From Candidatus Sericytochromatia bacterium (GTDB taxonomy: Bacteria; Cyanobacteriota; Sericytochromatia; S15B-MN24; JAQBPE01): a DNA stretch of 64,000 nt. Shown one piece after another: positions 1 through 64,000 of the stretch; position 1 is the stretch's first letter; the number at the start of each line of letters is the position of its first letter. The position numbers and the translations under genes were made by a program. The notes under the pieces were generated by a model, which saw only the letters and a program-made list of their open reading frames with translations, did not search any database and had not been told where the DNA came from. The stretch is from assembly GCA_035285325.1 (NCBI GenBank), contig JAYKJB010000057.1:1-64000 (forward strand), in the 5' to 3' direction.

Positions 1-435
1 GACATTCTGGAACGCGCGAGTCGTTTGTTCGATGAGGTGATCGTCGCCATTCTGGTGAACACCAGCAAACGCGGCCTTTTCACCCAGGAGGAACGACTCA
101 CCCTGTTGCGAGACGTCACGCGCGACCTGGCGAACGTCCGGGTGGAAGCCTTCTCGGGCTTGACGGCCGAATATGCCCGCCAGCAGCAGGCCCACGTCTT
201 GATTCGTGGCCTACGGGCGGTGTCGGACTTCGATTCGGAGTTGCGTCTGGCACTCACCAACAAGAAGCTGAATCCAGGCCTGGAAACGGTGTTCCTGATG
301 ACCAGCGCGGAAAATTTGTTTCTCAGTTCCAGCACCATCAAGGAATTGGTCTCCCTGGGCGGGTCTCCCGAGGGCATGGTCCCCCCTGCGGTGGTCGGCC
401 CGCTGGTCCGCAAGTTGACCTCCACCGACGCCTGA
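1..435 (+). CDS. coaD: Phosphopantetheine adenylyltransferase, 3' part
   Basis: CoaD transfers AMP from ATP to 4'-phosphopantetheine, the fourth step of coenzyme A synthesis, in the cytoplasm. The frame is open from the first base, so the 5' end with the ATP-binding T/HxGH motif lies outside the window; 144 codons remain of a protein usually about 160 residues long. Visible family signatures are the stretch around IRGLRAVSDFDSEL (substrate and ATP contacts) and the C-terminal SSSTIKEL motif with the conserved S-S-T-x-[IV]-[KR]-E pattern. A coiled-coil gene follows after about 235 bases, an arrangement I recall from cyanobacteria. The family assignment is firm; only the start is missing. Confidence 0.95.
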   Translation, partial: DILERASRLFDEVIVAILVNTSKRGLFTQEERLTLLRDVTRDLANVRVEAFSGLTAEYARQQQAHVLIRGLRAVSDFDSELRLALTNKKLNPGLETVFLMTSAENLFLSSSTIKELVSLGGSPEGMVPPAVVGPLVRKLTSTDA

Positions 436-671
436 AGGCCGCGCGCACATCCTTCCCAGCCGTCCCTGGATTTCCGAACTCAGAGCTGCCAGCCGAGCCA
501 CTTCGGGAAAGAACACCTCGCTGCAGGCAAGGAACTTATTGACCAGAATCGGGTTATTCGGAACAATAACTGCTGCGTTCCGTCTGTGCGGATGCTCCCA
601 CAAATTTCTCATTCTTCACCATTGCCCGTCGCCGATTGAGCTTGCGACCCGGCTTTTTGGAGGGAATAACC

Positions 672-1121
672 ATTCGTCTCGAGCAACTTTTCCGGCAGTT
701 GGAAGACCTCATCTTGGGCTGCCCCAAGGTCCCCCTGACCAACCGCATCATTATCGACGAAGACGTCCTCATCAACCTGATCGACGACATCCGGCAAGAG
801 TTGCCTGGAGAGTTTCGCAACGCCCAGGAAATTTGCAACACCAAGGACCAAATGCTGGCAGAAGCGCAGCGGGAAGCCGAGGCCATCCGGACGGGAGCTG
901 AGCGTGACCGGATGCGCGCGGTGTCTGAAACCGAAGTCTATCGGCAGGCGCAAGTGGAGGCCGACCGGCTGATTCGCGAGGCGCACATTCAAGTCCACGA
1001 ACAGCAGGCCAGCGCGGATCAATACGCAGACGAGGTGCTGGCTGAGCTCGAAACCAAGATCGGCAAGGCGCTGCAAACCATCAAAAACGGGCGTCAGCAA
1101 CTCGCCGGCACGCGCAACTGA
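672..1121 (+). CDS. DivIVA/ATPase-b-like coiled-coil protein downstream of coaD
   Basis: A 149-residue soluble protein of unknown function. The first 45 residues (RLEQLFRQLEDLILGCPKVP... followed by IIDEDVLINLIDDIR) match the pattern of a conserved cyanobacterial protein found next to coaD that is often labelled ATPase, FoF1 subunit-B-like or hypothetical. The rest is a charged helix rich in Ala, Glu, Gln and Arg, a probable coiled coil like DivIVA or ATP-synthase b stalks. No ATG or GTG lies in frame near the beginning; a good ribosome site GGAGGG (659-664) sits 7 bases before an ATT codon at 672, and TTG at 636 has no such site. The ATT start is an inference. A scaffold role at the division site or membrane is possible but untested. 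Confidence 0.72.
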   Translation: MRLEQLFRQLEDLILGCPKVPLTNRIIIDEDVLINLIDDIRQELPGEFRNAQEICNTKDQMLAEAQREAEAIRTGAERDRMRAVSETEVYRQAQVEADRLIREAHIQVHEQQASADQYADEVLAELETKIGKALQTIKNGRQQLAGTRN

Positions 1122-1172
1122 CCGGCGCCACTGCGCGGCCGGACCAATCCTTCTCACGCAGCCCTGTTGGAG

Positions 1173-1187
1173 TCCCCAATTTGGGGA
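1173..1187. promoter_or_regulatory. 15-base odd palindrome upstream of the 91-residue gene
   Basis: The sequence TCCCCAATTTGGGGA is a perfect dyad with seven-base arms around a central T. It lies about 50 bases before the start codon at 1240. There is no T-run after it, so it is less like a terminator than like an operator for a dimeric regulator. No second copy was noticed in the window. Function unproven. Confidence 0.35.
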
Positions 1188-1239
1188 ACAATCAACATGG
1201 GCGCCGGTTCCCACCTGTTCACCCAGAGAGGCACTCGCT

Positions 1240-1515
1240 ATGCATCTGCGCGATCGCCTGATTCGGCTGAAAGACGATGGTCGTCTGGTTGTCCTGTTCT
1301 TCGGCCCTCACCAAGACTCTTACCTGGCACGAATCCTGCGCGTGGGAGTTGACTACATCGAATTCGAAGCCTGTGAGCCAGACGAAACCGTGACAGCGCA
1401 TCAAATCATGCCGCTGTCCTTGCTCGTCGGCATCACGGTGTCTTCCGTGGAACGCCAACGGGAGCAGCTCGAAGTCCTCTACGAAAAAGAACCCGAAGAA
1501 GGGGAAGCGCGCTGA
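1240..1515 (+). CDS. Small acidic conserved-looking protein of unknown function
   Basis: A 91-residue protein starting at ATG with a modest GAGAGG ribosome site 10-15 bases upstream. The N-terminal half alternates hydrophobic and charged residues in a way that suggests a small beta-barrel (RLVVLFFGPHQDSYLARILRV, then DYIEFEAC), reminiscent of an Sm-like fold, followed by a short helix and an acidic tail. No catalytic motif or Cys pair is visible. It follows the coiled-coil gene and converges with the transsulfuration genes. I do not recognise the family; the Sm-like reading is a guess from the hydrophobicity pattern. Confidence 0.6.
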   Translation: MHLRDRLIRLKDDGRLVVLFFGPHQDSYLARILRVGVDYIEFEACEPDETVTAHQIMPLSLLVGITVSSVERQREQLEVLYEKEPEEGEAR

Positions 1516-1538
1516 GCCACGGGCCCAGCGCCTCCTGC

Positions 1539-2687
1539 TCAGGCCAGGTCGTCGAGCGCCAGTTGAACGTCCTGCAGCAAGTCGCCCGCATCCTCGATGC
1601 CCACGGACAGCCGCAGCAAACCATCCACCACGCCACGCGCTTCCCTCACCTCCTTGGGAATCGACCCGTGGGTCATCGAGACCGGGTGGCACATCAACGA
1701 TTCCACACCCCCTAAACTCTCGGCGAGTGTGAACAACTTGACGCGTTGTCCCACGTGTCGGGCGGCCTCAAGGCCGCCTCGCAAGGTGAAACTCACCATG
1801 CCGCCGAACCCGCGCATCTGCCGGGAGGCCAGCTCGTGCTGGGGATGGTCGGGGAGCCCTGGGTAGTAGACCCGTTCCACGGCGGCGTGCTCCACCAGCA
1901 TGGCGGCCATCAAGCGGGCGTTGTGCTCGTGCTGACGCATCCGCAAGGCCAGCGTCTTCAATCCACGTAGCGTCAGCCAGCAGTCAAACGGACTCGGCAC
2001 CCCACCCACGGCGTTCTGATGGAACTTCACCCCTTGAAACAGGTCTTCGCGATTGGTCAGGACCGCCCCCCCCACCACATCGGAGTGGCCCCCGATGTAC
2101 TTGGTGGTCGAATGAACCACCACGTCAGCCCCCAGGTCCAGCGGGTTTTGAAGGTAAGGCGTGGCAAAGGTGTTGTCGACGGCCAAAATCACCCCAGCCT
2201 CCCGCGTCAGTTGGGAGAGGGCGGAGATGTCCGCCAGTTTTAACAGGGGATTGGTGGGAGATTCGATCCAGACCATCCGGCTATTTGGCAGGAGGGCCGC
2301 TTGCACCTGGGCTGGGTCAGAGGCATCTACCCAGCTGTAGGTGATCCCGTAGCGGCGGAAGACCTTGTCAAACAGCCGAAAGGTGCCTCCATACACATCG
2401 TCCCCCACCACCACGTGGTCCCCTGCCGAGAGCAGGTTCATGACCGCTGAGGTGGCTGCCACCCCGGAGGCAAAGGCGAGACCGAAGCGGGCATTTTCCA
2501 GGGAAGCCAGACAGGCCTCCAGCGAGGCCCGCGTCGGATTGGCCGTCCGCGAGTAATCGAAGCCCCGGTGCTCCCCGGGCGCTGCCTGGGCATAGGTCGA
2601 CGTAGCGTAGATGGGAGGGATGACCGCCCCCGTGAGCGGGTCAGGGGCCTGGCCCACGTGGATGGCCTTGGTGGCAAAGTTCAACAT
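1539..2687 (-). CDS. Cystathionine gamma-lyase / gamma-synthase (PLP enzyme)
   Basis: A 382-residue cytoplasmic enzyme of the Cys/Met-metabolism PLP family. With cystathionine beta-synthase directly upstream, the likely job is gamma-lyase: cleaving cystathionine to cysteine, 2-oxobutyrate and ammonia. Evidence: the PLP-lysine motif HSTTKYIGGHSDVVGG, the cofactor-binding DDVYGGT and WIESPTNP motifs, and the C-terminal GIEDAGDLLQDV stretch typical of the family. The chosen start is the ATG giving MLNFATKAIHVGQ, where homologues begin; the frame is open 20 codons further upstream into the preceding gene. Gamma-lyase and gamma-synthase cannot be separated by sequence reading alone, so direction (Cys or Met formation) is inferred from the neighbour. 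Confidence 0.9.
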   Translation of the reverse strand: MLNFATKAIHVGQAPDPLTGAVIPPIYATSTYAQAAPGEHRGFDYSRTANPTRASLEACLASLENARFGLAFASGVAATSAVMNLLSAGDHVVVGDDVYGGTFRLFDKVFRRYGITYSWVDASDPAQVQAALLPNSRMVWIESPTNPLLKLADISALSQLTREAGVILAVDNTFATPYLQNPLDLGADVVVHSTTKYIGGHSDVVGGAVLTNREDLFQGVKFHQNAVGGVPSPFDCWLTLRGLKTLALRMRQHEHNARLMAAMLVEHAAVERVYYPGLPDHPQHELASRQMRGFGGMVSFTLRGGLEAARHVGQRVKLFTLAESLGGVESLMCHPVSMTHGSIPKEVREARGVVDGLLRLSVGIEDAGDLLQDVQLALDDLA

Positions 2688-2718
2688 GGCGTTCGTCCGT
2701 GCCTTTCGCGCGTCGGGT

Positions 2719-4083
2719 TCAGGAGGAAATGGTGGCCTGGTCGGCAAGGAAATGAATGAAGTCGATACGCGTCAAGACGCCGACGGGACGTCGCTCCGAC
2801 ACGACCAACACGGCAGAATCTCCCTCTGCCAAGGTGTAGCAGGCATCCGCGACGTCCACATCGGCGGACAGTTGCGGAAAGGGGCGCCCCATCACATCCC
2901 GCACCAAGGTGCTGGCCAGATCGACCTTTTCAAGGGCCAAACGCAGAACATCCCCCTCCTGGATCGCGCCCACGACCTCATCGCCAGCCATCACGGGCAA
3001 CTGGCTGATGTTGTACTGGCGAAGCAGGTTGGCCGCCCGCTGAACCGGCTCGGAGGGCCCCACGTGAATGATGGGCTGAAGGCTGGCCTTCTGACGCAGC
3101 AGGTCCGCCAATTTGCTGGCGGGGGGTTCGTCGATGAAATGGTGGTCGGCCATCCAGGCGTCCGAGTACAGTTTGCTGACATAAGAACGTCCCCCACTGG
3201 GAAGGATCACGACCACCACGGCATCGGGCGGCAACTGACTGGCGACGCGCACAGCGGCGGTGACAGCCGTGCCACAGGAACCTCCGCAGAAAATGCCCTC
3301 CTCCCGAGTCAGGCGACGGGCCATCCGGAAGCTGTCCCGATCGCTGACGCGTTCGAAACGGTCCACCAAGCTCACATCCGCGGTGGGGGGGACGCAACTC
3401 ATCCCAATCCCCTCCACGTAATAGGGTTTGGGCTCGTCTCCCGAATAAATCGACCCTTCCGGGTCCGCCCCGATCACGACAATCTCAGGATTCTGCTCCT
3501 TGAGGAAGCGGGCCACCCCAGAAAGCGTTCCGCCGGTTCCCATCGAGGCCACCAGATGAGTCACCCGACCCTCCGTGTCTCTCCAGATCTCCGGCCCGGT
3601 GGTCCGGTAGTGGGCTTCAGGGTTGTCGAGATTTTTGAACTGATTGGGCTGAAACGCGTTGGGCAGTTCGGCCGTCAGACGATCTGCCACCGAGTAGTAA
3701 GAGCGAGGGTCCGAGGCTTCAACATTCGTGGGGGTGATGATGACCTCGGCCCCATAGGCCTGCAGCAAACGGACCTTATCCTCCGACATCTTGTCAGGCA
3801 TCACGAAGATGCAGCGATAGCCCTTCACCGCCGCCGCCTGCGCCAGGCCAATGCCGGTGTTGCCACTGGTCGGCTCGACAATCGTGGCCCCGGGCTTCAG
3901 CAACCCCCGCCGTTCCGCCTCCTCGAGCATGAAGAGCGATGGGCGATCCTTGACCGAATTACCTGGATTTTGCGCCTCTACCTTGGCCAGCACCAGGCAA
4001 GACGCCCCATCCGTCACCTTGTTCAAGCGCACCAGCGGCGTGTTACCGATGGCCTCCAGGATGCTCCCCAGGTAATTCAACAC
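2719..4083 (-). CDS. cbs: Cystathionine beta-synthase with CBS domain pair
   Basis: A 454-residue PLP enzyme that condenses homocysteine with serine (or O-acetylserine) to cystathionine. The catalytic domain occupies about residues 1-330, with the PLP lysine in NSVKDRP and the phosphate loop PTSGNTGIG. Two CBS repeats (about 335-450) form a Bateman module that can bind adenosyl ligands. Start is GTG at 4083 with a strong GGAGG about 7 bases upstream. The gamma-lyase gene follows after about 30 bases, so the two form a reverse-transsulfuration operon moving sulfur from homocysteine to cysteine. The CBS pair separates it from short cysteine synthases. Confidence 0.93.
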   Translation of the reverse strand: MLNYLGSILEAIGNTPLVRLNKVTDGASCLVLAKVEAQNPGNSVKDRPSLFMLEEAERRGLLKPGATIVEPTSGNTGIGLAQAAAVKGYRCIFVMPDKMSEDKVRLLQAYGAEVIITPTNVEASDPRSYYSVADRLTAELPNAFQPNQFKNLDNPEAHYRTTGPEIWRDTEGRVTHLVASMGTGGTLSGVARFLKEQNPEIVVIGADPEGSIYSGDEPKPYYVEGIGMSCVPPTADVSLVDRFERVSDRDSFRMARRLTREEGIFCGGSCGTAVTAAVRVASQLPPDAVVVVILPSGGRSYVSKLYSDAWMADHHFIDEPPASKLADLLRQKASLQPIIHVGPSEPVQRAANLLRQYNISQLPVMAGDEVVGAIQEGDVLRLALEKVDLASTLVRDVMGRPFPQLSADVDVADACYTLAEGDSAVLVVSERRPVGVLTRIDFIHFLADQATISS

Positions 4084-4296
4084 GGATCCTCCTCGATCAG
4101 TTGACCTGCACCTCCACGTCTTCGGGGAGGCCCTAGCGATTGTACATCAGCGGATGCGCCACCTGGGAAGCAGCCTCCTGCGCTGGTTCACTCCGCCCCT
4201 GGTGATCTGGCGCACCCACCACGTCGTGAGCCGGAGTGTCTGGCTCACGATTCGACCGGTACTCTAAAATGACGCGTCTGATCACGGAGCCGTTCC

Positions 4297-5814
4297 TTGC
4301 TGTTTGAAGCCCAACTCGACCTTCACGTCCGCGCTCGCTACCCGCTGCTCCTCTTGGCGACCTCGGAGGAGCAGCGAGCGCTGGCCCACATTCAGCGAGT
4401 CGCCCAGGCCGGCCCCCATCCCCGGGAAGTACTCGTGTGGGATATCGCCGAGGGGTTCCGCCCTGGCCACACCGCCAAGGGTGATCCCCTCGCGGCGCTG
4501 GCTCAAGTCAGGGAAAGTCCCGCCGCGCGACGCTGGGTGTTCGTCTTGCTGGACTTCCACCGATATTGGGAACAACCACAGGTCGCCCGGACCCTGCGCA
4601 ATCTGGCCGAGACGCTCCGGGCCGAGCGAAAAACCATCGTGTTCATCTCGCCCGGCGCACGCGTCCCGGCAGAGCTGCAGGAGGACCTGACCGTCCTGGA
4701 CTTTCCCCTTCCTGACCGAGCGGAGATCGCGCGGGAGATTGACCAACTGGTCCCCGCTGCGCATCACCAACTGACCGCGCCGGCGCGAGAAACCTTGATA
4801 CAAGCCTGCAGAGGACTCGGCCTCCAGCGCATCCGGCAGGTGCTGGCCAAGGCGATCGCCGCGGACGGCCGCCTCGATGAGAGAGACATCGACCTGGTGC
4901 TGGAGGAGAAGAAGCAGATCATCCGTCAGACCGAAGTCCTCGAATTTTTTCCCGCCCACGAGAGTGTGGCGGATATCGGCGGCCTCAACAACCTCAAGGC
5001 CTGGCTGAACCTGCGCGCCGACACCTTCAACGAGGCGGCGCGCCGCTACGGGTTGCCGAATCCACGTGGATTGCTGCTCGTGGGCATTCAGGGCACCGGT
5101 AAATCACTGTGTGCCAAGGCGATCGCGCAGCTCTGGCGCTTGCCCCTGCTGCGTCTCGATGTGGGCCGCTTGATGGGGAACCTGGTGGGGGAAAGTGAAG
5201 CCCGCGCCCGCGAGATGATTCGCTTGGCCGAGGCCATGGCTCCTGCCGTGCTCTGGATGGACGAGATCGACAAGGCCTTCGCGGGAGCTGGCCACGGAGA
5301 TGCCGGAACCAGCGCCCGGGTGTTGGGAACGCTGATCACCTGGATGCAGGAGAAAACTGCACCGGTGTTCGTGGTCGCGACGGCGAATCAGGTCGACCAA
5401 CTCCCACCGGAGTTGCTTCGCAAAGGGCGATTCGATGAAATTTTTTTCATCGGCTTGCCCAGTGACGACGAACGTCGCGAAATTTTCGACGTGCATCTCC
5501 GACGCGTCCGTCCCCACGCTCGCCGCCAGTTCGATCTCGAGCGATTGGTGGCCGTCTCGGGTGGTTTCTCCGGGGCGGAAATTGCCCAGGCCATCACCGA
5601 AGCCATGTTTGGGGCTTACGCTCAGCAACGAGAGTTCGAAACCAACGACATCGTGACCGTCCTGCGGGAGAGTGTGCCGCTCTCCCGCACGGCCCAGGAG
5701 CAGATCGACACCCTGAAGCATTGGGCCAACAGCGGGAGGGCCCGACTGGCGTCACAGGAGATGCCACGCGTTCGAAAACTCAAACCCCACGCCAGCGACA
5801 CGGAAGATGAATAG
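4297..5814 (+). CDS. Ycf46-like AAA ATPase
   Basis: A 505-residue AAA-type ATPase resembling the Ycf46 protein of cyanobacteria and algal plastids. Residues 1-235 form an N-terminal domain with a degenerate, non-catalytic AAA-like look ([17 protein letters not shown]). The C-terminal half is a typical AAA module: Walker A GIQGTGKS, Walker [12 protein letters not shown], sensor [21 protein letters not shown] and the arginine-finger region. Family members are soluble; in cyanobacteria they have been linked to carbon uptake, but the role here is unknown. Start is TTG with GGAG 7 bases upstream; no ATG is in frame nearby. A TAAAAT -10-like hexamer at 4265-4270 could drive it. It is one of the phylum-level clues in this window. 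Confidence 0.85.
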
Positions 5815-5891
5815 CGGCGCCCTGAGTCTCCCGACGGCCCCCTGGGCGCAGCCAGGGTATAGTGAAAGGGTTCTTCTCGAGGGAGGTGCGC

Positions 5892-6920
5892 TTGGAAGAC
5901 GGCCGCAGGCCCACGCCGAAACCGACCTGGACCGAACAGGCGGGCACGGACACGCCCAAACCCCAATCAGCCACGCGACCGCTGTCGCCTGGCGAGTTGG
6001 AGGGAATGGTACCGGCCGCTGACCAGATCGTGAAGTCCGCCTACGGCCGCACAGGCGTCCTTCCGGTTCGTCCCCTGATGAGCCGAGGCGACCGTGGCAC
6101 CGATGCCCTGGTCATCCAAAAGGCGGCCAAAGAAGCGCGCGTTCTGAATTTCGTCGTGGATGGAATCCACTGGCGCGCGGGATTCGCACCCGCCCTGAGT
6201 CAAACCCCGATCGGGCGCCACCTCCACGAGGCCCAATCCCCGCCCGAGGGCCTGGTCAAGCAGGCTGGTGGGTTTGAGTTGCGCCCGGCTCCCGAGACGT
6301 TTGAACGGGTTCTGCGAGACATCATTCCGCCCCCCCTGCTCCAGGAAGAGGAGCGGATGTTTGGCCACCATCGCCAACTCCTGGGCTTTCGCCTTTATTA
6401 CATTCCGCAAGGCCAGGCGGCCCTCGCAGGGGCCTGCGTCTGGTACGCGGACACCCCCACGGGCAAAGCCCACCACCTCTACCTGCAAACCGAGATCAAG
6501 CGGGCCGACCCGCGCATCCTGGATGAAATGAACAAGACCTTCGCCGCCTCAGCCGTGGTGGTGGAGAAAAAGGCTGCCGCCCCTCGAGCATTCGATTTCT
6601 GGCGAGAATTGCGGGACGCTCAGAGCGAGGTCCGGGCCAGTTTGGATGAGTCCACCCTGGCCCGCAATGCAGAAGCCACCCGCCAGCGCGTCTCCCGGCT
6701 CAAAAACCGCACGGAGGAGTCGCTTTACCGGAATATCCTCACCGGCCTGGCTCGTCTCAACGCGCTGGGGACAGCGCTGTTCGTGACCTTGCCGCTCTGG
6801 CTCACGGCACGTGGCGTCAAAGCGGCCAGTGGAGGGGTCATCTGGTTGGTCGCTTTCGTCGACCGCGCACTCGCTCGCTTCGGAAATGGCGGCGAGCCCC
6901 CCGCCCCCCCGCCGGGCTGA
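5892..6920 (+). CDS. Uncharacterised protein with C-terminal hydrophobic segment
   Basis: A 342-residue protein I do not recognise. The chosen start is TTG at 5892, placed 3-4 bases after a strong GGGAGGTG site; a GTG 30 bases upstream is also open but has no ribosome site. The N-terminus is proline-rich and polar, the middle (about 80-220) looks globular with a FGHHRQLLGFRLYYIPQG segment, then comes a charged helical region. One or two hydrophobic stretches near the C-terminus (LGTALFVTLPLWLTA, GGVIWLVAFV) may anchor it in the membrane. It lies between the Ycf46-like gene and a secreted protease. No motif gives a function. Confidence 0.6.
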   Translation: MEDGRRPTPKPTWTEQAGTDTPKPQSATRPLSPGELEGMVPAADQIVKSAYGRTGVLPVRPLMSRGDRGTDALVIQKAAKEARVLNFVVDGIHWRAGFAPALSQTPIGRHLHEAQSPPEGLVKQAGGFELRPAPETFERVLRDIIPPPLLQEEERMFGHHRQLLGFRLYYIPQGQAALAGACVWYADTPTGKAHHLYLQTEIKRADPRILDEMNKTFAASAVVVEKKAAAPRAFDFWRELRDAQSEVRASLDESTLARNAEATRQRVSRLKNRTEESLYRNILTGLARLNALGTALFVTLPLWLTARGVKAASGGVIWLVAFVDRALARFGNGGEPPAPPPG

Positions 6921-7011
6921 TTTTTCTGGCGAATTTAACCCTTCCATAAGAATGTAGCGAAGCGTGCGCCTCGATAGGAATCGCACCACGCGTTCTTGCG
7001 GAGACCCCTCC

Positions 7012-8307
7012 ATGGCTCGGCTCTTGCCACTGTTCCTGATGGGCGCCTGTTTGTCGGCGTGCGGGCATCCCGCTCTCTCGACGCCTCCCAGGGGCTCGAA
7101 CGCGCAGGTGCAGGCCCACGGCGTTCCCGGCAAGGTGCTCGTGGGTTGGAGGAAACCGGCGCTTGCCGAACGCGTTCTCAGCCGGTTGCAAGCGAGGCGG
7201 CAAGCCTCCAGCGAGCAGGCTGAAGCGGAGCGGGGCCTCCTTCCAGTCGACCTGGTTGAATTGCCCACCACCCTCTCCCCGGAGGACTTTGCGCGGGAAG
7301 CCGGGGAGGCGGCGGCTTGGGTGGAGCCCGAGCGCATCTGGCGACTCCCGCCCGTCTCCCCTGAGCCAGGAGTGTCCGAATTCCCCGGTGGCGAGGCGCT
7401 GCCGAGCAAACGCTTTTCGGCAAGGCAAGCCTGGCTGGAACAGGTCAAAGCGCCGGCAGCGTGGCGGATCAGCCGCGGTCGTGCCGAGGTCCGCATCGCC
7501 GTGGTCGACACCGGAATCGATGAGACGCACCCCGCCCTGAGAGGCCAAATCGCGGGAACCTGGCGCGCCTCCGGCACACTGGCCAAATTCGGTCTGGGCA
7601 GCGCGCGTGACGACAATGGACACGGCACCCACTGCGCCGGAATCGCGGTGGCCAATGGCACCGATGGGGCTGCGACCGGCGTGGCACCTGGCTGTCGCGT
7701 GCTGGCGATCAAAGCGCTGGACCGGCACGGGGCCGGTTCGACCTCGGATATCGTACGCGGCATCCGATGGGCGCTGGCCCACGAGGCCAAGGTTCTCAGC
7801 CTGAGCGTGGGCGGGGTGGAGCAAAGCCAGGCCCTGACGGCGGCCGTTTCCGATGCGCTCAGGGCCGGGGTGGTCGTCGTGGCGGCGATGGGAAATGAAG
7901 GCAAGGAGGTCAAAAACTTTCCTGCCGCTCTCGCCGGCGTGATCGCCGTGGGAGCCGTGAACCACGCTGACCAACCGGCCAGCTTTTCGACGAGGGGAAG
8001 CTGGATCTCGGTCTGCGCGCCTGGCGTAGGGATCTGGTCCACGTCCCCCACCTATCCCGTCACCTTGGGGCGAGAAAATTCCCACTTTCGCCTCGGAGAG
8101 GGCAAGCTATCGGGCACCTCCATGGCCACGCCGATGGTGGCAGGTTTGGCGGCTCTCATGCTGAGCGCCAATCCAAACCTCTCCCCCGCCCAAGTCAAAG
8201 TCTCCATTGAACGTCACGCGCATGGCTTGGGAGCTGGATTCAGTCCGCGCACCGGTTACGGCCGGGTCGACCTGAGTGCGAGCCTGGCGGCTGTGCGGAA
8301 GGATTGA
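7012..8307 (+). CDS. Subtilisin-family (S8) serine protease, lipoprotein
   Basis: A 431-residue secreted endopeptidase. The N-terminus is a lipoprotein signal (MARLLPLFLMGACLSACG), with lipidation predicted at the Cys after LSA, so it is probably exported and membrane-anchored. A prodomain-like stretch to about residue 140 is followed by the S8 catalytic domain with Asp in VVDTGIDETHP, His in GHGTHCAG, the oxyanion Asn region AAMGNEG and Ser in GTSMATPMVAG, all intact. The start is ATG with GGAG about 9 bases upstream; a GTG 48 bases earlier is open but would bury the signal peptide. Likely roles are degradation or processing of extracellular or envelope proteins. Confidence 0.92.
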   Translation: MARLLPLFLMGACLSACGHPALSTPPRGSNAQVQAHGVPGKVLVGWRKPALAERVLSRLQARRQASSEQAEAERGLLPVDLVELPTTLSPEDFAREAGEAAAWVEPERIWRLPPVSPEPGVSEFPGGEALPSKRFSARQAWLEQVKAPAAWRISRGRAEVRIAVVDTGIDETHPALRGQIAGTWRASGTLAKFGLGSARDDNGHGTHCAGIAVANGTDGAATGVAPGCRVLAIKALDRHGAGSTSDIVRGIRWALAHEAKVLSLSVGGVEQSQALTAAVSDALRAGVVVVAAMGNEGKEVKNFPAALAGVIAVGAVNHADQPASFSTRGSWISVCAPGVGIWSTSPTYPVTLGRENSHFRLGEGKLSGTSMATPMVAGLAALMLSANPNLSPAQVKVSIERHAHGLGAGFSPRTGYGRVDLSASLAAVRKD

Positions 8308-8392
8308 CCGGCCTCAGCGATCAAGACCGGCAGAATCCGGTACAATGAGCCGTCCGTCAGACGCCGCTGCCCAAAATCGCGGAAAGGCTCCC

Positions 8393-8938
8393 ATGCACGA
8401 TCAGATCGAACAGGTCCTGCTCTCTGAAACGCAAATCGCCGAACGGGTGAGCGCCCTGGGTGCGCAGATCTCACAGGATTACGCAGAGACGCCGAACCTT
8501 CTTCTGGTGGGCGTTTTGCGGGGGGTGGCGGTTTTCTTTGGGGACATGATGCGGGCCATCTCTCTGCCGGTCGACATTGATTTCATGTCAATTTCGAGCT
8601 ACGGCGCGAGCACGCGCTCAAGCGGCGTGGTGCGAATTCTGAAAGACCTCGACGAAAACATCACGGGCCGTCACGTGCTGATCCTCGAAGACATCATCGA
8701 CACCGGCTTGACCCTCAGTTACCTGGTCCGGTTGCTGCACGAGCGGCGCCCCGCCAGCCTGGAAATCTGCACCTTGCTGGACAAACCATCGCGTCGCCTG
8801 ATCGAAGTGCCTGTCAGATATGCCGGTTTTACCATTCCAGACCAGTTCGTGGTCGGCTACGGCTTGGATTACGATCAACGCTTTCGCAACCTCCCTTACG
8901 TGGGGGTTCTGAAACCCGAGGTTTACACCAAGGGCTAA
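8393..8938 (+). CDS. hpt: Hypoxanthine phosphoribosyltransferase
   Basis: A 181-residue purine-salvage enzyme that makes IMP (and usually GMP) from hypoxanthine or guanine and PRPP in the cytoplasm. The PRPP loop ILEDIIDTGLTL is exact, and the flexible-loop and C-terminal motifs (SSYGAS, PDQFVVGYGLDYDQRFRNLPYVGVL) match the family. ATG start at 8393 with GGAAAGG just upstream; the open frame runs 39 codons further but lacks family similarity. A TACAAT hexamer at 8341-8346 may be its -10 box, without a clear -35. A promoter for the next operon lies about 30 bases after the stop. Confidence 0.95.
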   Translation: MHDQIEQVLLSETQIAERVSALGAQISQDYAETPNLLLVGVLRGVAVFFGDMMRAISLPVDIDFMSISSYGASTRSSGVVRILKDLDENITGRHVLILEDIIDTGLTLSYLVRLLHERRPASLEICTLLDKPSRRLIEVPVRYAGFTIPDQFVVGYGLDYDQRFRNLPYVGVLKPEVYTKG

Positions 8939-8968
8939 GCCCAGAGAAGGCCCGCGCGTGCCGCACGT

Positions 8969-8997
8969 TGCGCCCTGGTGGGGCTTGGCCTATAATG
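8969..8997 (+). promoter_or_regulatory. Sigma-70-type promoter before the rimP leader
   Basis: TTGCGC at 8969-8974 and a perfect TATAAT at 8992-8997, separated by exactly 17 bases. Transcription should begin near 9004. This makes the following 200 bases a transcribed leader of the rimP-nusA-infB operon. Confidence 0.75.
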
Positions 8998-9003
8998 GCG
9001 CTA

Positions 9004-9216
9004 ACCCTCCGCCGATGGTGGCAATCGTTCCGCAAGACCTCGGGGAGCACCTCACGTGTCTCTCCGTTCTCGTATGGATAATCGCCCGATGATGAGTTAG
9101 GCTCCAGGTTCGCCTGGGTGATGGACCCCAGACCCGTCGAAGGTCCGTCCTGACACTATCAACGAACCAATGGCAGGCAGATGCCTCGGCGGAGTGGGTT
9201 TCACCCACTCTTTTTT
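9004..9216 (+). ncRNA. Structured leader RNA of the rimP-nusA-infB operon, possibly an attenuator or small RNA
   Basis: About 210 non-coding bases between a strong promoter and an intrinsic terminator, directly before rimP. The 5' segment CTCCGCCGA (9007-9015) is the exact reverse complement of TCGGCGGAG (9186-9194), so the ends can close into a 9-bp stem. Further nested pairings are visible inside: TGGT with ACCA, CGTT with AACG, GACCT with AGGTC and CGGG with CCCG, plus a CCAGG-TTCG-CCTGG hairpin. The 3' strand of the closing stem shares GGAG with the terminator stem, so the two compete in part, as in riboswitches and attenuators. A terminal stem plus about 190 nt also fits a 6S-like small RNA. 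I see no known riboswitch core, SRP GGAA loop or RNase P motif. Confidence 0.55.
9192..9216 (+). terminator. Intrinsic terminator before rimP
   Basis: GAGTGGG (9192-9198), loop TTTCA, CCCACTC (9204-9210), then six T. It stands 23 bases before the rimP start, so unless it is read through or disrupted it would cut off the whole translation operon. This supports a regulated leader or a separate small RNA. Confidence 0.8.
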
Positions 9217-9239
9217 GTTCGCGTGAAAGGAGGCTGTCT

Positions 9240-9731
9240 GTGTCGGTCAAGGATATCTTGTTTCAGATGGCCGAACCGGTCGTGCAGCAGGAAGGATTCG
9301 AACTGGTCGAATTGGAATATGCCAAAGAAGGGCCCCGTTGGGTGGTCCGCGTATTCCTCTACGCGCCGGAGGGCGTGAGCTTGGACGACTGCCAACGGGT
9401 CAGCGATGCCCTCTCCACGCGGTTTGATGCAGACGATCCAGTCAAGACGCCCTACCACCTCGAGGTTTCCTCACCAGGAGCCGAACGGGTGCTCAAAACA
9501 GATCGTGAATTTCGAATCTTTGCAGGAAGGCTGGTGCGCCTGACCCTCAGTGAACCGGTCGACGTGGATGATTCGGGCAAGAAGGTTCAGGTCCTGCACG
9601 GGCTCCTGGAGGCCGTCACGGAGGAATCCGTCGCGCTGAAGGGGGAAAAGGGTCACACGATCACGCTCCCGCGAGGGGGCGTGAAGCAAGTCCGGCTAGC
9701 GTTGAAGTCCAGCGCTCCGGCGTTCAACTAG
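9240..9731 (+). CDS. rimP: Ribosome maturation factor RimP
   Basis: A 163-residue cytoplasmic factor needed for late assembly of the 30S subunit. Its N-terminal domain (QQEGFELVELEYAKEGPRWVVRVFL, then the SLDDCQRVSDALSTRFD helix) and the motif YHLEVSSPGAERVLKTDREF are diagnostic; the C-terminal Sm-like domain follows. Start is GTG at 9240 behind AAAGGAGG. It opens the classic rimP-nusA-ylxR-infB-rbfA-truB order and is the first gene behind the structured leader. Confidence 0.96.
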   Translation: MSVKDILFQMAEPVVQQEGFELVELEYAKEGPRWVVRVFLYAPEGVSLDDCQRVSDALSTRFDADDPVKTPYHLEVSSPGAERVLKTDREFRIFAGRLVRLTLSEPVDVDDSGKKVQVLHGLLEAVTEESVALKGEKGHTITLPRGGVKQVRLALKSSAPAFN

Positions 9732-9745
9732 GGGGATCGCGGCAG

Positions 9746-10879
9746 GTGTCCAACTCGATCAAAGAAGCTTTTTCCGCCCTGGCCCGGGAGCGCGGCATCG
9801 CGCCATCGGTGCTGAAAGATGCCTTGGAGGCCGCGCTGCTCGCCGCGTATCGGCGGGACCCCAACGTGACCCAGAATGCCGAGGTAGACCTCGACCTGGA
9901 AACCGGCACCTTCAAGGTTTTCGCCCACAAGGTCATCGTCGAAGAGGTGCTGGATGCCAAGGAGGAAATCTCGCTCGAGGAAGCCAGGGCCTACCGGGAG
10001 GACGCTCAGGTCGATGAGACCATCGCCTTCGACGTCACGCCCAAGGACTTCGGTCGCCTGGCGGCTCAGATGGCCAAGCAGGTGATCACGCAGCGCCTGC
10101 GTGAATCGGAACGTAAGATTCTGTATGACGAATACAAGGACAAGCAGGGTGCCACCGTCATCGGAACGGTCCAACGGGTCGAAGGTCGCAACATCATCGT
10201 GAACCTCGGCAAGCTGGAGGCCCTGCTGCCCGGCTCCGAACAGATCCCCGGCGAACGCTGGCGGGTCGGGGAACGCATCAAAATTTTTGTGGAGGAAGTG
10301 CGCGACACGCCTCGCGGGGTCCAGGTCATTCTCAGCCGCGCCAGCGAAGGCTTGGTGCGAGAGCTGTTCGAACTGGAGGTGCCGGAGGTGATCGACGGTG
10401 CCGTGATCATTGAAGGCATCGCCCGTGAAGCGGGCCATCGCACCAAAATTGCCGTTCGTTCCCGGGATAGCGCCATCGACCCGATCGGCGCGTGCGTGGG
10501 AGCCCGTGGTGGACGCATCCAGGCCATCAGCTCGGAACTGCGGAACGAGAAGATCGAAATCATCCGATTCAGCCCCGTGCTGGAAACCTACATCGCCAAC
10601 TCCTTGTCGCCCGCCAAGGTGGCCAGCGTGACGGTGAACGAGGAACATCGCCAGGCGCTGGTGGTCGTGCCCGACAACATGCTCTCGCTGGCCATTGGAC
10701 GAGAAGGACAGAACGTACGGCTCGCGGCCAAGTTGACGGGCTATCGCATCGACATCAAGAGCGAAAGCCAGCTGGCCGAGTTGGAACGGCAAGCGGAGGC
10801 TTACGATTCGGAAACCGGAGATGAGGCAGCCGAGGGTCTCGCGACCGAGGAGGTGACCAGCCATCAGCCGGTGTCGTGA
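9746..10879 (+). CDS. nusA: Transcription termination/antitermination factor NusA
   Basis: A 377-residue RNA-polymerase-binding protein controlling pausing, termination and antitermination. Domains in order: N-terminal polymerase-binding domain (1-125), S1 domain beginning at GATVIGTVQRVEGRNIIVNLGKLEALLP, KH1 (REAGHRTKIAVRS, DPIGACVGARGGRIQ) and KH2 (AIGREGQNVRLAAKLTGYRIDI). There is no C-terminal acidic-repeat extension as in E. coli, which is normal outside proteobacteria. GTG start with GGGGGATCG upstream; its stop overlaps the ylxR start as TGATG, suggesting translational coupling. Confidence 0.96.
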   Translation: MSNSIKEAFSALARERGIAPSVLKDALEAALLAAYRRDPNVTQNAEVDLDLETGTFKVFAHKVIVEEVLDAKEEISLEEARAYREDAQVDETIAFDVTPKDFGRLAAQMAKQVITQRLRESERKILYDEYKDKQGATVIGTVQRVEGRNIIVNLGKLEALLPGSEQIPGERWRVGERIKIFVEEVRDTPRGVQVILSRASEGLVRELFELEVPEVIDGAVIIEGIAREAGHRTKIAVRSRDSAIDPIGACVGARGGRIQAISSELRNEKIEIIRFSPVLETYIANSLSPAKVASVTVNEEHRQALVVVPDNMLSLAIGREGQNVRLAAKLTGYRIDIKSESQLAELERQAEAYDSETGDEAAEGLATEEVTSHQPVS

Positions 10880-11139
10880 TGGCAAGCAAGCACCACCCGG
10901 AAAGGCAGTGCGTGGCCTGCCGGACACGAGCACCTCGAGAACAACTCCTTCGTGTGCTGGTGACCTCGGATGGCAGGTTCGTGGTTGAACCAGGCCCTCG
11001 CGACCACGGTCGCAGCGCCTATGTCTGCCGCACCCGCGCCTGCGTCGAGACGGCGACCCGCCGAAAATCTTGGGAAAGAGCGTTCAAGCGCAACCCACCC
11101 TCAGACCTCCTCCAACGACTGACCTCCCTGGTTTCCTGA
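10879..11139 (+). CDS. ylxR: YlxR family RNA-binding protein
   Basis: An 86-residue protein of the YlxR (DUF448/RnpM) family, nearly always placed between nusA and infB. The N-terminal motif RQCVACRTRAPREQLLRV and the GRSAYVCRTRACVETA stretch are the family signatures. Family members bind RNA; one has been shown to modulate RNase P. The start is the ATG overlapping the nusA stop; GTG three bases earlier is equally possible. The L7Ae-like gene that often follows ylxR is absent; infB follows after about 120 bases. Confidence 0.9.
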   Translation: MASKHHPERQCVACRTRAPREQLLRVLVTSDGRFVVEPGPRDHGRSAYVCRTRACVETATRRKSWERAFKRNPPSDLLQRLTSLVS

Positions 11140-11258
11140 CCCAGGAAAAGGCAACGCCAGACCAACCAGTTCAACACTTCAGGACGACAGGGAACCGCGT
11201 CAGGTTCCCGGCAAGTAAGCCAGAGGACAGGGTTCCTCCGGAAAGAAAGCGGTAAAAC

Positions 11259-13694
11259 ATGGGCAAGGTTCAAATTTGCAAAATGGCCAAGGACTTGAAC
11301 ATTCCTGGCAAGGACCTCGTGCAAGCCTTCAACGACCTGGGCGTCGAAGTGAAGAATCACTTGGCCTGGGTGGAGGACCACGAGGCCGAGGCGGTGCGCA
11401 AGAAGCTCCTGGAGCCCAAACTGGAGCCTGCCCCTGCCCCTGTTCCGGCGACGGCGGCACCTGCCGCTGCGCAGCCGCAGGTGGCCGTGCCGGCTCGCCC
11501 GGACGGCCGCCCCGGGATGGCCCCGCCCACGCCCTCGCGCCCGATTGCCCCCGGCATGCCCGTTCGTCCTGGTTCCAGCCTTCCGGGCGGCCCCTCGCCC
11601 GTCGCCTTGCCCCCACGGCCGGCAGGTTTCAATCCCAACCTCCGCTTCGAAATCCGACCTGACCAGCGCCCTGATCGCTTTGAGCGCGCTCCGGGGGCTC
11701 GTCCTCCAGGCGCGCCCGGCGCCGCCGCGCCTGGCGCTGCCGTGCCGGGAAGACCTGCACCGGGTGCCCCGGCCCGCAAGGGAGAAGGGCGGAGTGACCA
11801 CGAACGCCGCCGCAAGGACGAAGAGGACATTCCCGCCGCCTTCAACAAGCCGAAGCCTGGGCGCAAGAAGTCCAAGGCCGAGATGAAAATGGAACGCGAA
11901 GAGCGTCGTCGCGCCCGGCAGGGCGGCGGCCTCGGCGAAGCCCCCACCACGATTGATCTGGTCGGCTCCCTGACGGTCAAGGAACTGGCGGATCGCATGG
12001 CGGTGAAGGAGACGGAAATTATCAAGCGCCTCTTCGTCAAGGGGATCCTGGCGACCATCAACCAGACCATCGAGAAAGAGACCGCCGAGATGATCGCCGT
12101 CGAGATGGGATACGAGGTCAACCTGATTGACCCCATCGCCCAAGCGCTCGCCGCCGTCACCGAGGACCACGATGCCCCGGAGGACCTGAAGTCACGTGCC
12201 CCAATCGTCACCGTGATGGGCCACGTCGACCACGGCAAGACCTCACTGCTCGACGCCATCCGGGAAACTCGGGTGGCATCCGGCGAAGCCGGAGGCATCA
12301 CCCAGCACATCGGGGCCTACATGACCTCGATTCACGGCAATGAGATCTGCTTCCTGGACACCCCCGGTCACGAAGCCTTTACGGCGATGCGCGCCCGCGG
12401 CGCCAAGGCCACCGACATCGCGATTCTCGTGGTGGCGGCCGATGACGGCGTCATGCCGCAGACCATCGAAGCCATTTCGCACGCCAAGGCAGCCAACGTG
12501 CCCATCATTGTGGCCATCAACAAGGTGGACAAACCAGACGCGAATCCGGATCGGGTCAAGCAGGAACTGACCGAATACGAACTCGTGCCCGAAGAGTGGG
12601 GTGGGCAAACCGTGATGGTGGAGGTCTCTGCCAAAAAACGGCTGAACATCGACCATTTGCTCGAGATGATCCTGCTGGTGGCCGAAGTCCAGGAACTGAA
12701 GGCCAATCCGGACAAGCCGGCGCGCGGTATGATCGTGGAAGCCAAGCTGTCCAAGAGCATGGGGCCGGTTGCGACGGTGCTGGTCCAGAACGGCACCTTG
12801 CGGGTTGGCGATGCCTTCGTGGTGGGCTCCGTGTACGGCAAGGTCCGGGCGCTGATCGACGATCGTGGCCGCCGCGTGAAGGAAGCGGGACCAGCCCACC
12901 CGGTCGAGGTGCTCGGTTCATCGGACGTCCCGCACGCCGGCGACGTCTTCCAGGTGATGCCCAGCGAGAAAGAGGCGAAGGCCGTGGCGGACCAGCGCGC
13001 CCTCCAAGCCCGCAGCGAAGCGCTCACGGCGCGGAGCCGCGTCCACCTCAAGGACTTCTACACCCGCATCCAAGAGGGTCAGAAGGAGTTGGCCGTCATC
13101 ATCAAGGCCGACGTCAAGGGCTCCAACGAGGCCATCGAACAGGCCCTCAGCCAGCTCAACCAGCGCACCGAGGGAACCACCATTCGGATTCTCTTCTCGG
13201 GCAACGGCGACATCTCCGAAACCGATGTCAGCCTGGCAGCGGCCTCGGACGCCCTGATCATCGGGTTCAACGTCAAGGCCGACGATCGGGCCGTGCGTGC
13301 GGCCGAAGAAGCCGACGTCGACATCAAGCTCTACAGCATCATCTACAAGATGATCGAAGACCTCGAGAACGCCATGCTGGGCCTGCTCGAGCCCGAATAT
13401 GAGACCGTCAAGGTGGGTCAGGCGGAGGTTCGCGCCATCTTCAAGGCGGGCAAGCAGACCATCATCGCCGGCTGTATGGTGACAGAGGGCAAGATTGTGC
13501 GTCAGGCTGAGGTCAAGGTCCTGCGTGCAGGCAAGCTGATTCACGAAGGCAAGCTCGAAAGCCTCAAGCGGTTCAAGGATGACGTCAAGGAAGTCGCCAC
13601 GGGCTACGAGTGCGGTATCGCCGTGGAGAAGTACACCGACCTGGTGGAAAACGACATCATCGAGGCCTACATCACCCAGGAAAAGGCGCGCTGA
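11259..13694 (+). CDS. infB: Translation initiation factor IF-2
   Basis: An 811-residue GTPase that brings initiator fMet-tRNA to the 30S subunit. An N-terminal IF2_N domain (about 1-50) is followed by a low-complexity Pro/Ala/Gly-rich linker to about residue 190, a charged [20 protein letters not shown] stretch, then a second IF2_N domain ([20 protein letters not shown]). The G domain carries G1 GHVDHGKT, G2 [11 protein letters not shown]3 DTPGHEAF and G4 INKVDK; domains II-IV with the C-terminal fMet-tRNA-binding barrel follow. ATG start is unambiguous by homology. The gene sits in the usual place between ylxR and rbfA. Confidence 0.97.
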
Positions 13695-13709
13695 TCGCAG
13701 GCGTCCATT

Positions 13710-13728
13710 GGGCTCCACGCCTTGGAGC
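13710..13728 (+). promoter_or_regulatory. Hairpin just before the rbfA ribosome site
   Basis: GGCTCC and GGAGCC can pair around a seven-base loop in the short gap between infB and rbfA, three bases before the GGAGGT ribosome site of rbfA. There is no T-run. It may tune rbfA translation or protect mRNA; it could also be chance in GC-rich DNA. Confidence 0.3.
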
Positions 13729-13745
13729 CGCGGAGGTACCTCACT

Positions 13746-14132
13746 ATGTCGCACCGTTCCACTCGCGTTGCGGAGGCCATCAAGGTGGAGGTGGGGGCGC
13801 TGCTCCTGCATCGCCTGAAAGACAGTCGCGTGCCCAGCGAACGGGTATCGGTCACCAATGTGGAAGTCAGTGGCGACTTGCGTCACGCGACCATCTTCGT
13901 GAGCGTACTCGGCGATGAAGACCAGCAAAAGCAAGCCCTCGAAGGCCTTCGTTCCGCGGCCGGTTTCATCCGCAGTGCCTTGGGAAAAGCCATTCAGTTG
14001 CGCAGCACCCCTGAAGTCCACTTCAAGCTGGACCATTCCATCGAACATGGCGCCCACATTCTCGCGCTGTTGAACCGGCTCAGTCAGGAACGCGAGCAGA
14101 GCGGGCAACGGGAAGGCCAGGACGCCAGTTGA
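13746..14132 (+). CDS. rbfA: Ribosome-binding factor A
   Basis: A 128-residue KH-fold protein binding 16S rRNA during 30S maturation, important in the cold. The N-terminus (SHRSTRVAEAIKVEVGALLLHRLKD), SVTNVEVSGDLRHATIFVSVLG and the C-terminal TPEVHFKLDHSIEHGAHILALLNRL are textbook. Start is ATG with GGAGGT 9 bases upstream; an ATG eight codons earlier has no site. It lies between infB and truB in the conserved translation cluster. Confidence 0.96.
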   Translation: MSHRSTRVAEAIKVEVGALLLHRLKDSRVPSERVSVTNVEVSGDLRHATIFVSVLGDEDQQKQALEGLRSAAGFIRSALGKAIQLRSTPEVHFKLDHSIEHGAHILALLNRLSQEREQSGQREGQDAS

Positions 14133-14226
14133 ACGCCCGGATGGGCTCGTTCGGGAATTTGAACCATGTGACGGGGGCCCAGCTGGCGCGATCCAGGCAT
14201 TGGATGATGCCTGCGGAGGCCTCGGG

Positions 14227-15096
14227 ATGACCGAGTTGCCTCCCTTCGGAATGCTGTCGCTGCTCAAACCCCCAGGGATGACGGCCCACGATGTCGTCGG
14301 GGTGGTGAGGCGGCGCTTGCGACATCGCCAGGTGGGCCACAGCGGGACCCTCGACCCGGCGGCCGCCGGCGTGACCGTAGTGGCGGTGGGCAAGGCCACC
14401 CGCCTGCTGCGGTTTTTACGGGGGGGCAAGCGCTATCGCGCCGAGGTCCTGTTCGGTCTCGGCACGGATTCCGCCGATTTGGAAGGCCATGTCGTGGAGC
14501 GCCAGGATGCGAGCCGGTTGAACGGCCAAGCGCTTGAGGAGGCCATGACGGCCTTCCGGGGAGACATTCGCCAGCGCCCCCCCATGACCTCGGCGGTTCA
14601 TGTGAATGGCAAGCGCCTGTACGAACTGGCCCGGGCAGGCCAGACGCTGGCCCCCGAAGCCATTCCGGAACGCCGGGTCACCATTGAAACATTGGATTTG
14701 CTGTCCTTCGAGCCCGGGGCGATCGCCCGGGCTCACCTGGACGTGGCGTGTTCGGCCGGAACCTACATCCGCTCTCTGGCGGTGGATATCGGGGCAGCCG
14801 TGGGGCTCCCCGCGTGTCTGGGATTCCTGTTGCGCACCGAAGCTGGCGATGCGCACCTCGGGACGGCCCAAACGCTGGAGGCCTTCGAAGAGGCACCACG
14901 CTGGCTGCCACAGGAGACCTGGTTGGGGCATATGCCGGCCCTCACCATCGACGCCGCGGCCGTGGAGGATATCCGGCACGGGCGACGCATCAATGGCCAC
15001 TTGCCGGGCGAGGGGCGCCTGCTGGATCCGGAGGGGCAACTTGTGGCAATCGCCGCGCCACAGGACGATCAACTGCAACCCCTGCTGGTGCTTTGA
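14227..15096 (+). CDS. truB: tRNA pseudouridine-55 synthase
   Basis: A 289-residue enzyme converting U55 in the T-loop of tRNA to pseudouridine. The catalytic Asp is in HSGTLDPAAAGV; the N-terminal LKPPGMTAHDVV and the later RPPMTSAVHVNGKRLYELAR and AGTYIRSLAVDIG motifs are all present. The ATG at 14227 has GGAGG 8 bases upstream and fits the family; upstream ATG 14200 does not. The C-terminal segment to the stop (ALTIDAAAVEDIRHGRRI) is a PUA-like domain. Last gene of the rimP-truB cluster, about 95 bases after rbfA. Confidence 0.95.
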   Translation: MTELPPFGMLSLLKPPGMTAHDVVGVVRRRLRHRQVGHSGTLDPAAAGVTVVAVGKATRLLRFLRGGKRYRAEVLFGLGTDSADLEGHVVERQDASRLNGQALEEAMTAFRGDIRQRPPMTSAVHVNGKRLYELARAGQTLAPEAIPERRVTIETLDLLSFEPGAIARAHLDVACSAGTYIRSLAVDIGAAVGLPACLGFLLRTEAGDAHLGTAQTLEAFEEAPRWLPQETWLGHMPALTIDAAAVEDIRHGRRINGHLPGEGRLLDPEGQLVAIAAPQDDQLQPLLVL

Positions 15097-15123
15097 GCCC
15101 GATTGCCTTATCGTAGTCCCACC

Positions 15124-17028
15124 ATGAGGCCCATCATCGCTCTGTCCCTGTCCGTCCTCCTCTGCACGTCCGCCTGTGCCGTGCGCTTGGGACACTCCGG
15201 TCACGCCACCAAACGCGCCGTGGTCGTGACGCTGGATGGAGCCGGCGAACGCATTGTGGAGGCCATGCTGGCGCAAGGTCACATGCCCAACCTGGCCCGC
15301 TTGAAAGCGCGAGGGGTGTGGCCCGATTACAGCCGCACGAATTTCCCCTCCAAGACGGCGGCGGGCCATGCGGCCTTGTGGACCGGCGCCATGTCCGACG
15401 TGAATGGCATCACCAGCAACCGCGTCTTCCGGATGCCTCGCCACGCCCATACCATCACCGAGGTTACCGACGGTTTCAGCAGTGAAAACCTGCTGGCTGA
15501 GCCCATCTGGGTCACGGCGGCCCGTGCAGGCAAGCGCGCCGTGGTGGTGCAAGCGACCCACGTGGCGCCGGTCAGCACCTACGAACCAGGCGGACGCTGG
15601 GGGGGGCCCTTCCCCGGCAGCCTGACCCTGCTGGACGGTTATGCCGGGGAGATGGGTCAGGATGCCGTTTATAACGACAGCTTGAACTGGCGCCCAGCGT
15701 CCGGGTGGACCGACCCGATTCCTGGCCCCGAGCCGATGGAGCATGCCATCAAGCTGGATGAGCGGAACTGGTGGGCGCTGGCCTTCGATGACCCGGATGA
15801 CCCCACCGTCGGTTATGACACATTGGCCTTGGCTCCGCACAAGGCCGGCAGCAGAACCCTGCTGAAAGTCGGCGATTGGACCGAGGGCCTCCGTCTGGAC
15901 ACGGCCCGTGGCAGGGCCTACACCACCTTCCACCTGTTCGACCTGCATCCCCAACTCGCCAGCTGGAGCCTGTACCGCTCCGGAGTCGCGATGGGCGTCT
16001 CCAACCATCCTGAAGCGGCCGAGACCTGGTACGGCAAGGACACCCCGTTTTTCCCACAGGGCCCGGCCAAGCTGTGGTCCAAGGGGGCCTTCGGTCGCAC
16101 GCTGTTTGAAGCGGGCGATGGTGTGGCCGAACGTCGCTATCTCGGCGTGGTGCAACACATCACGAGCCTGGCCCGTCGTCGACTGGAAAAGCTCCTCCAG
16201 CGTCAAGACTGGGAACTGGGCGTGTACTATTTGCCGTTTCCCGATGAAGCCCTCCACCAGATGTACGGCGCCGTCGACCCCACCAGCCCCAGCCGCGATG
16301 AGCTACATTCTGCCGCCACCGAGCGGCAGTTGGCCCAGGTGTGTCGGGCAGTGGATGGCGCCCTTGCGCCGCTTGCCGACGCGGAGGACACGGTGGTGGC
16401 GATCGCCTCGGACCACGGCATGGCTGGCCTGAAATGGAACTTTTCTCCCAACTTTGTCCTGCGCCAGGCTGGATTGTTGGCGCTCGACCGCCAGGGCCAG
16501 GTGGATTTGAAACGCACCCGGGCCCTCTACCCGGACACGGACGGAGGGTTCGTGGTGCTCAACCACCGTCGATACAAGGGCGGAATCGTCACCGCCTCCG
16601 AGACTGAAACGGTGCTGAAACAGGTTGAGGCCGCCTTTGCCAGTGCCAGAGACGCGCAAGGAAACCCGATCGTCGTTCGTACGCTGCGCGGAAGCGGAGC
16701 CGAAGCCCAGAGTTTGGGAATCGGAGGCCCACGTTCAGGTGATCTGTACCTGGATCTCGCCCCCGGCTACTACTTCGATGCCGCGCTGGAAGCCAGGGCC
16801 CTGGTCTCACCGCAACCCTTCGGGCGAGGGGGGCATATTTTTGATCCGCGTCGAGCCGATATGCACGCCTTCATGGTGCTGGCCGGACCGGGCCTGAAAC
16901 GAGGCGTGGAAATCCCCGCGGTGACCAATGCCGACCTCGCGCCCACGCTCTGTCGCCTGCTGGGCATCCCGAAGCCGGCGCACGCCACGGGCGCGGTGAT
17001 TGAGGCCGGCCTGACCCCGACCGAATGA
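15124..17028 (+). CDS. Type I phosphodiesterase / nucleotide pyrophosphatase family lipoprotein
   Basis: A 634-residue protein of the alkaline-phosphatase superfamily. A lipoprotein signal with lipobox TSAC (about residue 17) indicates export and lipid anchoring. The metal and nucleophile motifs are recognisable: VVVTLDGAGERIV (first Asp), RTNFPSKTAAGHAALWTG with the nucleophilic Thr/Ser position, YYLPFPDEALHQMYG, AIASDHGMAG and a late GRGGHIF. Relatives hydrolyse phosphodiesters or pyrophosphates of nucleotides or lipids; the substrate here is unknown. An insertion of about 200 residues separates the N- and C-terminal metal-binding parts. ATG start chosen for the signal peptide; the stop overlaps the next gene by 4 bases. 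Confidence 0.82.
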   Translation: MRPIIALSLSVLLCTSACAVRLGHSGHATKRAVVVTLDGAGERIVEAMLAQGHMPNLARLKARGVWPDYSRTNFPSKTAAGHAALWTGAMSDVNGITSNRVFRMPRHAHTITEVTDGFSSENLLAEPIWVTAARAGKRAVVVQATHVAPVSTYEPGGRWGGPFPGSLTLLDGYAGEMGQDAVYNDSLNWRPASGWTDPIPGPEPMEHAIKLDERNWWALAFDDPDDPTVGYDTLALAPHKAGSRTLLKVGDWTEGLRLDTARGRAYTTFHLFDLHPQLASWSLYRSGVAMGVSNHPEAAETWYGKDTPFFPQGPAKLWSKGAFGRTLFEAGDGVAERRYLGVVQHITSLARRRLEKLLQRQDWELGVYYLPFPDEALHQMYGAVDPTSPSRDELHSAATERQLAQVCRAVDGALAPLADAEDTVVAIASDHGMAGLKWNFSPNFVLRQAGLLALDRQGQVDLKRTRALYPDTDGGFVVLNHRRYKGGIVTASETETVLKQVEAAFASARDAQGNPIVVRTLRGSGAEAQSLGIGGPRSGDLYLDLAPGYYFDAALEARALVSPQPFGRGGHIFDPRRADMHAFMVLAGPGLKRGVEIPAVTNADLAPTLCRLLGIPKPAHATGAVIEAGLTPTE

Positions 17029-18380
17029 GCCCCACCGCCGCCCTGGCTGAACCCCTGCCATTCCCCCGCCACTCCTGGACCGCCATCTGGCAACTGTGCT
17101 GGCCGCTGGTCCTGACCATGACGGCCAGTGCCGCCGTGGGCCTGCTCGATACCTGGATTGCAGGGCAGTTCAGCCCCCAGAGCCAGGCCGTCGTGGGCCT
17201 TAGCATGCAACTGGTCTTGCTGATCAACGCCACGACCACCGCAGTCGCCATCGGCGCCCAGGCCATCGTGGCTCGTTTCGTGGGAGGCGGCGACTGGCTT
17301 CAGGCCGGCCGGGCGGCCCGTCAGGCCCTCTTGCTCGGAGGGGGATTGTCGCTGCTGGTCCTTCCTCTCGTCTGGGTCGGCGCCCCGTGGTTATTTCAGG
17401 TCATGGGCACCCAGGCAGCCGTCCAGGAAGTGGGCACCCAATACCTGCGCCACCTGGCCCTGGGCTTGTTGCCGATGGACCTGCTGATCGTGGCCCACGC
17501 GATCCTCCGCGCCCGGGGACATACCCGGGCCGTGCTGGCCGCCACCCTGGTTGAGACAGGCCTGTGGAGCCTGGTGTCGCTGACCTTCGGATGGATCTGG
17601 GGCGGAGGCCTCGCCGCCCTGGCGACCGCCTTCATCGTCGGCAAGTTGGGAGGGCTGGCCGCCGCCTGGCACTTCGTCAGGCAGACGCGGCTGTATCGCG
17701 TCTCTGCTGCACCCTGGCGTCTCGATCTGGGATGGTCCCGGCGCATCCTGCGAGTAGGCCTGCCCGCGGGCGCCCAGGTCATCCTGAGGAACCTCGGCAT
17801 GATGGCTTACTTCTGGATCCTGGGACGTCTGAATCATCCGACCGAGGTGGTTGCAGCCTTTTCGATCGGCTTTCGAGTCGAGTCCCTGGCCTTCCTGCCC
17901 GTCTTCGCCCTGAACATCGCCGCCTCCACCCTGGTGGGGCAAAGCCTCGGAGCTGCCCATCCAGACCAGGCCGAAGCGGGCACCTGGCGCATCGTTGGCG
18001 CGGGCATCGCGGTCATGACGGCCTTCGGGTTGGCCTTCTTTTTTGGCGCCGAACCGTTGGCCGCCCTGTTCACCTCCGACCCGCTGGTGCAGGGCTACGC
18101 GGTCGACTACCTGCGCATCATGGCCGTATCCGAACCTTTTTTGGCCCTTGCGATGGTCCTCAACGGCGCCCTGCAAGGAGCGGGTGATGCGCGCGCCCCG
18201 CTGGTGGCAGTGATGATCTTTCAGATCGCGCTCAGGGTTCCCCTGGCCTACCTGGCGGCCATCACGCTGGGTTGGGGTGCCGTCGGCGCTTGGTGGGCCA
18301 TGACCGCTTCGATGGTGGCGCAGGCGGTCGGGATGTTGTGGTATTTCCGCCTGGGAAGGTGGCGTCACCAGTCGGTCTGA
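17025..18380 (+). CDS. MATE family efflux transporter
   Basis: A 451-residue inner-membrane protein with about 12 transmembrane helices, of the MATE family that exports cationic compounds against Na+ or H+. Typical features are two homologous halves, the PLVLTMTASAAVGLLDTWIAG opening, the LRARGHTRAVLAATLVETGLW loop in the first half and LNGALQGAGDARAPLVAVM in the second. ATGA overlap with the phosphodiesterase gene implies coupled translation. Substrate unknown. Confidence 0.93.
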   Translation: MSPTAALAEPLPFPRHSWTAIWQLCWPLVLTMTASAAVGLLDTWIAGQFSPQSQAVVGLSMQLVLLINATTTAVAIGAQAIVARFVGGGDWLQAGRAARQALLLGGGLSLLVLPLVWVGAPWLFQVMGTQAAVQEVGTQYLRHLALGLLPMDLLIVAHAILRARGHTRAVLAATLVETGLWSLVSLTFGWIWGGGLAALATAFIVGKLGGLAAAWHFVRQTRLYRVSAAPWRLDLGWSRRILRVGLPAGAQVILRNLGMMAYFWILGRLNHPTEVVAAFSIGFRVESLAFLPVFALNIAASTLVGQSLGAAHPDQAEAGTWRIVGAGIAVMTAFGLAFFFGAEPLAALFTSDPLVQGYAVDYLRIMAVSEPFLALAMVLNGALQGAGDARAPLVAVMIFQIALRVPLAYLAAITLGWGAVGAWWAMTASMVAQAVGMLWYFRLGRWRHQSV

Positions 18381-18396
18381 GACGACCAGCCCCTGC

Positions 18397-18421
18397 CCCG
18401 CTGATGGCGGCGGTCAGCGGG
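18397..18421. terminator. Perfect inverted repeat between convergent MATE and TPR genes
   Basis: CCCGCTGA and TCAGCGGG form an 8-bp stem around a 9-base loop. It lies between the ends of two convergent genes and overlaps the TPR gene stop codon, a position expected for a bidirectional terminator, but there is no T-run on either side. Confidence 0.4.
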
Positions 18422-20708
18422 TCTGTCGCATGGCCAGCTCGATCCGCTTGACGTCGGCTGCCCGCCCGCCTCTCCGGGGATCATACTGGGAGGCCGCCAC
18501 ATATTGACGGGCCGCATTCAGCGCTTCCTCACGCTGGTTCAAGGCGGCGTGGGCAAAGGTCAGTTCGAACCACGCATCCGCGACCACCACCGGCTTGGCT
18601 GCCGCCGCATCGGAGAGGGCCTCAGCCAGCGCCGCGATCGCCTCTCCGTGGCGCCCCAGTTGTCGCAGGGCGCGCCCCTGGCGCAAACGAAGTGGCGCGT
18701 AAGGTGCATCGGCGGGTTGGGCCGTGCCGGATAGGCCTGCCAGGCAAGCATCCAGGGCCTGTGCGGGATGGTTCGCCGCCAGGCGGGCATCCGCGAGGAC
18801 CAGGGACAGCTGAGGATGCGAGGGCGCGAGCCAGGTGGCAATCTGGGCCACGCGCTCCGCCCGGCTGGCCTGTCGCTGCGCCAGCAGGGCGGCTGCCAGG
18901 TCGCGGGAAATCTGAATGGCACGCTCCGAGGCTGGCCCCGTCGGTTCCAGCGCCAACGCGTGCCGGGTGGCATCCAGCGCGGCTTCCAGATGCGTGACGG
19001 CCCTGATCCCGCGATGTTGCGCCGTCACCGCCAGCTGAGCCTCCACCGTGGCCAGACGGAGCCAGAGCGAGGCCTGGGGACCGTATTCCAGCGCCTGCAG
19101 CAAGGCTTGGCGTGCCAGGCCGAGTTTGCCGGACGCCCTGGCGAGTTCAGCCCGCAATTCCGCACGACGCCCCACCCCCAGCCGGAAAGCGTCCGCCAGC
19201 TTGACCAGGGAAGCGGCCTCCTGTTTCTTGCCCGCCTGCGCCAAACCGTGGGCCAATCGCCCCAGCACGGCGCCCAATTCGGGCTCCTTGACGAGCCGCG
19301 CACAGGTCAAGGCGGCCTTGAGCGGCGAAGCGGGCTGAAGCACTTGATAGAGGCGGGCCAGCAAGCCGTCGTCCTCGGGATGCAACTGAACGGCCCGGCG
19401 AAGGTGACCAATGGCTGCCTGCCGCTGGCCCGCGGACAGCAATGTGACGCCCAGCTCTGCCTGCATGCGGGCCAGTTCGACGCGGGCGGGATGTTCAGGA
19501 ACCAGGCGCACGGCCGATTCCAGGGAGCGGGTGGCATCCTCCAAGCGCCCCGTCAAGGTACAAAAGCGGGCGTGTTGGGCGAACAGGTCCGCTTTTTTCG
19601 CCCGGTCCTGAGGAGCGCCTTCCAGCAGCTTCAACGCGCGGGCCACCTCGTTGCGCGCACCTTCCATATCACTTCGGTCCACCCAGCGCTGCACGCGCGC
19701 GGCGTGAGCCTCCAGCATGATCTGGAGCGCATCCTGCCGTTCTGCCGGGGAGGCCACGGAATGCGGATGCCGAAGGCGGGCCACCAGTTCCCTGACGCGC
19801 TCGAAGGAATCACGATTCCAGTTGGGGTTGGCTTTGTAGTGGTAAAGATAGGCTCGGGCCATGGTCAGCTGCCTCGCCGAGGAAGCGAGCGTGGGAGCAT
19901 CCTTGGCCAGTTGGCGCCGCAACTCTTCCAGGCCAAGGCCTTGATGCAGGTAGATCCGCGCCAACCCCGAAAGCGCACCCGCGAGGTCGGGACCGGACAG
20001 CAAGCCGCGGTAGGCCGTCAGGGCAGCGGGTACGGCCCGATCTGCGTGGCCGGCCGAGACCTGGATGTCGAACCAGAATGCCAGCGTTTCCGCGGATTGC
20101 GGATTCTGCTCCCGCGCTTTTTCGGCGGCGATTGCCGCAGCCGGGTACTGGCCGGACAAGCGGTAGGCCTGCGCGTAGGCCTCTTGAAGACCGGGCTGTT
20201 CGGGCACCAGTTGGGCGGCCGCGTCCAGATGCAGCAGGGCCTGTTGCGGACGGGTCCGGAGCAATTCACGGCGCGCCAGTGCCAGCAACAAGCGGGCCTG
20301 AGCACCGGCATCGGGCAAATAAGCGGCAGGGGTAGGGGACTTGCCGTCCGGCTGCAAGAACGTCGCCACGGCCAGGCGGTCCCAGGCCTCCAGCCGTTCG
20401 GGCGCCCGCTGCAAGGCCTCGGCATAGCGCATTTCGGCTGCCCGAGGCTCATAGCGAACCAGGTGGCCATCACCCTGCGCCAGCAAGGCCGCGGATTCGA
20501 GGACCCGCTCATCGGCCACCGCTGGCCTGCCGAACATCCAGGCCCCCAAACGCTGCGTCACGTCGAGGCGCAGGAAGCCCCAGCCCAGCCCGCCCAGCAA
20601 CACAGTCAGGGAAACGGCGGTGGCCAACGGAACGCGCAGATTTCTTCCGCGAGGATTGCGCCGATGCAAGGGCGACGCGGGCGTCGCTTCGTACTTGTAC
20701 GACTTCAA
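18414..20708 (-). CDS. Large tetratricopeptide-repeat protein with N-terminal membrane anchor
   Basis: A 764-residue protein with one transmembrane helix near residue 30-50 (PLATAVSLTVLLGGLGWGFL) and then many degenerate TPR helices rich in Ala, Leu and Arg with the A..Y/L..P pattern (for example YAEALQRAPERLEAWDRLA and LDAAAQLVPEQPGLQEAYA). It probably projects a superhelical scaffold outside the cytoplasm. The start is uncertain: TTG 20708 has GGGAG upstream, TTG 20735 is also open without a site. A TTGATC-17-TAAAAT promoter lies just upstream. No enzymatic domain is visible; the partner is unknown. Confidence 0.8.
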   Translation of the reverse strand: MKSYKYEATPASPLHRRNPRGRNLRVPLATAVSLTVLLGGLGWGFLRLDVTQRLGAWMFGRPAVADERVLESAALLAQGDGHLVRYEPRAAEMRYAEALQRAPERLEAWDRLAVATFLQPDGKSPTPAAYLPDAGAQARLLLALARRELLRTRPQQALLHLDAAAQLVPEQPGLQEAYAQAYRLSGQYPAAAIAAEKAREQNPQSAETLAFWFDIQVSAGHADRAVPAALTAYRGLLSGPDLAGALSGLARIYLHQGLGLEELRRQLAKDAPTLASSARQLTMARAYLYHYKANPNWNRDSFERVRELVARLRHPHSVASPAERQDALQIMLEAHAARVQRWVDRSDMEGARNEVARALKLLEGAPQDRAKKADLFAQHARFCTLTGRLEDATRSLESAVRLVPEHPARVELARMQAELGVTLLSAGQRQAAIGHLRRAVQLHPEDDGLLARLYQVLQPASPLKAALTCARLVKEPELGAVLGRLAHGLAQAGKKQEAASLVKLADAFRLGVGRRAELRAELARASGKLGLARQALLQALEYGPQASLWLRLATVEAQLAVTAQHRGIRAVTHLEAALDATRHALALEPTGPASERAIQISRDLAAALLAQRQASRAERVAQIATWLAPSHPQLSLVLADARLAANHPAQALDACLAGLSGTAQPADAPYAPLRLRQGRALRQLGRHGEAIAALAEALSDAAAAKPVVVADAWFELTFAHAALNQREEALNAARQYVAASQYDPRRGGRAADVKRIELAMRQTR

Positions 20709-20771
20709 GGTCAGGGGGCTCCCAGGGCAAAACAAAACAATGAGCAGGGAACTACACCCAAGCTTAGGGTT

Positions 20772-20800
20772 ATTTTAATTTATCTTGGGAGTGGGATCAA
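20772..20800 (-). promoter_or_regulatory. Promoter of the TPR gene
   Basis: Reading the minus strand, TTGATC (20800-20795) and TAAAAT (20777-20772) are separated by exactly 17 bases inside a short AT-rich island. Transcription would begin near 20765, about 30-55 bases before the possible TPR start codons. CCCAAG/CTTGGG arms flank the AT-rich core and might serve an operator. Confidence 0.6.
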
Positions 20801-20903
20801 TTCGTCGCGCCATCCCCGCGTGAGGTCCCGCATTTTCAGAAACCACGCAAGGGTACGCCCCGAAAGCGGGATAAGAATCTGAAGGACAGATTAAGCTTCC
20901 GTT

Positions 20904-22238
20904 GTGCGCAGAGAAGTGAGGCCCGGGTTGAACTTCCAATCATCATTGCCCCACCTGGCGTTGAGCCTGGCCCTCTTGCTGACCGGCTGCGGAATGGCGC
21001 CGGCGTCGGCTCCGCTCGCCGCGGAACGCGAGGGGAGTGAGCTCACCACGCGTTCGGACTCGCCGGAGATTGCCGCCCAGATCAAGGCCAACTTCATCTC
21101 TCAGGATGAAAGCGGCACCCTCGTGAAAGCGCTGCCCGTTCCCAAGAAGCCGAAGGACGTGACCTTTTTCTCCTTCAAGGCGCTCGATAACAACCTGGCC
21201 GTGACCTTGCCGATGCACCTCAATGTGCTCGAGAAAGCCGGCTCGAACACGGCCGTCAACACGGTCGTGCTGACCGACGATGTGGGTCCCAAAAACTCCC
21301 GCTGGTACTACATGACGCAGGACCAGAACCTGGAAGCGGTCGTGAGCCCCTGGGTCCCGGTCGGCAAGCGCGGAGAAGTCAACTCCGGACACGGAGGGGC
21401 CCTGGCCAGTGCGATGCGCCAGGCCTTCAGCAACTACCCATCCCGCCTGCGCTGGCTGGACGTCAACAACCACGGGGGTGGGTATTACGGGATCGCACAG
21501 GACGACCGCTCCGACGCGATGATCCGTCTGCCGCAGCTGGCCCAAGCGCTGCAGCGCGGACGCGGCGCTCAGAAAATCGACGTATTGACCTTTGACGCCT
21601 GCCTGATGGCCACACTGGAGGTGGCCTATGAACTGCGGGATGAGGCCAAGGTCATGGTGGCCAGCGAAGATTCCTCTTACGCGCTGGGCATGAATTACGA
21701 CACAACCCTGGCCGCCCTCGGCAACAAGGTGCCCGCGGAACCGGCGGCCCTGAGCCGTGACTTGGTGCTGCGCGCGCAGCGAAAGGGCAAGCAGGTGGCC
21801 CTGTTCACGATTTCCGCCCTCGACCTGAGCAAGGCCGACAAGGTCACCCGAGCGGTCGACCAGCTGGGCAAGGCGCTGCTCGCAGCCATGCCCCGGCACG
21901 CTCCGGCCATCAAAAAGGCCCTGGCGAGCGTCAAGCCTTTCTACGTCGCCGGCCCTGACCAGAGCGACTTCAACCACCGCGACCTGCACGAGGTGATCGT
22001 GCAGCTGCGGGAACGCATCGATGACCCGACCCTGCAAACCGCCTGCGCAGGGGTCCAAGATACCCTGTTCAATCGGGGCGGGGTGATCATCATGTCCCGG
22101 GCTGCGCGGGAGGAGGGGAAAATCGCGCGAGGCCTCTCGATCTACCTGCCGACGAATGGCGTGGTGGACCCCATCTACAAGGAAACAGCGTTTGCACGTG
22201 CGACCCGCTGGGACGAGTTTTTGGCCAGCCTTCGCTGA
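20904..22238 (+). CDS. Clostripain-family (C11) cysteine peptidase, lipoprotein
   Basis: A 444-residue exported protein. The lipoprotein signal ends in LALLLTGCG. The catalytic His is in the motif WLDVNNHGGGYYG and the Cys in LTFDACLMATLEVAYEL, matching the clostripain-like C11 fold; the following ASEDSSYALGMNY stretch is also typical. Such enzymes usually cleave after basic residues. The N-terminus is uncertain, GTG 20904 or GTG 20916, neither with a strong ribosome site. It is divergent from the TPR gene across an AT-rich gap and is the second lipid-anchored protease of the window. Confidence 0.88.
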   Translation: MRREVRPGLNFQSSLPHLALSLALLLTGCGMAPASAPLAAEREGSELTTRSDSPEIAAQIKANFISQDESGTLVKALPVPKKPKDVTFFSFKALDNNLAVTLPMHLNVLEKAGSNTAVNTVVLTDDVGPKNSRWYYMTQDQNLEAVVSPWVPVGKRGEVNSGHGGALASAMRQAFSNYPSRLRWLDVNNHGGGYYGIAQDDRSDAMIRLPQLAQALQRGRGAQKIDVLTFDACLMATLEVAYELRDEAKVMVASEDSSYALGMNYDTTLAALGNKVPAEPAALSRDLVLRAQRKGKQVALFTISALDLSKADKVTRAVDQLGKALLAAMPRHAPAIKKALASVKPFYVAGPDQSDFNHRDLHEVIVQLRERIDDPTLQTACAGVQDTLFNRGGVIIMSRAAREEGKIARGLSIYLPTNGVVDPIYKETAFARATRWDEFLASLR

Positions 22239-22240
22239 GG

Positions 22241-23041
22241 TCACGCCCCGTCTCGAGGGGTCAGGAGATTCAACCCGCGCGTGATGATCTCGGCCGTCAG
22301 TTCGATGTCCCCCTTGGTCTGCAGTTTGCACCACTTCGTTTTGCCCGCGTCTGCCACGATGTGAAGGCCGTCCTGGTAAAACTCCACACGGCGAATCAAT
22401 TCTCTGCCCAGCAGGAAGGTCTTGCCCTCCGCCCAATAGATGAGGCGCTGGTTGGTCGCGATCAGCTTGCCCTGGCTGGCGGTCTTGCCATTCGGGAGGG
22501 GCTCCTTCTTGTAGCGGATTCCCGACGCCTGAGCCTTAGCTGGTGCTGAAGCAGGCGGGGCGTCCGCCGCCGCAGTCGGCTCCTCGATGCCCTCGATCAA
22601 GGCGACCTGAGCAGCCCAGTGCGCCACCTCTCCCTTTTTGAAGGAATACCCCGGCACCTCGATCTCCGGAAGGTTGCCGCTGCGGATCTCGTGCAATTCC
22701 TGCATCCGACGAATCTGCTGCTTGTACCGCCGCACACGCTTGTCGTCCGAAAGTTCGAGGTAGTTCTCGATGCGAAGCAGTTCCTTCTCCTTCCGCTTGG
22801 AATAGCTTCCCTTCTCGAAGGCAGCACGAAAGGCCACCTGATAGGCCGCGAAACCGAAGCGAGCGATGTCCTCGTCCGTCAGACGATACTTCTCCTTGAT
22901 CGCCTCAAGATCATCCACCTCCTGGTCGGTCAGGATGCCATCCGCCATGGCCTCCAGCAAGCGGGCCCGAAATTGCCGCATATCAGGCTTTTTGTCCTTC
23001 TCCAGGACGACCAGGTCCATCAACCGTTGCCACAGGCCCAT
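22241..23041 (-). CDS. TerB-like / PH-like domain protein of unknown role
   Basis: A 266-residue cytoplasmic protein. The first 90 residues (LLEAMADGILTDQEVDDLEAIKEKYRLTDEDI) look like a TerB-type helical metal-binding domain: a motif of D-G-x-L-T-x-x-E repeated as in tellurite-resistance proteins. Residues 100-150 are a basic helix. After a Pro/Ala linker, residues 190-266 form a small beta domain (KLIATNQRLIYWAEGKTFLL, VEFYQDGLHIVADAGKTKWCKLQ) like the bacterial PH/short-C-terminal family. Start chosen at ATG 23041 with GGAG 9 bases upstream. It converges with the C11 peptidase gene. A role in signalling or stress is a guess. Confidence 0.7.
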   Translation of the reverse strand: MGLWQRLMDLVVLEKDKKPDMRQFRARLLEAMADGILTDQEVDDLEAIKEKYRLTDEDIARFGFAAYQVAFRAAFEKGSYSKRKEKELLRIENYLELSDDKRVRRYKQQIRRMQELHEIRSGNLPEIEVPGYSFKKGEVAHWAAQVALIEGIEEPTAAADAPPASAPAKAQASGIRYKKEPLPNGKTASQGKLIATNQRLIYWAEGKTFLLGRELIRRVEFYQDGLHIVADAGKTKWCKLQTKGDIELTAEIITRGLNLLTPRDGA

Positions 23042-23115
23042 CGATTCACACTCCAGGGGATGCGAGCGTTCCGCCAAGCCCTCTCATACCCCGGCGGGAA
23101 TCCCTTTGAGTCGCC

Positions 23116-24450
23116 TCAACGCTGCACAATCCGCTGAAGGTCGGAAAAAAAAGCCGGGTAACTGGTGGCCACACAGGCCGTATCCACCACCGTCACGGGT
23201 CCGGATGCCAGCAATCCCAGAACCGCGAGGCACATGGCGATGCGATGGTCCCCCCCCGACGCCACCTGCCCCCCAAGAATCTGGGCGCCCCCCTGGATGG
23301 ACAGTCCCTCGGGTGTTTCTTGCACCTCCACGCCCAGCGCGGAGAAACAGCGAACAATGGCCCTGAGACGGTCACTCTCCTTGTGCCGCAGTTCATCCAC
23401 ATCGGTGAACAGCGTGCGGCCATCCGCACAGGCGGCCGCCACCGCCAGAATCGGCAACTCGTCGATCAAGCGCGGGACGATCTCCCCTCCGATCGTGGTG
23501 CCACGCAGACAAGCACTGCGGACGACCAGATCGCAGAAGGGCTCTCCGCCGCCAATCTGCTCATTTTCGCGCCGGATGTCGGCACCCATCGCCAACAACA
23601 CATCCAGCACCCCGGTACGGGTTGGATTGACGCCGACCCCGCGGATTCGCAGTTCGCTTCCGGGAAGCACGCTGGCGGCCACCAGCCAGAAAGCCGCCGA
23701 GGAAAGGTCGCCAGGAACGCGGAAGTCCAGTGGGGAGGGCGTCACCCGACCACGCAGCGCCACGGTCGTTCCTTCCCGCCACACCGGCACCCCCGCTCCC
23801 GTCAACATCCGTTCCGTGTGGTCGCGGGAGATGGCAGGCTCGCACACGCTCGTCTCGCCCTCCACGAACAAGCCCGCCAGCAGGACCGCGCTTTTGACCT
23901 GGGCACTCGCCACCGGCGATCGCCAGCGCAACGGCCGCAAGGGGCCCCCGCGAATGACCAGCGGGGGGAACCGTCCGCCCTCACGTCCATCGATCCGAGC
24001 CCCCATGGCCAGCAGCGGTTCCCGAATTCTGGCCATCGGACGCCGCAGCAAGGATGCATCGCCCCGCAGCACGGTCAAGCCGGGAATTCCCGCCGCCACC
24101 CCGGCCAGCAGGCGCATCGTCGTGCCGGAATTTCCGGCCCAAAGCGCATCCGCCGGCTCCCGCAGGCCATCGAGCCCCACCCCGTCCACCAACAAGGTCG
24201 TCGGCCCCGCCCAGCTGACGGGGACGCCCAGTAACTCCAGGCAGGCCACGGTGTCCAGGCAATCCTGGGCGGTGAGGAAGTTTTCGACCCGACTGCGTCC
24301 CCGCGCCAGCGACGCCAGCAAAGCAGCACGATGTGACATCGATTTGTCGGCCGGCACCACCAGCTCACCCTGAAGGCAGCGCGCGGGCTGAACCTCACGG
24401 CATTGAGGCGTGTCGGAGGCCCCCAACGGGAATGGCGACGAGGGCGACAT
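23116..24450 (-). CDS. aroA: 3-phosphoshikimate 1-carboxyvinyltransferase (EPSP synthase)
   Basis: A 444-residue enzyme joining PEP to shikimate-3-phosphate, step six of the shikimate pathway to chorismate. Substrate motifs are clear: VVPADKSMSHRAALLASLARG, AGNSGTTMRLLAG, ISRDHTERML and DELRHKESDRLRAI. Sequence details place it nearer the class II enzymes. ATG start 24450 begins MSPSSPF; the frame is open further upstream without homology. It shares a divergent intergenic region with the asparaginase-like gene. Confidence 0.95.
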   Translation of the reverse strand: MSPSSPFPLGASDTPQCREVQPARCLQGELVVPADKSMSHRAALLASLARGRSRVENFLTAQDCLDTVACLELLGVPVSWAGPTTLLVDGVGLDGLREPADALWAGNSGTTMRLLAGVAAGIPGLTVLRGDASLLRRPMARIREPLLAMGARIDGREGGRFPPLVIRGGPLRPLRWRSPVASAQVKSAVLLAGLFVEGETSVCEPAISRDHTERMLTGAGVPVWREGTTVALRGRVTPSPLDFRVPGDLSSAAFWLVAASVLPGSELRIRGVGVNPTRTGVLDVLLAMGADIRRENEQIGGGEPFCDLVVRSACLRGTTIGGEIVPRLIDELPILAVAAACADGRTLFTDVDELRHKESDRLRAIVRCFSALGVEVQETPEGLSIQGGAQILGGQVASGGDHRIAMCLAVLGLLASGPVTVVDTACVATSYPAFFSDLQRIVQR

Positions 24451-24550
24451 GGGAGTTCCCCTGACAATCTGAGCGGTGCCGCCCGAAAAGGGGTCCAGGA
24501 CAGCCTGCCGGACACCTGCGGCGCCAGGCCATGATGACACACCCGCAGGA

Positions 24551-24559
24551 TGGTACAAT
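24551..24559 (+). promoter_or_regulatory. Extended -10 promoter of the isoaspartyl peptidase gene
   Basis: TGGTACAAT is an extended -10 element (TG plus one base plus TACAAT). No clear -35 box lies 17 bases upstream, which is usual for extended -10 promoters. Transcription would start about 20-25 bases before the GTG start at 24589. Confidence 0.5.
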
Positions 24560-24588
24560 CCGGGCCATCTTCAGGAAGGAGTCAAATC

Positions 24589-25500
24589 GTGCCACAGTGG
24601 GCGATCGCCGTGCATGGCGGCGTGGGGAATTCCCCCGATAATCTGGACGGCTGCCACGCGGCAGCGGCATGCGCCGCGGACTTGTTACGCGACGGGGCAG
24701 ACGCCCTGGAAGCCGCAGTCGCCGCGGTGGTCAAACTGGAGGATGACGGCCGCTTCAACGCCGGTCGTGGTTCCAGCCTGCGCATGGACGGCGAGACCGT
24801 GGAGATGGACGCGGCCTGCATGGATTCCTCCGGCCGGCTGGGTGCCGTGGCGGCGCTGCAACGCGTGCGCAATCCGATTCTGGTGGCCCGAGCGGTCCTG
24901 GATACGCCCCACTGGCTCATGGTGGGAGACGGGGCGGAACGCTTCGCGCGGACCCTGGGACACGCCGTTTTCAAGGAAGTCACTCCCCGGGCCCGCGCCA
25001 TTCACGCCAGGGTCATGGAAGCTTTGGCGTCGGACACGCCCTACGACTTCCAAGACGAATGGCGCACCTTTGACTACAAGGCGCAGTGGAACTTTCCGAC
25101 GGCCTGGCAGGAGGTTGTCCGGGCGCACGGGACCAGCACCGTGGGCGCCGTGGCCATGGATGCGAACGGTCTGTTTGCCGTGGCCGGCTCGACCGGCGGC
25201 TCGAGCCCGATGCTGTACGGTCGTGTGGGCGACACGCCGATTGTCGGCTGTGGGTTCTATGCCGGGCCAGCCGGGGCGATCGCCTGCACGGGCATTGGCG
25301 AAGAGATCGTCAAGGAATTCCTCGCCCGAACCGTCTACGGCTGGCTGGCAGAGGGAATGCCCCTGCAGGAGGCGCTGGATAAGGGCGTGGCACTGTTCCC
25401 TGCCGAGAGCATCGACATCGGACTGATCGGTGTGACGCGCGAGGGTGGGGCCTGGGCTGACAACCGGCAGATGCCCGCCAGCGTCCTTTCGGCCGTCTGA
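24589..25500 (+). CDS. Isoaspartyl peptidase / plant-type L-asparaginase (Ntn hydrolase)
   Basis: A 303-residue type 2 asparaginase-family enzyme that self-cleaves and removes isoaspartyl residues from peptides or hydrolyses asparagine. The autocleavage Thr is in AHGTSTVGAVAMD (about residue 180), and the substrate-binding RVGDTPIVGCGFYA and IACTGIGEEIV motifs are present, as is the N-terminal WAIAVHGGVG. Start is GTG 24589 with AGGAAGGAG just upstream. The central linker before the cleavage site is of normal length. Cytoplasmic or periplasmic location cannot be told; no signal peptide is seen. Confidence 0.92.
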   Translation: MPQWAIAVHGGVGNSPDNLDGCHAAAACAADLLRDGADALEAAVAAVVKLEDDGRFNAGRGSSLRMDGETVEMDAACMDSSGRLGAVAALQRVRNPILVARAVLDTPHWLMVGDGAERFARTLGHAVFKEVTPRARAIHARVMEALASDTPYDFQDEWRTFDYKAQWNFPTAWQEVVRAHGTSTVGAVAMDANGLFAVAGSTGGSSPMLYGRVGDTPIVGCGFYAGPAGAIACTGIGEEIVKEFLARTVYGWLAEGMPLQEALDKGVALFPAESIDIGLIGVTREGGAWADNRQMPASVLSAV

Positions 25501-25578
25501 GCACGGGACAAGGCGGCAAGCCGCGCCAGAACCGGCACCCGCTTCGACCATCGATGTGGTTACAGCACCCCCAGCATG

Positions 25579-25587
25579 TGTGATAAT
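25579..25587 (+). promoter_or_regulatory. Extended -10 element upstream of an orphan lipoprotein
   Basis: TGTGATAAT matches an extended -10 box (TG plus base plus GATAAT). It lies about 150 bases before the lipoprotein start at 25740, leaving a long 5' untranslated region in a 240-base gap that otherwise shows no gene. Confidence 0.4.
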
Positions 25588-25739
25588 GATCGACGTTTCT
25601 TGACCGGCAGGCGGAGCCTTGGCAACGGGCGTGGACCACGTCCAATGCGAGCCTTCCTCCAGATGGATGTGGGAAACCTGGTCTGTCAGTGTCTCCAACC
25701 GTGAGGCAACTACCGACATTTCGAAGGAGTCAGAGTTCG

Positions 25740-26537
25740 ATGAGTGGGATCCAACGGGCCATCCTGGCCGCCGCCGTGCTTTCCTCGACTGCCGCCACCT
25801 GGGGCTGCAACACGGAGTCGTTCAACGCCATTAATTCGACGCTTGCCAGCGTCAACAAAACCGCCAACCTGACGCAGGGCAGCGCGCGCCTGCCGACCGC
25901 CGCAATCGCCACGGCGATGGGCGGGGTCGAACTGGTCAAGGCGCTCTCGAGCAAGTCGACGCCGTTGATCGCCGCCGGCAGCCGCAATTACAGCCTGCAG
26001 CAGTTTGCGCCGGGCACCAATGTCACCGAAACCATCGATCAGAATGGCGTCAAGGCGACAGTGACCTACAGCAGCAAGGTCGACGAGGCGAATCAAACGG
26101 TGGAGTCGGAAATTACCTCTTTCAAGGGCAACACCCAAGGGTACGCAATCAACGCCGCTGGAAAGTTCACCTACAAGCCCCGCACCCGGAGCATTGGCGA
26201 TGTGTCGGCGATGTTGAAGGGTGACCTGAGTTACAAAACGCTCAAGGTTGAACTGCGGGAGGTCTCCTTCGCGACGGAAGACCCGATGCCCAAGGATGCC
26301 GCCACCATCGGCAAGTTCGTGCTGTTTGCCGACGACGCCGGCGACAAGACCTTGTTCGACGCCTCAGTGGGCATCAAGGCTGGCAAGATTGTCGCCAAGG
26401 CCGAAGTCACGGTCAATGGCAAGAAGCAGCCCAACCTGGTCGACTTCAGCGAAGACAGCACCACCGACCTGGAAGCGCCAGCCAAGTCAGCTGGCAACCT
26501 GGGCCCGGCTGGACCGAAAGGCCCGCAGAACATCTAG
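25740..26537 (+). CDS. Orphan lipoprotein
   Basis: A 265-residue exported protein with the signal MSGIQRAILAAAVLSS and lipobox ATWGC. The mature part is polar and Thr/Ser/Lys-rich, with repeated beta-strand-like stretches (NGVKATVTYSSKVDEANQTV, GKFTYKPRTRSIGDVSAML), as in secreted beta proteins. The C-terminus ends in a Gly/Pro-rich tail (GNLGPAGPKGPQ). ATG start with GAAGGAG upstream. It precedes an outer-membrane-type protein by about 150 bases, so the two may act together. No family recognised. Confidence 0.7.
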   Translation: MSGIQRAILAAAVLSSTAATWGCNTESFNAINSTLASVNKTANLTQGSARLPTAAIATAMGGVELVKALSSKSTPLIAAGSRNYSLQQFAPGTNVTETIDQNGVKATVTYSSKVDEANQTVESEITSFKGNTQGYAINAAGKFTYKPRTRSIGDVSAMLKGDLSYKTLKVELREVSFATEDPMPKDAATIGKFVLFADDAGDKTLFDASVGIKAGKIVAKAEVTVNGKKQPNLVDFSEDSTTDLEAPAKSAGNLGPAGPKGPQNI

Positions 26538-26690
26538 GCACTTCCCGCGTCAGGGGCCACGCGCCACGAACGCTGCCGCCCCTGACCGGCCCCCCGCTGC
26601 GATATCAGTCACCGGGGCAAGGCACCGTCTCGGCTGCGCGTTGCACCCATTCGACCGCGTGGCACTCAGGAAGGATAAACGATCCGCATT

Positions 26691-28337
26691 ATGCGTCACT
26701 CAACTCTTTTTGCCGTTCCCCTGGCGGCCACCTTGCTGGTGAGTGGACTGGCCACCCCCGCGCAGGCCTCGATCCCGGTGTATGACGCCAGAACGCTGGG
26801 CATGGGCGGAAATTCGGTCGGCTACGCCGCCAACGGTTCGCTGGTCTACTGGAACCCCGCAGCCGTGGCCAACAGCCAGAACTTCGGGTTGTTCCTGCCC
26901 ACCCTGGGCGTCTCGGTGAGCAACACCGTGCTCGGCGTGGGGCAACTAACCCCCTTGCTGGGCGCGGCCAGCGGGGGCTTCACGGCCCTCGGCGGCCTGC
27001 TCGGCAACGGAAATGACAGCCTGCTGGGGAAACTGGGCAGTGCGGATGGTCTGAACATCCAGGCCCGGGCCCTGATCGAACCGTTCGGCATTTCGCTGGG
27101 CAAGGTGGGGCCGGGCAGCCTGGCCCTGCGCGTCTACGGCAACGTGAACGGCGTGGCCGGGCTCAATCTGAGCAGTGACTTCGCGCAGGACATCAATGGC
27201 TTGGTGCTCCAGAATGGCTTCTCGGAGATCGTCAGCGCAGCCCAAGGCGTCGGCGCGGGAGCCGCCGCCGGCCTGACCGGGGACACCACCGCGCTGAACA
27301 AGAGCGTCGGTGACCTGCGGGGGGCCCTGGAAAAGAACATGAAGTCCTTCATCATCGACGGGAAAAACAAGACCAGCGGCACCAAAAAGAGCTTCAGTGC
27401 CACCACGATGACCGGCACCACGGGTGCCGTGGCGGCCACCTATGCGCAGCAGTTTCCGCTGCCCGGGGCATTTTCCGAACGCTTTCCAGACGCCCAGCTG
27501 AGTGTCGGCGTGACGGGCAAGGTGCTGCAAAGCGGCAGTGGCTTGCTGGCGGGTGTCGTTCCATCCTTGCCCTTGCCGGGTGGTCCCAGCGGCGCCAGCT
27601 TCAATCCGCTGGCCGGTTCCGCGGCGATTTCGCTGGACATGGACCAGGAAGTGACGGCCCTGGTGAACTCGATCGCCGCCTTCCAACAGGACGGCACCAA
27701 CCTCGCCACGATCGGGGACCTGCTGGGGTCCGTGCAGGGCTTCCTGACTAAAGGCTTGCCCAAGACCACCGTCAACTTTTCCAGCTTGACGCCGGCCAAC
27801 ACCGGCGTGGCTGCTGACGTGGGCGCGCACCTGAGAATCGATCGCTGGTGGTCGCTGGGCCTGACGTTGGTAAACCCGGTGCTGTTCTGGAACGCCCAGC
27901 GGGTGAACTACAAGTACGTCTTCAACCCCAGTTCGACGACGACCCCCTTGTCCTTGGTTCAGGATGGCGCGCCGCAGAATGTCGCCTTCCGGGTGGCGGA
28001 GCCGTTCGCCGTGCGGGCGGGCCTGGCCTTCACCCCGCAACTGGAGGGCAAGGGCCCTGGCTTCCTGGTCAATGACATTCTCCTGACGGCGGGTCTTGAT
28101 GCGCCGATCATCACCGGTCTGGACCTGCCCAACCGGCCGGTGCTGTCCCTCGGATTCGAAAAGCTGTTCGGCCCACTCGCCCTGCGTCTGGGCACGCAGC
28201 AATTCGGTTACGCGCCGTTTTACACGGCGGGCCTGGGCATCCAGACCCGCTGGGTTCAGCTCAATGTGGGGGCAGGGACAGACCTGCCGGCTATCCGCGG
28301 GGGTGCCGTGTCCGCCACGATGGGCATCGGCTTCTGA
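26691..28337 (+). CDS. TraF/PorV-like outer-membrane beta-barrel protein
   Basis: A 548-residue protein with a Sec signal peptide cleaved after AQA. The mature N-terminus, YDARTLGMGGNSVGYAANGSLVYWNPAAVA, is the hallmark of the conjugal-transfer TraF / PorV / UPF0164 group of outer-membrane proteins. The rest has alternating polar and hydrophobic residues, many Gly, and a final strand ending in Phe, fitting a beta-barrel. An insert of low complexity (about 150-260) is unusual. No conjugation genes are nearby, so it is better seen as a general outer-membrane transport or export protein. Confidence 0.75.
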   Translation: MRHSTLFAVPLAATLLVSGLATPAQASIPVYDARTLGMGGNSVGYAANGSLVYWNPAAVANSQNFGLFLPTLGVSVSNTVLGVGQLTPLLGAASGGFTALGGLLGNGNDSLLGKLGSADGLNIQARALIEPFGISLGKVGPGSLALRVYGNVNGVAGLNLSSDFAQDINGLVLQNGFSEIVSAAQGVGAGAAAGLTGDTTALNKSVGDLRGALEKNMKSFIIDGKNKTSGTKKSFSATTMTGTTGAVAATYAQQFPLPGAFSERFPDAQLSVGVTGKVLQSGSGLLAGVVPSLPLPGGPSGASFNPLAGSAAISLDMDQEVTALVNSIAAFQQDGTNLATIGDLLGSVQGFLTKGLPKTTVNFSSLTPANTGVAADVGAHLRIDRWWSLGLTLVNPVLFWNAQRVNYKYVFNPSSTTTPLSLVQDGAPQNVAFRVAEPFAVRAGLAFTPQLEGKGPGFLVNDILLTAGLDAPIITGLDLPNRPVLSLGFEKLFGPLALRLGTQQFGYAPFYTAGLGIQTRWVQLNVGAGTDLPAIRGGAVSATMGIGF

Positions 28338-28380
28338 AGCCAGGAGGCCTCCCACGCGCATCTGGCGACGCCCGGTTCCT

Positions 28381-28995
28381 GTGTCGAATCTCTCGGAGGC
28401 GCCTCTGCCGGTCAGAGGCGCCTATCGTGATGTGACGGTGCTGTTCTCCGACCTGGAAGGCTTCACCTCGATGGCGGAACGCCTCCCGCCGGAAGCCGTG
28501 GTGGCGCTGCTGAATGAATACTTCGCCGGCATGGCCGAGGTAGTTGAACAATTCAGGGGGCGGATCGACAAGTACATCGGTGACGCGATGCTGGTGGTCT
28601 GGGAGCAAGAACAAGCCGAAGGCGCGGGCCTGGCCACCCAGGCCGCCCTGCGGATGCAATCAGACCTCGCGGCCCTGCAATCAAAATGGCTCAGCGAAGG
28701 GAAATTACCGCTCAAATGCCGCATCGGCATCAGCAGTGGCAAGGTCATCGAGGGCATGATCGGAGGCCCCGCCCGACAGGAGCGAACCGTCATCGGGGAC
28801 GCCGTCAACACGGCTTCTCGCCTGGAGGCCCTCAACAAGGTCTACCACACCGACATCATTCTGGGGCGTAGCACCTACGACCTCGTCGCCGAGCGCGCGT
28901 GCGTGAGGCCCTTGGGCATCGTGACCATCAAAGGCCGCCAGGAGCCGCTCGAGGTGTTTGCCCTGACGGGTTGGGGGGGGCAGGACCTTGGCTGA
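28381..28995 (+). CDS. Class III adenylate cyclase, stand-alone catalytic domain
   Basis: A 204-residue soluble protein consisting almost only of a class III nucleotidyl cyclase domain. The two metal-binding Asp are in LFSDLEGFTSMAE and KYIGDAML, the Lys of KYIGD and the Asp of TVIGDAVNTASRLEALN are the ATP-specifying pair, so cAMP is the expected product. No sensor domain, transmembrane helix or HAMP is attached, so control must come from expression or a partner. The GTG start at 28381 lacks a good ribosome site; an AGGAGG lies 35 bases earlier before only rare start codons, so the N-terminus is uncertain. It overlaps the following membrane-protein gene. Confidence 0.88.
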   Translation: MSNLSEAPLPVRGAYRDVTVLFSDLEGFTSMAERLPPEAVVALLNEYFAGMAEVVEQFRGRIDKYIGDAMLVVWEQEQAEGAGLATQAALRMQSDLAALQSKWLSEGKLPLKCRIGISSGKVIEGMIGGPARQERTVIGDAVNTASRLEALNKVYHTDIILGRSTYDLVAERACVRPLGIVTIKGRQEPLEVFALTGWGGQDLG

Positions 28996-29797
28996 GTCCG
29001 GCGGCACCCTCGCGATCTTCCTGAGTGACCTGCGATTGGTCGGAACAGCCGGCGCGCTGGCACTTTATCTGCTCTGGAGTGCCTGGCCTCGACCCGGGAT
29101 TGCTGCGCTGGGTCGCATCAGCCTGGCCGTCACGGCGCTCTGCGCCGTCCTGCTGAGCGTGGTGGGGGATGCCCCCTACGCCCCCATTCGAGACACCCTC
29201 GTGCTGGGTGTTCTGGGGCTCTTTCTGGTGATGTCAGCCTGGTTCAGCATCGCCCCGCTGGGCATCCTGGTCAGCCTGATGGTCCTGTTCGGCATCAGCT
29301 GGCCCGAGTGGGCCCCTGCCGCTTGGGGACAATTTTACGGTGCGCCCCGTGCCGGCGCCGATGTATCCGCCTACTGGGGGCGCCTCCGAGACATCCTCGG
29401 CAGCCTGGCACTCGTGGCGGCAGTCCTGTGCCTGCAGGCCCGATTGGCCACCGGCCTTTTCACCGAACGCCGGACCGGTGGAGGCCTGGCCTCACTCGAT
29501 GTGCAGCACGCGGGCCAGTTGCTGGCTCGCCTGGCGGCTCCGCTCTTCCTGCTGGCCGTTGGGGCCGGTAGCTGGAGTGTTTACTTCCAGTCTGGCCTGC
29601 GCGTGGTCGAGGGCTTGCGGCTGGCCGGTCTGGTAATCCTCGGGGCAGCCTCCTTGACCCTGCTGTTCCCGCCGAGTGGACGCCAGCGGAGGCGAAAGTT
29701 GCTGCAGCTGGTGCTGGCCCTCGGGCTCGGCAGCGCACTCTGGATGGCCGCCCCCCAAGGGGCCCCACACTTGACCCCGACCGGCATCGCTCCGTAA
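28988..29797 (+). CDS. Polytopic membrane protein of unknown function
   Basis: A 269-residue protein with about seven or eight hydrophobic helices (for example TLVLGVLGLFLVMSAWF, LGILVSLMVLFGI, LAAPLFLLAVGAGSWSVYF). The start TTG overlaps the end of the cyclase gene by 8 bases, indicating coupled translation. The GAGSWSVYF turn faintly recalls cytochrome-c-assembly CcsA-like helices, but no WWD motif or haem-ligand His cluster is seen. Upstream of lepB by about 20 bases. A link with the cyclase is possible but cannot be shown. Confidence 0.6.
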   Translation: MAESGGTLAIFLSDLRLVGTAGALALYLLWSAWPRPGIAALGRISLAVTALCAVLLSVVGDAPYAPIRDTLVLGVLGLFLVMSAWFSIAPLGILVSLMVLFGISWPEWAPAAWGQFYGAPRAGADVSAYWGRLRDILGSLALVAAVLCLQARLATGLFTERRTGGGLASLDVQHAGQLLARLAAPLFLLAVGAGSWSVYFQSGLRVVEGLRLAGLVILGAASLTLLFPPSGRQRRRKLLQLVLALGLGSALWMAAPQGAPHLTPTGIAP

Positions 29798-29818
29798 ACT
29801 CCAGACTGAGGACCACGC

Positions 29819-30475
29819 GTGAGCGAAAAAACCTACCATCTCGGACCGGACGAGGCGACCAGCCCATCTTTGCCGCCCCCTCCGCCGCCGTCCAACACGC
29901 TGTGGCGACGGGCTGTCGCTTACTGGAAGGCCCCCAAGAGCAAGAACCGCGAGTACATCGAAACCTTCGTCATCGCGGTGTCATTGGCGCTTTTCGTGCG
30001 CGCCACCGTGGCCGAGGCTCGCTTCATTCCATCGGAGTCGATGCTGCCGACGTTGGAGGTTGGCGATCGCCTGATTGTCGAAAAACTGACCTACCTGTTT
30101 GCCCCGATCGAGCGCGGAGACATTGTGGTCTTCACGCCGCCGCCGCGCGCCATGAGCAATGGCAACGCCTTCATCAAGCGCGTCGTCGGACTACCAGGCG
30201 AGACGATCGACATCCGCGATGGCCGGGTTTTCATCGACGGGCGCCTGCTCAAGGAACCATACATCCTGGAGGCGCCCCGCTACCCCGACCCCGATTGGGA
30301 GCGACTGGGCATGCCGGAGGGCCGCATTCCCTCGGACGCTGTTTTCGTGATGGGGGACAACCGCAACAACAGTCAGGACAGCCACGTCTGGGGGGCACTC
30401 CCGATTCGCAACGTGATTGGCCAGACGGTCTTTCGTTTCTGGCCATTTCCCAGACTCGGCCCGATCGCCTCTTGA
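29819..30475 (+). CDS. lepB: Signal peptidase I
   Basis: A 218-residue membrane-bound protease cleaving signal peptides from exported proteins. A cytoplasmic tail is followed by one transmembrane helix (YIETFVIAVSLALFVRATV). The catalytic Ser is in RFIPSESMLPTLEVGDRL, the Lys in AFIKRVVGLPGE, and the third family box is GDNRNNSQDSHVWG. The protein size fits single-anchor enzymes. GTG start. It serves the many lipoprotein and signal-bearing neighbours only in a general sense, lipoproteins themselves being cut by LspA. Confidence 0.96.
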   Translation: MSEKTYHLGPDEATSPSLPPPPPPSNTLWRRAVAYWKAPKSKNREYIETFVIAVSLALFVRATVAEARFIPSESMLPTLEVGDRLIVEKLTYLFAPIERGDIVVFTPPPRAMSNGNAFIKRVVGLPGETIDIRDGRVFIDGRLLKEPYILEAPRYPDPDWERLGMPEGRIPSDAVFVMGDNRNNSQDSHVWGALPIRNVIGQTVFRFWPFPRLGPIAS

Positions 30476-30550
30476 ACGGTAGGCCGGCGGCCCGTTGGAC
30501 GTGTGACCCGCCGCCTTGAACTGCCCCCCTCCGCAAATTAAGATGAAGTC

Positions 30551-30814
30551 ATGCCGACGCTAACAGCCGAACAAGCCATCTCACGCTTGCTTGCCGACGA
30601 GGGCTGGCAAGCCCCGCTCAGCGCGGAGGCCGTCGCGCGCGTCGTGACCCAGTTGGAAGCCACCCTTTCGCCGGAAGCGCGTCTTTCCGAAGCAGAGCTG
30701 GAAAGGCTACAAGGCGCCCTGCGGAGTCTGGGCGATCTCGCGACAGCGCGACAGGCTGGTCCACTCACCGAGATGGCCCTGCTGGACGCTTGGCTGCCGC
30801 TGATTCAACGATGA
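30551..30814 (+). CDS. Small acidic helical protein, unknown
   Basis: An 87-residue protein of helices rich in Ala, Leu and Glu, without Cys pairs or a signal. Its ATG start has no strong ribosome site. Its stop overlaps the ATG of the SpoIID-domain gene (ATGA), which argues that it is a real gene and translated together with it. No family recognised. Confidence 0.55.
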   Translation: MPTLTAEQAISRLLADEGWQAPLSAEAVARVVTQLEATLSPEARLSEAELERLQGALRSLGDLATARQAGPLTEMALLDAWLPLIQR

Positions 30815-31977
30815 CGATGCCCGTGTTATCCCGTTCCGCCCTGCTGGGGCTCGTACTGTTCTCAACAGCCACCGGTGCGGCTGAGGCCATGCCGGCCGAG
30901 TTGCGCGTCGGGGTTCTGGATGGCGTGTCCCGCGCCGTGGTGGCCGCCTCCACGCCCGCGCAGATTTTCAATGCGCAGGGACAGGCGATCGGCAAGATGG
31001 ACGCCCTGCAAGGCTGGTCGGCGTCAGTTCAGGCCGGACAGGTGCGTTTGCAGGGCCCCCGCGGTCAGGCCGTGACGCTCGGTCAGGTGGGCTACATCAT
31101 CGGCACGGCGGCCGAAAATACCGTTCCGCTGGTCTTCGCCGGGCCACGCTGGTATCGAGGTAACCTGGAGTTGCGCGCGGGGAACACAGGCTTGGTGGTG
31201 ATCAATCGGACCGATCTCGAGAATTACCTCAATGGCGTGGTGCCGTCGGAAATGTCGGCGACCTGGCCGATGGAGGCCTTGTCGTGTCAGGCGATCGCCG
31301 CGCGCTCCTATGCCCTCGCCAACCTCAACAAGCACGGGCGTCGCGGCTACGACGTTTGCGACACGGATGAGTGCCAGGTCTATCGGGGCGTGGGAATCGA
31401 GGCGGCATCCACCAATCAAGCCGTGGCCGGCACACGGGGCATCGTGCTGATGCAAAATGGGCGGGTCCTGCCGGCCTTTTTCCACGCCTCCTCAGGCGGC
31501 TACACCGAGAACAGCGAGGACGTCTGGATCCAAAAGCTGGATCACATCCGGGCGGTGCCGGACTATGACCAGAACTCACCACACTTCACCTGGTACAAGA
31601 ACGTGCCGGCGGCCACCCTGGCCAACCGACTCGCGAATCGGGGCGTGCGCGTCGGGGGGCTACGGGAACTCCAGCCGGTCTCTCGCTCCTATTCGGGCCG
31701 CGTGCGCACGGTACGTGTCGTGGGCACCCTCGGCACCGCCACCATTTCAGGGGAAACGCTGCGCACGGCGGCTGGACTCGCCAGCACGCTCTTCAATCTG
31801 GCGCCACGCGGCCACGCCAACGGCAAGCCCACGGAATTCGCCTTTGCCGGGCGCGGCTGGGGCCACGGCCTCGGCATGTCGCAGTGGGGCGCCCGCCGAC
31901 TGGCAGAAGGTGGCTACAGCGCCAGCCAGATTCTCAGCCATTATTACCCTGGCGCGACCCTGCAGCCTGCGCCTTGA
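30811..31977 (+). CDS. SpoIID/LytB-domain protein
   Basis: A 388-residue exported protein. A signal peptide (LLGLVLFSTATGAAEA) is followed by a beta-rich domain and then the SpoIID domain, with the signature NYLNGVVPSEMSATWPMEALSCQAIAARSYALANL, the CDTDECQVYRG loop and the late GRGWGHGLGMSQWGARRLAEGGYSASQIL stretch. Family members are lytic transglycosylases or amidase enhancers acting on peptidoglycan, in this case presumably during envelope growth rather than sporulation. The gene overlaps the small helical gene before it and converges with the kinase-like gene, the two coding ends overlapping by about 44 bases. Confidence 0.92.
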   Translation: MTMPVLSRSALLGLVLFSTATGAAEAMPAELRVGVLDGVSRAVVAASTPAQIFNAQGQAIGKMDALQGWSASVQAGQVRLQGPRGQAVTLGQVGYIIGTAAENTVPLVFAGPRWYRGNLELRAGNTGLVVINRTDLENYLNGVVPSEMSATWPMEALSCQAIAARSYALANLNKHGRRGYDVCDTDECQVYRGVGIEAASTNQAVAGTRGIVLMQNGRVLPAFFHASSGGYTENSEDVWIQKLDHIRAVPDYDQNSPHFTWYKNVPAATLANRLANRGVRVGGLRELQPVSRSYSGRVRTVRVVGTLGTATISGETLRTAAGLASTLFNLAPRGHANGKPTEFAFAGRGWGHGLGMSQWGARRLAEGGYSASQILSHYYPGATLQPAP

Positions 31978-32683
31978 GCATCCCGGCGCGGTCCGACGCC
32001 GTGAAACGCCTCTGCGACCACTCCAGGGCCTGCATCAGGACAGCCGACTCGACCCGTTCCGGGGCCCCAGTGCCATCGACCTTGCAGTGGATGGGAATGT
32101 CATCCACCAAGGCCTCGGTGGCATCCAGGCTCCAAGCCGGGTCCCAGGCGCCGTCACGCTGGATGATGCGGCGTTGACGCTCGGCCAGAGGAACTTCCAG
32201 GAACGCCAGAAAAAAGCCGCAACGCCCCAACCAATCGCCCTCGATCGGAAAGCGCAAATCGTCCACCACCACGGGTTTGGTCTGGCGCAGAAAGTCTCGC
32301 CGCCAACGCGTCAGCCAGTAGTTCGGGTCCCCCCAGCCGTAGGCATAGCCCTCCTGATACAGGGCGCGATAGAGGGCCTCAATCCGTTCTGGTGGTGCCT
32401 CCGGGAACAGGTGATGGGCCAGCGCGTCGACTCGTTCCCGGCGTGCGGGCTCATAAGGCGTATCGATGCCACGCCAGGCAGGTGACCTGGCAGCCCCGCC
32501 TACCCGTTGCAAGACGGCCCGATCGACCTTCTTGTCGATGGCACGCCCCAACAGGAGCGTGGAGAGGTAACGCAAAGGCGTGGCCAAACTCATGCGGACG
32601 TAGCCGTGTTCCGCCTCGAGGCGTTCCGCCACGGTGGTCTTGCCCGCCCCCATGGGGCCCGCGATACCGATGTTCACGCGCAT
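31934..32683 (-). CDS. P-loop nucleotide/dephospho-CoA-kinase-like protein
   Basis: A 249-residue soluble protein with Walker A GIAGPMGAGKTTVAERL at its N-terminus and a kinase-like layout: KPVVVDDLRFPIEGDWL is the Walker B-like strand, and the LAERQRRIIQRDG region corresponds to the lid. The pattern resembles deoxynucleoside monophosphate kinases of phages and dephospho-CoA kinases, but neither match is decisive. It is placed between SpoIID and dnaE; a dNMP kinase next to a DNA polymerase would be sensible. Its C-terminal end overlaps the convergent SpoIID gene. Confidence 0.72.
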   Translation of the reverse strand: MRVNIGIAGPMGAGKTTVAERLEAEHGYVRMSLATPLRYLSTLLLGRAIDKKVDRAVLQRVGGAARSPAWRGIDTPYEPARRERVDALAHHLFPEAPPERIEALYRALYQEGYAYGWGDPNYWLTRWRRDFLRQTKPVVVDDLRFPIEGDWLGRCGFFLAFLEVPLAERQRRIIQRDGAWDPAWSLDATEALVDDIPIHCKVDGTGAPERVESAVLMQALEWSQRRFTASDRAGMLKAQAAGSRQGNNG

Positions 32684-32799
32684 GTTCCTCCAGGTCGACC
32701 TGCCAGGTCATGATAACAGTGCTGGCGTCGTCCGACGGTTGGCAGCCCCGAATGTCCCTCCGGTGTCGAGCGAGCGGGGCTTCGACGAGCGTAGCAGGG

Positions 32800-35700
32800 T
32801 CAGGAGGAAACGGCCAATTCACGCATGGGTTCCGCCTGTTCCAGGCGCACCGCCGGGACTCCCAACATGCGCTTCAACTCGAACAGCAGTTGCTCGTTCG
32901 GGTCGACGCGGAAGGGTTCCCCGGCGAGCACGACCTCGGCGCGATGGGGAAAATGGAACACCAAGGGGGTATCGCCAGGATGCGCGGCGACCAGGTTTCT
33001 CATGGCCAGTAATCCTCCCCCCTCCACATCCTCCGGCAAATCAAGATGCAGGATCGGCAAATGCGCGAGTGGCTTGATGCTGGCCGCAAGAATCTTGCGT
33101 TCGTCATCCCGATTGGAGAACTTCCCCTTCACGAGCAACTTGGCGTCGTCCCTCAGCAGCAAGGCGTGCTTCTCGTAGCATTCCGGGAAGAAGACGACCT
33201 CGATGGACCCTGTCAGGTCCTCCAGGACACCGCTCATCATGGTCAGGCCCTTCTTGGTGACGGCCTTGCGCGTGGCCAGTAGCAGACCTCCCACCACGAC
33301 GGCGGCGCCATCGCTCACCTCTTCGACCTCGGCCAGGACGTGGGTGCTGTACATGGCCAGCTTGGAGCCAAACACCTGCAGCGGATGGCCGCTGACGTAA
33401 ACGCCCAGCAATTCCTTCTCGAGGGCCAAGGCCTCGTCAGGGGCCAGCGGGGGAACGGTGGGCAATTTCGGTTTCGGGGCCTGAAAGGCGTTGTCACTCG
33501 AGGCTTCCGTCACCACAGCAAAGAGTGAGATCTGTCCGGAGGCCTTCTCCCGTTGCTGCCGCGCCGCCCGCTCCACGGCCTCATCCAAAGCCGCCAGCAA
33601 CTGGGCGCGATGGGGACGTTCGGGCAATTCATCGAAGGCTCCTGCCTTGATCAGGGATTCGATACAGCGTTTGTTGACCGCTTTCATGTCGACTTCTTCG
33701 CAGAACTGATAGAAGTCGACAAACTCCCCCACCCGCTCGCGCGCCTCAAGAATCGACTCCACCGCCCCGGTCCCCACGTTTTTGATCGCGGCCATGCCAA
33801 TCCGGATGCGGCCCTCCTTGATGGTGAAGTCCACTTCCGAGGCATTCACATTTGGCGGAGCCACATCGATACCCATCTGATGACAGTTATGGATGTAAAG
33901 CTGGACCTTTTCCTGCGTCCCCATCACGCTGGACAGCAGGGCGCACATGTATTCGATCGGGAAATGGGCCTTGAGATAGGCCGTCCGGAAGGTCACCACC
34001 GCATAAGCCGCCGAGTGGGACTTGTTGAACCCGTATTCGGCGAACTTGGCCAGGTTGTCGAACAGGGCTTCGGCCTTGTCGGACGGGTGGCCCTTTTCCG
34101 TGGCGCCGGCCAGGAAAATGCCCTTCTGCTTTTCCATTTCCTCGGGCTTCTTCTTGCCCATCGCGCGCCGCAGGAGATCGGCCTGGCCCAGCGAGTAACC
34201 GCTGTAGACCTGCGCAATCTGCATGACCTGCTCCTGGTAGATGCAGTTATGGACGTAGAGGCCATTGGCCACGAAGTTGTGAATGCCCTCGACGGTGATG
34301 TCGTAGACCCGCTCCCGCCCGGCCGGTGTGATAGTGGCAATCGACACCCAGCGCACCCGCGACAGGCGTTCCAGTTCAGAGGCCTCCCCAGCGGGCGCCA
34401 CGCGGATGGCCGAACTCTCCGGGTCGAGTTCGCGGAAAAGCGCATCGAAGGCCCGCAACCCTCCCACCTGGAACCTGGTTTTGGCCTGGAACGCATAATC
34501 ATCCAGCAGGTAGGTGGCCACGGGGGCTCCAATCAGGTCGCCAGGCCGCAGGTCCTGCAGTTCTCGCCACCCCTGGGCCGTCAAGAAGCGGTGGTCGGCA
34601 GTGGCCTTGATCTGGCGACCATCAACCGTCACCAGTTCCCAGACCGCCTTCACGCCCTGGTCGAAAAAGTGTGTGACCCGCGCGACACTCGGGGTGAGCG
34701 CATCATCCACTCCTTCGACCAGCATGTGATCCCGACCGCGAATCGCGTCGAGCCTGACGTGCTTGCCCGAAATGGCATCCCGGACCAGGGTGTCCCCGGT
34801 CAGGCAGGTCCCGTAGGTATCCTTGAGAATCGGCTCAAGACTGTCGTGCGGATAATCGATGGCCTCCCGCCCGTGTTTGCGATTGATGAAGCCGTCCACC
34901 ATGCCCGATTGCAAGGGGCCCGGGCGATACAAGGCCAGCAGCGCGGCCAGGTCTTCAAACGTGCTCGGCTGAAGCTGAGCCACCAGCTTGCGCATGCCCT
35001 CCGATTCCAGCTGAAAGATGCCGACCGCATCCCCACTGCACAGCAGCTCATAGGTTTTGGGATCGTCCAGCGGCACGAGGGCCCAGTCGATATCCAGCCC
35101 CCGGAATTGCTTGATGAACTTGAGGGCCTTGGCAATCATCGTGAGATTGCGCAGCCCCAGAAAGTCCATCTTGAGCAGGCCCATCATTTCGAGGTATTTC
35201 TGCTCGTACTGGGTGGCGACGAACCCGCTGTCATCCTTGCCGGCCTTTTGGAGCGGCACCAGCGTGTCGAGCGGATCGCGCGAGATGACGACACCCGCAG
35301 CATGGATGCCGGTGTTGCGGACGTATCCTTCCAGCTTACGGGCCAGCGAAATCAGCTCGCCAACCTGCGGATCGGCCTTGGCTGCCCCATCCAGCTCGGT
35401 GCCCTGTTCCGTGGCCTTTTCCAGCGTGATGCCCAGTTCGGGGGGCACCAACTTGCAGAGACGGTTGGTCTCGGAGAAGGGAAACTCCAGGACACGCCCC
35501 GTGTCCTTGATGGCCGCTTTGGCGCCCAACGTCCCGAACGTCACAATCTGCGCCACCTTGTCGTGGCCATACTTGTCCTGGACGTATTTGATGACCTCGC
35601 CCCGACGTTCGATGCAAAAATCGACGTCAATGTCAGGCATGCTGACCCGCTCGGGATTCAAAAAACGCTCGAACAGCAAGTTGTATGGCAATGGATCCAG

Positions 35701-36825
35701 GTCGGTGATGCCCAGGCAGAATGCCACGATCGAGCCGGCGGCCGAACCGCGTCCAGGCCCCACCTCGATGCCGTTGGACTTGGCCCAGTGAATGAAGTCC
35801 CAGACGATCAGGAAGTAACCGGGGAAGCCCATCCGGGTCATCATGTCGAGTTCGTATTGCACCCGTTCACGAATGGTGGGCGTGAGATCCGGATAGCGCT
35901 TCTCTGCGCCCTGCCAGGTCAGGTGGGCGAGATAGCTGCTCTCGGTGAAGCCTTCCGGCAGCGGGTACTGAGGCAACTGCGGCCGCCCCAGTTCGATGAT
36001 GAGATTGCACTTGCGCGCAATTTCGAGGGTATTTTCCACCGCCTCCGGCGCGTCGGCGAACAGGGCCCGCATCTCCCCGTCGCTTTTGATGTAAAACTGG
36101 TCGGTCTTGTAGAGCTTGTTGGGGTCTGAGAGGAGCTTGCCCGATTGGATGCAGACGAGCGCGTCGTGCGTCTTGTAGTCTTCGTGGCAGGTGTAGTGGG
36201 CATCATTCGAGGCCACCAGCTTGACGCCGAGTTCCTTGGAAAACTCCCGCAGCACCTTGTTGACCCGCGCTTGCTCGTCAAAACCATGGTCCTGGAGTTC
36301 GAAATAAAAATCGTCACCACGCAGCGATTTGAACCATTCGGCACGCGCGTAGGCGCCATCCACGTCGCCCGCCAGGATTTTTTGGGGAATCTCGGAGCCA
36401 AGACAACCCGATAGCAACACGAGGCCCTCGTGGTGAGCCTCCAGCAGTTCGTAGTCCACCCGCGGCTTGTAGTAATAACCCTCGAGATGGCTCTTGCTGA
36501 CCATCTTCACCAGGTTTCGGTAACCCGTGCGGTCCTTGACCAGCGCAATCAGATGGAAGGTTCGATTGGGGCTTTGCTTGCCGTGACTGCTGCGATCACG
36601 GCGGTCTTTGCAGATGTAGAGTTCACAGCCAATGATCGGCTTGACCCCTTTTTTCTTGGCCTCGCAGTAAAACTCGAGGGCCCCGTACATCACGCCGTGG
36701 TCCGTCAGGGCGATCGCCGGCTGCTCCAGTTCCGCGACCCGTTTAACCAGCTTGGAGGTGCGATTGGCCCCATCCAGCAGGGAGTATTCCGAATGCACGT
36801 GAAGGTGAACGAACTTCCCCGCCAC
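32800..36825 (-). CDS. dnaE: DNA polymerase III alpha subunit with in-frame mini-intein
   Basis: A 1341-residue precursor of the replicative polymerase catalytic subunit; without the intein the protein is about 1154 residues, the normal DnaE size. The PHP domain starts [15 protein letters not shown], the polymerase palm has [15 protein letters not shown] and [24 protein letters not shown], and helix-hairpin-helix and OB domains follow near the end. The start chosen is GTG 36825 behind GAGG; the frame is open 22 codons upstream. The extein sequence [16 protein letters not shown], where cyanobacteria carry the split DnaE intein, is uninterrupted. The intein lies about 90 residues earlier, before [12 protein letters not shown]. 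Confidence 0.97.
   Translation of the reverse strand: [1341 protein letters not shown]
34246..34806 (-). other. Mini-intein in DnaE (187 residues)
   Basis: Residues 674-860 of the precursor interrupt a conserved DnaE motif. Intein blocks are clear: block A begins CLTGDTLV with catalytic Cys1; block B contains [12 protein letters not shown] with the T-x-x-H motif and ends DLRPGDLI; block F is [14 protein letters not shown]; block G is LYVHN with penultimate His and terminal Asn; the +1 residue is Cys of CIYQEQVM. About 60 residues between B and F contain no LAGLIDADG or other endonuclease motif, so this is a splicing-only element. It joins DTYGT to CIYQ after splicing. All catalytic residues are present, so splicing should work in cis. 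Confidence 0.92.
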
Positions 36826-37040
36826 GACGCACCTCACTCTTCCATCGCTCGTCTCGTCGCGATGGGCCGCAGTCCGACTTCCTGAGGGCATGGTAGATCG
36901 GGCCTGGTTGGTTGTCTATGACTCACGCACGGTTCAATGAGCCGTCATCGCGCCGTTCCGTCGAAAGGCGAAGGGAAACGCGGCGCCATTGAGAAAAACA
37001 GAAGAACATGGAAAAAAACACGCAAGATTTCCTTAAGATG

Positions 37041-37059
37041 GGGTATAAGATTAATACCC
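37041..37059. promoter_or_regulatory. AT-rich control region with GGGTAT/ATACCC dyad
   Basis: The 290 bases between divergent dnaE and the 102-residue gene hold no gene. From about 36990 to 37090 the DNA turns unusually AT-rich for this genome, with runs of A. The dyad GGGTAT-7 bases-ATACCC is centred about 65 bases before the ATG at 37115, a suitable place for an operator or promoter. No single -35/-10 pair stands out. Confidence 0.45.
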
Positions 37060-37114
37060 GGTTAAACTGGTGACCTTTTCTTAATCATCTGACCGTCTGC
37101 AAGCGAGGCGTCCC

Positions 37115-37423
37115 ATGCGCAACATGTTGTCTTTCGTCTGCCCTGAACTCGATACCACCTACCAGGATGCGTATCGCGAGCTGGCCCAACACCTGGAGAT
37201 GAGCATCGATGAGACGATGGAGCGCTTTGCTCCGGACGATGCCGTGGCCGGTCTGCGGTATCACCGTCGGCAGGCCCGCCGTCGGGCGGTGTTCCAGGAA
37301 CTCGCCACCGAACTGGGCGTGGACGCCACCACGGTCTTTGCGGCTTGCTCCGCGGATGGTGCGCAGATTCTCCTGGACGCCATCCGTGAGAAGCAATCGT
37401 CGGTGGCATTGAGCGCCTGCTAG
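37115..37423 (+). CDS. Small helical protein with its own control region and terminator
   Basis: A 102-residue cytoplasmic-looking protein of four or five helices, beginning MRNMLSFVCPELDTTYQDAY. The middle is basic (YHRRQARRRAVFQELATELG) and might contact nucleic acid. ATG start has GAGG seven bases upstream. It is preceded by an AT-rich promoter-like region and followed by a good intrinsic terminator, so it seems to be monocistronic and perhaps well expressed. No family recognised; a small DNA-binding or regulatory protein is a guess. Confidence 0.65.
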   Translation: MRNMLSFVCPELDTTYQDAYRELAQHLEMSIDETMERFAPDDAVAGLRYHRRQARRRAVFQELATELGVDATTVFAACSADGAQILLDAIREKQSSVALSAC

Positions 37424-37493
37424 ACGCCCTTGCGAGGAAGCGAAGGGCAGCACGCCTCCGCAGTCCCCCGGTGATATCGCCAACGCCCTCGCG

Positions 37494-37530
37494 GGCCCGC
37501 CACTTCGTGGGAAGGAGCGGGCCTTTTCTT
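37494..37530 (+). terminator. Intrinsic terminator after the 102-residue gene
   Basis: GGCCCGC (37494-37500) pairs with GCGGGCC (37517-37523), with an inner CCAC-TTC-GTGG extension, followed by TTTTCTT. This is the best rho-independent terminator in the window besides the one before rimP. Confidence 0.85.
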
Positions 37531-37615
37531 ATGGGGGTGTGCGCCTCGCCGCAGCCAGGGCCTGGGCGCGTGCGGTAGACTGGGGGCCCGTCCCGTTTGC
37601 TCCCGAGATTGCGCC

Positions 37616-39451
37616 ATGGCCGAGTTCAAGACTGCCCTTGCTGCCCCGACGCCTGCCCAGCGCCGCTCCGAGATCGCGTCGATTCTTTTCAAGCACGGGC
37701 TCGACACCCTGCTGTATCACCTCAGCCTGGTGGATTTTCTTCCTGCCACCTTGCGCGGCCGACTCTCGCGTTACGTCGTCACCGCGCGAAATCTGACGGA
37801 CGAAGGCGATGAGGTCGAACTGCGGCTGCCGCTGCCGCAGGTGTTCCGGACCGTCCTGGAAGAACTTGGGCCCACTTTCGTCAAACTGGGCCAGGTGCTC
37901 TCCACCCGAGCCGACCTCTTACCGCCGGCCTACATCCAGGAACTCTCCAAACTCCAGGAGAAGGTCACGGCGATTGACTGGTCCCAGATGGAAGCCGTTC
38001 TGCTGGAAGAATGGAACGGAAAGATCAAGGAACGCAATCTGGGCGAGGCGGAGGTTTCTGCCGCGCGCGAGATTTTTCAGGAATTCGACCCGTTTCCCCT
38101 CGCAGCAGGCAGCATCGGGCAGGTTTACAAGGCGACCATCTATGACCCGGAGATCAAAAAGCCGCAACAGGTCATCGTGAAGTTGCAGCGACCGGGCGTG
38201 GAAGGTGTGGTCGAAGCGGACCTGGCGCTGCTGAAAGACTTCGCGCGCACGCTGAGCAAGAACTTCGAATGGGCGCGTTTTTACAACATCCAGGAGATTG
38301 TCGAGGAATTCGCGGGGGTGATTCGGGGGGAGATGGACTTTACCCGCGAGGGCACCAACACCGAGATCATCGGCGTTTCCCTCAAGAAGCACTATGCCAA
38401 GCAGGTGTCCACCCCGCGCGTGTTCTGGGACTATTCGGGACACCGCATGCTGACGCTCGAGTTTGTCGAAGGCGTGAAGATCTCGACCCTGTTCCCGGGT
38501 TACCAGCCGCCCCTGGGCAGTGCGCCCCCGTTAAGTTTGAGTGTCGAGCAGAAGAAGGTGCTGGCCCAGACCATCACGAACGTCTTCCTGCAACAAATTT
38601 TCGTTGACGGTTTCTTCCACGCGGATCCTCATCCCGGCAACCTGATGGTGCGCTGGGACTGGAAACTGAATCGCCCTGAAATCGTCATCATCGACTTCGG
38701 CATGGTGGGACGCCTCGACCCCCGCTCACGTGACCTGCTGATCGACTTCCTGCTGGCGATCGTCCAGTTCGATGCCGCACGCGCCACCGAACGCATCCTC
38801 GAGTATGGACAGCCAAGCCGCAACATCGATCGGCACGCCCTCGCCACGGAACTGGACCACCTGCTGCGCTCGGTGCTGGGCAAGCCCATCAAAGAGGTCG
38901 AGGTGGGTCAACTGCTGCAGCAGATCCTCAACCTGATGGTCCAGTATCGCGTGCGGATGCCGCCCAGTTTTCTGATGATGGCCCGCGTATTCGTCACGAT
39001 TGAAGGCATCAATCGGCAACTGGATGAGGAGTACATGCTGATCAAGGTCGCGGAACCGTTCATCATGCAGACCCTGACAGACCAGTTCTTCGCGCAACTC
39101 AACCGACAGGAACTGGCCCGAACGGCCATCGATTGGCGCAACATTGCGGTGCGCACCCCTCGTCAACTCGACGATATCCTGACCCAGCTCAACGCAGGGC
39201 GACTGCGCTTCGAGCACAACCTACTGGGCACCGAACAACTGCAGCGCACCATCGCCGTGATCGGCAACAAGATCAGCTATTCGCTGCTGGTGGCCGCCAT
39301 GATCATGGGCGCGGCCATCGTGATGCACGCGCCGACCACCTATCGTCTGCTGGGCTATCCGGTCCTCAGCCTGGCCATCTTTTCGGTATCGGCGTTGATG
39401 GCATTGTGGCTGCTGGTGTCGATCATGCGCTCAGGCACCCTGCGCCAGTAG
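37616..39451 (+). CDS. ABC1/UbiB/AarF-family atypical kinase
   Basis: A 611-residue member of the UbiB (ABC1) protein-kinase-like family, usually involved in ubiquinone or other prenyl-lipid metabolism and in membrane-lipid homeostasis; cyanobacteria and plastids have several. The family Ala-rich loop is seen as AAGSIGQVYKAT, the KxGQ motif as FVKLGQVLSTRADLLP, and the catalytic part as HADPHPGNLMVR and IIIDFGMVGRL. Two C-terminal hydrophobic helices (ISYSLLVAAMIMGAAIVM and LLGYPVLSLAIFSVSALMALWLLV) should anchor it. ATG start at 37616. A quinone-related role is inference, supported loosely by mqnA elsewhere in the window. Confidence 0.93.
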   Translation: MAEFKTALAAPTPAQRRSEIASILFKHGLDTLLYHLSLVDFLPATLRGRLSRYVVTARNLTDEGDEVELRLPLPQVFRTVLEELGPTFVKLGQVLSTRADLLPPAYIQELSKLQEKVTAIDWSQMEAVLLEEWNGKIKERNLGEAEVSAAREIFQEFDPFPLAAGSIGQVYKATIYDPEIKKPQQVIVKLQRPGVEGVVEADLALLKDFARTLSKNFEWARFYNIQEIVEEFAGVIRGEMDFTREGTNTEIIGVSLKKHYAKQVSTPRVFWDYSGHRMLTLEFVEGVKISTLFPGYQPPLGSAPPLSLSVEQKKVLAQTITNVFLQQIFVDGFFHADPHPGNLMVRWDWKLNRPEIVIIDFGMVGRLDPRSRDLLIDFLLAIVQFDAARATERILEYGQPSRNIDRHALATELDHLLRSVLGKPIKEVEVGQLLQQILNLMVQYRVRMPPSFLMMARVFVTIEGINRQLDEEYMLIKVAEPFIMQTLTDQFFAQLNRQELARTAIDWRNIAVRTPRQLDDILTQLNAGRLRFEHNLLGTEQLQRTIAVIGNKISYSLLVAAMIMGAAIVMHAPTTYRLLGYPVLSLAIFSVSALMALWLLVSIMRSGTLRQ

Positions 39452-39463
39452 CGTCCACCCCGT

Positions 39464-40168
39464 CTATCGCTTGCCGGCGGCCCGCCCCTTGGCGCTGCCC
39501 TTGCCCTTCTTGCCCTTGGCATCCTTCTTGCCGCCACCAAACAGCGACATGATGGCGGCCAGCAGCCCCCCCTTTTTCTGCTTTTCTTCGCCCGGCGCGA
39601 TATAGTACTGGCGAACGATTTTATGGCGTTTGTCAATTTTGTAAGCCTGCTCGAGGGCCTTCTGAGCGGGGGTTTTCAACCCCTGCTGGATGTAGGCCAG
39701 CCCCAGGAAGGCATGGTAGTCAGCCACTGACGGGTCCAGCCGTGCCGCCTCCTTGTAGTGTTGAATGGCCTTGGCCCAGGACTTGTTCATGTGAGCGTTC
39801 TTGCCAAGGTCGAACTGGTTGATGGCCTGATTCTTGCGCGCCTCACTCAGGACGCCTTCATCCTCCCCGGAGGCCACACGCCCCCCGGACGCCCCACCTT
39901 TGGCACCCGGAGGCGGGCCTGCACTGGCAAAGCCGAGGCGACGAGCAAAATCGTATTCGGCTCGCTCTTCCTCATCCTTCAGAATGTTGTAGGCATTCGT
40001 GATCTTCCCGAACTGCACGGTGGCCTGATCACGTCGCTCTGGGTCATCCGGGAAGCGATCGGGGTGCAACTCGATGGCGAGTTTCTTGTAGGCCTTCTTG
40101 ATCTCCTCCGGCGTGGCGCTCTCCTCCACGTTGAGAAGCTCGTAAAGGTCCTCCTCCCACAGTTCCAA
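39464..40168 (-). CDS. DnaJ-domain protein with TPR-like region
   Basis: A 234-residue co-chaperone-like protein. The J domain is at the N-terminus (DLYELLNVEESATPEEIKKAYKKLAIELHPDRF), with the HPD motif required for stimulating DnaK. A Gly-rich linker follows, then TPR-like helices (AIQHYKEAARLDPSVADYHAFLGLAYIQQG) and a very basic Lys/Gly-rich tail. The start is taken as TTG 40168 with GAGGAA seven bases upstream; the coding start overlaps the end of the upstream gene. It is a type III J protein, so client specificity rests on the TPR part. Confidence 0.85.
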   Translation of the reverse strand: MELWEEDLYELLNVEESATPEEIKKAYKKLAIELHPDRFPDDPERRDQATVQFGKITNAYNILKDEEERAEYDFARRLGFASAGPPPGAKGGASGGRVASGEDEGVLSEARKNQAINQFDLGKNAHMNKSWAKAIQHYKEAARLDPSVADYHAFLGLAYIQQGLKTPAQKALEQAYKIDKRHKIVRQYYIAPGEEKQKKGGLLAAIMSLFGGGKKDAKGKKGKGSAKGRAAGKR

Positions 40169-40184
40169 TCGACGTTCCTCGGGC

Positions 40185-40907
40185 TCAAGCCAACAGACGG
40201 CGAGCGGTGTCGATGCGGGTGGTGTAATCCGCAGCAAACAACTCGTCCGGGGGAATTTCCTGCACGGGGCGAATCTCCACCACCGGGCCCAGACAGCGAA
40301 TCACGGTCTGCGTGACGGGATGATAGGCCCATTGAAACAGGGCTTCCGGACGCATCCGAGCCGCTTGCCCCCAATACCTCTGGGCTGCGTGATAATAGTC
40401 GATTCCATCCGAATCGTCGAGAGCGACGCAGCAATGGCCGGCCAGTTCGAACGCGATGCCGAGGCAGACCATCTCCCCGTTATCGACCCGGTCGAGCCCC
40501 CGGATGTTGCGAATCGCCTCCTCCACGAAGAGCAGGGCCCGACGCACCGCCGCGCGGCTGGTGCGCTGCCGCCCGGAGCTGTGATACAGGGCGCCGGCCC
40601 GCAGCAAGTCGTAGATCACCTGGTGGAACGACCCAAACCCGGGAAAGTGATAGTTCAACAGTTCGTCGCCCGTCAGGTCGAGCCCGAGGCGATGCTGGGC
40701 CAAAATCTCGAGGCACCGGGCTGCCGAGTAGTGCTGGCCCACCTGGACCAGGTGGTTGACCAGCCGGGCCACCTCCTTGTCGGAGGTGCGAATCGCGCGC
40801 AATACGGCGTCGCTGATGGCCTGGTGGCTCGACAGGTCGAGCGCGGGGCCATCGGCATCAGGCAACCATAGATTGAGAGGTTCTTCAGCGTCCAAGGCGT
40901 TCCTCAC
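40185..40907 (-). CDS. Helical protein of unknown function, upstream of the DnaJ gene
   Basis: A 240-residue soluble, mostly helical protein. It has several Tyr/His-rich helices (LLNYHFPGFGSFHQVIYDLLRAGALYHSSG, HAAQRYWGQAARMRPEALFQWAY) that could be TPR-like, and no catalytic motif I know. Its stop lies inside the beginning of the DnaJ-domain gene, so the two are probably translated together and may act as partners. No clear ribosome site before the ATG-like start at 40907. Confidence 0.65.
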   Translation of the reverse strand: MRNALDAEEPLNLWLPDADGPALDLSSHQAISDAVLRAIRTSDKEVARLVNHLVQVGQHYSAARCLEILAQHRLGLDLTGDELLNYHFPGFGSFHQVIYDLLRAGALYHSSGRQRTSRAAVRRALLFVEEAIRNIRGLDRVDNGEMVCLGIAFELAGHCCVALDDSDGIDYYHAAQRYWGQAARMRPEALFQWAYHPVTQTVIRCLGPVVEIRPVQEIPPDELFAADYTTRIDTARRLLA

Positions 40908-40989
40908 GCTTGCGATCCCAAGACCCCCGACCGTCGGCGCCGCGCCATGAGGTCCATCCCGCTCTTCTCATACCCAGTCGACTTGCCGC

Positions 40990-41589
40990 TTAGACGCGCC
41001 CGGACAAGCGAAAGATCCGGTTGATGTAGCTCACTTGCTCCCGGGTGAAGGGTTGACCCGCCTTCTGCTGGCGGGAGACGGTGCCCACGCCGGCGAGGTA
41101 CGACGCCAGAACCAGTTCCCAACGCTGCGGATGCTGACGCCAGAACCCCGCTAGCCAGGCCAGGTAGCGCGCCGTGCCGTCGATATTTTCCTCGACGTCG
41201 AAGGGATCGCGCACGCCCATTTCGCGTGCCGTCGCGGGCATCAGTTGCCCGAGCCCCTGCGCGCCCACCGGGGAACGCGCCAGCGGGTTGAAGGCAGACT
41301 CGGTGGCAATCAAAGACACCAACAGATGGGTCGGCACCTTGTGCTGAGCCGCCCTCGCCACCATGGCCGAGGCCTGCCGCCTGGCCTCATCCGGTCGCAG
41401 GCCCGGATTGATGGTCAACGCGAAGGCCACCACGCGCTCGACCGGGACGGATCCCCGTTCCGGCTCGAAGGCAAATTCGACCCCGTCAGCCGGAGGCGCT
41501 GGTGAGTCCTCGTAGTGGGCCAGCCGCGGAAAACAACCGCCCAGCATCGGAACCAACAGCAAGGAAGCCAGCAAGACACGGGAACGCAT
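40990..41589 (-). CDS. Lytic transglycosylase (SLT domain), lipoprotein
   Basis: A 199-residue exported peptidoglycan lyase. The signal MRSRVLLASLLLVPMLGGC is a lipoprotein signal. The SLT domain has the catalytic Glu in LIATESAFNPLARSPVGAQGLGQLMPATA and the later YLAWLAGFWRQHPQRWELVLASYLAG motif. It cuts the glycan strand between MurNAc and GlcNAc, forming anhydro ends. Short, single-domain. It is divergent from a small HTH-like gene, separated by about 35-90 bases. Confidence 0.93.
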   Translation of the reverse strand: MRSRVLLASLLLVPMLGGCFPRLAHYEDSPAPPADGVEFAFEPERGSVPVERVVAFALTINPGLRPDEARRQASAMVARAAQHKVPTHLLVSLIATESAFNPLARSPVGAQGLGQLMPATAREMGVRDPFDVEENIDGTARYLAWLAGFWRQHPQRWELVLASYLAGVGTVSRQQKAGQPFTREQVSYINRIFRLSGRV

Positions 41590-41677
41590 ACGGGGTATAG
41601 GATAGGGGCAAGTCGACAGACACTTGCGTAACCGCGATCACGGCGCCCCCCAGGCGCCTCAGCCCCGGTATTACCCC

Positions 41678-41962
41678 ATGCTCGAAGCGCTCCGCCAGTT
41701 TCTTCAGAACAACCCCAAGGCGACCAACTTCCAGGTGGCTCAGGCGTTTTCATTGAGCCGTGACATGGCCAACCGCTACCTTGAATGGCTCGAAGACGCC
41801 GGGGACTGCATCCTGGATCGTCCCGCGGAGGTATGCACTGGCTGCGGGCCGAAACCCGAGACGGCGCCATCGGGAGGTGCCTGCGGCGTGAATGGCCCCG
41901 CAGCCCGCCTGAACGCGCTGGCAGAAAACGCGCGGCGGCGGCGCGACACGGTGGCGGGCTAA
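41678..41962 (+). CDS. Small winged-helix-like protein with cysteine cluster
   Basis: A 94-residue protein (112 if TTG 41624 is used). Residues 1-50 (LEALRQFLQNNPKATNFQVAQAFSLSRDMANRYLEWLEDAG) are a good helix-turn-helix or winged-helix pattern. The C-terminal part has three Cys in VCTGCGPKPETAPSGGAC, a spacing that could bind a metal or Fe-S cluster. The layout recalls FeoC-type or MarR-like small regulators, but no feoAB is near. Neither start codon has a convincing ribosome site. Confidence 0.6.
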   Translation: MLEALRQFLQNNPKATNFQVAQAFSLSRDMANRYLEWLEDAGDCILDRPAEVCTGCGPKPETAPSGGACGVNGPAARLNALAENARRRRDTVAG

Positions 41963-41979
41963 GGCACCCGTCCATACGG

Positions 41980-42927
41980 TCAAGGGGCACAACCGGCGAC
42001 CAGCTGGACCTGCCAGCGTGGGTCATCCCACACCAGCGCAGACGGCAGTGGCCGGGGGGCTCCTCCAACCCCCACCAGACGCCGGACGACGGCGCCCTCG
42101 CGCCAGGCCAGCGTGCTGGAGCCGCCACCGTCCAGGGCCATGGCGGCCTGGCATTGCAAATGGCGCATCACGTCGGCCATTTGCCGCACCGTCAGGCCAG
42201 GCGCGGAGGCCACGGCCCAGATCATGCCACCGTCCGGGCGCAGCCCCAGCGCGGAGCGCGCCGCAGGCTGCTGGCTCTGAATGCCGTCACGCCAACCCGT
42301 CGGGCCACGGAAACGAAACGCCTCCTCGGCCAGTCCGAGTTCAGGAAGCAATTGTGGGCCCGCCTGCAAGGCGTGGACCCAACGGGTCGGGGCGTCAGCC
42401 CACGCGCGGATCAGCCAGGTTGTCCCTGTATCGAACCAGGCGACCCGACGCGTCAGCACCGCATCCAGTCGGCCCCGCAGATGCGGATTGCGGAGCAGAG
42501 CGCGATTGCGCTCTGGATGGGTCAACCAGTGACCGTCCGTCCCCACATGGGACACGGCCACCCCGTCCGAATGGTTGAAATAGCCGCCATTGATCGCCAG
42601 CACGCCGCCGACGCGCTTCAACCAATCAGGAAGCGAGGCCCCGGGCGTCGCCGCCACGGGGCGCACCTTGGCCCCAGGTGGCAGTCGCACCCACCAGACC
42701 CGAACGCCTGCGTGGCGACAGGTTTGTAACTGAACACGCGCCGTCAGAGGCTGCAGGACGGGAGGCATCCGAGTGGACGGAGTCGGCGGAGCGGGCTCGG
42801 CCCTGACCGGAAACGCGCACCACAGTAGCGAGGTCAGACCCAGAAGAGCGGCTTCAAGCCGCCGCCGAGGGGCGGCGGGAGGGAGGCTCACTGAACCTGT
42901 CGCCGCAGGGGCCGCGGAGTAGGTCAC
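41980..42927 (-). CDS. Phosphodiester-glycosidase (NAGPA-like) domain protein, exported
   Basis: A 315-residue protein with an N-terminal signal (LEAALLGLTSLLWCAFPVRA) and a phosphodiester glycosidase domain, as in NAGPA and in proteins labelled exopolysaccharide biosynthesis. Signatures are VGGVLAINGGYFNHSDGVAVS, GRTALG-like RSALGLRPDGGMIWAVA, and CQAAMALDGGGSSTLAW. GTG start overlaps the stop of the preceding predicted-aminopeptidase gene as GTGA. The likely substrate is a sugar phosphodiester in cell-wall or capsular polymers, not determined here. Confidence 0.85.
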   Translation of the reverse strand: MTYSAAPAATGSVSLPPAAPRRRLEAALLGLTSLLWCAFPVRAEPAPPTPSTRMPPVLQPLTARVQLQTCRHAGVRVWWVRLPPGAKVRPVAATPGASLPDWLKRVGGVLAINGGYFNHSDGVAVSHVGTDGHWLTHPERNRALLRNPHLRGRLDAVLTRRVAWFDTGTTWLIRAWADAPTRWVHALQAGPQLLPELGLAEEAFRFRGPTGWRDGIQSQQPAARSALGLRPDGGMIWAVASAPGLTVRQMADVMRHLQCQAAMALDGGGSSTLAWREGAVVRRLVGVGGAPRPLPSALVWDDPRWQVQLVAGCAP

Positions 42928-44036
42928 GGCGCGATCCAGCGTTCCAGGAAGCCCTCTGGGTCGGGGGCCTGGGCCACCTGGTCCCGAAAGAATGCAATCG
43001 TGCGACGAAGATCGCCGCCACACCTGGTGTGCGCCCGCTCAAACCGATCCAGGCGACGATAGTAGGTTCGGTAAGCCGACAACACGGCATTGTTGAAACG
43101 GCCCGCGGACACGTGGCGAAAGCCGTGCCCCTGCATCTTGACCGCGTAGGATTGCCGAAATCGCGCCTGCGCCCAGGCAAAGACGGCCTCCCGTTGGCGC
43201 AGTTTCTCGTCCCGAGGAATCGATGAGGCATACAACGCTTCGAGTCGCTGTGAGACCTCCTCCACGAACGCCGTGAAGGTGCGCGTGTCCGCCTGGGCGG
43301 CCCGCGCGGCCAGCCAGGCCTCCCGGCCCCCCGGCCCCAGCGAAGCAAAATAGGCCAAGGCCCCCTGATTCCCGACGAAGGTGGCAAAGCCCTCATTGAA
43401 GCTCGAACGCCCCGCGAGATACACGGTGGCATGCGTCGTCTCATGAATCACGATGTCTGCCAGGGTCGGTTCATCGCGCGCGAGCAAGGGGGAATAAATC
43501 GGGTCTGGTAGCCAGCCGAGCAGGCTGAAGGCTGCCACGCCCCGCACCGAGGTGTCATAGCCGGCCCCATCCATGCGCGCCTGCTCGTCGAGGGCGTCCT
43601 GCTTGCGAAAATACCCTTTATAGGGAACCTGCCCGACCACCGGGAACCACCACTGGTAGGCATCCAGACTGTCTTTCGGGGCGGCCGAAACCACGTAGGT
43701 GACGGCGTCTCGGTCGAGCGCCACAAAGCTCTCGAAATGATGAGTGCCGGCCAGACCGAGCTCCCGTTGCGCAAATTGCTTCACCTGGGCGACAAACTGA
43801 AGTTTCCGCCGCCACTCAACAGGCGTCTCGGGCCGAGCAAGGAGGGTCGCCACAGGTTCCCGGCGCCACAGCAATTCCGCCTGCCCCCAGCCCTGGCGCC
43901 ACACATAACATCCTGGCAGCGCAAGCGTCAGCAGGCCCAGGCCCAAGGCGGCCAGCGTGCGCCACGCGCGAGACCGGCGGGCGCCCCCTGAAGGGCCCTC
44001 ATTCCGTCGCCCCAACGAGGGGAGGAAACGCCGCAT
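42924..44036 (-). CDS. Predicted zinc aminopeptidase (COG4324-type)
   Basis: A 370-residue protein with a lipoprotein-like N-terminus (RTLAALGLGLLTLALPGCYVWRQ). The body matches predicted aminopeptidases: GLAGTHHFESFVALDRDAVTYVVSAAP and the zinc site IVIHETTHATVYLAGRSSFNEGFATFVG, where the HExxH-like HETTH plus the downstream Glu can hold Zn. ATG start has GGAGG 5 bases upstream. It is coupled to the phosphodiester-glycosidase gene by a 4-base overlap. Substrates unknown. Confidence 0.88.
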   Translation of the reverse strand: MRRFLPSLGRRNEGPSGGARRSRAWRTLAALGLGLLTLALPGCYVWRQGWGQAELLWRREPVATLLARPETPVEWRRKLQFVAQVKQFAQRELGLAGTHHFESFVALDRDAVTYVVSAAPKDSLDAYQWWFPVVGQVPYKGYFRKQDALDEQARMDGAGYDTSVRGVAAFSLLGWLPDPIYSPLLARDEPTLADIVIHETTHATVYLAGRSSFNEGFATFVGNQGALAYFASLGPGGREAWLAARAAQADTRTFTAFVEEVSQRLEALYASSIPRDEKLRQREAVFAWAQARFRQSYAVKMQGHGFRHVSAGRFNNAVLSAYRTYYRRLDRFERAHTRCGGDLRRTIAFFRDQVAQAPDPEGFLERWIAP

Positions 44037-44114
44037 GGAGCCTCCTGACGTGCAAAGCGCCCCATGGTAGCATGGTCCGGCGACGGCCTGCGAGCCGCCC
44101 ACCGGAGGCTTTCA

Positions 44115-45431
44115 ATGACGACTGCGGCAAACATTCCCACCACCACCATTCAACGCCTGGCGGCCCACGTTGGCCAGGAGGTCGAACTTCAGGGCTGGCT
44201 CTACAACAAGCGTTCCAGCGGAAAAATCCAGTTCCTGATCGTCCGCGATGGGACCGGCCTGGTTCAGGTCGTGGTCGTCAAGAAGGAGGTGGATGAGGCC
44301 ACCTGGGAAGCCGCCTCATCGCTCACGCAGGAGTCGTCCTTGCGTCTGCGCGGCCTCGTGCGGGCCGATGACCGGGCGCCCGGTGGCTTCGAACTCACGG
44401 GCACCCACGTCACCGCCGTGCATGTCGTGGAAGGGGAATACCCGATCTCGCACAAGGAGCACGGGGTCGACTTCCTGATGAGTCACCGTCACCTCTGGAT
44501 GCGGACCCCTCGTCAGGCCGCCATTTTACGGATTCGCCACACCATCATCCAGGCCATGCGAGGCTTCCTGGACGGGCAAGGATTTACCCTGGTCGATTCG
44601 CCAATCCTCACGCCGGCAGCCTGCGAAGGCACCTCCACCCTGTTTGAAACGGATTACTTCGGAGAACCCGCCTTCCTGTCCCAGAGCGGCCAGCTTTACA
44701 ACGAAGCGCACGCCCTGGCGCTCGGCAAGGTCTACTGCTTCGGCCCGACGTTCCGCGCGGAAAAGTCCAAGACGCGCCGCCATCTGATGGAATTCTGGAT
44801 GTTGGAACCCGAAATGGCCTTCGTAGACCTGTGGGGCAACATGGAAGTCCAGGAACAACTGGTCGCCCACGTGGTCGCCACCGTGCTGGAGAAACACCGC
44901 CAGGAGCTGGTGGACGTGCTCGAACGAGACATCTCCCGGCTTGAAAACATTCAAGCGCCCTTCCCGCGCATCACCTACGACGAAGCCCTCGCCATCCTGG
45001 CGGACAAGGGTCAGGTGGTGGAGTGGGGCAACGACTTTGGGGCGCCCGATGAAACGGCCCTGGCCGAACATTTCGAGCGTCCCGTGTTCGTAACTCACTA
45101 CCCCGCGGCCTGCAAGGCTTTCTATATGAAGCCTGACCCCGCCCGAGAAGAGGTGGTCCTGTGCGCCGACCTGCTGGCTCCCGAAGGCTACGGAGAAATC
45201 ATTGGGGGCTCCCAACGCATCGACGACCTGGCCACGCTCGAACGCAAAATGGCGGAGCATCACGTGCCCGCCGAACCGCTGCAATGGTATCTCGACCTGC
45301 GACGCTACGGGTCGGTTCCGCACAGCGGTTTCGGCATCGGCCTTGAGCGCACGGTGGCCTGGATCTGCGGCCTTGACCACGTGCGCGAGACCATTCCCTT
45401 CGCCCGGATGTTGACCCGCATCTATCCTTGA
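44115..45431 (+). CDS. asnS: Asparaginyl-tRNA synthetase
   Basis: A 438-residue class IIb synthetase charging tRNA-Asn. The N-terminal OB fold ([32 protein letters not shown]), motif 2 ([24 protein letters not shown]) and motif 3 ([15 protein letters not shown]) are intact; the RHLMEF rather than RHxxxF detail and GEIIGGSQR fit AsnRS more than AspRS. ATG start has GGAGG upstream. It is divergent from the aminopeptidase gene. Confidence 0.95.
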
Positions 45432-45654
45432 AAAGACGTGGCCCCTGTCACATCGAACAGCGCTTGCCGTTTTTTATGATGAGGTGCCGACTGGAACTTT
45501 CTTATATCCTGGAAGCCTCCAGGGACGCCAGAACCAGTCGCAGCGCCCCTGGAGAGTGGGTATAAAACCCTGGGTACGGAAGCACGCAAGTGGTGCCACC
45601 GGCCCGCTCCGAGCGGTGCAGAACCTGACCAGCTTCCTGTGGAGGAAACGCGTT

Positions 45655-46941
45655 TTGTCCTGGATCAAGGTCATTACCGGGTGTGCCTTGGGCCTTGTCA
45701 GCAGCGCCTGGACCATCTCGGCGGGGGCGGCGTTCGCCTACCCTGCGGCGCCCGGCATCAAGGCCGCCGCCGCGGTGGTCATCGATGCGGACTCGGCGCA
45801 GGTGCTGTTCGAACGGAACGCCCACGCCCGTCGGGCCCCGGCCAGCACGACCAAGATCATGACCAGCTTGCTGGCAGTCGAAAGTGGGCGGCTGGATGAG
45901 TACGTGACCATCAGCAAGCGCGCGGCCTCCATCGGCGAGTCCACCATCTACCTGAAGGAGGGTGAGCGTCTCACGCTTCGCCAGCTGACCTATGGGGTTC
46001 TCCTCAGCAGCGGAAACGATGCCAGTACGGCGGTGGCGGAATTCCTCGGCGGTGGGTCTGAAGCGCGCTTCATCGAGATGATGAACGCCCGCGCGGACGC
46101 CATTGGTATGCGGGACACGCATTTCAGCAATCCGCACGGTCTGCCGACGGACAACCACTACTCGTCGGCCTATGACCTGGCCATGTTGCTGCGCGAGGCG
46201 GCCATGCAACCGGAGTGGAACCAGATTGCCGAGACGAAGTGGAAGCGGATTCCTGGGTTCGGGAAAGTCGACGGCCGGACGCTGAAAAACCACAACAAGC
46301 TGCTCTGGAACTATCCCTACGCCACGGGCGGCAAGACCGGTTTCACCAACGCCGCCGGGCGTTGCTTCGTCGGGTCCGCCAAGCGCGGCTCCAGGCGAGT
46401 GATCCAGGCCTCGTTGGCCTCCTCGGACCTCTGGCGGGACACCCAGTCGCTGCTGCAGTATGGCCTGGACAACTTTGAAAACGTGGCCGTCGCCAAAGAG
46501 GGGGAAATTGTCGGCACGGTTCCCATCCAAGCGGGCAGCAGCCGGATGGTCGAGGTGATTGCGCCACGGGACGTGACGGTGAGCCTCCCCAAAGGCCATT
46601 TCGACCGCACGGCGCTTCAGCAGGTCTGGCAACTGCCGGATGAACTGGTCGCGCCGGTGAATCAGCGGCAACCCGTGGGTCAGCTGATTGTGCGGCAGGG
46701 CGAGCGAGTCCTCCAGACGGTTCCTCTGGTGGCGGCCTCCGCCGTACCGATCGCCGCATCTCCCTGGGAACTCCTCTCTTCGTGGTTCTTCCCGGGCATG
46801 GTCACGGCCTCGCTGCTCTCGCTTATGCGGCTCAAAGGCCTCCGCCGGCGTCGCTTGAATGCGTCGCTGGACAAGCTGCCCAAGGCAGCGGGGAACAAGC
46901 GCAACCCCCTCGCGCGCGAGTCGTTCCCACGCGCCTCCTGA
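45655..46941 (+). CDS. D-alanyl-D-alanine carboxypeptidase (DacF/penicillin-binding type)
   Basis: A 428-residue exported low-molecular-weight penicillin-binding protein that trims the terminal D-Ala of peptidoglycan stem peptides. The Ser nucleophile is in ASTTKIMTSLLA (S-x-x-K), the second motif SGNDASTA (S-x-N) and the third ATGGKTGFTNAAG (K-T-G). A signal peptide (WIKVITGCALGLVSSAWTISAGAAFA) precedes. The C-terminal domain ends in a hydrophobic helix and basic tail (MVTASLLSLMRLKGLRRRRL), a membrane anchor. TTG 45655 has GGAGG about 10 bases before; the open frame begins far upstream in a 220-base leader that has no gene. Confidence 0.93.
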   Translation: MSWIKVITGCALGLVSSAWTISAGAAFAYPAAPGIKAAAAVVIDADSAQVLFERNAHARRAPASTTKIMTSLLAVESGRLDEYVTISKRAASIGESTIYLKEGERLTLRQLTYGVLLSSGNDASTAVAEFLGGGSEARFIEMMNARADAIGMRDTHFSNPHGLPTDNHYSSAYDLAMLLREAAMQPEWNQIAETKWKRIPGFGKVDGRTLKNHNKLLWNYPYATGGKTGFTNAAGRCFVGSAKRGSRRVIQASLASSDLWRDTQSLLQYGLDNFENVAVAKEGEIVGTVPIQAGSSRMVEVIAPRDVTVSLPKGHFDRTALQQVWQLPDELVAPVNQRQPVGQLIVRQGERVLQTVPLVAASAVPIAASPWELLSSWFFPGMVTASLLSLMRLKGLRRRRLNASLDKLPKAAGNKRNPLARESFPRAS

Positions 46942-46965
46942 TGCCCAGGTCCCTGACAAGCGTGA

Positions 46966-46986
46966 GGCCCCCAGCAGATGGGGGCC
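46966..46986. terminator. GC-rich hairpin between convergent dac and GNAT genes
   Basis: GGCCCCC and GGGGGCC pair around the loop AGCAGAT, with an extra A-T pair outside. It lies between converging gene ends, suiting a two-way terminator, though only a short TTGT follows on the plus strand. Confidence 0.5.
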
Positions 46987-47017
46987 TTGTCGCATGGCGC
47001 CAAGATTCCGGAGGCCG

Positions 47018-48220
47018 TCAAAACCGCTCGGGCATCCAGGGAATGGGGCCCGCGAAGGCGGCCGCCAGCTTGGCCAGGTCCACATCCGCCCCCTCGAGCA
47101 ATCCGAGGCCCCGCACGGCGTAGGGAGAAAGATAGCCACTGTAGAGCGCCGCGAGCCCCCGCACGTCCATCACCACGCGCGCCTCCCCCCCGATGCGGAC
47201 CGCTCCGCGCCCCGCCTCGATCGTCAACACCAAGGGGCGCTCATTCTCCGCCAGCAAGGGGTCTTTGACCCCCAGGTGCAACTCCGCGGAAAGCCCCGGA
47301 GGATATCCCCTGGCCTCCAGCGCCCCCTGGACGTCAATCAGGCGCAGCATCCACGGGTGAGTCTGCGCGATCGCCGAATGCGCCCGGTCCCGCATCAGCA
47401 TCACGGGTTCTTGCGGCCCCGCCAGAAGTTCCGCCACGGCGCAGGTGGCCCGTTGCTCGCGAAAGAAACCGAGCAAGCGGCGGCGCGCAGCGGCCGTGAC
47501 CGCGACCCAATCCCTCACCCGGATCATGGGGGGGTGCCCGGGCACTTGAGGCTGACTGTAGATGAGATAGCCCTCCGGCCCTTGCCCCCCTTCCAGCAGA
47601 AATGAGTAGAGGCGCTTGCCGGCCCCCTCCTGAGGCAATTCGCGGAATATCCGGGCCCAGTACCAGTCGCTGCGCTCAAGCCAGCCATCCGTTCGCTGAG
47701 CATGCGCCTCATACAGTTGACGCATCGCGGACATTCCGGCGGCATTGCCGAGGTCGAAGGGCTTCAGGTTGATGTGTCGCTCGACCGGTAAGGTCTCATC
47801 AAGCGGAACTTGCCAGCGCGTGCTTTCCCCAGCCACCTCGTAGCCAGCCTTTCGATACAGTTGTCGCATCTCAGGGAACAGCGTGGACAGCAACCAGCCG
47901 CGCTCGCGCTGCTCTCGCACGGCCGCTTCCATCAGCGTGGAAGCGGCCCCTTGCCCCCGCATATCCGGGGCGATCGCCACGAGCCGCACCCCGGCCATCG
48001 AAACGGGACGCCCGCCGAAATATTGGCGGCAGGCCTGGAAGGAGAGGCCCCCGATCACCCGCGCAGACTTGCGCAGCAGACGAAGGTTGGGGAGGCCTTC
48101 CTCGGCCGCCGGATTCAACTGGGGGTCGGAGGGCCAGCCAAAGGCCTGGGTGAGGATGCGGTGATAATCCCCCACTTCCCGCTCATTGAGCGGCTTTCCA
48201 TAGATGAAGGTCGTGTTCAT
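47018..48220 (-). CDS. GNAT-family acetyltransferase, Eis-like
   Basis: A 400-residue protein with an N-terminal GNAT domain (RLVAIAPDMRGQGAASTLMEAAVREQRERGWLLSTLFPEMRQLYRKAGYEVAG) and a long C-terminal extension ending in a region with an SCP2-like look. The Q/R-x-x-G-x-A acetyl-CoA loop is RGQGAA. The overall shape resembles the Eis family, which acetylates amines or aminoglycosides; substrate unknown. ATG start overlaps the stop of the preceding gene as ATGA. Confidence 0.85.
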   Translation of the reverse strand: MNTTFIYGKPLNEREVGDYHRILTQAFGWPSDPQLNPAAEEGLPNLRLLRKSARVIGGLSFQACRQYFGGRPVSMAGVRLVAIAPDMRGQGAASTLMEAAVREQRERGWLLSTLFPEMRQLYRKAGYEVAGESTRWQVPLDETLPVERHINLKPFDLGNAAGMSAMRQLYEAHAQRTDGWLERSDWYWARIFRELPQEGAGKRLYSFLLEGGQGPEGYLIYSQPQVPGHPPMIRVRDWVAVTAAARRRLLGFFREQRATCAVAELLAGPQEPVMLMRDRAHSAIAQTHPWMLRLIDVQGALEARGYPPGLSAELHLGVKDPLLAENERPLVLTIEAGRGAVRIGGEARVVMDVRGLAALYSGYLSPYAVRGLGLLEGADVDLAKLAAAFAGPIPWMPERF

Positions 48221-48840
48221 AGAGGCTGTAACGCCACGCGCGCCGGCGCACCGTCGGGAGCATCGAGCTTGAGGGGCATACAGACCATCCCGTAGGGCCC
48301 GGCCGCGATGCCCCGCAGGTCGAGTCCTTCGATGATCAGACAATCTGCTCCGAGCAGGGCGTGATGGACAGGAAAAAGACCGGTGTCGTCGCATTCAATC
48401 GAGGGTGTGTCGATGCCCACCAGGCGCACCCCTCGCTCGAGCAACCAGACCGCCGCACGCAGGTTCAAGCCGCTGGAAGGATGGGCCAGCGCGGTGGTCC
48501 GGGTGTTCAGAAGGACCCGTTCCGGCGCCCCCGCGCGCGGCCAGGCCAGTGCCAGGTCCGCCTCGTCGATGGTGGCGGAAGCTGGAATCTCCAGCACCCA
48601 CACGGGGCCATTCCAGCGGCCCAGGGGCACCTCCGAGAGGGTGGCGCCGCCCCGCACGAAGTGCGCCGGCGCGTCCACGTGCGTGCCACTGTGTGACCCC
48701 ATCGACAGCCCCGTGACGTGGCAGCCGTGGGAATCCAGGGTGGCGTGGGGATGTAGCTGAACAGGCGGATCGCCGGGAAAGACGAAGGTTGCGGCCCCGA
48801 GGGGGCGGGTCACATCGAGCCAGGGAGTCTCAAACCTCAT
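48217..48840 (-). CDS. Cyclase / kynurenine-formamidase-like metal hydrolase
   Basis: A 207-residue protein of the cyclase family (PF04199-type). The metal site is GSHSGTHVDAPAHF, matching the HxGTHxDxPxH signature; LLNTRTTAL and LVGIDTPSIEC are further family motifs. Members include kynurenine formamidases and polyketide cyclases; here the substrate is unknown. ATG start at 48840 overlaps the end of the GTPase gene, and its own stop overlaps the acetyltransferase start, so the three genes are probably translated in a chain. Confidence 0.88.
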   Translation of the reverse strand: MRFETPWLDVTRPLGAATFVFPGDPPVQLHPHATLDSHGCHVTGLSMGSHSGTHVDAPAHFVRGGATLSEVPLGRWNGPVWVLEIPASATIDEADLALAWPRAGAPERVLLNTRTTALAHPSSGLNLRAAVWLLERGVRLVGIDTPSIECDDTGLFPVHHALLGADCLIIEGLDLRGIAAGPYGMVCMPLKLDAPDGAPARVALQPL

Positions 48841-49753
48841 CGCGGCCATCCCCTGCAGCGAGCGTGTCGAGAGCAGGCTCGAGCCCCTCTGGCGGTGGCT
48901 CGGTGGAGGAGGGGTCGGGACGTCCGCCCACTCGCACCAGTTCATCGAGGGTGAAGGCGCCGAGTTGCCCCGTTCGCAGGTCTTGCAGGAACATTCTGGC
49001 CGCCCGTCCCAGGTCCGAGGCGCCACCAGACCCGATGATGCTGCGCTTGCGGGCGTAGCCCTCGATGGTCGGGTCCGTCCAATCGGCCAGCAGGCTGGGC
49101 GCCAGGCGCTGCAACATGGCGATCGCCTCCGCTGCCACCAGCGCCGGATCATAGCTTTCGTTACTGACCGACCCCACCATGGCGAGCTTGAGCGCGAGGA
49201 CCTGGTCCTCCAGCTTGGGTGGGATGATGCCCGGGGTGTCGAGCAGTTCCAGCGACTTGCCCAGGCGAATCCAGCGGACATCCCGCGTCACGCCAGGCTT
49301 GTCGCCGACCTGAGCAGCCCGTTTGCGGGCCAGACGGTTGATCAAGGACGATTTGCCCACGTTCGGCAGGCCCACCACCATGACCCGGCTGGCCCGCGGA
49401 AGGCGACCCCGCTGCCGCATCCGGGCGTCGATCTTGGCAGCCTCCGCCCCCATCTGGGCGTGCAAGGGGGCCAGGCCCTGGCCCGTCTGCGCATTCAGCA
49501 CCACCACCGACAGGCCTTCCCGCTTGTAATGCTGAAGCCACGCCTGGGTGCGGGATGGGTCGGCCAGGTCGACCTTGGTCAGGACCAGCAAGCGGGGTTT
49601 TTCTCCGAGCAGCTGGTGCGTGACATCGAAGCGCGAACTGGCCGGCAGCCGGGCGTCGACCAGCTCCAGCACGAAATCGATCAGCTTCAAGCGCTCGCGA
49701 AGCGTTGACTGGGCTTTGGCGATGTGGCCCGGATACCAATTAATCAGCGACAT
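48830..49753 (-). CDS. ylqF: YlqF/RbgA-type ribosome biogenesis GTPase
   Basis: A 307-residue circularly permuted GTPase helping 50S subunit assembly. Motif order G4-G5-G1-G2-G3 is seen: VLTKVDLADPS (G4) precedes VVGLPNVGKSSLINRL (G1) and DTPGIIPPKLED (G3). The opening INWYPGHIAKAQ is the family hallmark. Start chosen at ATG 49753; ATG 49765 is an alternative. It begins the ylqF-cyclase-GNAT minus-strand overlap chain. Confidence 0.94.
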   Translation of the reverse strand: MSLINWYPGHIAKAQSTLRERLKLIDFVLELVDARLPASSRFDVTHQLLGEKPRLLVLTKVDLADPSRTQAWLQHYKREGLSVVVLNAQTGQGLAPLHAQMGAEAAKIDARMRQRGRLPRASRVMVVGLPNVGKSSLINRLARKRAAQVGDKPGVTRDVRWIRLGKSLELLDTPGIIPPKLEDQVLALKLAMVGSVSNESYDPALVAAEAIAMLQRLAPSLLADWTDPTIEGYARKRSIIGSGGASDLGRAARMFLQDLRTGQLGAFTLDELVRVGGRPDPSSTEPPPEGLEPALDTLAAGDGRDEV

Positions 49754-49853
49754 GCTAGCCACCATTAAACCACAGCCGGCCACGCCGACAGGACGCGCTG
49801 CCGCGGAAAGGCCCGCCCGGCGATCGAGCCGGGGGGCGCCCGCGCCGCAGCGA

Positions 49854-52472
49854 TCAGCCGGCGGACGCCGGCGTGGCCGCCGCGCGAGGCTCGAACACGA
49901 GCTGACCGGCCTCCAGCCGGACCTGGACCGCATCTCCCGCCTGGATGCGCCCTTCCAGCAGGGCCTTGGCCAGCGGATTGAGCACGTGGGCCTGTAGCGC
50001 CCGCTTGAGCGGACGGGCCCCGTAGATCGGGTCGAAGCCGATCTCCGCCAGCCAGCGCACGGCTTCCTCCGACAGGCTCAAGCTGACCCGGCGGGATTGC
50101 AGGCGCTGCATCAGTTGCGCCAGTTGCCGCTCGACGATCGATTCGATGTGCCCGCGTTCGAGGCCATGGAACACGATCGTGTCATCCACCCGATTCAGGA
50201 ACTCCGGCCGGAAATGGTCCCGCAACGCTTCCGTGGCGATCGCCTGAAGCGCCTCCAGGCCTCGACCGACCGCCGCCTGAATCGCCTGCGCGCCCAGGTT
50301 ACTCGTCATGATGACGACGGTGTTGCGAAAGTCTACCGTTCGCCCCTGGCTGTCCGTCAGACGACCGTCGTCCAGCAATTGCAGCAAAATATTGAACACA
50401 TCCGGATGGGCCTTCTCGATCTCGTCCAGCAGAAGCACGCTGTAAGGCCGGCGACGCACGGCCTCGGTCAATTGCCCCCCCTCGTCGTAGCCGATGTAGC
50501 CTGGGGGCGCGCCAACCAGACGGCTGACCGCGTGCTTCTCCATGTATTCGGACATATCCAGCCGGATCAGCGCCTGCTCGGAATCGAAGAGGAATGCAGC
50601 CAGCGCCTTGGCGAGCTCCGTCTTGCCCACCCCCGTCGGGCCCAGGAAGATGAAACTACCGATCGGGCGATCGGGGTCCTGAATACCCGCCCGCGATCGG
50701 CGCACGGCATCCGACACGGCCGCGATGGCATCGTGCTGCCCAACGACCCGCTCACCCAGGCGTCGTTCCATTTGCAACAGTTTCTCCACCTCGCCTTCCA
50801 GCATGCGCGAGACGGGAATGCCGGTCCATTTCGAGACGATCTCCGCCACGTCCTCGTCGTCCACCTCCTGCTTGAGCAGCTTGCCCCGCTGATGCAGCGC
50901 CGCCAGCGCCGCGTGCTGGCGTTCCAGTTCCTGCTGGAGGGACGGCAAGGTGCCGTAGCGCAGTTCGGCCGCCCGCGTGAGGTCGCCCTCGCGCTCGGCG
51001 CGCTGCGCCTGCCCCTTGGCGGTTTCGATCTGCTCCTTGGCGTTTGAGATGGCGTCAATGACGGCCTTTTCCTCCTCCCACCGGGTCCGGAGCGTGTCTC
51101 GCTCCTCCACCAGCTGCGAGCGTTCCTGCTGAATGTGAGCCAGGCGTTCGCGGGCGCCTGCATCTTCGGGGTCCTTGGCGACGGCCGTGCGCTCGATCTC
51201 CAGTTGCCGGATGCGGCGCTCCAGCGCATCCAGCTCCGTGGGCATCGAGTCGATTTCGATGCGCAACCGACTGGCTGCCTCATCGACCAGGTCGATGGCC
51301 TTGTCCGGCAGAAAGCGATCGGCGATGTAGCGGTGGGAGAGCGTGGCAGCGGCCACCAGCGCGCTGTCGAGAATCTTCACCCCGTGATGGACCTCGTAGC
51401 GCTCCTTCAAACCGCGCAGGATCGAGATGGCATCGGCCACGCTGGGCTCGCCAATCAGCACGGGTTGAAAGCGCCGTTCCAGGGCGGCATCCTTCTCGAT
51501 GTGCTGGCGATACTCCTCCAGGGTGGTGGCCCCGATCGCTCGCAGTTCGCCGCGTGCCAGCGCAGGTTTGAGCAGATTGGCCGCATCCATGGCGCCATCC
51601 CCCCGGCCGGCCCCCACCAGGGTGTGCAACTCGTCGATGAAAAGAATCACCCGCCCATCGGCATCGGCGATTTCCTTGAGAACGGCCTTGAGACGGTCCT
51701 CGAACTCACCGCGATACTTGGCGCCGGCAATCAGCGCCCCCATGTCCAGGGCGATCACCCACTTGTCCTTCAGGCCCTCCGGCACGTCCCCCGAGACGAT
51801 GCGCTGCGCCAGCCCCTCGGCGATCGCCGTCTTGCCCACGCCGGGTTCGCCGATCAGCACAGGGTTGTTCTTGGTGCGCCGCGACAGCACCTGCACGGCC
51901 CGGCGAATTTCCTGGTCTCGGCCAATCACCGGGTCGAGCTTGCCCAGCCGGGCCTGCGCCGTCAGATCGCGCCCGTAGCGCTGCAGGGCCTGGTACTTGT
52001 CCTCCGGATTGGCATCCGTGACCCGTTGTCCCCCGCGCAGCGCGGCCAGGGCCTGGTAAACCCGTTCCTTGGTGGCACCGGCCGCACGCAAACGGTCCCC
52101 CGACTTCGACTTGAGGGTCTCGTCCGCCAACGCGAGCAGCAGGTGCTCCGTCGACACGAACTCATCCTTGAGCCGCTCCATCTCTTTCCAAGCCAAATCG
52201 AAGGCCGTCTTCAAGCCTGGAGACAGATAGAGATTGCCCGGCACGCCACTGACGCGAGGCACCCGCGCCAGATCCGCTTCGACCGCCTGTCGCAGGGACT
52301 CCCGATTGACCTCAAGCTTCTGCAGCAAAGGCTGCACGATGCCCTCACGCTGCAGCAGCAAGGCCAGCAGCAGATGCTCAGGTTCCAGTTGCTGATGCCC
52401 CCGCTGATCCGCCTGGTCCTGGCAGGCTTGAACGGCTTCCTGAGCCTTCAAGGTGAAGCGGTCGAGTCTCAT
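49854..52472 (-). CDS. clpB: ClpB disaggregase
   Basis: An 872-residue Hsp100 ATPase that works with DnaK to solubilise protein aggregates. The N-terminal repeat domain ([30 protein letters not shown]) is followed by the first AAA domain with [15 protein letters not shown], the coiled-coil middle domain (residues about 410-520), and the second AAA domain with [15 protein letters not shown] and [18 protein letters not shown]. The C-terminal ClpB small domain ([19 protein letters not shown]) is present. ATG 52472 has GGAGG 10 bases upstream. A TTGACA-17-TATGTT promoter lies just upstream in an AT-rich stretch. Confidence 0.97.
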
Positions 52473-52510
52473 GTCGGTCGTGCCTCCTGTGCTTGCGAGA
52501 GCCTTCAATC

Positions 52511-52539
52511 AACATATTAATTTAGTCTATCAATGTCAA
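52511..52539 (-). promoter_or_regulatory. Promoter of clpB
   Basis: On the minus strand a perfect TTGACA (52539-52534) and TATGTT (52516-52511) are separated by 17 bases. Transcription would begin near 52504, about 30 bases before the start codon. It is a housekeeping-type promoter; no CIRCE or sigma-32-like box was seen. Confidence 0.75.
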
Positions 52540-52681
52540 GTGAAATAACTACGCAAAGCCCATCCGTGGAGAGGGATGGCTTCAATCTTTCTTCCCCAAA
52601 GCTTAACGTCACTTTCCCGAAAGGCAGGGGGATAAATCCCGTGGTGCCTTTCAGCGAGCGGAAAGGCGGAGGAACGGAAGC

Positions 52682-53440
52682 GTGCGAAGCAAAAAGCAAC
52701 TGAAGGCCAGGACTTCCGCCATGGCGATCGCCTGTCTGCTGGCGGGTTGCGGCATTCAGCCTTTTGCGCCCACCACGGGTGACTACGGCTACGGCTCGGA
52801 TCCCTACGGCGGGGGCTACGGCTCCGACCCCTACAGCGGCGGCTACGGCTCGGACCCGTACGGCGGCGGCTACGGCTCATCCCCCTCGGGCGGCGGCTAC
52901 GGTTCCGATCCCTACAGTGGCGGCGGTTTCGGTGGGGGGAGCTTCACGTCCCCCGGTGGCAACTACGGGGGATCCTTCGGCACGGTGCCGACCCCCGCTC
53001 CCATCACGGGAAAATTGCAGGTGAGTCGCCTCAACAAGAACAGCAAGGGGGTTCTGCTCTGGAAAAAACTGACGGTCTCCGGCCAGATCACCAATCCCTC
53101 TCAGGGCGTCCTGTCCGGTGAACTGCAGATCAGCTTCACCAAGGGTGGAAAGGTGGTCGAAACCCAGACCGAATTCGTGACCGATCTGGCCCCCGGGCAG
53201 GCACAAGGGTTCACGGTGAGTTCCAAAAGGTCGGCCGATGACGTGCAGATCGGCATCACCTCACTGCCCGGCCAGTTGCCCGGCTCCAACTACACAGGAG
53301 GCGGCTACGGTTCAGGCTATGGAAACGGCTCCGGCACGGGCTACAGCGGTGGCTACGGCGCCGGAACGGGCTACGGCGGTGGCTACGGCTCCGGAACATC
53401 GGGCTATCCCGGGGGAAGTGGCTATGGCACGCCCTACTGA
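52682..53440 (+). CDS. Gly/Tyr-rich repeat lipoprotein, first of a tandem pair
   Basis: A 252-residue exported protein. The lipobox is CLLAGCG. Residues 30-105 are repeats of a YGSDPYGGG-like nine-residue unit, residues about 105-190 form a globular domain (KGVLLWKKLTVSGQIT through SADDVQIGIT), and a second Gly/Tyr/Ser-rich low-complexity tail ends the protein. Start is GTG with a GGCGGAGG site. The globular domain is also found in the next gene. Similar repeats occur in adhesive or surface proteins, but function is unknown here. The neighbouring gene overlaps it by about 17 bases. Confidence 0.75.
   Translation: MRSKKQLKARTSAMAIACLLAGCGIQPFAPTTGDYGYGSDPYGGGYGSDPYSGGYGSDPYGGGYGSSPSGGGYGSDPYSGGGFGGGSFTSPGGNYGGSFGTVPTPAPITGKLQVSRLNKNSKGVLLWKKLTVSGQITNPSQGVLSGELQISFTKGGKVVETQTEFVTDLAPGQAQGFTVSSKRSADDVQIGITSLPGQLPGSNYTGGGYGSGYGNGSGTGYSGGYGAGTGYGGGYGSGTSGYPGGSGYGTPY
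52787..52921 (+). repeat. Five 27-base tandem repeats
   Basis: Units begin at 52787, 52814, 52841, 52868 and 52895, each starting GGCTACGGCTC or a close variant and encoding Y-G-S-D-P-Y-x-G-G. The strict 27-base register in both DNA and protein points to recent expansion or to slippage. Confidence 0.8.
53303..53424 (+). repeat. Degenerate GGCTACGG-type repeat tail
   Basis: Irregular GGC-TAC-GGC and GGC-TCC-GGA codon blocks encode Gly/Tyr/Ser/Thr in the C-terminal tail of the lipoprotein. They resemble the 27-base repeat at the front of the gene but have lost a constant register. Confidence 0.6.
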
Positions 53441-54011
53441 TGCTGCTCGGGCCAGGCTGGTTCGCTTCACGCTCTCGGGTGTCGCCTGGCTGAGCCTGGT
53501 CGGCTGCGGTCGGGTCGCCCCGGTCGGGGGCCTGCCCGTGGCCCCCATGCCTCCCGCCACGCCTTTGGAACAACCAGCGCTGACGCCGCTGGAACAGCCC
53601 ATCGCGCCAGGTCTGAATGTGCCTGCGTTCGTGGGGCCCGGGGGTGCCGCGCTCCCCGTGAGCACTCAACCCGGCGCCGGGACTGGTTCGTCCCAGATTG
53701 GCGGGCAGACACCCACGGCCGGCTGTGACCCCCTGAATGGCTGTAACATCCACGCCCTGCTCGTGGTGGGCGGAATTCAAAAGGCCAAGATGGGCTTCCT
53801 GTGGCGCAAGTTGCGGGTCAAGGCCACCATCTCCAACCGTGGAGCTCAGGCCCTCGACGGAGAAGCCATCGTTCGCTTCAAGAAGGGGGGACAGGTGGTC
53901 CAAAGTGAGTATTTCCCGTTCGCCGTGCTGGCCCCTGGGCAAAGCAAGGCGTTCGAAGCGGTCTCCGCCGTGGCCGCCGACGACGTGGAAGTGACCAGCC
54001 GCGCGCTGTGA
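53424..54011 (+). CDS. Second tandem lipoprotein sharing the globular domain
   Basis: A 195-residue exported protein with lipobox SLVGCG and a Pro-rich linker (residues 30-110). Residues about 115-195 align with the first lipoprotein: its LLWKKLTVSGQIT matches FLWRKLRVKATIS, its SGELQISFTKGGKVVETQTE matches DGEAIVRFKKGGQVVQSEYF, and LAPGQAQGF matches LAPGQSKAF. So the pair are diverged paralogues with one shared C-terminal domain. The start ATG lies inside the last codons of the first gene. No Gly/Tyr repeats here; two Cys in CDPLNGCN may form a disulfide. Confidence 0.72.
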   Translation: MARPTDAARARLVRFTLSGVAWLSLVGCGRVAPVGGLPVAPMPPATPLEQPALTPLEQPIAPGLNVPAFVGPGGAALPVSTQPGAGTGSSQIGGQTPTAGCDPLNGCNIHALLVVGGIQKAKMGFLWRKLRVKATISNRGAQALDGEAIVRFKKGGQVVQSEYFPFAVLAPGQSKAFEAVSAVAADDVEVTSRAL

Positions 54012-54195
54012 CTCGCGGCTTCCGGGGGCGAGCACTGCCCGCAACGGCCCCGAATAATCAGGAAGATACAGCCTTCGTTTCGGCACCCTCGCTTTCATTG
54101 ACAGGGGCCGCAAGGCGCCCCTAAAATGAGCCGCCCCTTTGTTGAAAGGGCGCCGCTCGACCATCCAGCCATTTCTCCCCAAGGAGCCGCCACCT

Positions 54196-54618
54196 ATGCA
54201 GTCGATCTCGCTGCGCCGTCAGGTCACCATCGTGGCCATCGTGACGGAGCAATTCCGCCAGCAGGCCACCGCCGAGTTGCAGCAAGGCTTGCAGCAACTG
54301 GATATGGAGGCGCAGCAACTGGAGTTTCAGGGCAAGCGCGCCCTGAGCGACTTCGAAAAGCGGGGGGCCTCCGCGGCGGAACTCGAGAACATTCGGGCCC
54401 AGCTCGAGGAACAACGTCAGCGCATCAAGGGCCAGAAAGCGGACTTGCTCTCCAAGCTCGATATGGTGGGCAAGCTGGAAAATGGCAGCGAATTCATCCA
54501 GGGCACCGTCGACAACTTCGTGGAAGTCAAAGTGGGCGACCACCTCTACGCCAAGCTGGCCAATCCTCAGTTGATCGTGAAGGACGGCCTGGTTCAGGAA
54601 ATTCGCGGCGAGGAGTGA
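54196..54618 (+). CDS. ylqD: YlqD family protein
   Basis: A 140-residue soluble protein. The opening MQSISLRRQVTIVAIVTEQFRQ, the following long coiled-coil helix (ELQQGLQQLDMEAQQLEFQGKRALSDFEK) and the C-terminal beta segment KLENGSEFIQGTVDNFVEVKVGDHL match the YlqD family known from Firmicutes and, as I recall, cyanobacteria. Function unknown. The ATG is preceded by AAGGAG. It ends inside the 3' end of convergent mqnA, overlapping it by 25 bases. Confidence 0.85.
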   Translation: MQSISLRRQVTIVAIVTEQFRQQATAELQQGLQQLDMEAQQLEFQGKRALSDFEKRGASAAELENIRAQLEEQRQRIKGQKADLLSKLDMVGKLENGSEFIQGTVDNFVEVKVGDHLYAKLANPQLIVKDGLVQEIRGEE

Positions 54619-55403
54619 GGGCGATCGCCCTCTCTCCATTCCTCCTCGAGCAGGCGAATGCCCTGCTCGTGGACCGGGGAATAGTCGTAGCTGAGCAGCG
54701 AAAAATAGCCCTCGAGCTCCGCAGCCGGAACGCCCAGCCGCGCGGCTGCCTCCGCCGACCAGTGCGCCAGATTTCCGAGGCCGTCCGCCTTGGCCTGAAG
54801 GAAAAGCGCGCTCAAACGCTCTGACATCTCAGTCGCGAGATCCCACCGCGTCACCCACAGGCTGGTCACCAGCGGGGTATGCGTCATCTGCCACCAGGCT
54901 TGCCCGAGGTCCAGGCGATGCAGGCCGCTCTCGGCTCGGCCGGCCAGAATGGCAGCATCGCCGATCAGCAGCGCCGCATCGTAATGCGTCAGAAGGTCCG
55001 CCAAGGAACCGTCCCGGGCCTCGAAGGTCGCCTCCACGCCGAACAAGCGATGCAGCAAGCCTCGCACGAGCTGGTTGGACGTTGCGCCGAATTCCGGCAC
55101 GGCGATCGCCGCACCAGAGAGCTGGGCGAAAGAGCGCTTGCTGAACAGGATGGCACTGCCCAAACGCCCCCAGGCGCTGATGGAGAGGTTCGGAACCAGG
55201 CGATAAAAGTCGCGTCGTGCCAGGTATTCAAACGTGGAAACGGGCGCCACATCCAGCTCACCTGCCGCCATCCAGGCGTCCAGCTCCCCCGGGCGGCCTG
55301 CACGAAAGGTGAGCGGCGGCTGTTCCGGCAAGCCTCGCCGCAGCGGGGCCTGGATGGGCCATCCGCTGACATAAGCGAGTTCACCGACCCGGATTTGCGA
55401 CAC
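54594..55403 (-). CDS. mqnA: Chorismate dehydratase MqnA (futalosine pathway)
   Basis: A 269-residue enzyme that turns chorismate into 3-enolpyruvylbenzoate, the first step of the futalosine route to menaquinone. The N-terminal IRVGELAYVSGWPIQAPLRRG, GELDVAPVSTFEYL and LFSKRSFAQLSGAAIAVPEFGATSNQLVRGLL motifs are characteristic of this periplasmic-binding-protein-like fold. GTG start. No other mqn gene is in the window. Oxygenic cyanobacteria make phylloquinone by the MenA-H route instead, so this gene argues for a respiratory, non-oxygenic lifestyle. Confidence 0.9.
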   Translation of the reverse strand: MSQIRVGELAYVSGWPIQAPLRRGLPEQPPLTFRAGRPGELDAWMAAGELDVAPVSTFEYLARRDFYRLVPNLSISAWGRLGSAILFSKRSFAQLSGAAIAVPEFGATSNQLVRGLLHRLFGVEATFEARDGSLADLLTHYDAALLIGDAAILAGRAESGLHRLDLGQAWWQMTHTPLVTSLWVTRWDLATEMSERLSALFLQAKADGLGNLAHWSAEAAARLGVPAAELEGYFSLLSYDYSPVHEQGIRLLEEEWREGDRPHSSPRIS

Positions 55404-55471
55404 GCTGGCCCCTCCGAAGGCCAGATTATACGTCTGCCGGGTGTGGCTCGCAACTCAGGGCGCAGCGGACG

Positions 55472-55750
55472 TCAGCCGGCTGCGAAGCCACCCCAGAGGT
55501 CCTGGTCGTCGCGCAGTTTTTGCTCCTGCTCGCTCAGCTGGGCCAACTGGCGACTGAGGTCCTGAACCCGAGACACCGCCTCATGGATGACCCGCTGCTT
55601 TTCCGCGATGGCAGCTTGGGCACCGGCGATTTCCCCCTCGAACATGCGGATGCGCGCCCGCACCCGAAAGGCTTCCTGACGAATGCCCCGAAGGAGTGCC
55701 TCGTCGGCCTCGATGCGTCGCTGAGCTTCCGTGCGCTGGCTGTGTGACAT
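55472..55750 (-). CDS. Small coiled-coil protein
   Basis: A 92-residue, highly charged helical protein beginning MSHSQRTEAQRRIEADEALL, with heptad-like spacing and a C-terminal GGFAAG. The start chosen is ATG 55750 with AAGGATG upstream; the open frame upstream looks non-coding. It lies between recJ and mqnA on the same strand. No family recognised; it may be a structural or regulatory partner. Confidence 0.55.
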   Translation of the reverse strand: MSHSQRTEAQRRIEADEALLRGIRQEAFRVRARIRMFEGEIAGAQAAIAEKQRVIHEAVSRVQDLSRQLAQLSEQEQKLRDDQDLWGGFAAG

Positions 55751-55988
55751 GGGCTTCACATCCTTGAAAGGTCGTGGGTGCCGTGACAACCTTGCCGGTC
55801 CAGACGTGTTGAAGAGAGCCAAGAGAACACTTCGATGGTTCGGTCCTGCCATCACATTGTACCCGTGCCGGACAAGGGTTGAACCGGGCCGGGTGACGAA
55901 ATATTTGACGAAATTGACCAGATTATGGTAACCACAAGCTCTCGATCGGAGCGCCCGTCGAACATCTTGGGCCGGGCCCACCGGGCCA

Positions 55989-58271
55989 TCAGCCCAGCGA
56001 GGCCTGCAAACGCGGCATGGGCTGCCCCCGCAGGGCGCGGCGAAAACGCAGCCCATTCAGGGCCTCCTGGTAGCTCTGGAGGTCCACCAAGGCGATGTCT
56101 TCGGGGGGGGCGGCCAGCAGTTGCCAGTGAGTCCCCTGGCGGAGCAAGAGGCCGGCCTCTTCAAAGATCCGCAGGGCGTCCAGGCAGGCTGACCCCAGAC
56201 TGACTTGCGCCTTCTGAAGGGCCTGACGCAGCGTTCCTTCGCGGTGGCGCGCCAGCTGCCCCCAGAGCGAACTGAGGGCCTGAGGCGTGGGAAGTTCCTC
56301 ACCAGCAGCCCCTTCACAGGTCTGAGTTGGCCAGGCGAGCGTGACCTGAGCGGCCTGAGCCAACAACTGCTGCCAGGTCTGCTCGTCATGAGGCGGGTCG
56401 CAAAACCAGAGATGAGCGCCAGCCGGCACCGAGGGGGCCAGAGGGTCCACCCAAAGGCCGGCGGTCGGCGGATCGATCGCGTACACGTGGGCGTCGCGCG
56501 GGGGCTCGGCGGGCTGACCCCGGCGGTCGTTCCAGACCGGTGCGGTAGCACTCGCCAAGGCAGCGGCGATGCTGGGTTCAACGGCGGAGGCAGGGGCCAA
56601 GCGGTCGGCGATGAACTGAATGCGGGTTTGCCCCTGAAAGGTATTCCAGCTGGGCCGGTAAGTGAAGCGGATCCAGTCCCCGAGGCTGTCCGCCATGTCG
56701 GCCTTGCCCCAGGCAATCACTTCAGCGAGCGAAACCCCGTCGTCGACCTTGAGAAACAGATGATTCTTCACCACCCGACGCCCCACCACCCGCGCGCGCA
56801 ACAGGCCAAACACCGGTGACGGGTTGCGTTGCCCGAACGGTTCCAGGCGATCCAGCGCCTCGAGCAGGGCGGCATCAGCCTCTGCGAAGGGCAGTTCGGC
56901 ATCCAACGCGATCACATCAGCGGGCCGGTTCCAGCCCACCTCACGTACGTAGGCATTCAACGCCCGCCGCACCAGAGGAATGGCCGATTCCTCCGCTGCG
57001 CAGCCAGCCGCCCCTGCGTGGCCCCCGAACCCGACCAGATGAGCCCGGGCATGGTGTAGGGCATCGTAGAGGTGGAGGCCGTCCGGGCTGCGCCCCGAGG
57101 CCTTCCAGAGCCCGCCGGGATGCCCCGAGAAGAGCAGCACGGGACAGCGGTAGCGGTCCTTGATGCGACCCGCGATGATGCCGGTGATCCCGTGATGAAA
57201 GCCCTCGTCCGCCAGCACGATGAAGGGTTCGGACTCGAGGTCCCAGTCCGCATCAAGGCGCTGAAAGATGTCGGATTGCAAGTCGGCCGACATGGTCCGC
57301 CGCTCCCGGTTGATGCGGTCCAACACCTCAGCGTGAACGGCCGCTTGCTCGTGGTCGTTGGTGGTGAGCAACTCGAAGCCGACGCGCGGCGTTTCCAATC
57401 GGCCGGCCGCATTGAGCCGGGGCACCAGCTGGAAGGCCAGATCCTCCGCCCGCACGGAGGTCAACTGAGTTCCGGCCGTTTTCGCAAGCGCCGCGATGCC
57501 CGGAAAGCGGCTTTTGCCCTCACGAAAGCGCGCCAAACCGGCCCAGACCAGCGCCCGGTTGGGACCACTGAGCGAGACGACATCCCCGACCGTCCCGATG
57601 CTGACGAAATCCAGGAAGTGGGCGATGCGGTCGTTGAAACCGCCCTCCAGCGCGATCACGAACAGCAACGCCACGCCGACGCCGGCCAGGTCCTTCAGGT
57701 GGGGAAATTCCAGGGCAGGATGCACGATCGCGGTCACATCAGGCAGGACCTCAGGCGGCTGATGGTGGTCCGTGACCACGATCTCAACCCCAAGCTTGCG
57801 GGCGGTTTCAGCGGCCGCGATGGCGGAGATCCCGTTGTCGCAGGTGAGGATCAGGCGCACGCCGGAAGCCGCAATGCGCTCCACCGCCGCGGGCGTCACG
57901 CCGTAGCCATCCTTGAAACGATCCGGCAGGTAGGCCTCACAGTTGGCCTTCAAGCCCCGTTTGAGATAGCGGTACAGCAGGCTGGTGCTGGTCACGCCAT
58001 CGCAGTCGTAGTCGCCATAAATGACGAAGGGTTCCTGCTCGGCGACGGCTCGGCGGATCCGGGCGACGGCCCGGGCCATGCCATCCGTTTCAAGCGGACT
58101 CTGCAGCCAATCCAGGCGATCCCGCGTCGACAAGAAATCAGCCGCCACCTTCGGCGTCCGATAGCCCCTCAACCACAGCAAGCGAGCCACAGGCAAGGGC
58201 AGGCCCAGGGCCGTGGCAATCGCCGCGACCTCGGGAGCCTGCGCCGGCTTCAAGCTCCAGATCTGACTCAC
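55989..58271 (-). CDS. recJ: Single-stranded-DNA exonuclease RecJ
   Basis: A 760-residue DHH-family 5'-3' exonuclease for recombination and mismatch repair. The catalytic motifs are YGDYDCDGVTSTSLL (DHH motif I), VTDHHQP (motif III), SIGTVGDVV and the DHHA1 region with GFGGHAGAAGCA. A long C-terminal extension beyond the usual core carries an OB-fold and a further domain of about 190 residues rich in Trp and Pro. GTG start 58271 with GGGGGAA. It follows the helicase-nuclease genes by about 50 bases and probably belongs to the same repair unit. Confidence 0.92.
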   Translation of the reverse strand: MSQIWSLKPAQAPEVAAIATALGLPLPVARLLWLRGYRTPKVAADFLSTRDRLDWLQSPLETDGMARAVARIRRAVAEQEPFVIYGDYDCDGVTSTSLLYRYLKRGLKANCEAYLPDRFKDGYGVTPAAVERIAASGVRLILTCDNGISAIAAAETARKLGVEIVVTDHHQPPEVLPDVTAIVHPALEFPHLKDLAGVGVALLFVIALEGGFNDRIAHFLDFVSIGTVGDVVSLSGPNRALVWAGLARFREGKSRFPGIAALAKTAGTQLTSVRAEDLAFQLVPRLNAAGRLETPRVGFELLTTNDHEQAAVHAEVLDRINRERRTMSADLQSDIFQRLDADWDLESEPFIVLADEGFHHGITGIIAGRIKDRYRCPVLLFSGHPGGLWKASGRSPDGLHLYDALHHARAHLVGFGGHAGAAGCAAEESAIPLVRRALNAYVREVGWNRPADVIALDAELPFAEADAALLEALDRLEPFGQRNPSPVFGLLRARVVGRRVVKNHLFLKVDDGVSLAEVIAWGKADMADSLGDWIRFTYRPSWNTFQGQTRIQFIADRLAPASAVEPSIAAALASATAPVWNDRRGQPAEPPRDAHVYAIDPPTAGLWVDPLAPSVPAGAHLWFCDPPHDEQTWQQLLAQAAQVTLAWPTQTCEGAAGEELPTPQALSSLWGQLARHREGTLRQALQKAQVSLGSACLDALRIFEEAGLLLRQGTHWQLLAAPPEDIALVDLQSYQEALNGLRFRRALRGQPMPRLQASLG

Positions 58272-58320
58272 GACATTCCCCCTCAAAGGCCCTTCAGCTT
58301 GCTGCCCGCCCGGACAACTG

Positions 58321-59160
58321 TCAAGGCGCTTCCGCGGCGCGAAGCCCCGCGTCGGAGGGGGGCAAGAAGACCGGAGGACTTGGCCAAACCAGCATTTCGG
58401 AAGGTTCGAAAGGGCCTGCGTTGCACAACGTGTGGTAAGCGCAGGGTGGACAGCGCGACGGGACCCTCGGAAAGGCCGCGTCATCGTGAACCCGAGGATC
58501 AAATGGAGCGCAGGCCTGCCTGGCCAAAGCGGTGAGACGCTGACGCGTCGCCTCGTGCCGCGACGCGGAGTGAGGAATCACGACCGCCTCCCCGGTGTCG
58601 ACCAGCCAGAACACCATCTCGACCGATTCAGGCGCGATGGGCGAGCCCCCTGACAGGACCTGGGCAGCCTCCGTCAACACGAAGGGATACAGGCGGGCTT
58701 GCCAACCGCGACGCAGCGTCTCCCCGGAGGGATGGCCGGTCTTCCAATCCAGAATGCGCCAGCGTCCCGCGTGGGCCACGATCCGGTCGTAGCGGGCGAC
58801 GAAGGGGACTTCAGCCACTTGCAAGTGCAGGCTCTGCTCGGTCCAGACCTCGGCCTCAAGGGGCGGAGAGAAGTGTTCTGACGTGGCAAACCGAGCCCAC
58901 ATCTGAGTCAGGCCGGGATGCAGCCCCTCCCAGGCCTCCAGCAAGGGGGCGAGGGGCAGACCACAGGCGTGTTGCTGAACCAGCCGGTGGAAGACGGAGC
59001 CCAGGCGCGCGCCATCGTCTTCCCCCTGCGGGTGCTGGCCGGCCCGAGCAGGCCAGTAGGCCTGCAACTTGTAACGCAGGGCAAAGTAGCGGGGACAGCC
59101 GTCCGCCAGGGCGTCCAGCGCGGCACTGCTCAGCCTGGGACGGGGCTCGACCTGAGTCAT
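58321..59160 (-). CDS. PD-(D/E)XK nuclease with Fe-S cysteines, AddB/RecB-nuclease type
   Basis: A 279-residue free-standing nuclease of the RecB-like family. Active-site motifs are intact: the His of GSVFHRLV, D in VARYDRIV, the D-x-K of RILDWKTGHPS and Q-x-x-x-Y in QARLYPFV. Cys22 and a C-terminal CPPCAYHTLC reproduce the C...CX2CX5C pattern of the AddB iron-sulfur clamp. In AddAB this module is fused to the helicase; here it is a separate gene whose ATG overlaps the UvrD gene stop. It should supply the cutting activity of the operon's complex. Confidence 0.9.
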   Translation of the reverse strand: MTQVEPRPRLSSAALDALADGCPRYFALRYKLQAYWPARAGQHPQGEDDGARLGSVFHRLVQQHACGLPLAPLLEAWEGLHPGLTQMWARFATSEHFSPPLEAEVWTEQSLHLQVAEVPFVARYDRIVAHAGRWRILDWKTGHPSGETLRRGWQARLYPFVLTEAAQVLSGGSPIAPESVEMVFWLVDTGEAVVIPHSASRHEATRQRLTALARQACAPFDPRVHDDAAFPRVPSRCPPCAYHTLCNAGPFEPSEMLVWPSPPVFLPPSDAGLRAAEAP

Positions 59161-61328
59161 GGCGTGACGCGCTCACAGAGAGAGGCCAGTTGGGCCACCT
59201 GGGGGGGCAAGGTTTCACTGGTGCCGGCACCAGACAGGTGAAGCGCGCGCTCGGCCCGCGTCATGCCGACGTACAACAACCGCAGCTTTTCAGCCACCAG
59301 CAGCCGCTGAGCGGCCGCCCGGGCGGCAGCCAGATCGAACGGCGCCCCCGGCGGGGCACGCAAGGCTTGCTCAAGGCAGAAGGCCGCCTGGTCACGAAAC
59401 GAGACCTGGTCGGGGTCCCAAGGAAACATGTAGGCGCTGGCGAGGCCAGGGATCCACACCGCATCGTATTCCAGGCCCTTCGAGGCGTGCAAGGTCAGCA
59501 CGCTCAGCGTACCAGGGGTGGCCTCACGCGTGTCGGCCGGCGTGGGCACCAGGTCCCGATGGTCCTCGGTGTTTTCCGCGAGTGTCCTCACCTCGTCTGC
59601 CAGACGCCGCAGGGGGTCCAACTCAATGGTCGGGTCGGAGGCCGCTTTCCGCTGGGCGATCACGGCCGCCTTGGCCGCCACGGCGATCGCCTGAGGATCG
59701 TCGATCAGGGTCAGGGCCACGCTCGGAAAGAGTTCCCCGGGAGGCAGATGCCGCACCCGCAGCAAGGCGCGCAACCCCCGACAGAGCGAGAGCAGGGCCA
59801 GGTAGTCTGCAGCAGGAAAGTCTTCCGGGCGATGCGGTGGCAGGTCCGCCAGGGGAAACAGCAGCGAATCGGAGGGATGGCGCGCAAGGAACTGCCGGAG
59901 CGCCCGTGGATTTTGCCAGGGCGTGCGGCAAAGCTGGGCCCACTCCTCCACCAGGGGGCGCCAGGACGCGGCCGGCTCCTCCAGCGGCAACGACAGAAAC
60001 GTCAGCACGTGGGCCAGAAACCTGAGACACTGGCGCTGTGACGGGCCCTGGCTGACGCCTTGCTGCAGCGGAATGCCCAGTTGGGTGGCGCGTTGCGCAT
60101 AGGCCATCCGAAGCTTGTGAGACGTCACCAGCACCGCTGCCCGGGCCGTCGGATGGGCTCGCAAGAACGCCCGCACGGCTGTCAGCACGCCCAACTCTTC
60201 CTGTGCCGCGGCGTCGTCGCGCCTGGCCCCCTCGTAAAAGGTCCAGGTGATCGGCGCAAGCAGAGAGGGATTCGGCTTTCCGGCCGTGGCCGGCAGGATC
60301 GGTTGTCCGGTGAAGGCCTCCCTCACCACGGGATCAGGATGATGAGCGGTGAACGCCACCAGCGCATTGGCCATGGCCAGAACGGGCAGCGCGCTGCGGC
60401 TCGATTCCGCCATGGGCATGTGGCGCCCACTGGTCTCACAAGCCTGACAAAACGCCCGAAAGTACCGGGGAGAGTTGTGCGTGAAGGAAGCCATGATCGC
60501 CTGATTGGTGTCCCCCACACGGACCAGGTTGCCACTGCCGCCCAGGGCAGGTTCGGTCAGCCAGCGGATCAGGGCCTGCTGGTCGGGCGTTGAATCCTGC
60601 GCCTCGTCCTCGAGGACGAAGCGAATACGACGCTGATGATAGGCCCGATGGTCGTCTCGAGTGGCCAGAATGGCGTTCGCTTCCCGGATCAGATCATCAT
60701 AGTCATAGGCCCCCGCCGCCTGTTGGCGTGCCAGGTAGCCGCGATACAAGGCCGGCAAGGCGGGGTGATGGTCAACCACAGCAACCTGAAAGTCGGCCTC
60801 GCTCAGGCGCGCTTGTTTGGCCTCCGCGATGGCCTTCTCCGCCAAGCGCAGCACCACCGCCTGCGGGTCCTCCCGCTCATCGCCACCGCCGTCGCGCTGC
60901 CCATACGCCTGCCACATCTGTTGATGAAGGGGGTCCTCCAACCATTCAAGCAGGGCCTCTTGCAGGTTCTTGCGCCGTTCCGCCTCGCTCCAAACCAGCA
61001 TTCCGGAGTCGCTGTCACCCGCCGCGCGCCGAATGACCGAGGACGCGAACCCGTGGATGGTCGTGGTTTGCAGACCGAATGCGGTCAACCCACGCGCTGC
61101 CAGGGTGCGCGTCAGCCGTTGCTTGAGGTTCAGCGCCGCACTGCGCATGTAGGTGAGAATCAGGATCTCAGCAGGGCGCACACCGAGGTCTTCGACCAGT
61201 CGCACGGCCAGCTGCTCCAGAATGAAGGTCTTGCCAGCCCCTGGCGCGGCGGAGATGGCCAGCTGTCCACCGGAATACGTCAGGATGGCCGCCTGAGCAG
61301 GGCGCAAGGTGACGGCGCCGGTGGTCAT
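59157..61328 (-). CDS. UvrD/Rep-type superfamily 1 helicase
   Basis: A 723-residue DNA translocase. Motif I AAPGAGKT (residues about 27-35), motif Ia LTYMRSAALNLKQRL, motif II VLEDEAQDSTPDQ, motif III VRVGDTNQAIM, motif V LTLHASKGLEYDAVWIPGL and motif VI LLYVGMTRAERAL are all intact, so it should hydrolyse ATP and move 3'-5'. No nuclease domain is fused. Overlaps of 4 bases with the degenerate helicase upstream and the nuclease downstream suggest a fixed-ratio complex. In the comparison with AddAB/RecBCD it takes the place of AddA/RecB. Confidence 0.93.
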   Translation of the reverse strand: MTTGAVTLRPAQAAILTYSGGQLAISAAPGAGKTFILEQLAVRLVEDLGVRPAEILILTYMRSAALNLKQRLTRTLAARGLTAFGLQTTTIHGFASSVIRRAAGDSDSGMLVWSEAERRKNLQEALLEWLEDPLHQQMWQAYGQRDGGGDEREDPQAVVLRLAEKAIAEAKQARLSEADFQVAVVDHHPALPALYRGYLARQQAAGAYDYDDLIREANAILATRDDHRAYHQRRIRFVLEDEAQDSTPDQQALIRWLTEPALGGSGNLVRVGDTNQAIMASFTHNSPRYFRAFCQACETSGRHMPMAESSRSALPVLAMANALVAFTAHHPDPVVREAFTGQPILPATAGKPNPSLLAPITWTFYEGARRDDAAAQEELGVLTAVRAFLRAHPTARAAVLVTSHKLRMAYAQRATQLGIPLQQGVSQGPSQRQCLRFLAHVLTFLSLPLEEPAASWRPLVEEWAQLCRTPWQNPRALRQFLARHPSDSLLFPLADLPPHRPEDFPAADYLALLSLCRGLRALLRVRHLPPGELFPSVALTLIDDPQAIAVAAKAAVIAQRKAASDPTIELDPLRRLADEVRTLAENTEDHRDLVPTPADTREATPGTLSVLTLHASKGLEYDAVWIPGLASAYMFPWDPDQVSFRDQAAFCLEQALRAPPGAPFDLAAARAAAQRLLVAEKLRLLYVGMTRAERALHLSGAGTSETLPPQVAQLASLCERVTP

Positions 61329-63514
61329 CGCCCAGCCTCCAGCACCTGTTGGGCCCCCAGCATCGACACCAGCAGGTTGGGCAGTTCCCCCTGTTGCTCG
61401 CGGCCCTCTTCATCCGTCAGGCAGGCGTGAACCCACAGGCAGGTTTCCACCTTCAAGCAACACGTCATCAGGACCCGCGCGAGCTTTTCCGAGGCGTCCA
61501 GGTGCTCCTCATCCAGCGTGTAGAGGCCGGGCGGACGCGCCAGCGAGAGGAGACGGGCATTGGTGAATTCACGCCGATCGGATTTCCACCAGCTCTCCGC
61601 TCCAAAGTCGAGTAAGAACAGATGGGAGAGGCGTTCCGCCGGCTCACTGAAGCCCTTTTCGGAGAGCTGACTGGCGGTGGCCAGCATGACGGCTCCACGG
61701 TGGGGCTCGCGCTGAAAAAACGGGCGCTCGGCCACCGGCTGGTCACGCAGGAAGGTCAGGAATCGAGCCCCCCAATCAGGCGGCGACTGGTGCAGGCGCG
61801 ACTCGATCTCACGAAAACGCGCCGCCAGCTCGATCAATTGCCCCATCTGGCTCACCTCTCGGGCCTGTTGTTCATCCAAGGGATCCGCCAGCGCCAGGAA
61901 CGGGGCCCACACCTGGGTAAAGGCTTCCCGCAGAACGCTTTCCGGGTCCGTTGCCAGCAGCGGCGTATCGACGAAACGATGGAGGCTGGCGTAGCGGGCC
62001 AGAGCCTGGTCGCTCAGCCCCGCCGTCAAGCCATCCGGCGGAACAAGCGCCCCATCCTGATAAAACTCCGCCTCGCGACGGGCCAGTTGCAGGGGATTGA
62101 GACCGGTCACCGCTTCCAGCAGTTCGATCACCTCGAAGCGCGAGGGCGCCGGCCCCCAATCGGGCTGCGCCAGACGCGCCAGGGTGAGCAGCAAACGCGG
62201 CGCACGGTGGTCGCTCAGCATGGTGGTCCCCGCGAAAACGTAGAGGGGATACCCCAGGCGCGCCAGACGCACCCGCAGGGAGAAAATCAACATGGGACTC
62301 AGGGCCGGCACGACCAGGGCAACCTGGTCAGGGGGCGTGTGCATCAGCACCTGGGCGAGATCCGCCGCGACGCGGTCCAGCATTTCCAGCGTGCCGCTGG
62401 CATCCAGCCGAAGCGCCAGCGCCCCGGACGGCAGGTGAACCGTCTGGAATCCACCGGTCAAGGCCGCGCCGAAGGCCCTGCCGAGCGGCGCCAGCGGGGG
62501 CTCTGCCGTCTCGATCGTCTCCACCTCCTCCGCCACCTCCCAGGCCCGCCAAGGCGCCGCGCCCACATATTCACGCAAGCCCCCGCGATACGTCCAAGCC
62601 GCCGTTCCGGCGGCCGGATCGGACTTGGCGCTGGCCTCGCACCGAACGCCCACGGCACTCCAGGCCACCACCATGTCGAGCCAGCGGTGCGCTGATTCGT
62701 CGATGTCTTCCACCAGGACCAAACTGGTATTCCGGCAGAAGTGTTGCTGGTAAGCGGGCGCCGGCCATAGACAGTGGGTGTAGACGGCCAGCGCCAGCGC
62801 GTGGTCAAAAATCCGGGCACGCAGCATGGCATCGACATAGATGGCGGCCAGATGCGCCACCCGTGGGGCCGCCTCGGCGGCCGCTTCGATCTGGCCCGCG
62901 TGAAGGCGGTGCGCCACTGCTGCCATCCAGGGCTGTAGCGTCTCAGCCGGGGACGGTCCCCGCGCGGCCCAGTCCGGGTCGAGGCCCCCACCACTCATCG
63001 GCGCATGGGGCGCCGCCTCAGGCGGCCCGAGCAAGGGAAGGCCGTGTTCGATCGCGCGCGCCACGACGTCCAGGACCTGCAAGCGCTGAAAGGTCAGCGC
63101 GGAGCGAGCCCCAGGGATCAGGCCCCCATCCTCTTCCTGCCAGGCAGCCAGGAACCGCCCCAGCAGATACTGGCTGAGATCGATCGCCACGAAGGACGGC
63201 TCGAGGCGATTGTGTGCCAAGCCGGCTGGAAAGCCGGTCCGCGCCAGGGCCTCCTCCACCAGGGGCCACCAGATGCGAAGTTCCTCCTGAAGCCAGGCCA
63301 GGGACGTGACCACCCGGCGGGCCCCGGTCGGCGCGCTCAGTTCGTCGAGAAAAGGCCGCCACGCGCCCCAAGTGGCCGTCAAAACCAGAATTCGGTCGCT
63401 CGGCAGGCCGCCCTCAATCGCCTCCCGATAAGCCTGGCGCAAACGCCCACGCAAGGCCTCTCCGGGATAGCTCGTGAACAGGCGACGAAGGCCGCCGGGT
63501 CGCTCCCGCGTCAA
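61325..63514 (-). CDS. Degenerate helicase subunit resembling AddB/RecC
   Basis: A 729-residue protein with the general shape of a SF1 helicase but no P-loop: where Walker A should be, the N-terminus reads TSYPGEALRGRLRQAY, lacking G-K-[TS]. A motif II-like LVLVEDIDESAHRWLDMV remains, as does a QVALVVPALSPMLIFSLRVRLARLGYPLYVFAG stretch like the second motor domain. It lacks its own nuclease motifs at the C-terminus. This fits the RecC/AddB role of a non-motor scaffold that binds DNA. Start TTG overlaps the permease stop as TTGA. Family-level assignment is inference from layout and gene order. Confidence 0.72.
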   Translation of the reverse strand: MTRERPGGLRRLFTSYPGEALRGRLRQAYREAIEGGLPSDRILVLTATWGAWRPFLDELSAPTGARRVVTSLAWLQEELRIWWPLVEEALARTGFPAGLAHNRLEPSFVAIDLSQYLLGRFLAAWQEEDGGLIPGARSALTFQRLQVLDVVARAIEHGLPLLGPPEAAPHAPMSGGGLDPDWAARGPSPAETLQPWMAAVAHRLHAGQIEAAAEAAPRVAHLAAIYVDAMLRARIFDHALALAVYTHCLWPAPAYQQHFCRNTSLVLVEDIDESAHRWLDMVVAWSAVGVRCEASAKSDPAAGTAAWTYRGGLREYVGAAPWRAWEVAEEVETIETAEPPLAPLGRAFGAALTGGFQTVHLPSGALALRLDASGTLEMLDRVAADLAQVLMHTPPDQVALVVPALSPMLIFSLRVRLARLGYPLYVFAGTTMLSDHRAPRLLLTLARLAQPDWGPAPSRFEVIELLEAVTGLNPLQLARREAEFYQDGALVPPDGLTAGLSDQALARYASLHRFVDTPLLATDPESVLREAFTQVWAPFLALADPLDEQQAREVSQMGQLIELAARFREIESRLHQSPPDWGARFLTFLRDQPVAERPFFQREPHRGAVMLATASQLSEKGFSEPAERLSHLFLLDFGAESWWKSDRREFTNARLLSLARPPGLYTLDEEHLDASEKLARVLMTCCLKVETCLWVHACLTDEEGREQQGELPNLLVSMLGAQQVLEAGR

Positions 63515-64000
63515 GCGACCTCCTCGGGAGGCCTGGTCTCGAAGCGACGGCTAGCCCCCCGCATGCCCCATAGCAAGTAGATCGCGATTCCCAGGGCCAT
63601 CCAGACCGCGAAACGAATCCAGACTGCCGCAGGTAGACTGCTCATCAGCCAGAGATTGACGGCGATACCAGCCAAGGGCAATTCAGGCGAGAAAGGCACT
63701 CGGAACGGGCGAGGCAGATCGGGCCGCTCCCAGCGCAACACCAGGACGCCGAGGGACACCGCCGTGAAGGCGGCGAGCGTCCCGATGCTGACGAGATCGG
63801 CCAGGGCATCCAGCGGCACGGTCGCGGCCAACCCACCTGTGACCACCCCCAGCAGGATGGTGGCGGTCACAGGCACCCCCCGCCCGGCCGAAACGCGGCC
63901 CATCAGCGCGGGCATCAGGCCATCACGGGCCATCACGAACAGGATTCGGGTCTGGCCGATGGAAGCGACCAGGATCACGGCCAGCACCCCGACCACCGCC
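63511..64000 (-). CDS. Amino-acid permease (APC superfamily), C-terminal part
   Basis: At least 162 residues of a permease whose N-terminus lies beyond the window. About five transmembrane helices are visible; ASIGQTRILFVMARDGLMPALMGRVS is the typical APC/cationic-amino-acid-transporter motif before the eighth or ninth helix, and RPDLPRPFRVPF is the matching cytoplasmic loop. Its stop overlaps the start of the degenerate helicase gene by 4 bases, so it heads the same transcript, though a functional link with DNA repair is unlikely. Confidence 0.88.
   Translation of the reverse strand, partial: AVVGVLAVILVASIGQTRILFVMARDGLMPALMGRVSAGRGVPVTATILLGVVTGGLAATVPLDALADLVSIGTLAAFTAVSLGVLVLRWERPDLPRPFRVPFSPELPLAGIAVNLWLMSSLPAAVWIRFAVWMALGIAIYLLWGMRGASRRFETRPPEEVA

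Follow-up and report, generated by a model that had tools for sequence, protein, structure and literature searches.

The window, by which we mean the whole 64,000-nucleotide stretch that was analysed, carries three tightly packed genes, here called D, U and N. A preliminary description of this DNA had reported three genes joined by 4-base overlaps into an operon, and the reading frames are indeed arranged in this way: all three lie on the minus strand, and the D/U and U/N junctions each consist of a 4-base ATGA overlap. The gene row also runs on into a recJ gene, which is probably in one transcription unit with N. D starts with a TTG codon that has AGGAGG ahead of it; here the gene shares four bases, at the stop codon, with the end of a gene for an amino-acid permease. 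The trio is thus flanked by the permease gene and recJ, and no RecD-like reading frame was found in the row. The features discussed below are as follows.

61325..63514, minus strand: D, 729 residues, predicted to be an inactive protein of SF1A helicase fold; corresponds to the N-terminal two-thirds of AddB
63443..63472, minus strand: lost Walker A site of D (SYPGEALRGR), placed by alignment
59157..61328, minus strand: U, 723 residues, SF1A helicase of UvrD type, complete in its motifs and lacking a nuclease domain
61227..61250, minus strand: Walker A of U, residues 27-34, read from the sequence and conserved in the homolog alignment
60594..60611, minus strand: motif II of U (EDEAQD), residues 240-245, read from the sequence and invariant in the homolog alignment
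58321..59160, minus strand: N, 279 residues, free-standing nuclease of the PD-(D/E)XK type with an Fe-S site of four cysteines; corresponds to the C-terminal AddB nuclease
59095..59097, minus strand: C22 of N, first Fe-S cysteine, invariant in the homolog alignment
58741..58788, minus strand: catalytic core of N, D125 ... D138-W-K140, with D125, D138 and K140 invariant
58423..58452, minus strand: C237-X2-C240-X5-C246 of N, with C237 invariant and C240 and C246 present in at least 90% of homologs
55989..58271, minus strand: recJ, RecJ-type 5'-3' single-strand DNA exonuclease, about 50 bases downstream of N

Elsewhere in the window, 52682-53440 encodes a protein rich in Gly, Tyr and Ser that has a lipoprotein-like start followed by numerous YGSDPYGGG-like repeats, and a second possible lipoprotein (53238-54011) overlaps or follows it.

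Relationships of the three proteins

D has no match in Pfam, NCBIfam or the PDB sequences (the sole NCBIfam line is an irrelevant model at 0.07), and its homologs from crown cyanobacteria likewise give nothing above cut-off. Its AlphaFold (AF2) model, built on 36 aligned sequences, has a pLDDT of 87.4 and a pTM of 0.88, and the top 50 Foldseek matches to this model are all SF1A helicases, among them UvrD (E 1e-18), AddB (2e-17), AdnB (4e-17), AdnA (7e-15) and RecB (3e-14). In profile comparison with hhalign, residues 15-666 of D are collinear with AddB 47-704 (P 1.3e-10, 589 columns). The D profile also aligns with U almost from end to end (P 2.5e-18) and with UvrD up to column 530 only (P 3e-11), while RecC, taken as a control protein of similar size, gives no match (hhalign probability 1.6%), so that a RecC ancestry for D can be set aside. 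On the strength of these fold matches and profile alignments, D of the window is predicted to be a motor-dead SF1A helicase, with either AddB or a U duplicate as its ancestor. It is nearer to U than to AddB and about equally near AddB and UvrD, and going by these alignments it may have arisen as a copy of U that later degraded, instead of being a relic of AddB.

The preliminary description had D lacking the Walker A lysine, which is correct for the window, where SYPGEALRGR stands at the P-loop, but is not a trait of the family: 20 of 20 aligned crown sequences retain a GKT/GKS P-loop (GxxRSGKT). By lineage, the site is lost in the window's order and half lost in the family f9, discussed below. 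One crown genome, G041, is S. elongatus-like (its KaiB and CpcB match S. elongatus sequences at 98% and 99%). Its D (G041:C1:119077-121062) has GRT at the P-loop, with arginine in place of lysine, probably an independent loss of this motor residue.

U carries Walker A (APGAGKT), DEAQD, GDTNQ, TLHASKG and LLYVGMTRA. Across 19 homologs the core residues of these motifs vary little or not at all. With every SF1A motif present, its description as a complete UvrD-type helicase stands. Pfam assigns it UvrD-helicase (4e-36) and UvrD_C (8e-10), and hhalign places it nearest UvrD (1e-68), followed by AddA/RecB (8e-46). The protein stops after motif VI, all of its Pfam domains are of UvrD/AAA type, and no nuclease domain was found in either D or U.

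N belongs to PF12705 (5e-23) and has a RecB-type active site (D125, D138-W-K140, Q154xxxY158). It had been described as a PD-(D/E)XK nuclease with CX2CX5C; these residues are conserved, although a fourth Fe-S ligand, C22, had been overlooked, so that there are four cysteines in all. Across 19 homologs, including those from genomes with N at other loci, each catalytic and cysteine residue is either invariant or kept in at least 90% of the sequences. N aligns with AddB 817-1170 (hhalign P 2.6e-6) over a span that takes in all four Fe-S cysteines, and its profile also finds the nucleases of AdnB (E 2.5e-7) and AdnA (0.003). The AF2 model (pLDDT 86.6) retrieves ACE1, an Argonaute-associated Cas4, first in Foldseek, followed by AdnA, AddA, Cas4, Dna2 and RecB. 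Most of the crown N proteins (L116-L125 and N of G041) end in a short conserved tail, such as NIQEVTL, EIPEVSL, EIQEIPL or DEIPVVEL; this tail is missing from N of the window and, from its sequence, could be a docking peptide.

Among the known end-processing enzymes, the closest likeness is to AddAB (RexAB; Bacillota and Proteobacteria), which combines one SF1A motor, a motor-dead SF1A subunit and an Fe-S PD-(D/E)XK nuclease of the form Cys ... CX2CX5C. D and N map to two successive parts of AddB: the N-terminal SF1 fold of AddB without motor function has its counterpart in D, with its fold and missing Walker A, and the AddB nuclease signature in C22, C237, C240, C246, D125, D138, K140, Q154 and Y158 of N. 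Because of this succession, D and N together resemble an AddB cut in two, and U resembles an AddA without its nuclease. Yet AddB carries the helicase fold and the Fe-S nuclease on one chain where D and N are separate reading frames, and the AddA motor bears a C-terminal nuclease that U does not have, leaving one nuclease in the trio against two in AddAB. D, moreover, has only about 700 residues; the cut-off of the curated AddB model is not reached among the matches listed, and none of the listed matches to that model (TIGR02773) falls at the D or N locus. Since its nuclease is fused to neither helicase, the trio lies outside AddAB as defined.

AdnAB of the Actinomycetota, compared here through PDB and Foldseek matches, shares the use of two paralogous UvrD-like subunits (D and AdnA superpose with a Foldseek TM of 0.58), but each of its subunits has a fused nuclease of its own, whereas the single nuclease of the trio is unfused. 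RecBCD would do the same job, but D has no similarity to RecC, the operon contains no RecD, and the motor U has no nuclease. The earlier proposal of an AddAB/RecBCD-like system therefore holds in its first half, as AddAB/AdnAB-like with D and N aligning to AddB, and fails in its second. The concern that D might belong to some unrelated family has been answered by its SF1A helicase fold and by a profile that aligns with AddB and not with RecC.

Occurrence and arrangement in the Cyanobacteriota

We surveyed 194 Cyanobacteriota genomes, counting U at E <= 1e-90. D was found in 174 genomes, N in 172 and U in 167; the complete trio occurs in 165 of the 194, and 19 lack all three. The conserved trio that the preliminary description proposed to look for across the phylum is thus there. 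Its conservation and that of its motifs are far above chance, and this spread across the phylum rules out a chance origin. A phage or plasmid origin was rejected as well, as searches of viral contigs and plasmids found no relative of D. A first contig scan queried with D of the window returned no relatives, and in the named genome collection 485 stretches hold a relative of crown D, the best 80 of the 485 being from Nostocales and their kin.

Joint absence of D, U and N occurs in at least six unrelated places: the family f28 (12 genomes), f25, f26 and the single genomes G004, G114 and G150. The f28 genomes, at 1.6-3 Mb and with KaiB, are presumably marine Synechococcus and Prochlorococcus. Twelve of the 19 trio-less genomes have RecC and one has AddB. 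True RecC is present in 17 genomes, comprising all 12 of f28 and G010-G014, and true AddB in G004, G005, G007 and G008. RecC or AddB was found in 13 of 20 genomes without D versus 8 of 174 with it (Fisher P 2e-10, the related genomes not being independent of one another). The replacement is not strict, as AddB stands alongside D in G005, G007 and G008, and RecC alongside D or a divergent D in G010-G014; an AddB system and a D-type gene can coexist. Seven D-less genomes have neither RecC nor AddB, and in six near-complete genomes (G076, G095 and G105 of f25, G084 of f26, G114 and G150) none of D, U, N, RecC and AddB was found. At six loci from class-level relatives (L168-L173; f6 and f7) the D-like protein is divergent (E 1e-16 to 1e-66), and RecC is also present in four of the six; U and N were not found within the stretch examined around the divergent gene. 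On a Rossellomorea plasmid (CP128836.1; L149:301-3797), an annotated AddB is followed by two small PD-(D/E)XK reading frames, and this addB is apparently broken or split.

The window's own genome, 98.6% complete, contains neither RecC nor AddB, as had been expected if the trio stands in for them. The RecC model TIGR01450 has no true match there, and the marginal model matches are to ordinary UvrD only; from the lack of AddB and RecC we infer that AddA/RecB is missing too. A published survey found recBCD to be mainly confined to marine Prochlorococcus and Synechococcus, with most non-marine cyanobacteria lacking it, and Synechocystis PCC 6803 and Anabaena PCC 7120 without recB (of the E. coli type) and recC; the same survey allows for further repair genes yet to be identified (PMC5101192). 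S. elongatus has been said in passing to encode AddAB (PMC10269773).

The D-U-N order is kept in the window's order (G001, G002, G003, G006 and G009), and in G001, G003 and G006 the row likewise continues into recJ. In the AT-rich, 1.6-2.3 Mb genomes of f9, which we take to be Gastranaerophilales, D and U form one chain of about 1,290 residues, mostly 1,270-1,310 (L035 and L115, for example); in about 60 genomes N overlaps the end of this fusion or begins no more than about 100 bases from it, whereas at least eight have N elsewhere. The crown cyanobacteria have D, U and N at separate, distant loci. The suggestion that each activity sits on its own chain is therefore right for the window and for the crown, but not for f9.

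A recJ paralog lies beside or near N at 5 of the 11 crown N loci examined. The paralog is long; the stretches concerned are L116:3974-7196, L117:3893-7833, L118:427-4574, L120:876-4680 and L124:665-4717, and in G020 a GNAT-like acetyltransferase gene sits between N and the paralog. In a midpoint-rooted tree with long branches, the window's recJ and this N-linked paralog fall into different clades. We found no support for identifying the former with RecJcy, the cyanobacterial paralog, as it groups with the other crown RecJ and not with the N-linked one. Since the two do not form one clade, it would seem that the module has twice acquired a RecJ. The proximity of N and recJ suggests a shared pathway and no more.

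A proposed DNA-end-processing enzyme

We consider it likely that D, U and N make up a DNA-end-processing helicase-nuclease of the AddAB/AdnAB kind, in which AddB would be split into a dead helicase (D) and an Fe-S nuclease (N), and AddA cut down to a motor (U). Complex and activity are predicted from sequence, and the trio very probably works like AddAB. The complex would bind a double-strand DNA end, and U would haul one strand in the 3'-5' direction using ATP. D, its motor lost, would hold and steer the DNA, possibly sensing a Chi-like signal, and N would cut the strand as it emerges. RecJ would assist in clearing away the 5' strand, so that a 3' tail is exposed to RecA. Linear DNA entering the cell would be broken down by this same activity. 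The kinship of the parts in fold and profile, the conserved active sites, the co-occurrence, the gene row and the natural D-U fusion are computed observations; the physical complex, its polarity and product, the loading of RecA and the role of D are what we infer.

For an AddAB-like complex speak the fold of D, the collinear match of D and N to AddB, the conserved sites, the D-U-N order, the f9 fusion, the joint presence or absence of the three genes, the tendency of D to be missing where RecC or AddB occurs, the lack of recBCD in most non-marine cyanobacteria and the uptake phenotypes described below. Against it count the closer affinity of D to U than to AddB, the genomes in which D coexists with AddB or RecC, the seven D-less genomes with neither, and the scattered crown loci, which are unusual for a stable complex. 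We lean, with less assurance, towards a wider reading, in which the trio would be the ancestral three-piece AddAB-type resection enzyme of the Cyanobacteriota (dead helicase, motor and free Fe-S nuclease), kept despite scattering in the oxygenic lineages, fused in a different way in a non-photosynthetic lineage and replaced by RecBCD in the marine picocyanobacteria; it would then be responsible in model cyanobacteria for resecting breaks and for keeping transformation low.

In the literature searched, whose coverage left most subscription journals outside, we found no description of the trio. It is a candidate for the missing break-processing enzyme of model cyanobacteria, with three genes to delete. 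If the proposal is right, it would account for the initiation of recombination in polyploid cyanobacteria, would bear on the transformation efficiency of engineering strains, and would mean that the AddB nuclease is able to work as a free subunit. D is in any case a near-universal protein of a major phylum that, having no entry in Pfam or NCBIfam, is nameless in both.

Some phenotypes reported for model organisms touch on these genes. RSF1010 plasmid maintenance and natural transformation in S. elongatus PCC 7942 improve when ago, cas4, uvrD, recJcy, rpoD2 or Synpcc7942_0992 is lost; Synpcc7942_0992 is a PD-(D/E)XK gene, and the uvrD in question is distinct from pcrA (PMC10653904). A Thermus thermophilus strain without addAB and ppol transforms about 100x better (PMC13140390), a parallel that would follow if both enzymes consume the ends of DNA entering the cell. 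In about 1.6 Mb read of G041, one U ortholog and one PcrA-like protein are the sole strong matches, so by elimination S. elongatus uvrD is probably U. An equation of N with Synpcc7942_0992 found no support, N of G041 lying far from the position expected by locus-number order. Gene order around landmarks in G041 is not collinear with that order, and given both observations Synpcc7942_0992 may be D or another protein.

The shared phenotype of the S. elongatus ago, cas4, uvrD, recJcy and PD-(D/E)XK genes could also be read as the mark of a defence or DNA-uptake-limiting module of Cas4/Gabija-like type, which would degrade foreign DNA or make Argonaute guides and have no part in housekeeping resection. 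We regard this as unlikely. The best structural match of N is indeed cyanobacterial ACE1 (PDB 9iac and 9iab; E 1e-7, similar length), but the two share only about 18% identity with a profile match mainly in the C-terminal half, and we take them to be paralogous families. GajB models are matched by U, but in Gabija the UvrD-like GajB sits beside GajA, an OLD/TOPRIM nuclease, and PADLOC finds no GajA among D, U and N. Other bacteria have a UvrD-type helicase beside a Cas4-like (pfam12705) nuclease, fused or in operons, with a suggested role in repair or defence; these pairs occur mostly in Clostridiales operons or as fused proteins in restriction loci, and no D subunit is mentioned in the passages on these pairs (PMC5704561). 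The near-universal presence of the trio and its joint absence where RecBCD occurs are typical of a housekeeping function and not of a mobile defence island. The uptake phenotype itself does not tell the two readings apart, because enzymes of the AddAB/RecBCD type degrade foreign DNA too.

It is also rather improbable, to our minds, that the three proteins share a gene row and a pathway and otherwise work separately. U would then be an accessory helicase of UvrD type, N a Cas4/Exo5-like exonuclease that acts together with RecJ at gaps, and D a regulator, and they would form no AddAB-like complex. The separate crown loci, the greater nearness of U to UvrD than to AddA/RecB and the presence of recJ, instead of D or U, near N in five crown genomes would suit such an arrangement; the fusion of D to U in f9, the joint losses of all three genes and the mapping of D and N onto the single polypeptide AddB argue for the AddAB-like complex instead. 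That D is a decayed, functionless UvrD copy kept by accident is scarcely credible despite the loss of Walker A in the window's order and its half loss in f9, given the occurrence of D in 174 genomes, residues that are invariant or nearly so across its homologs, a confidently predicted fold and a reading frame unbroken in nearly all listed matches.
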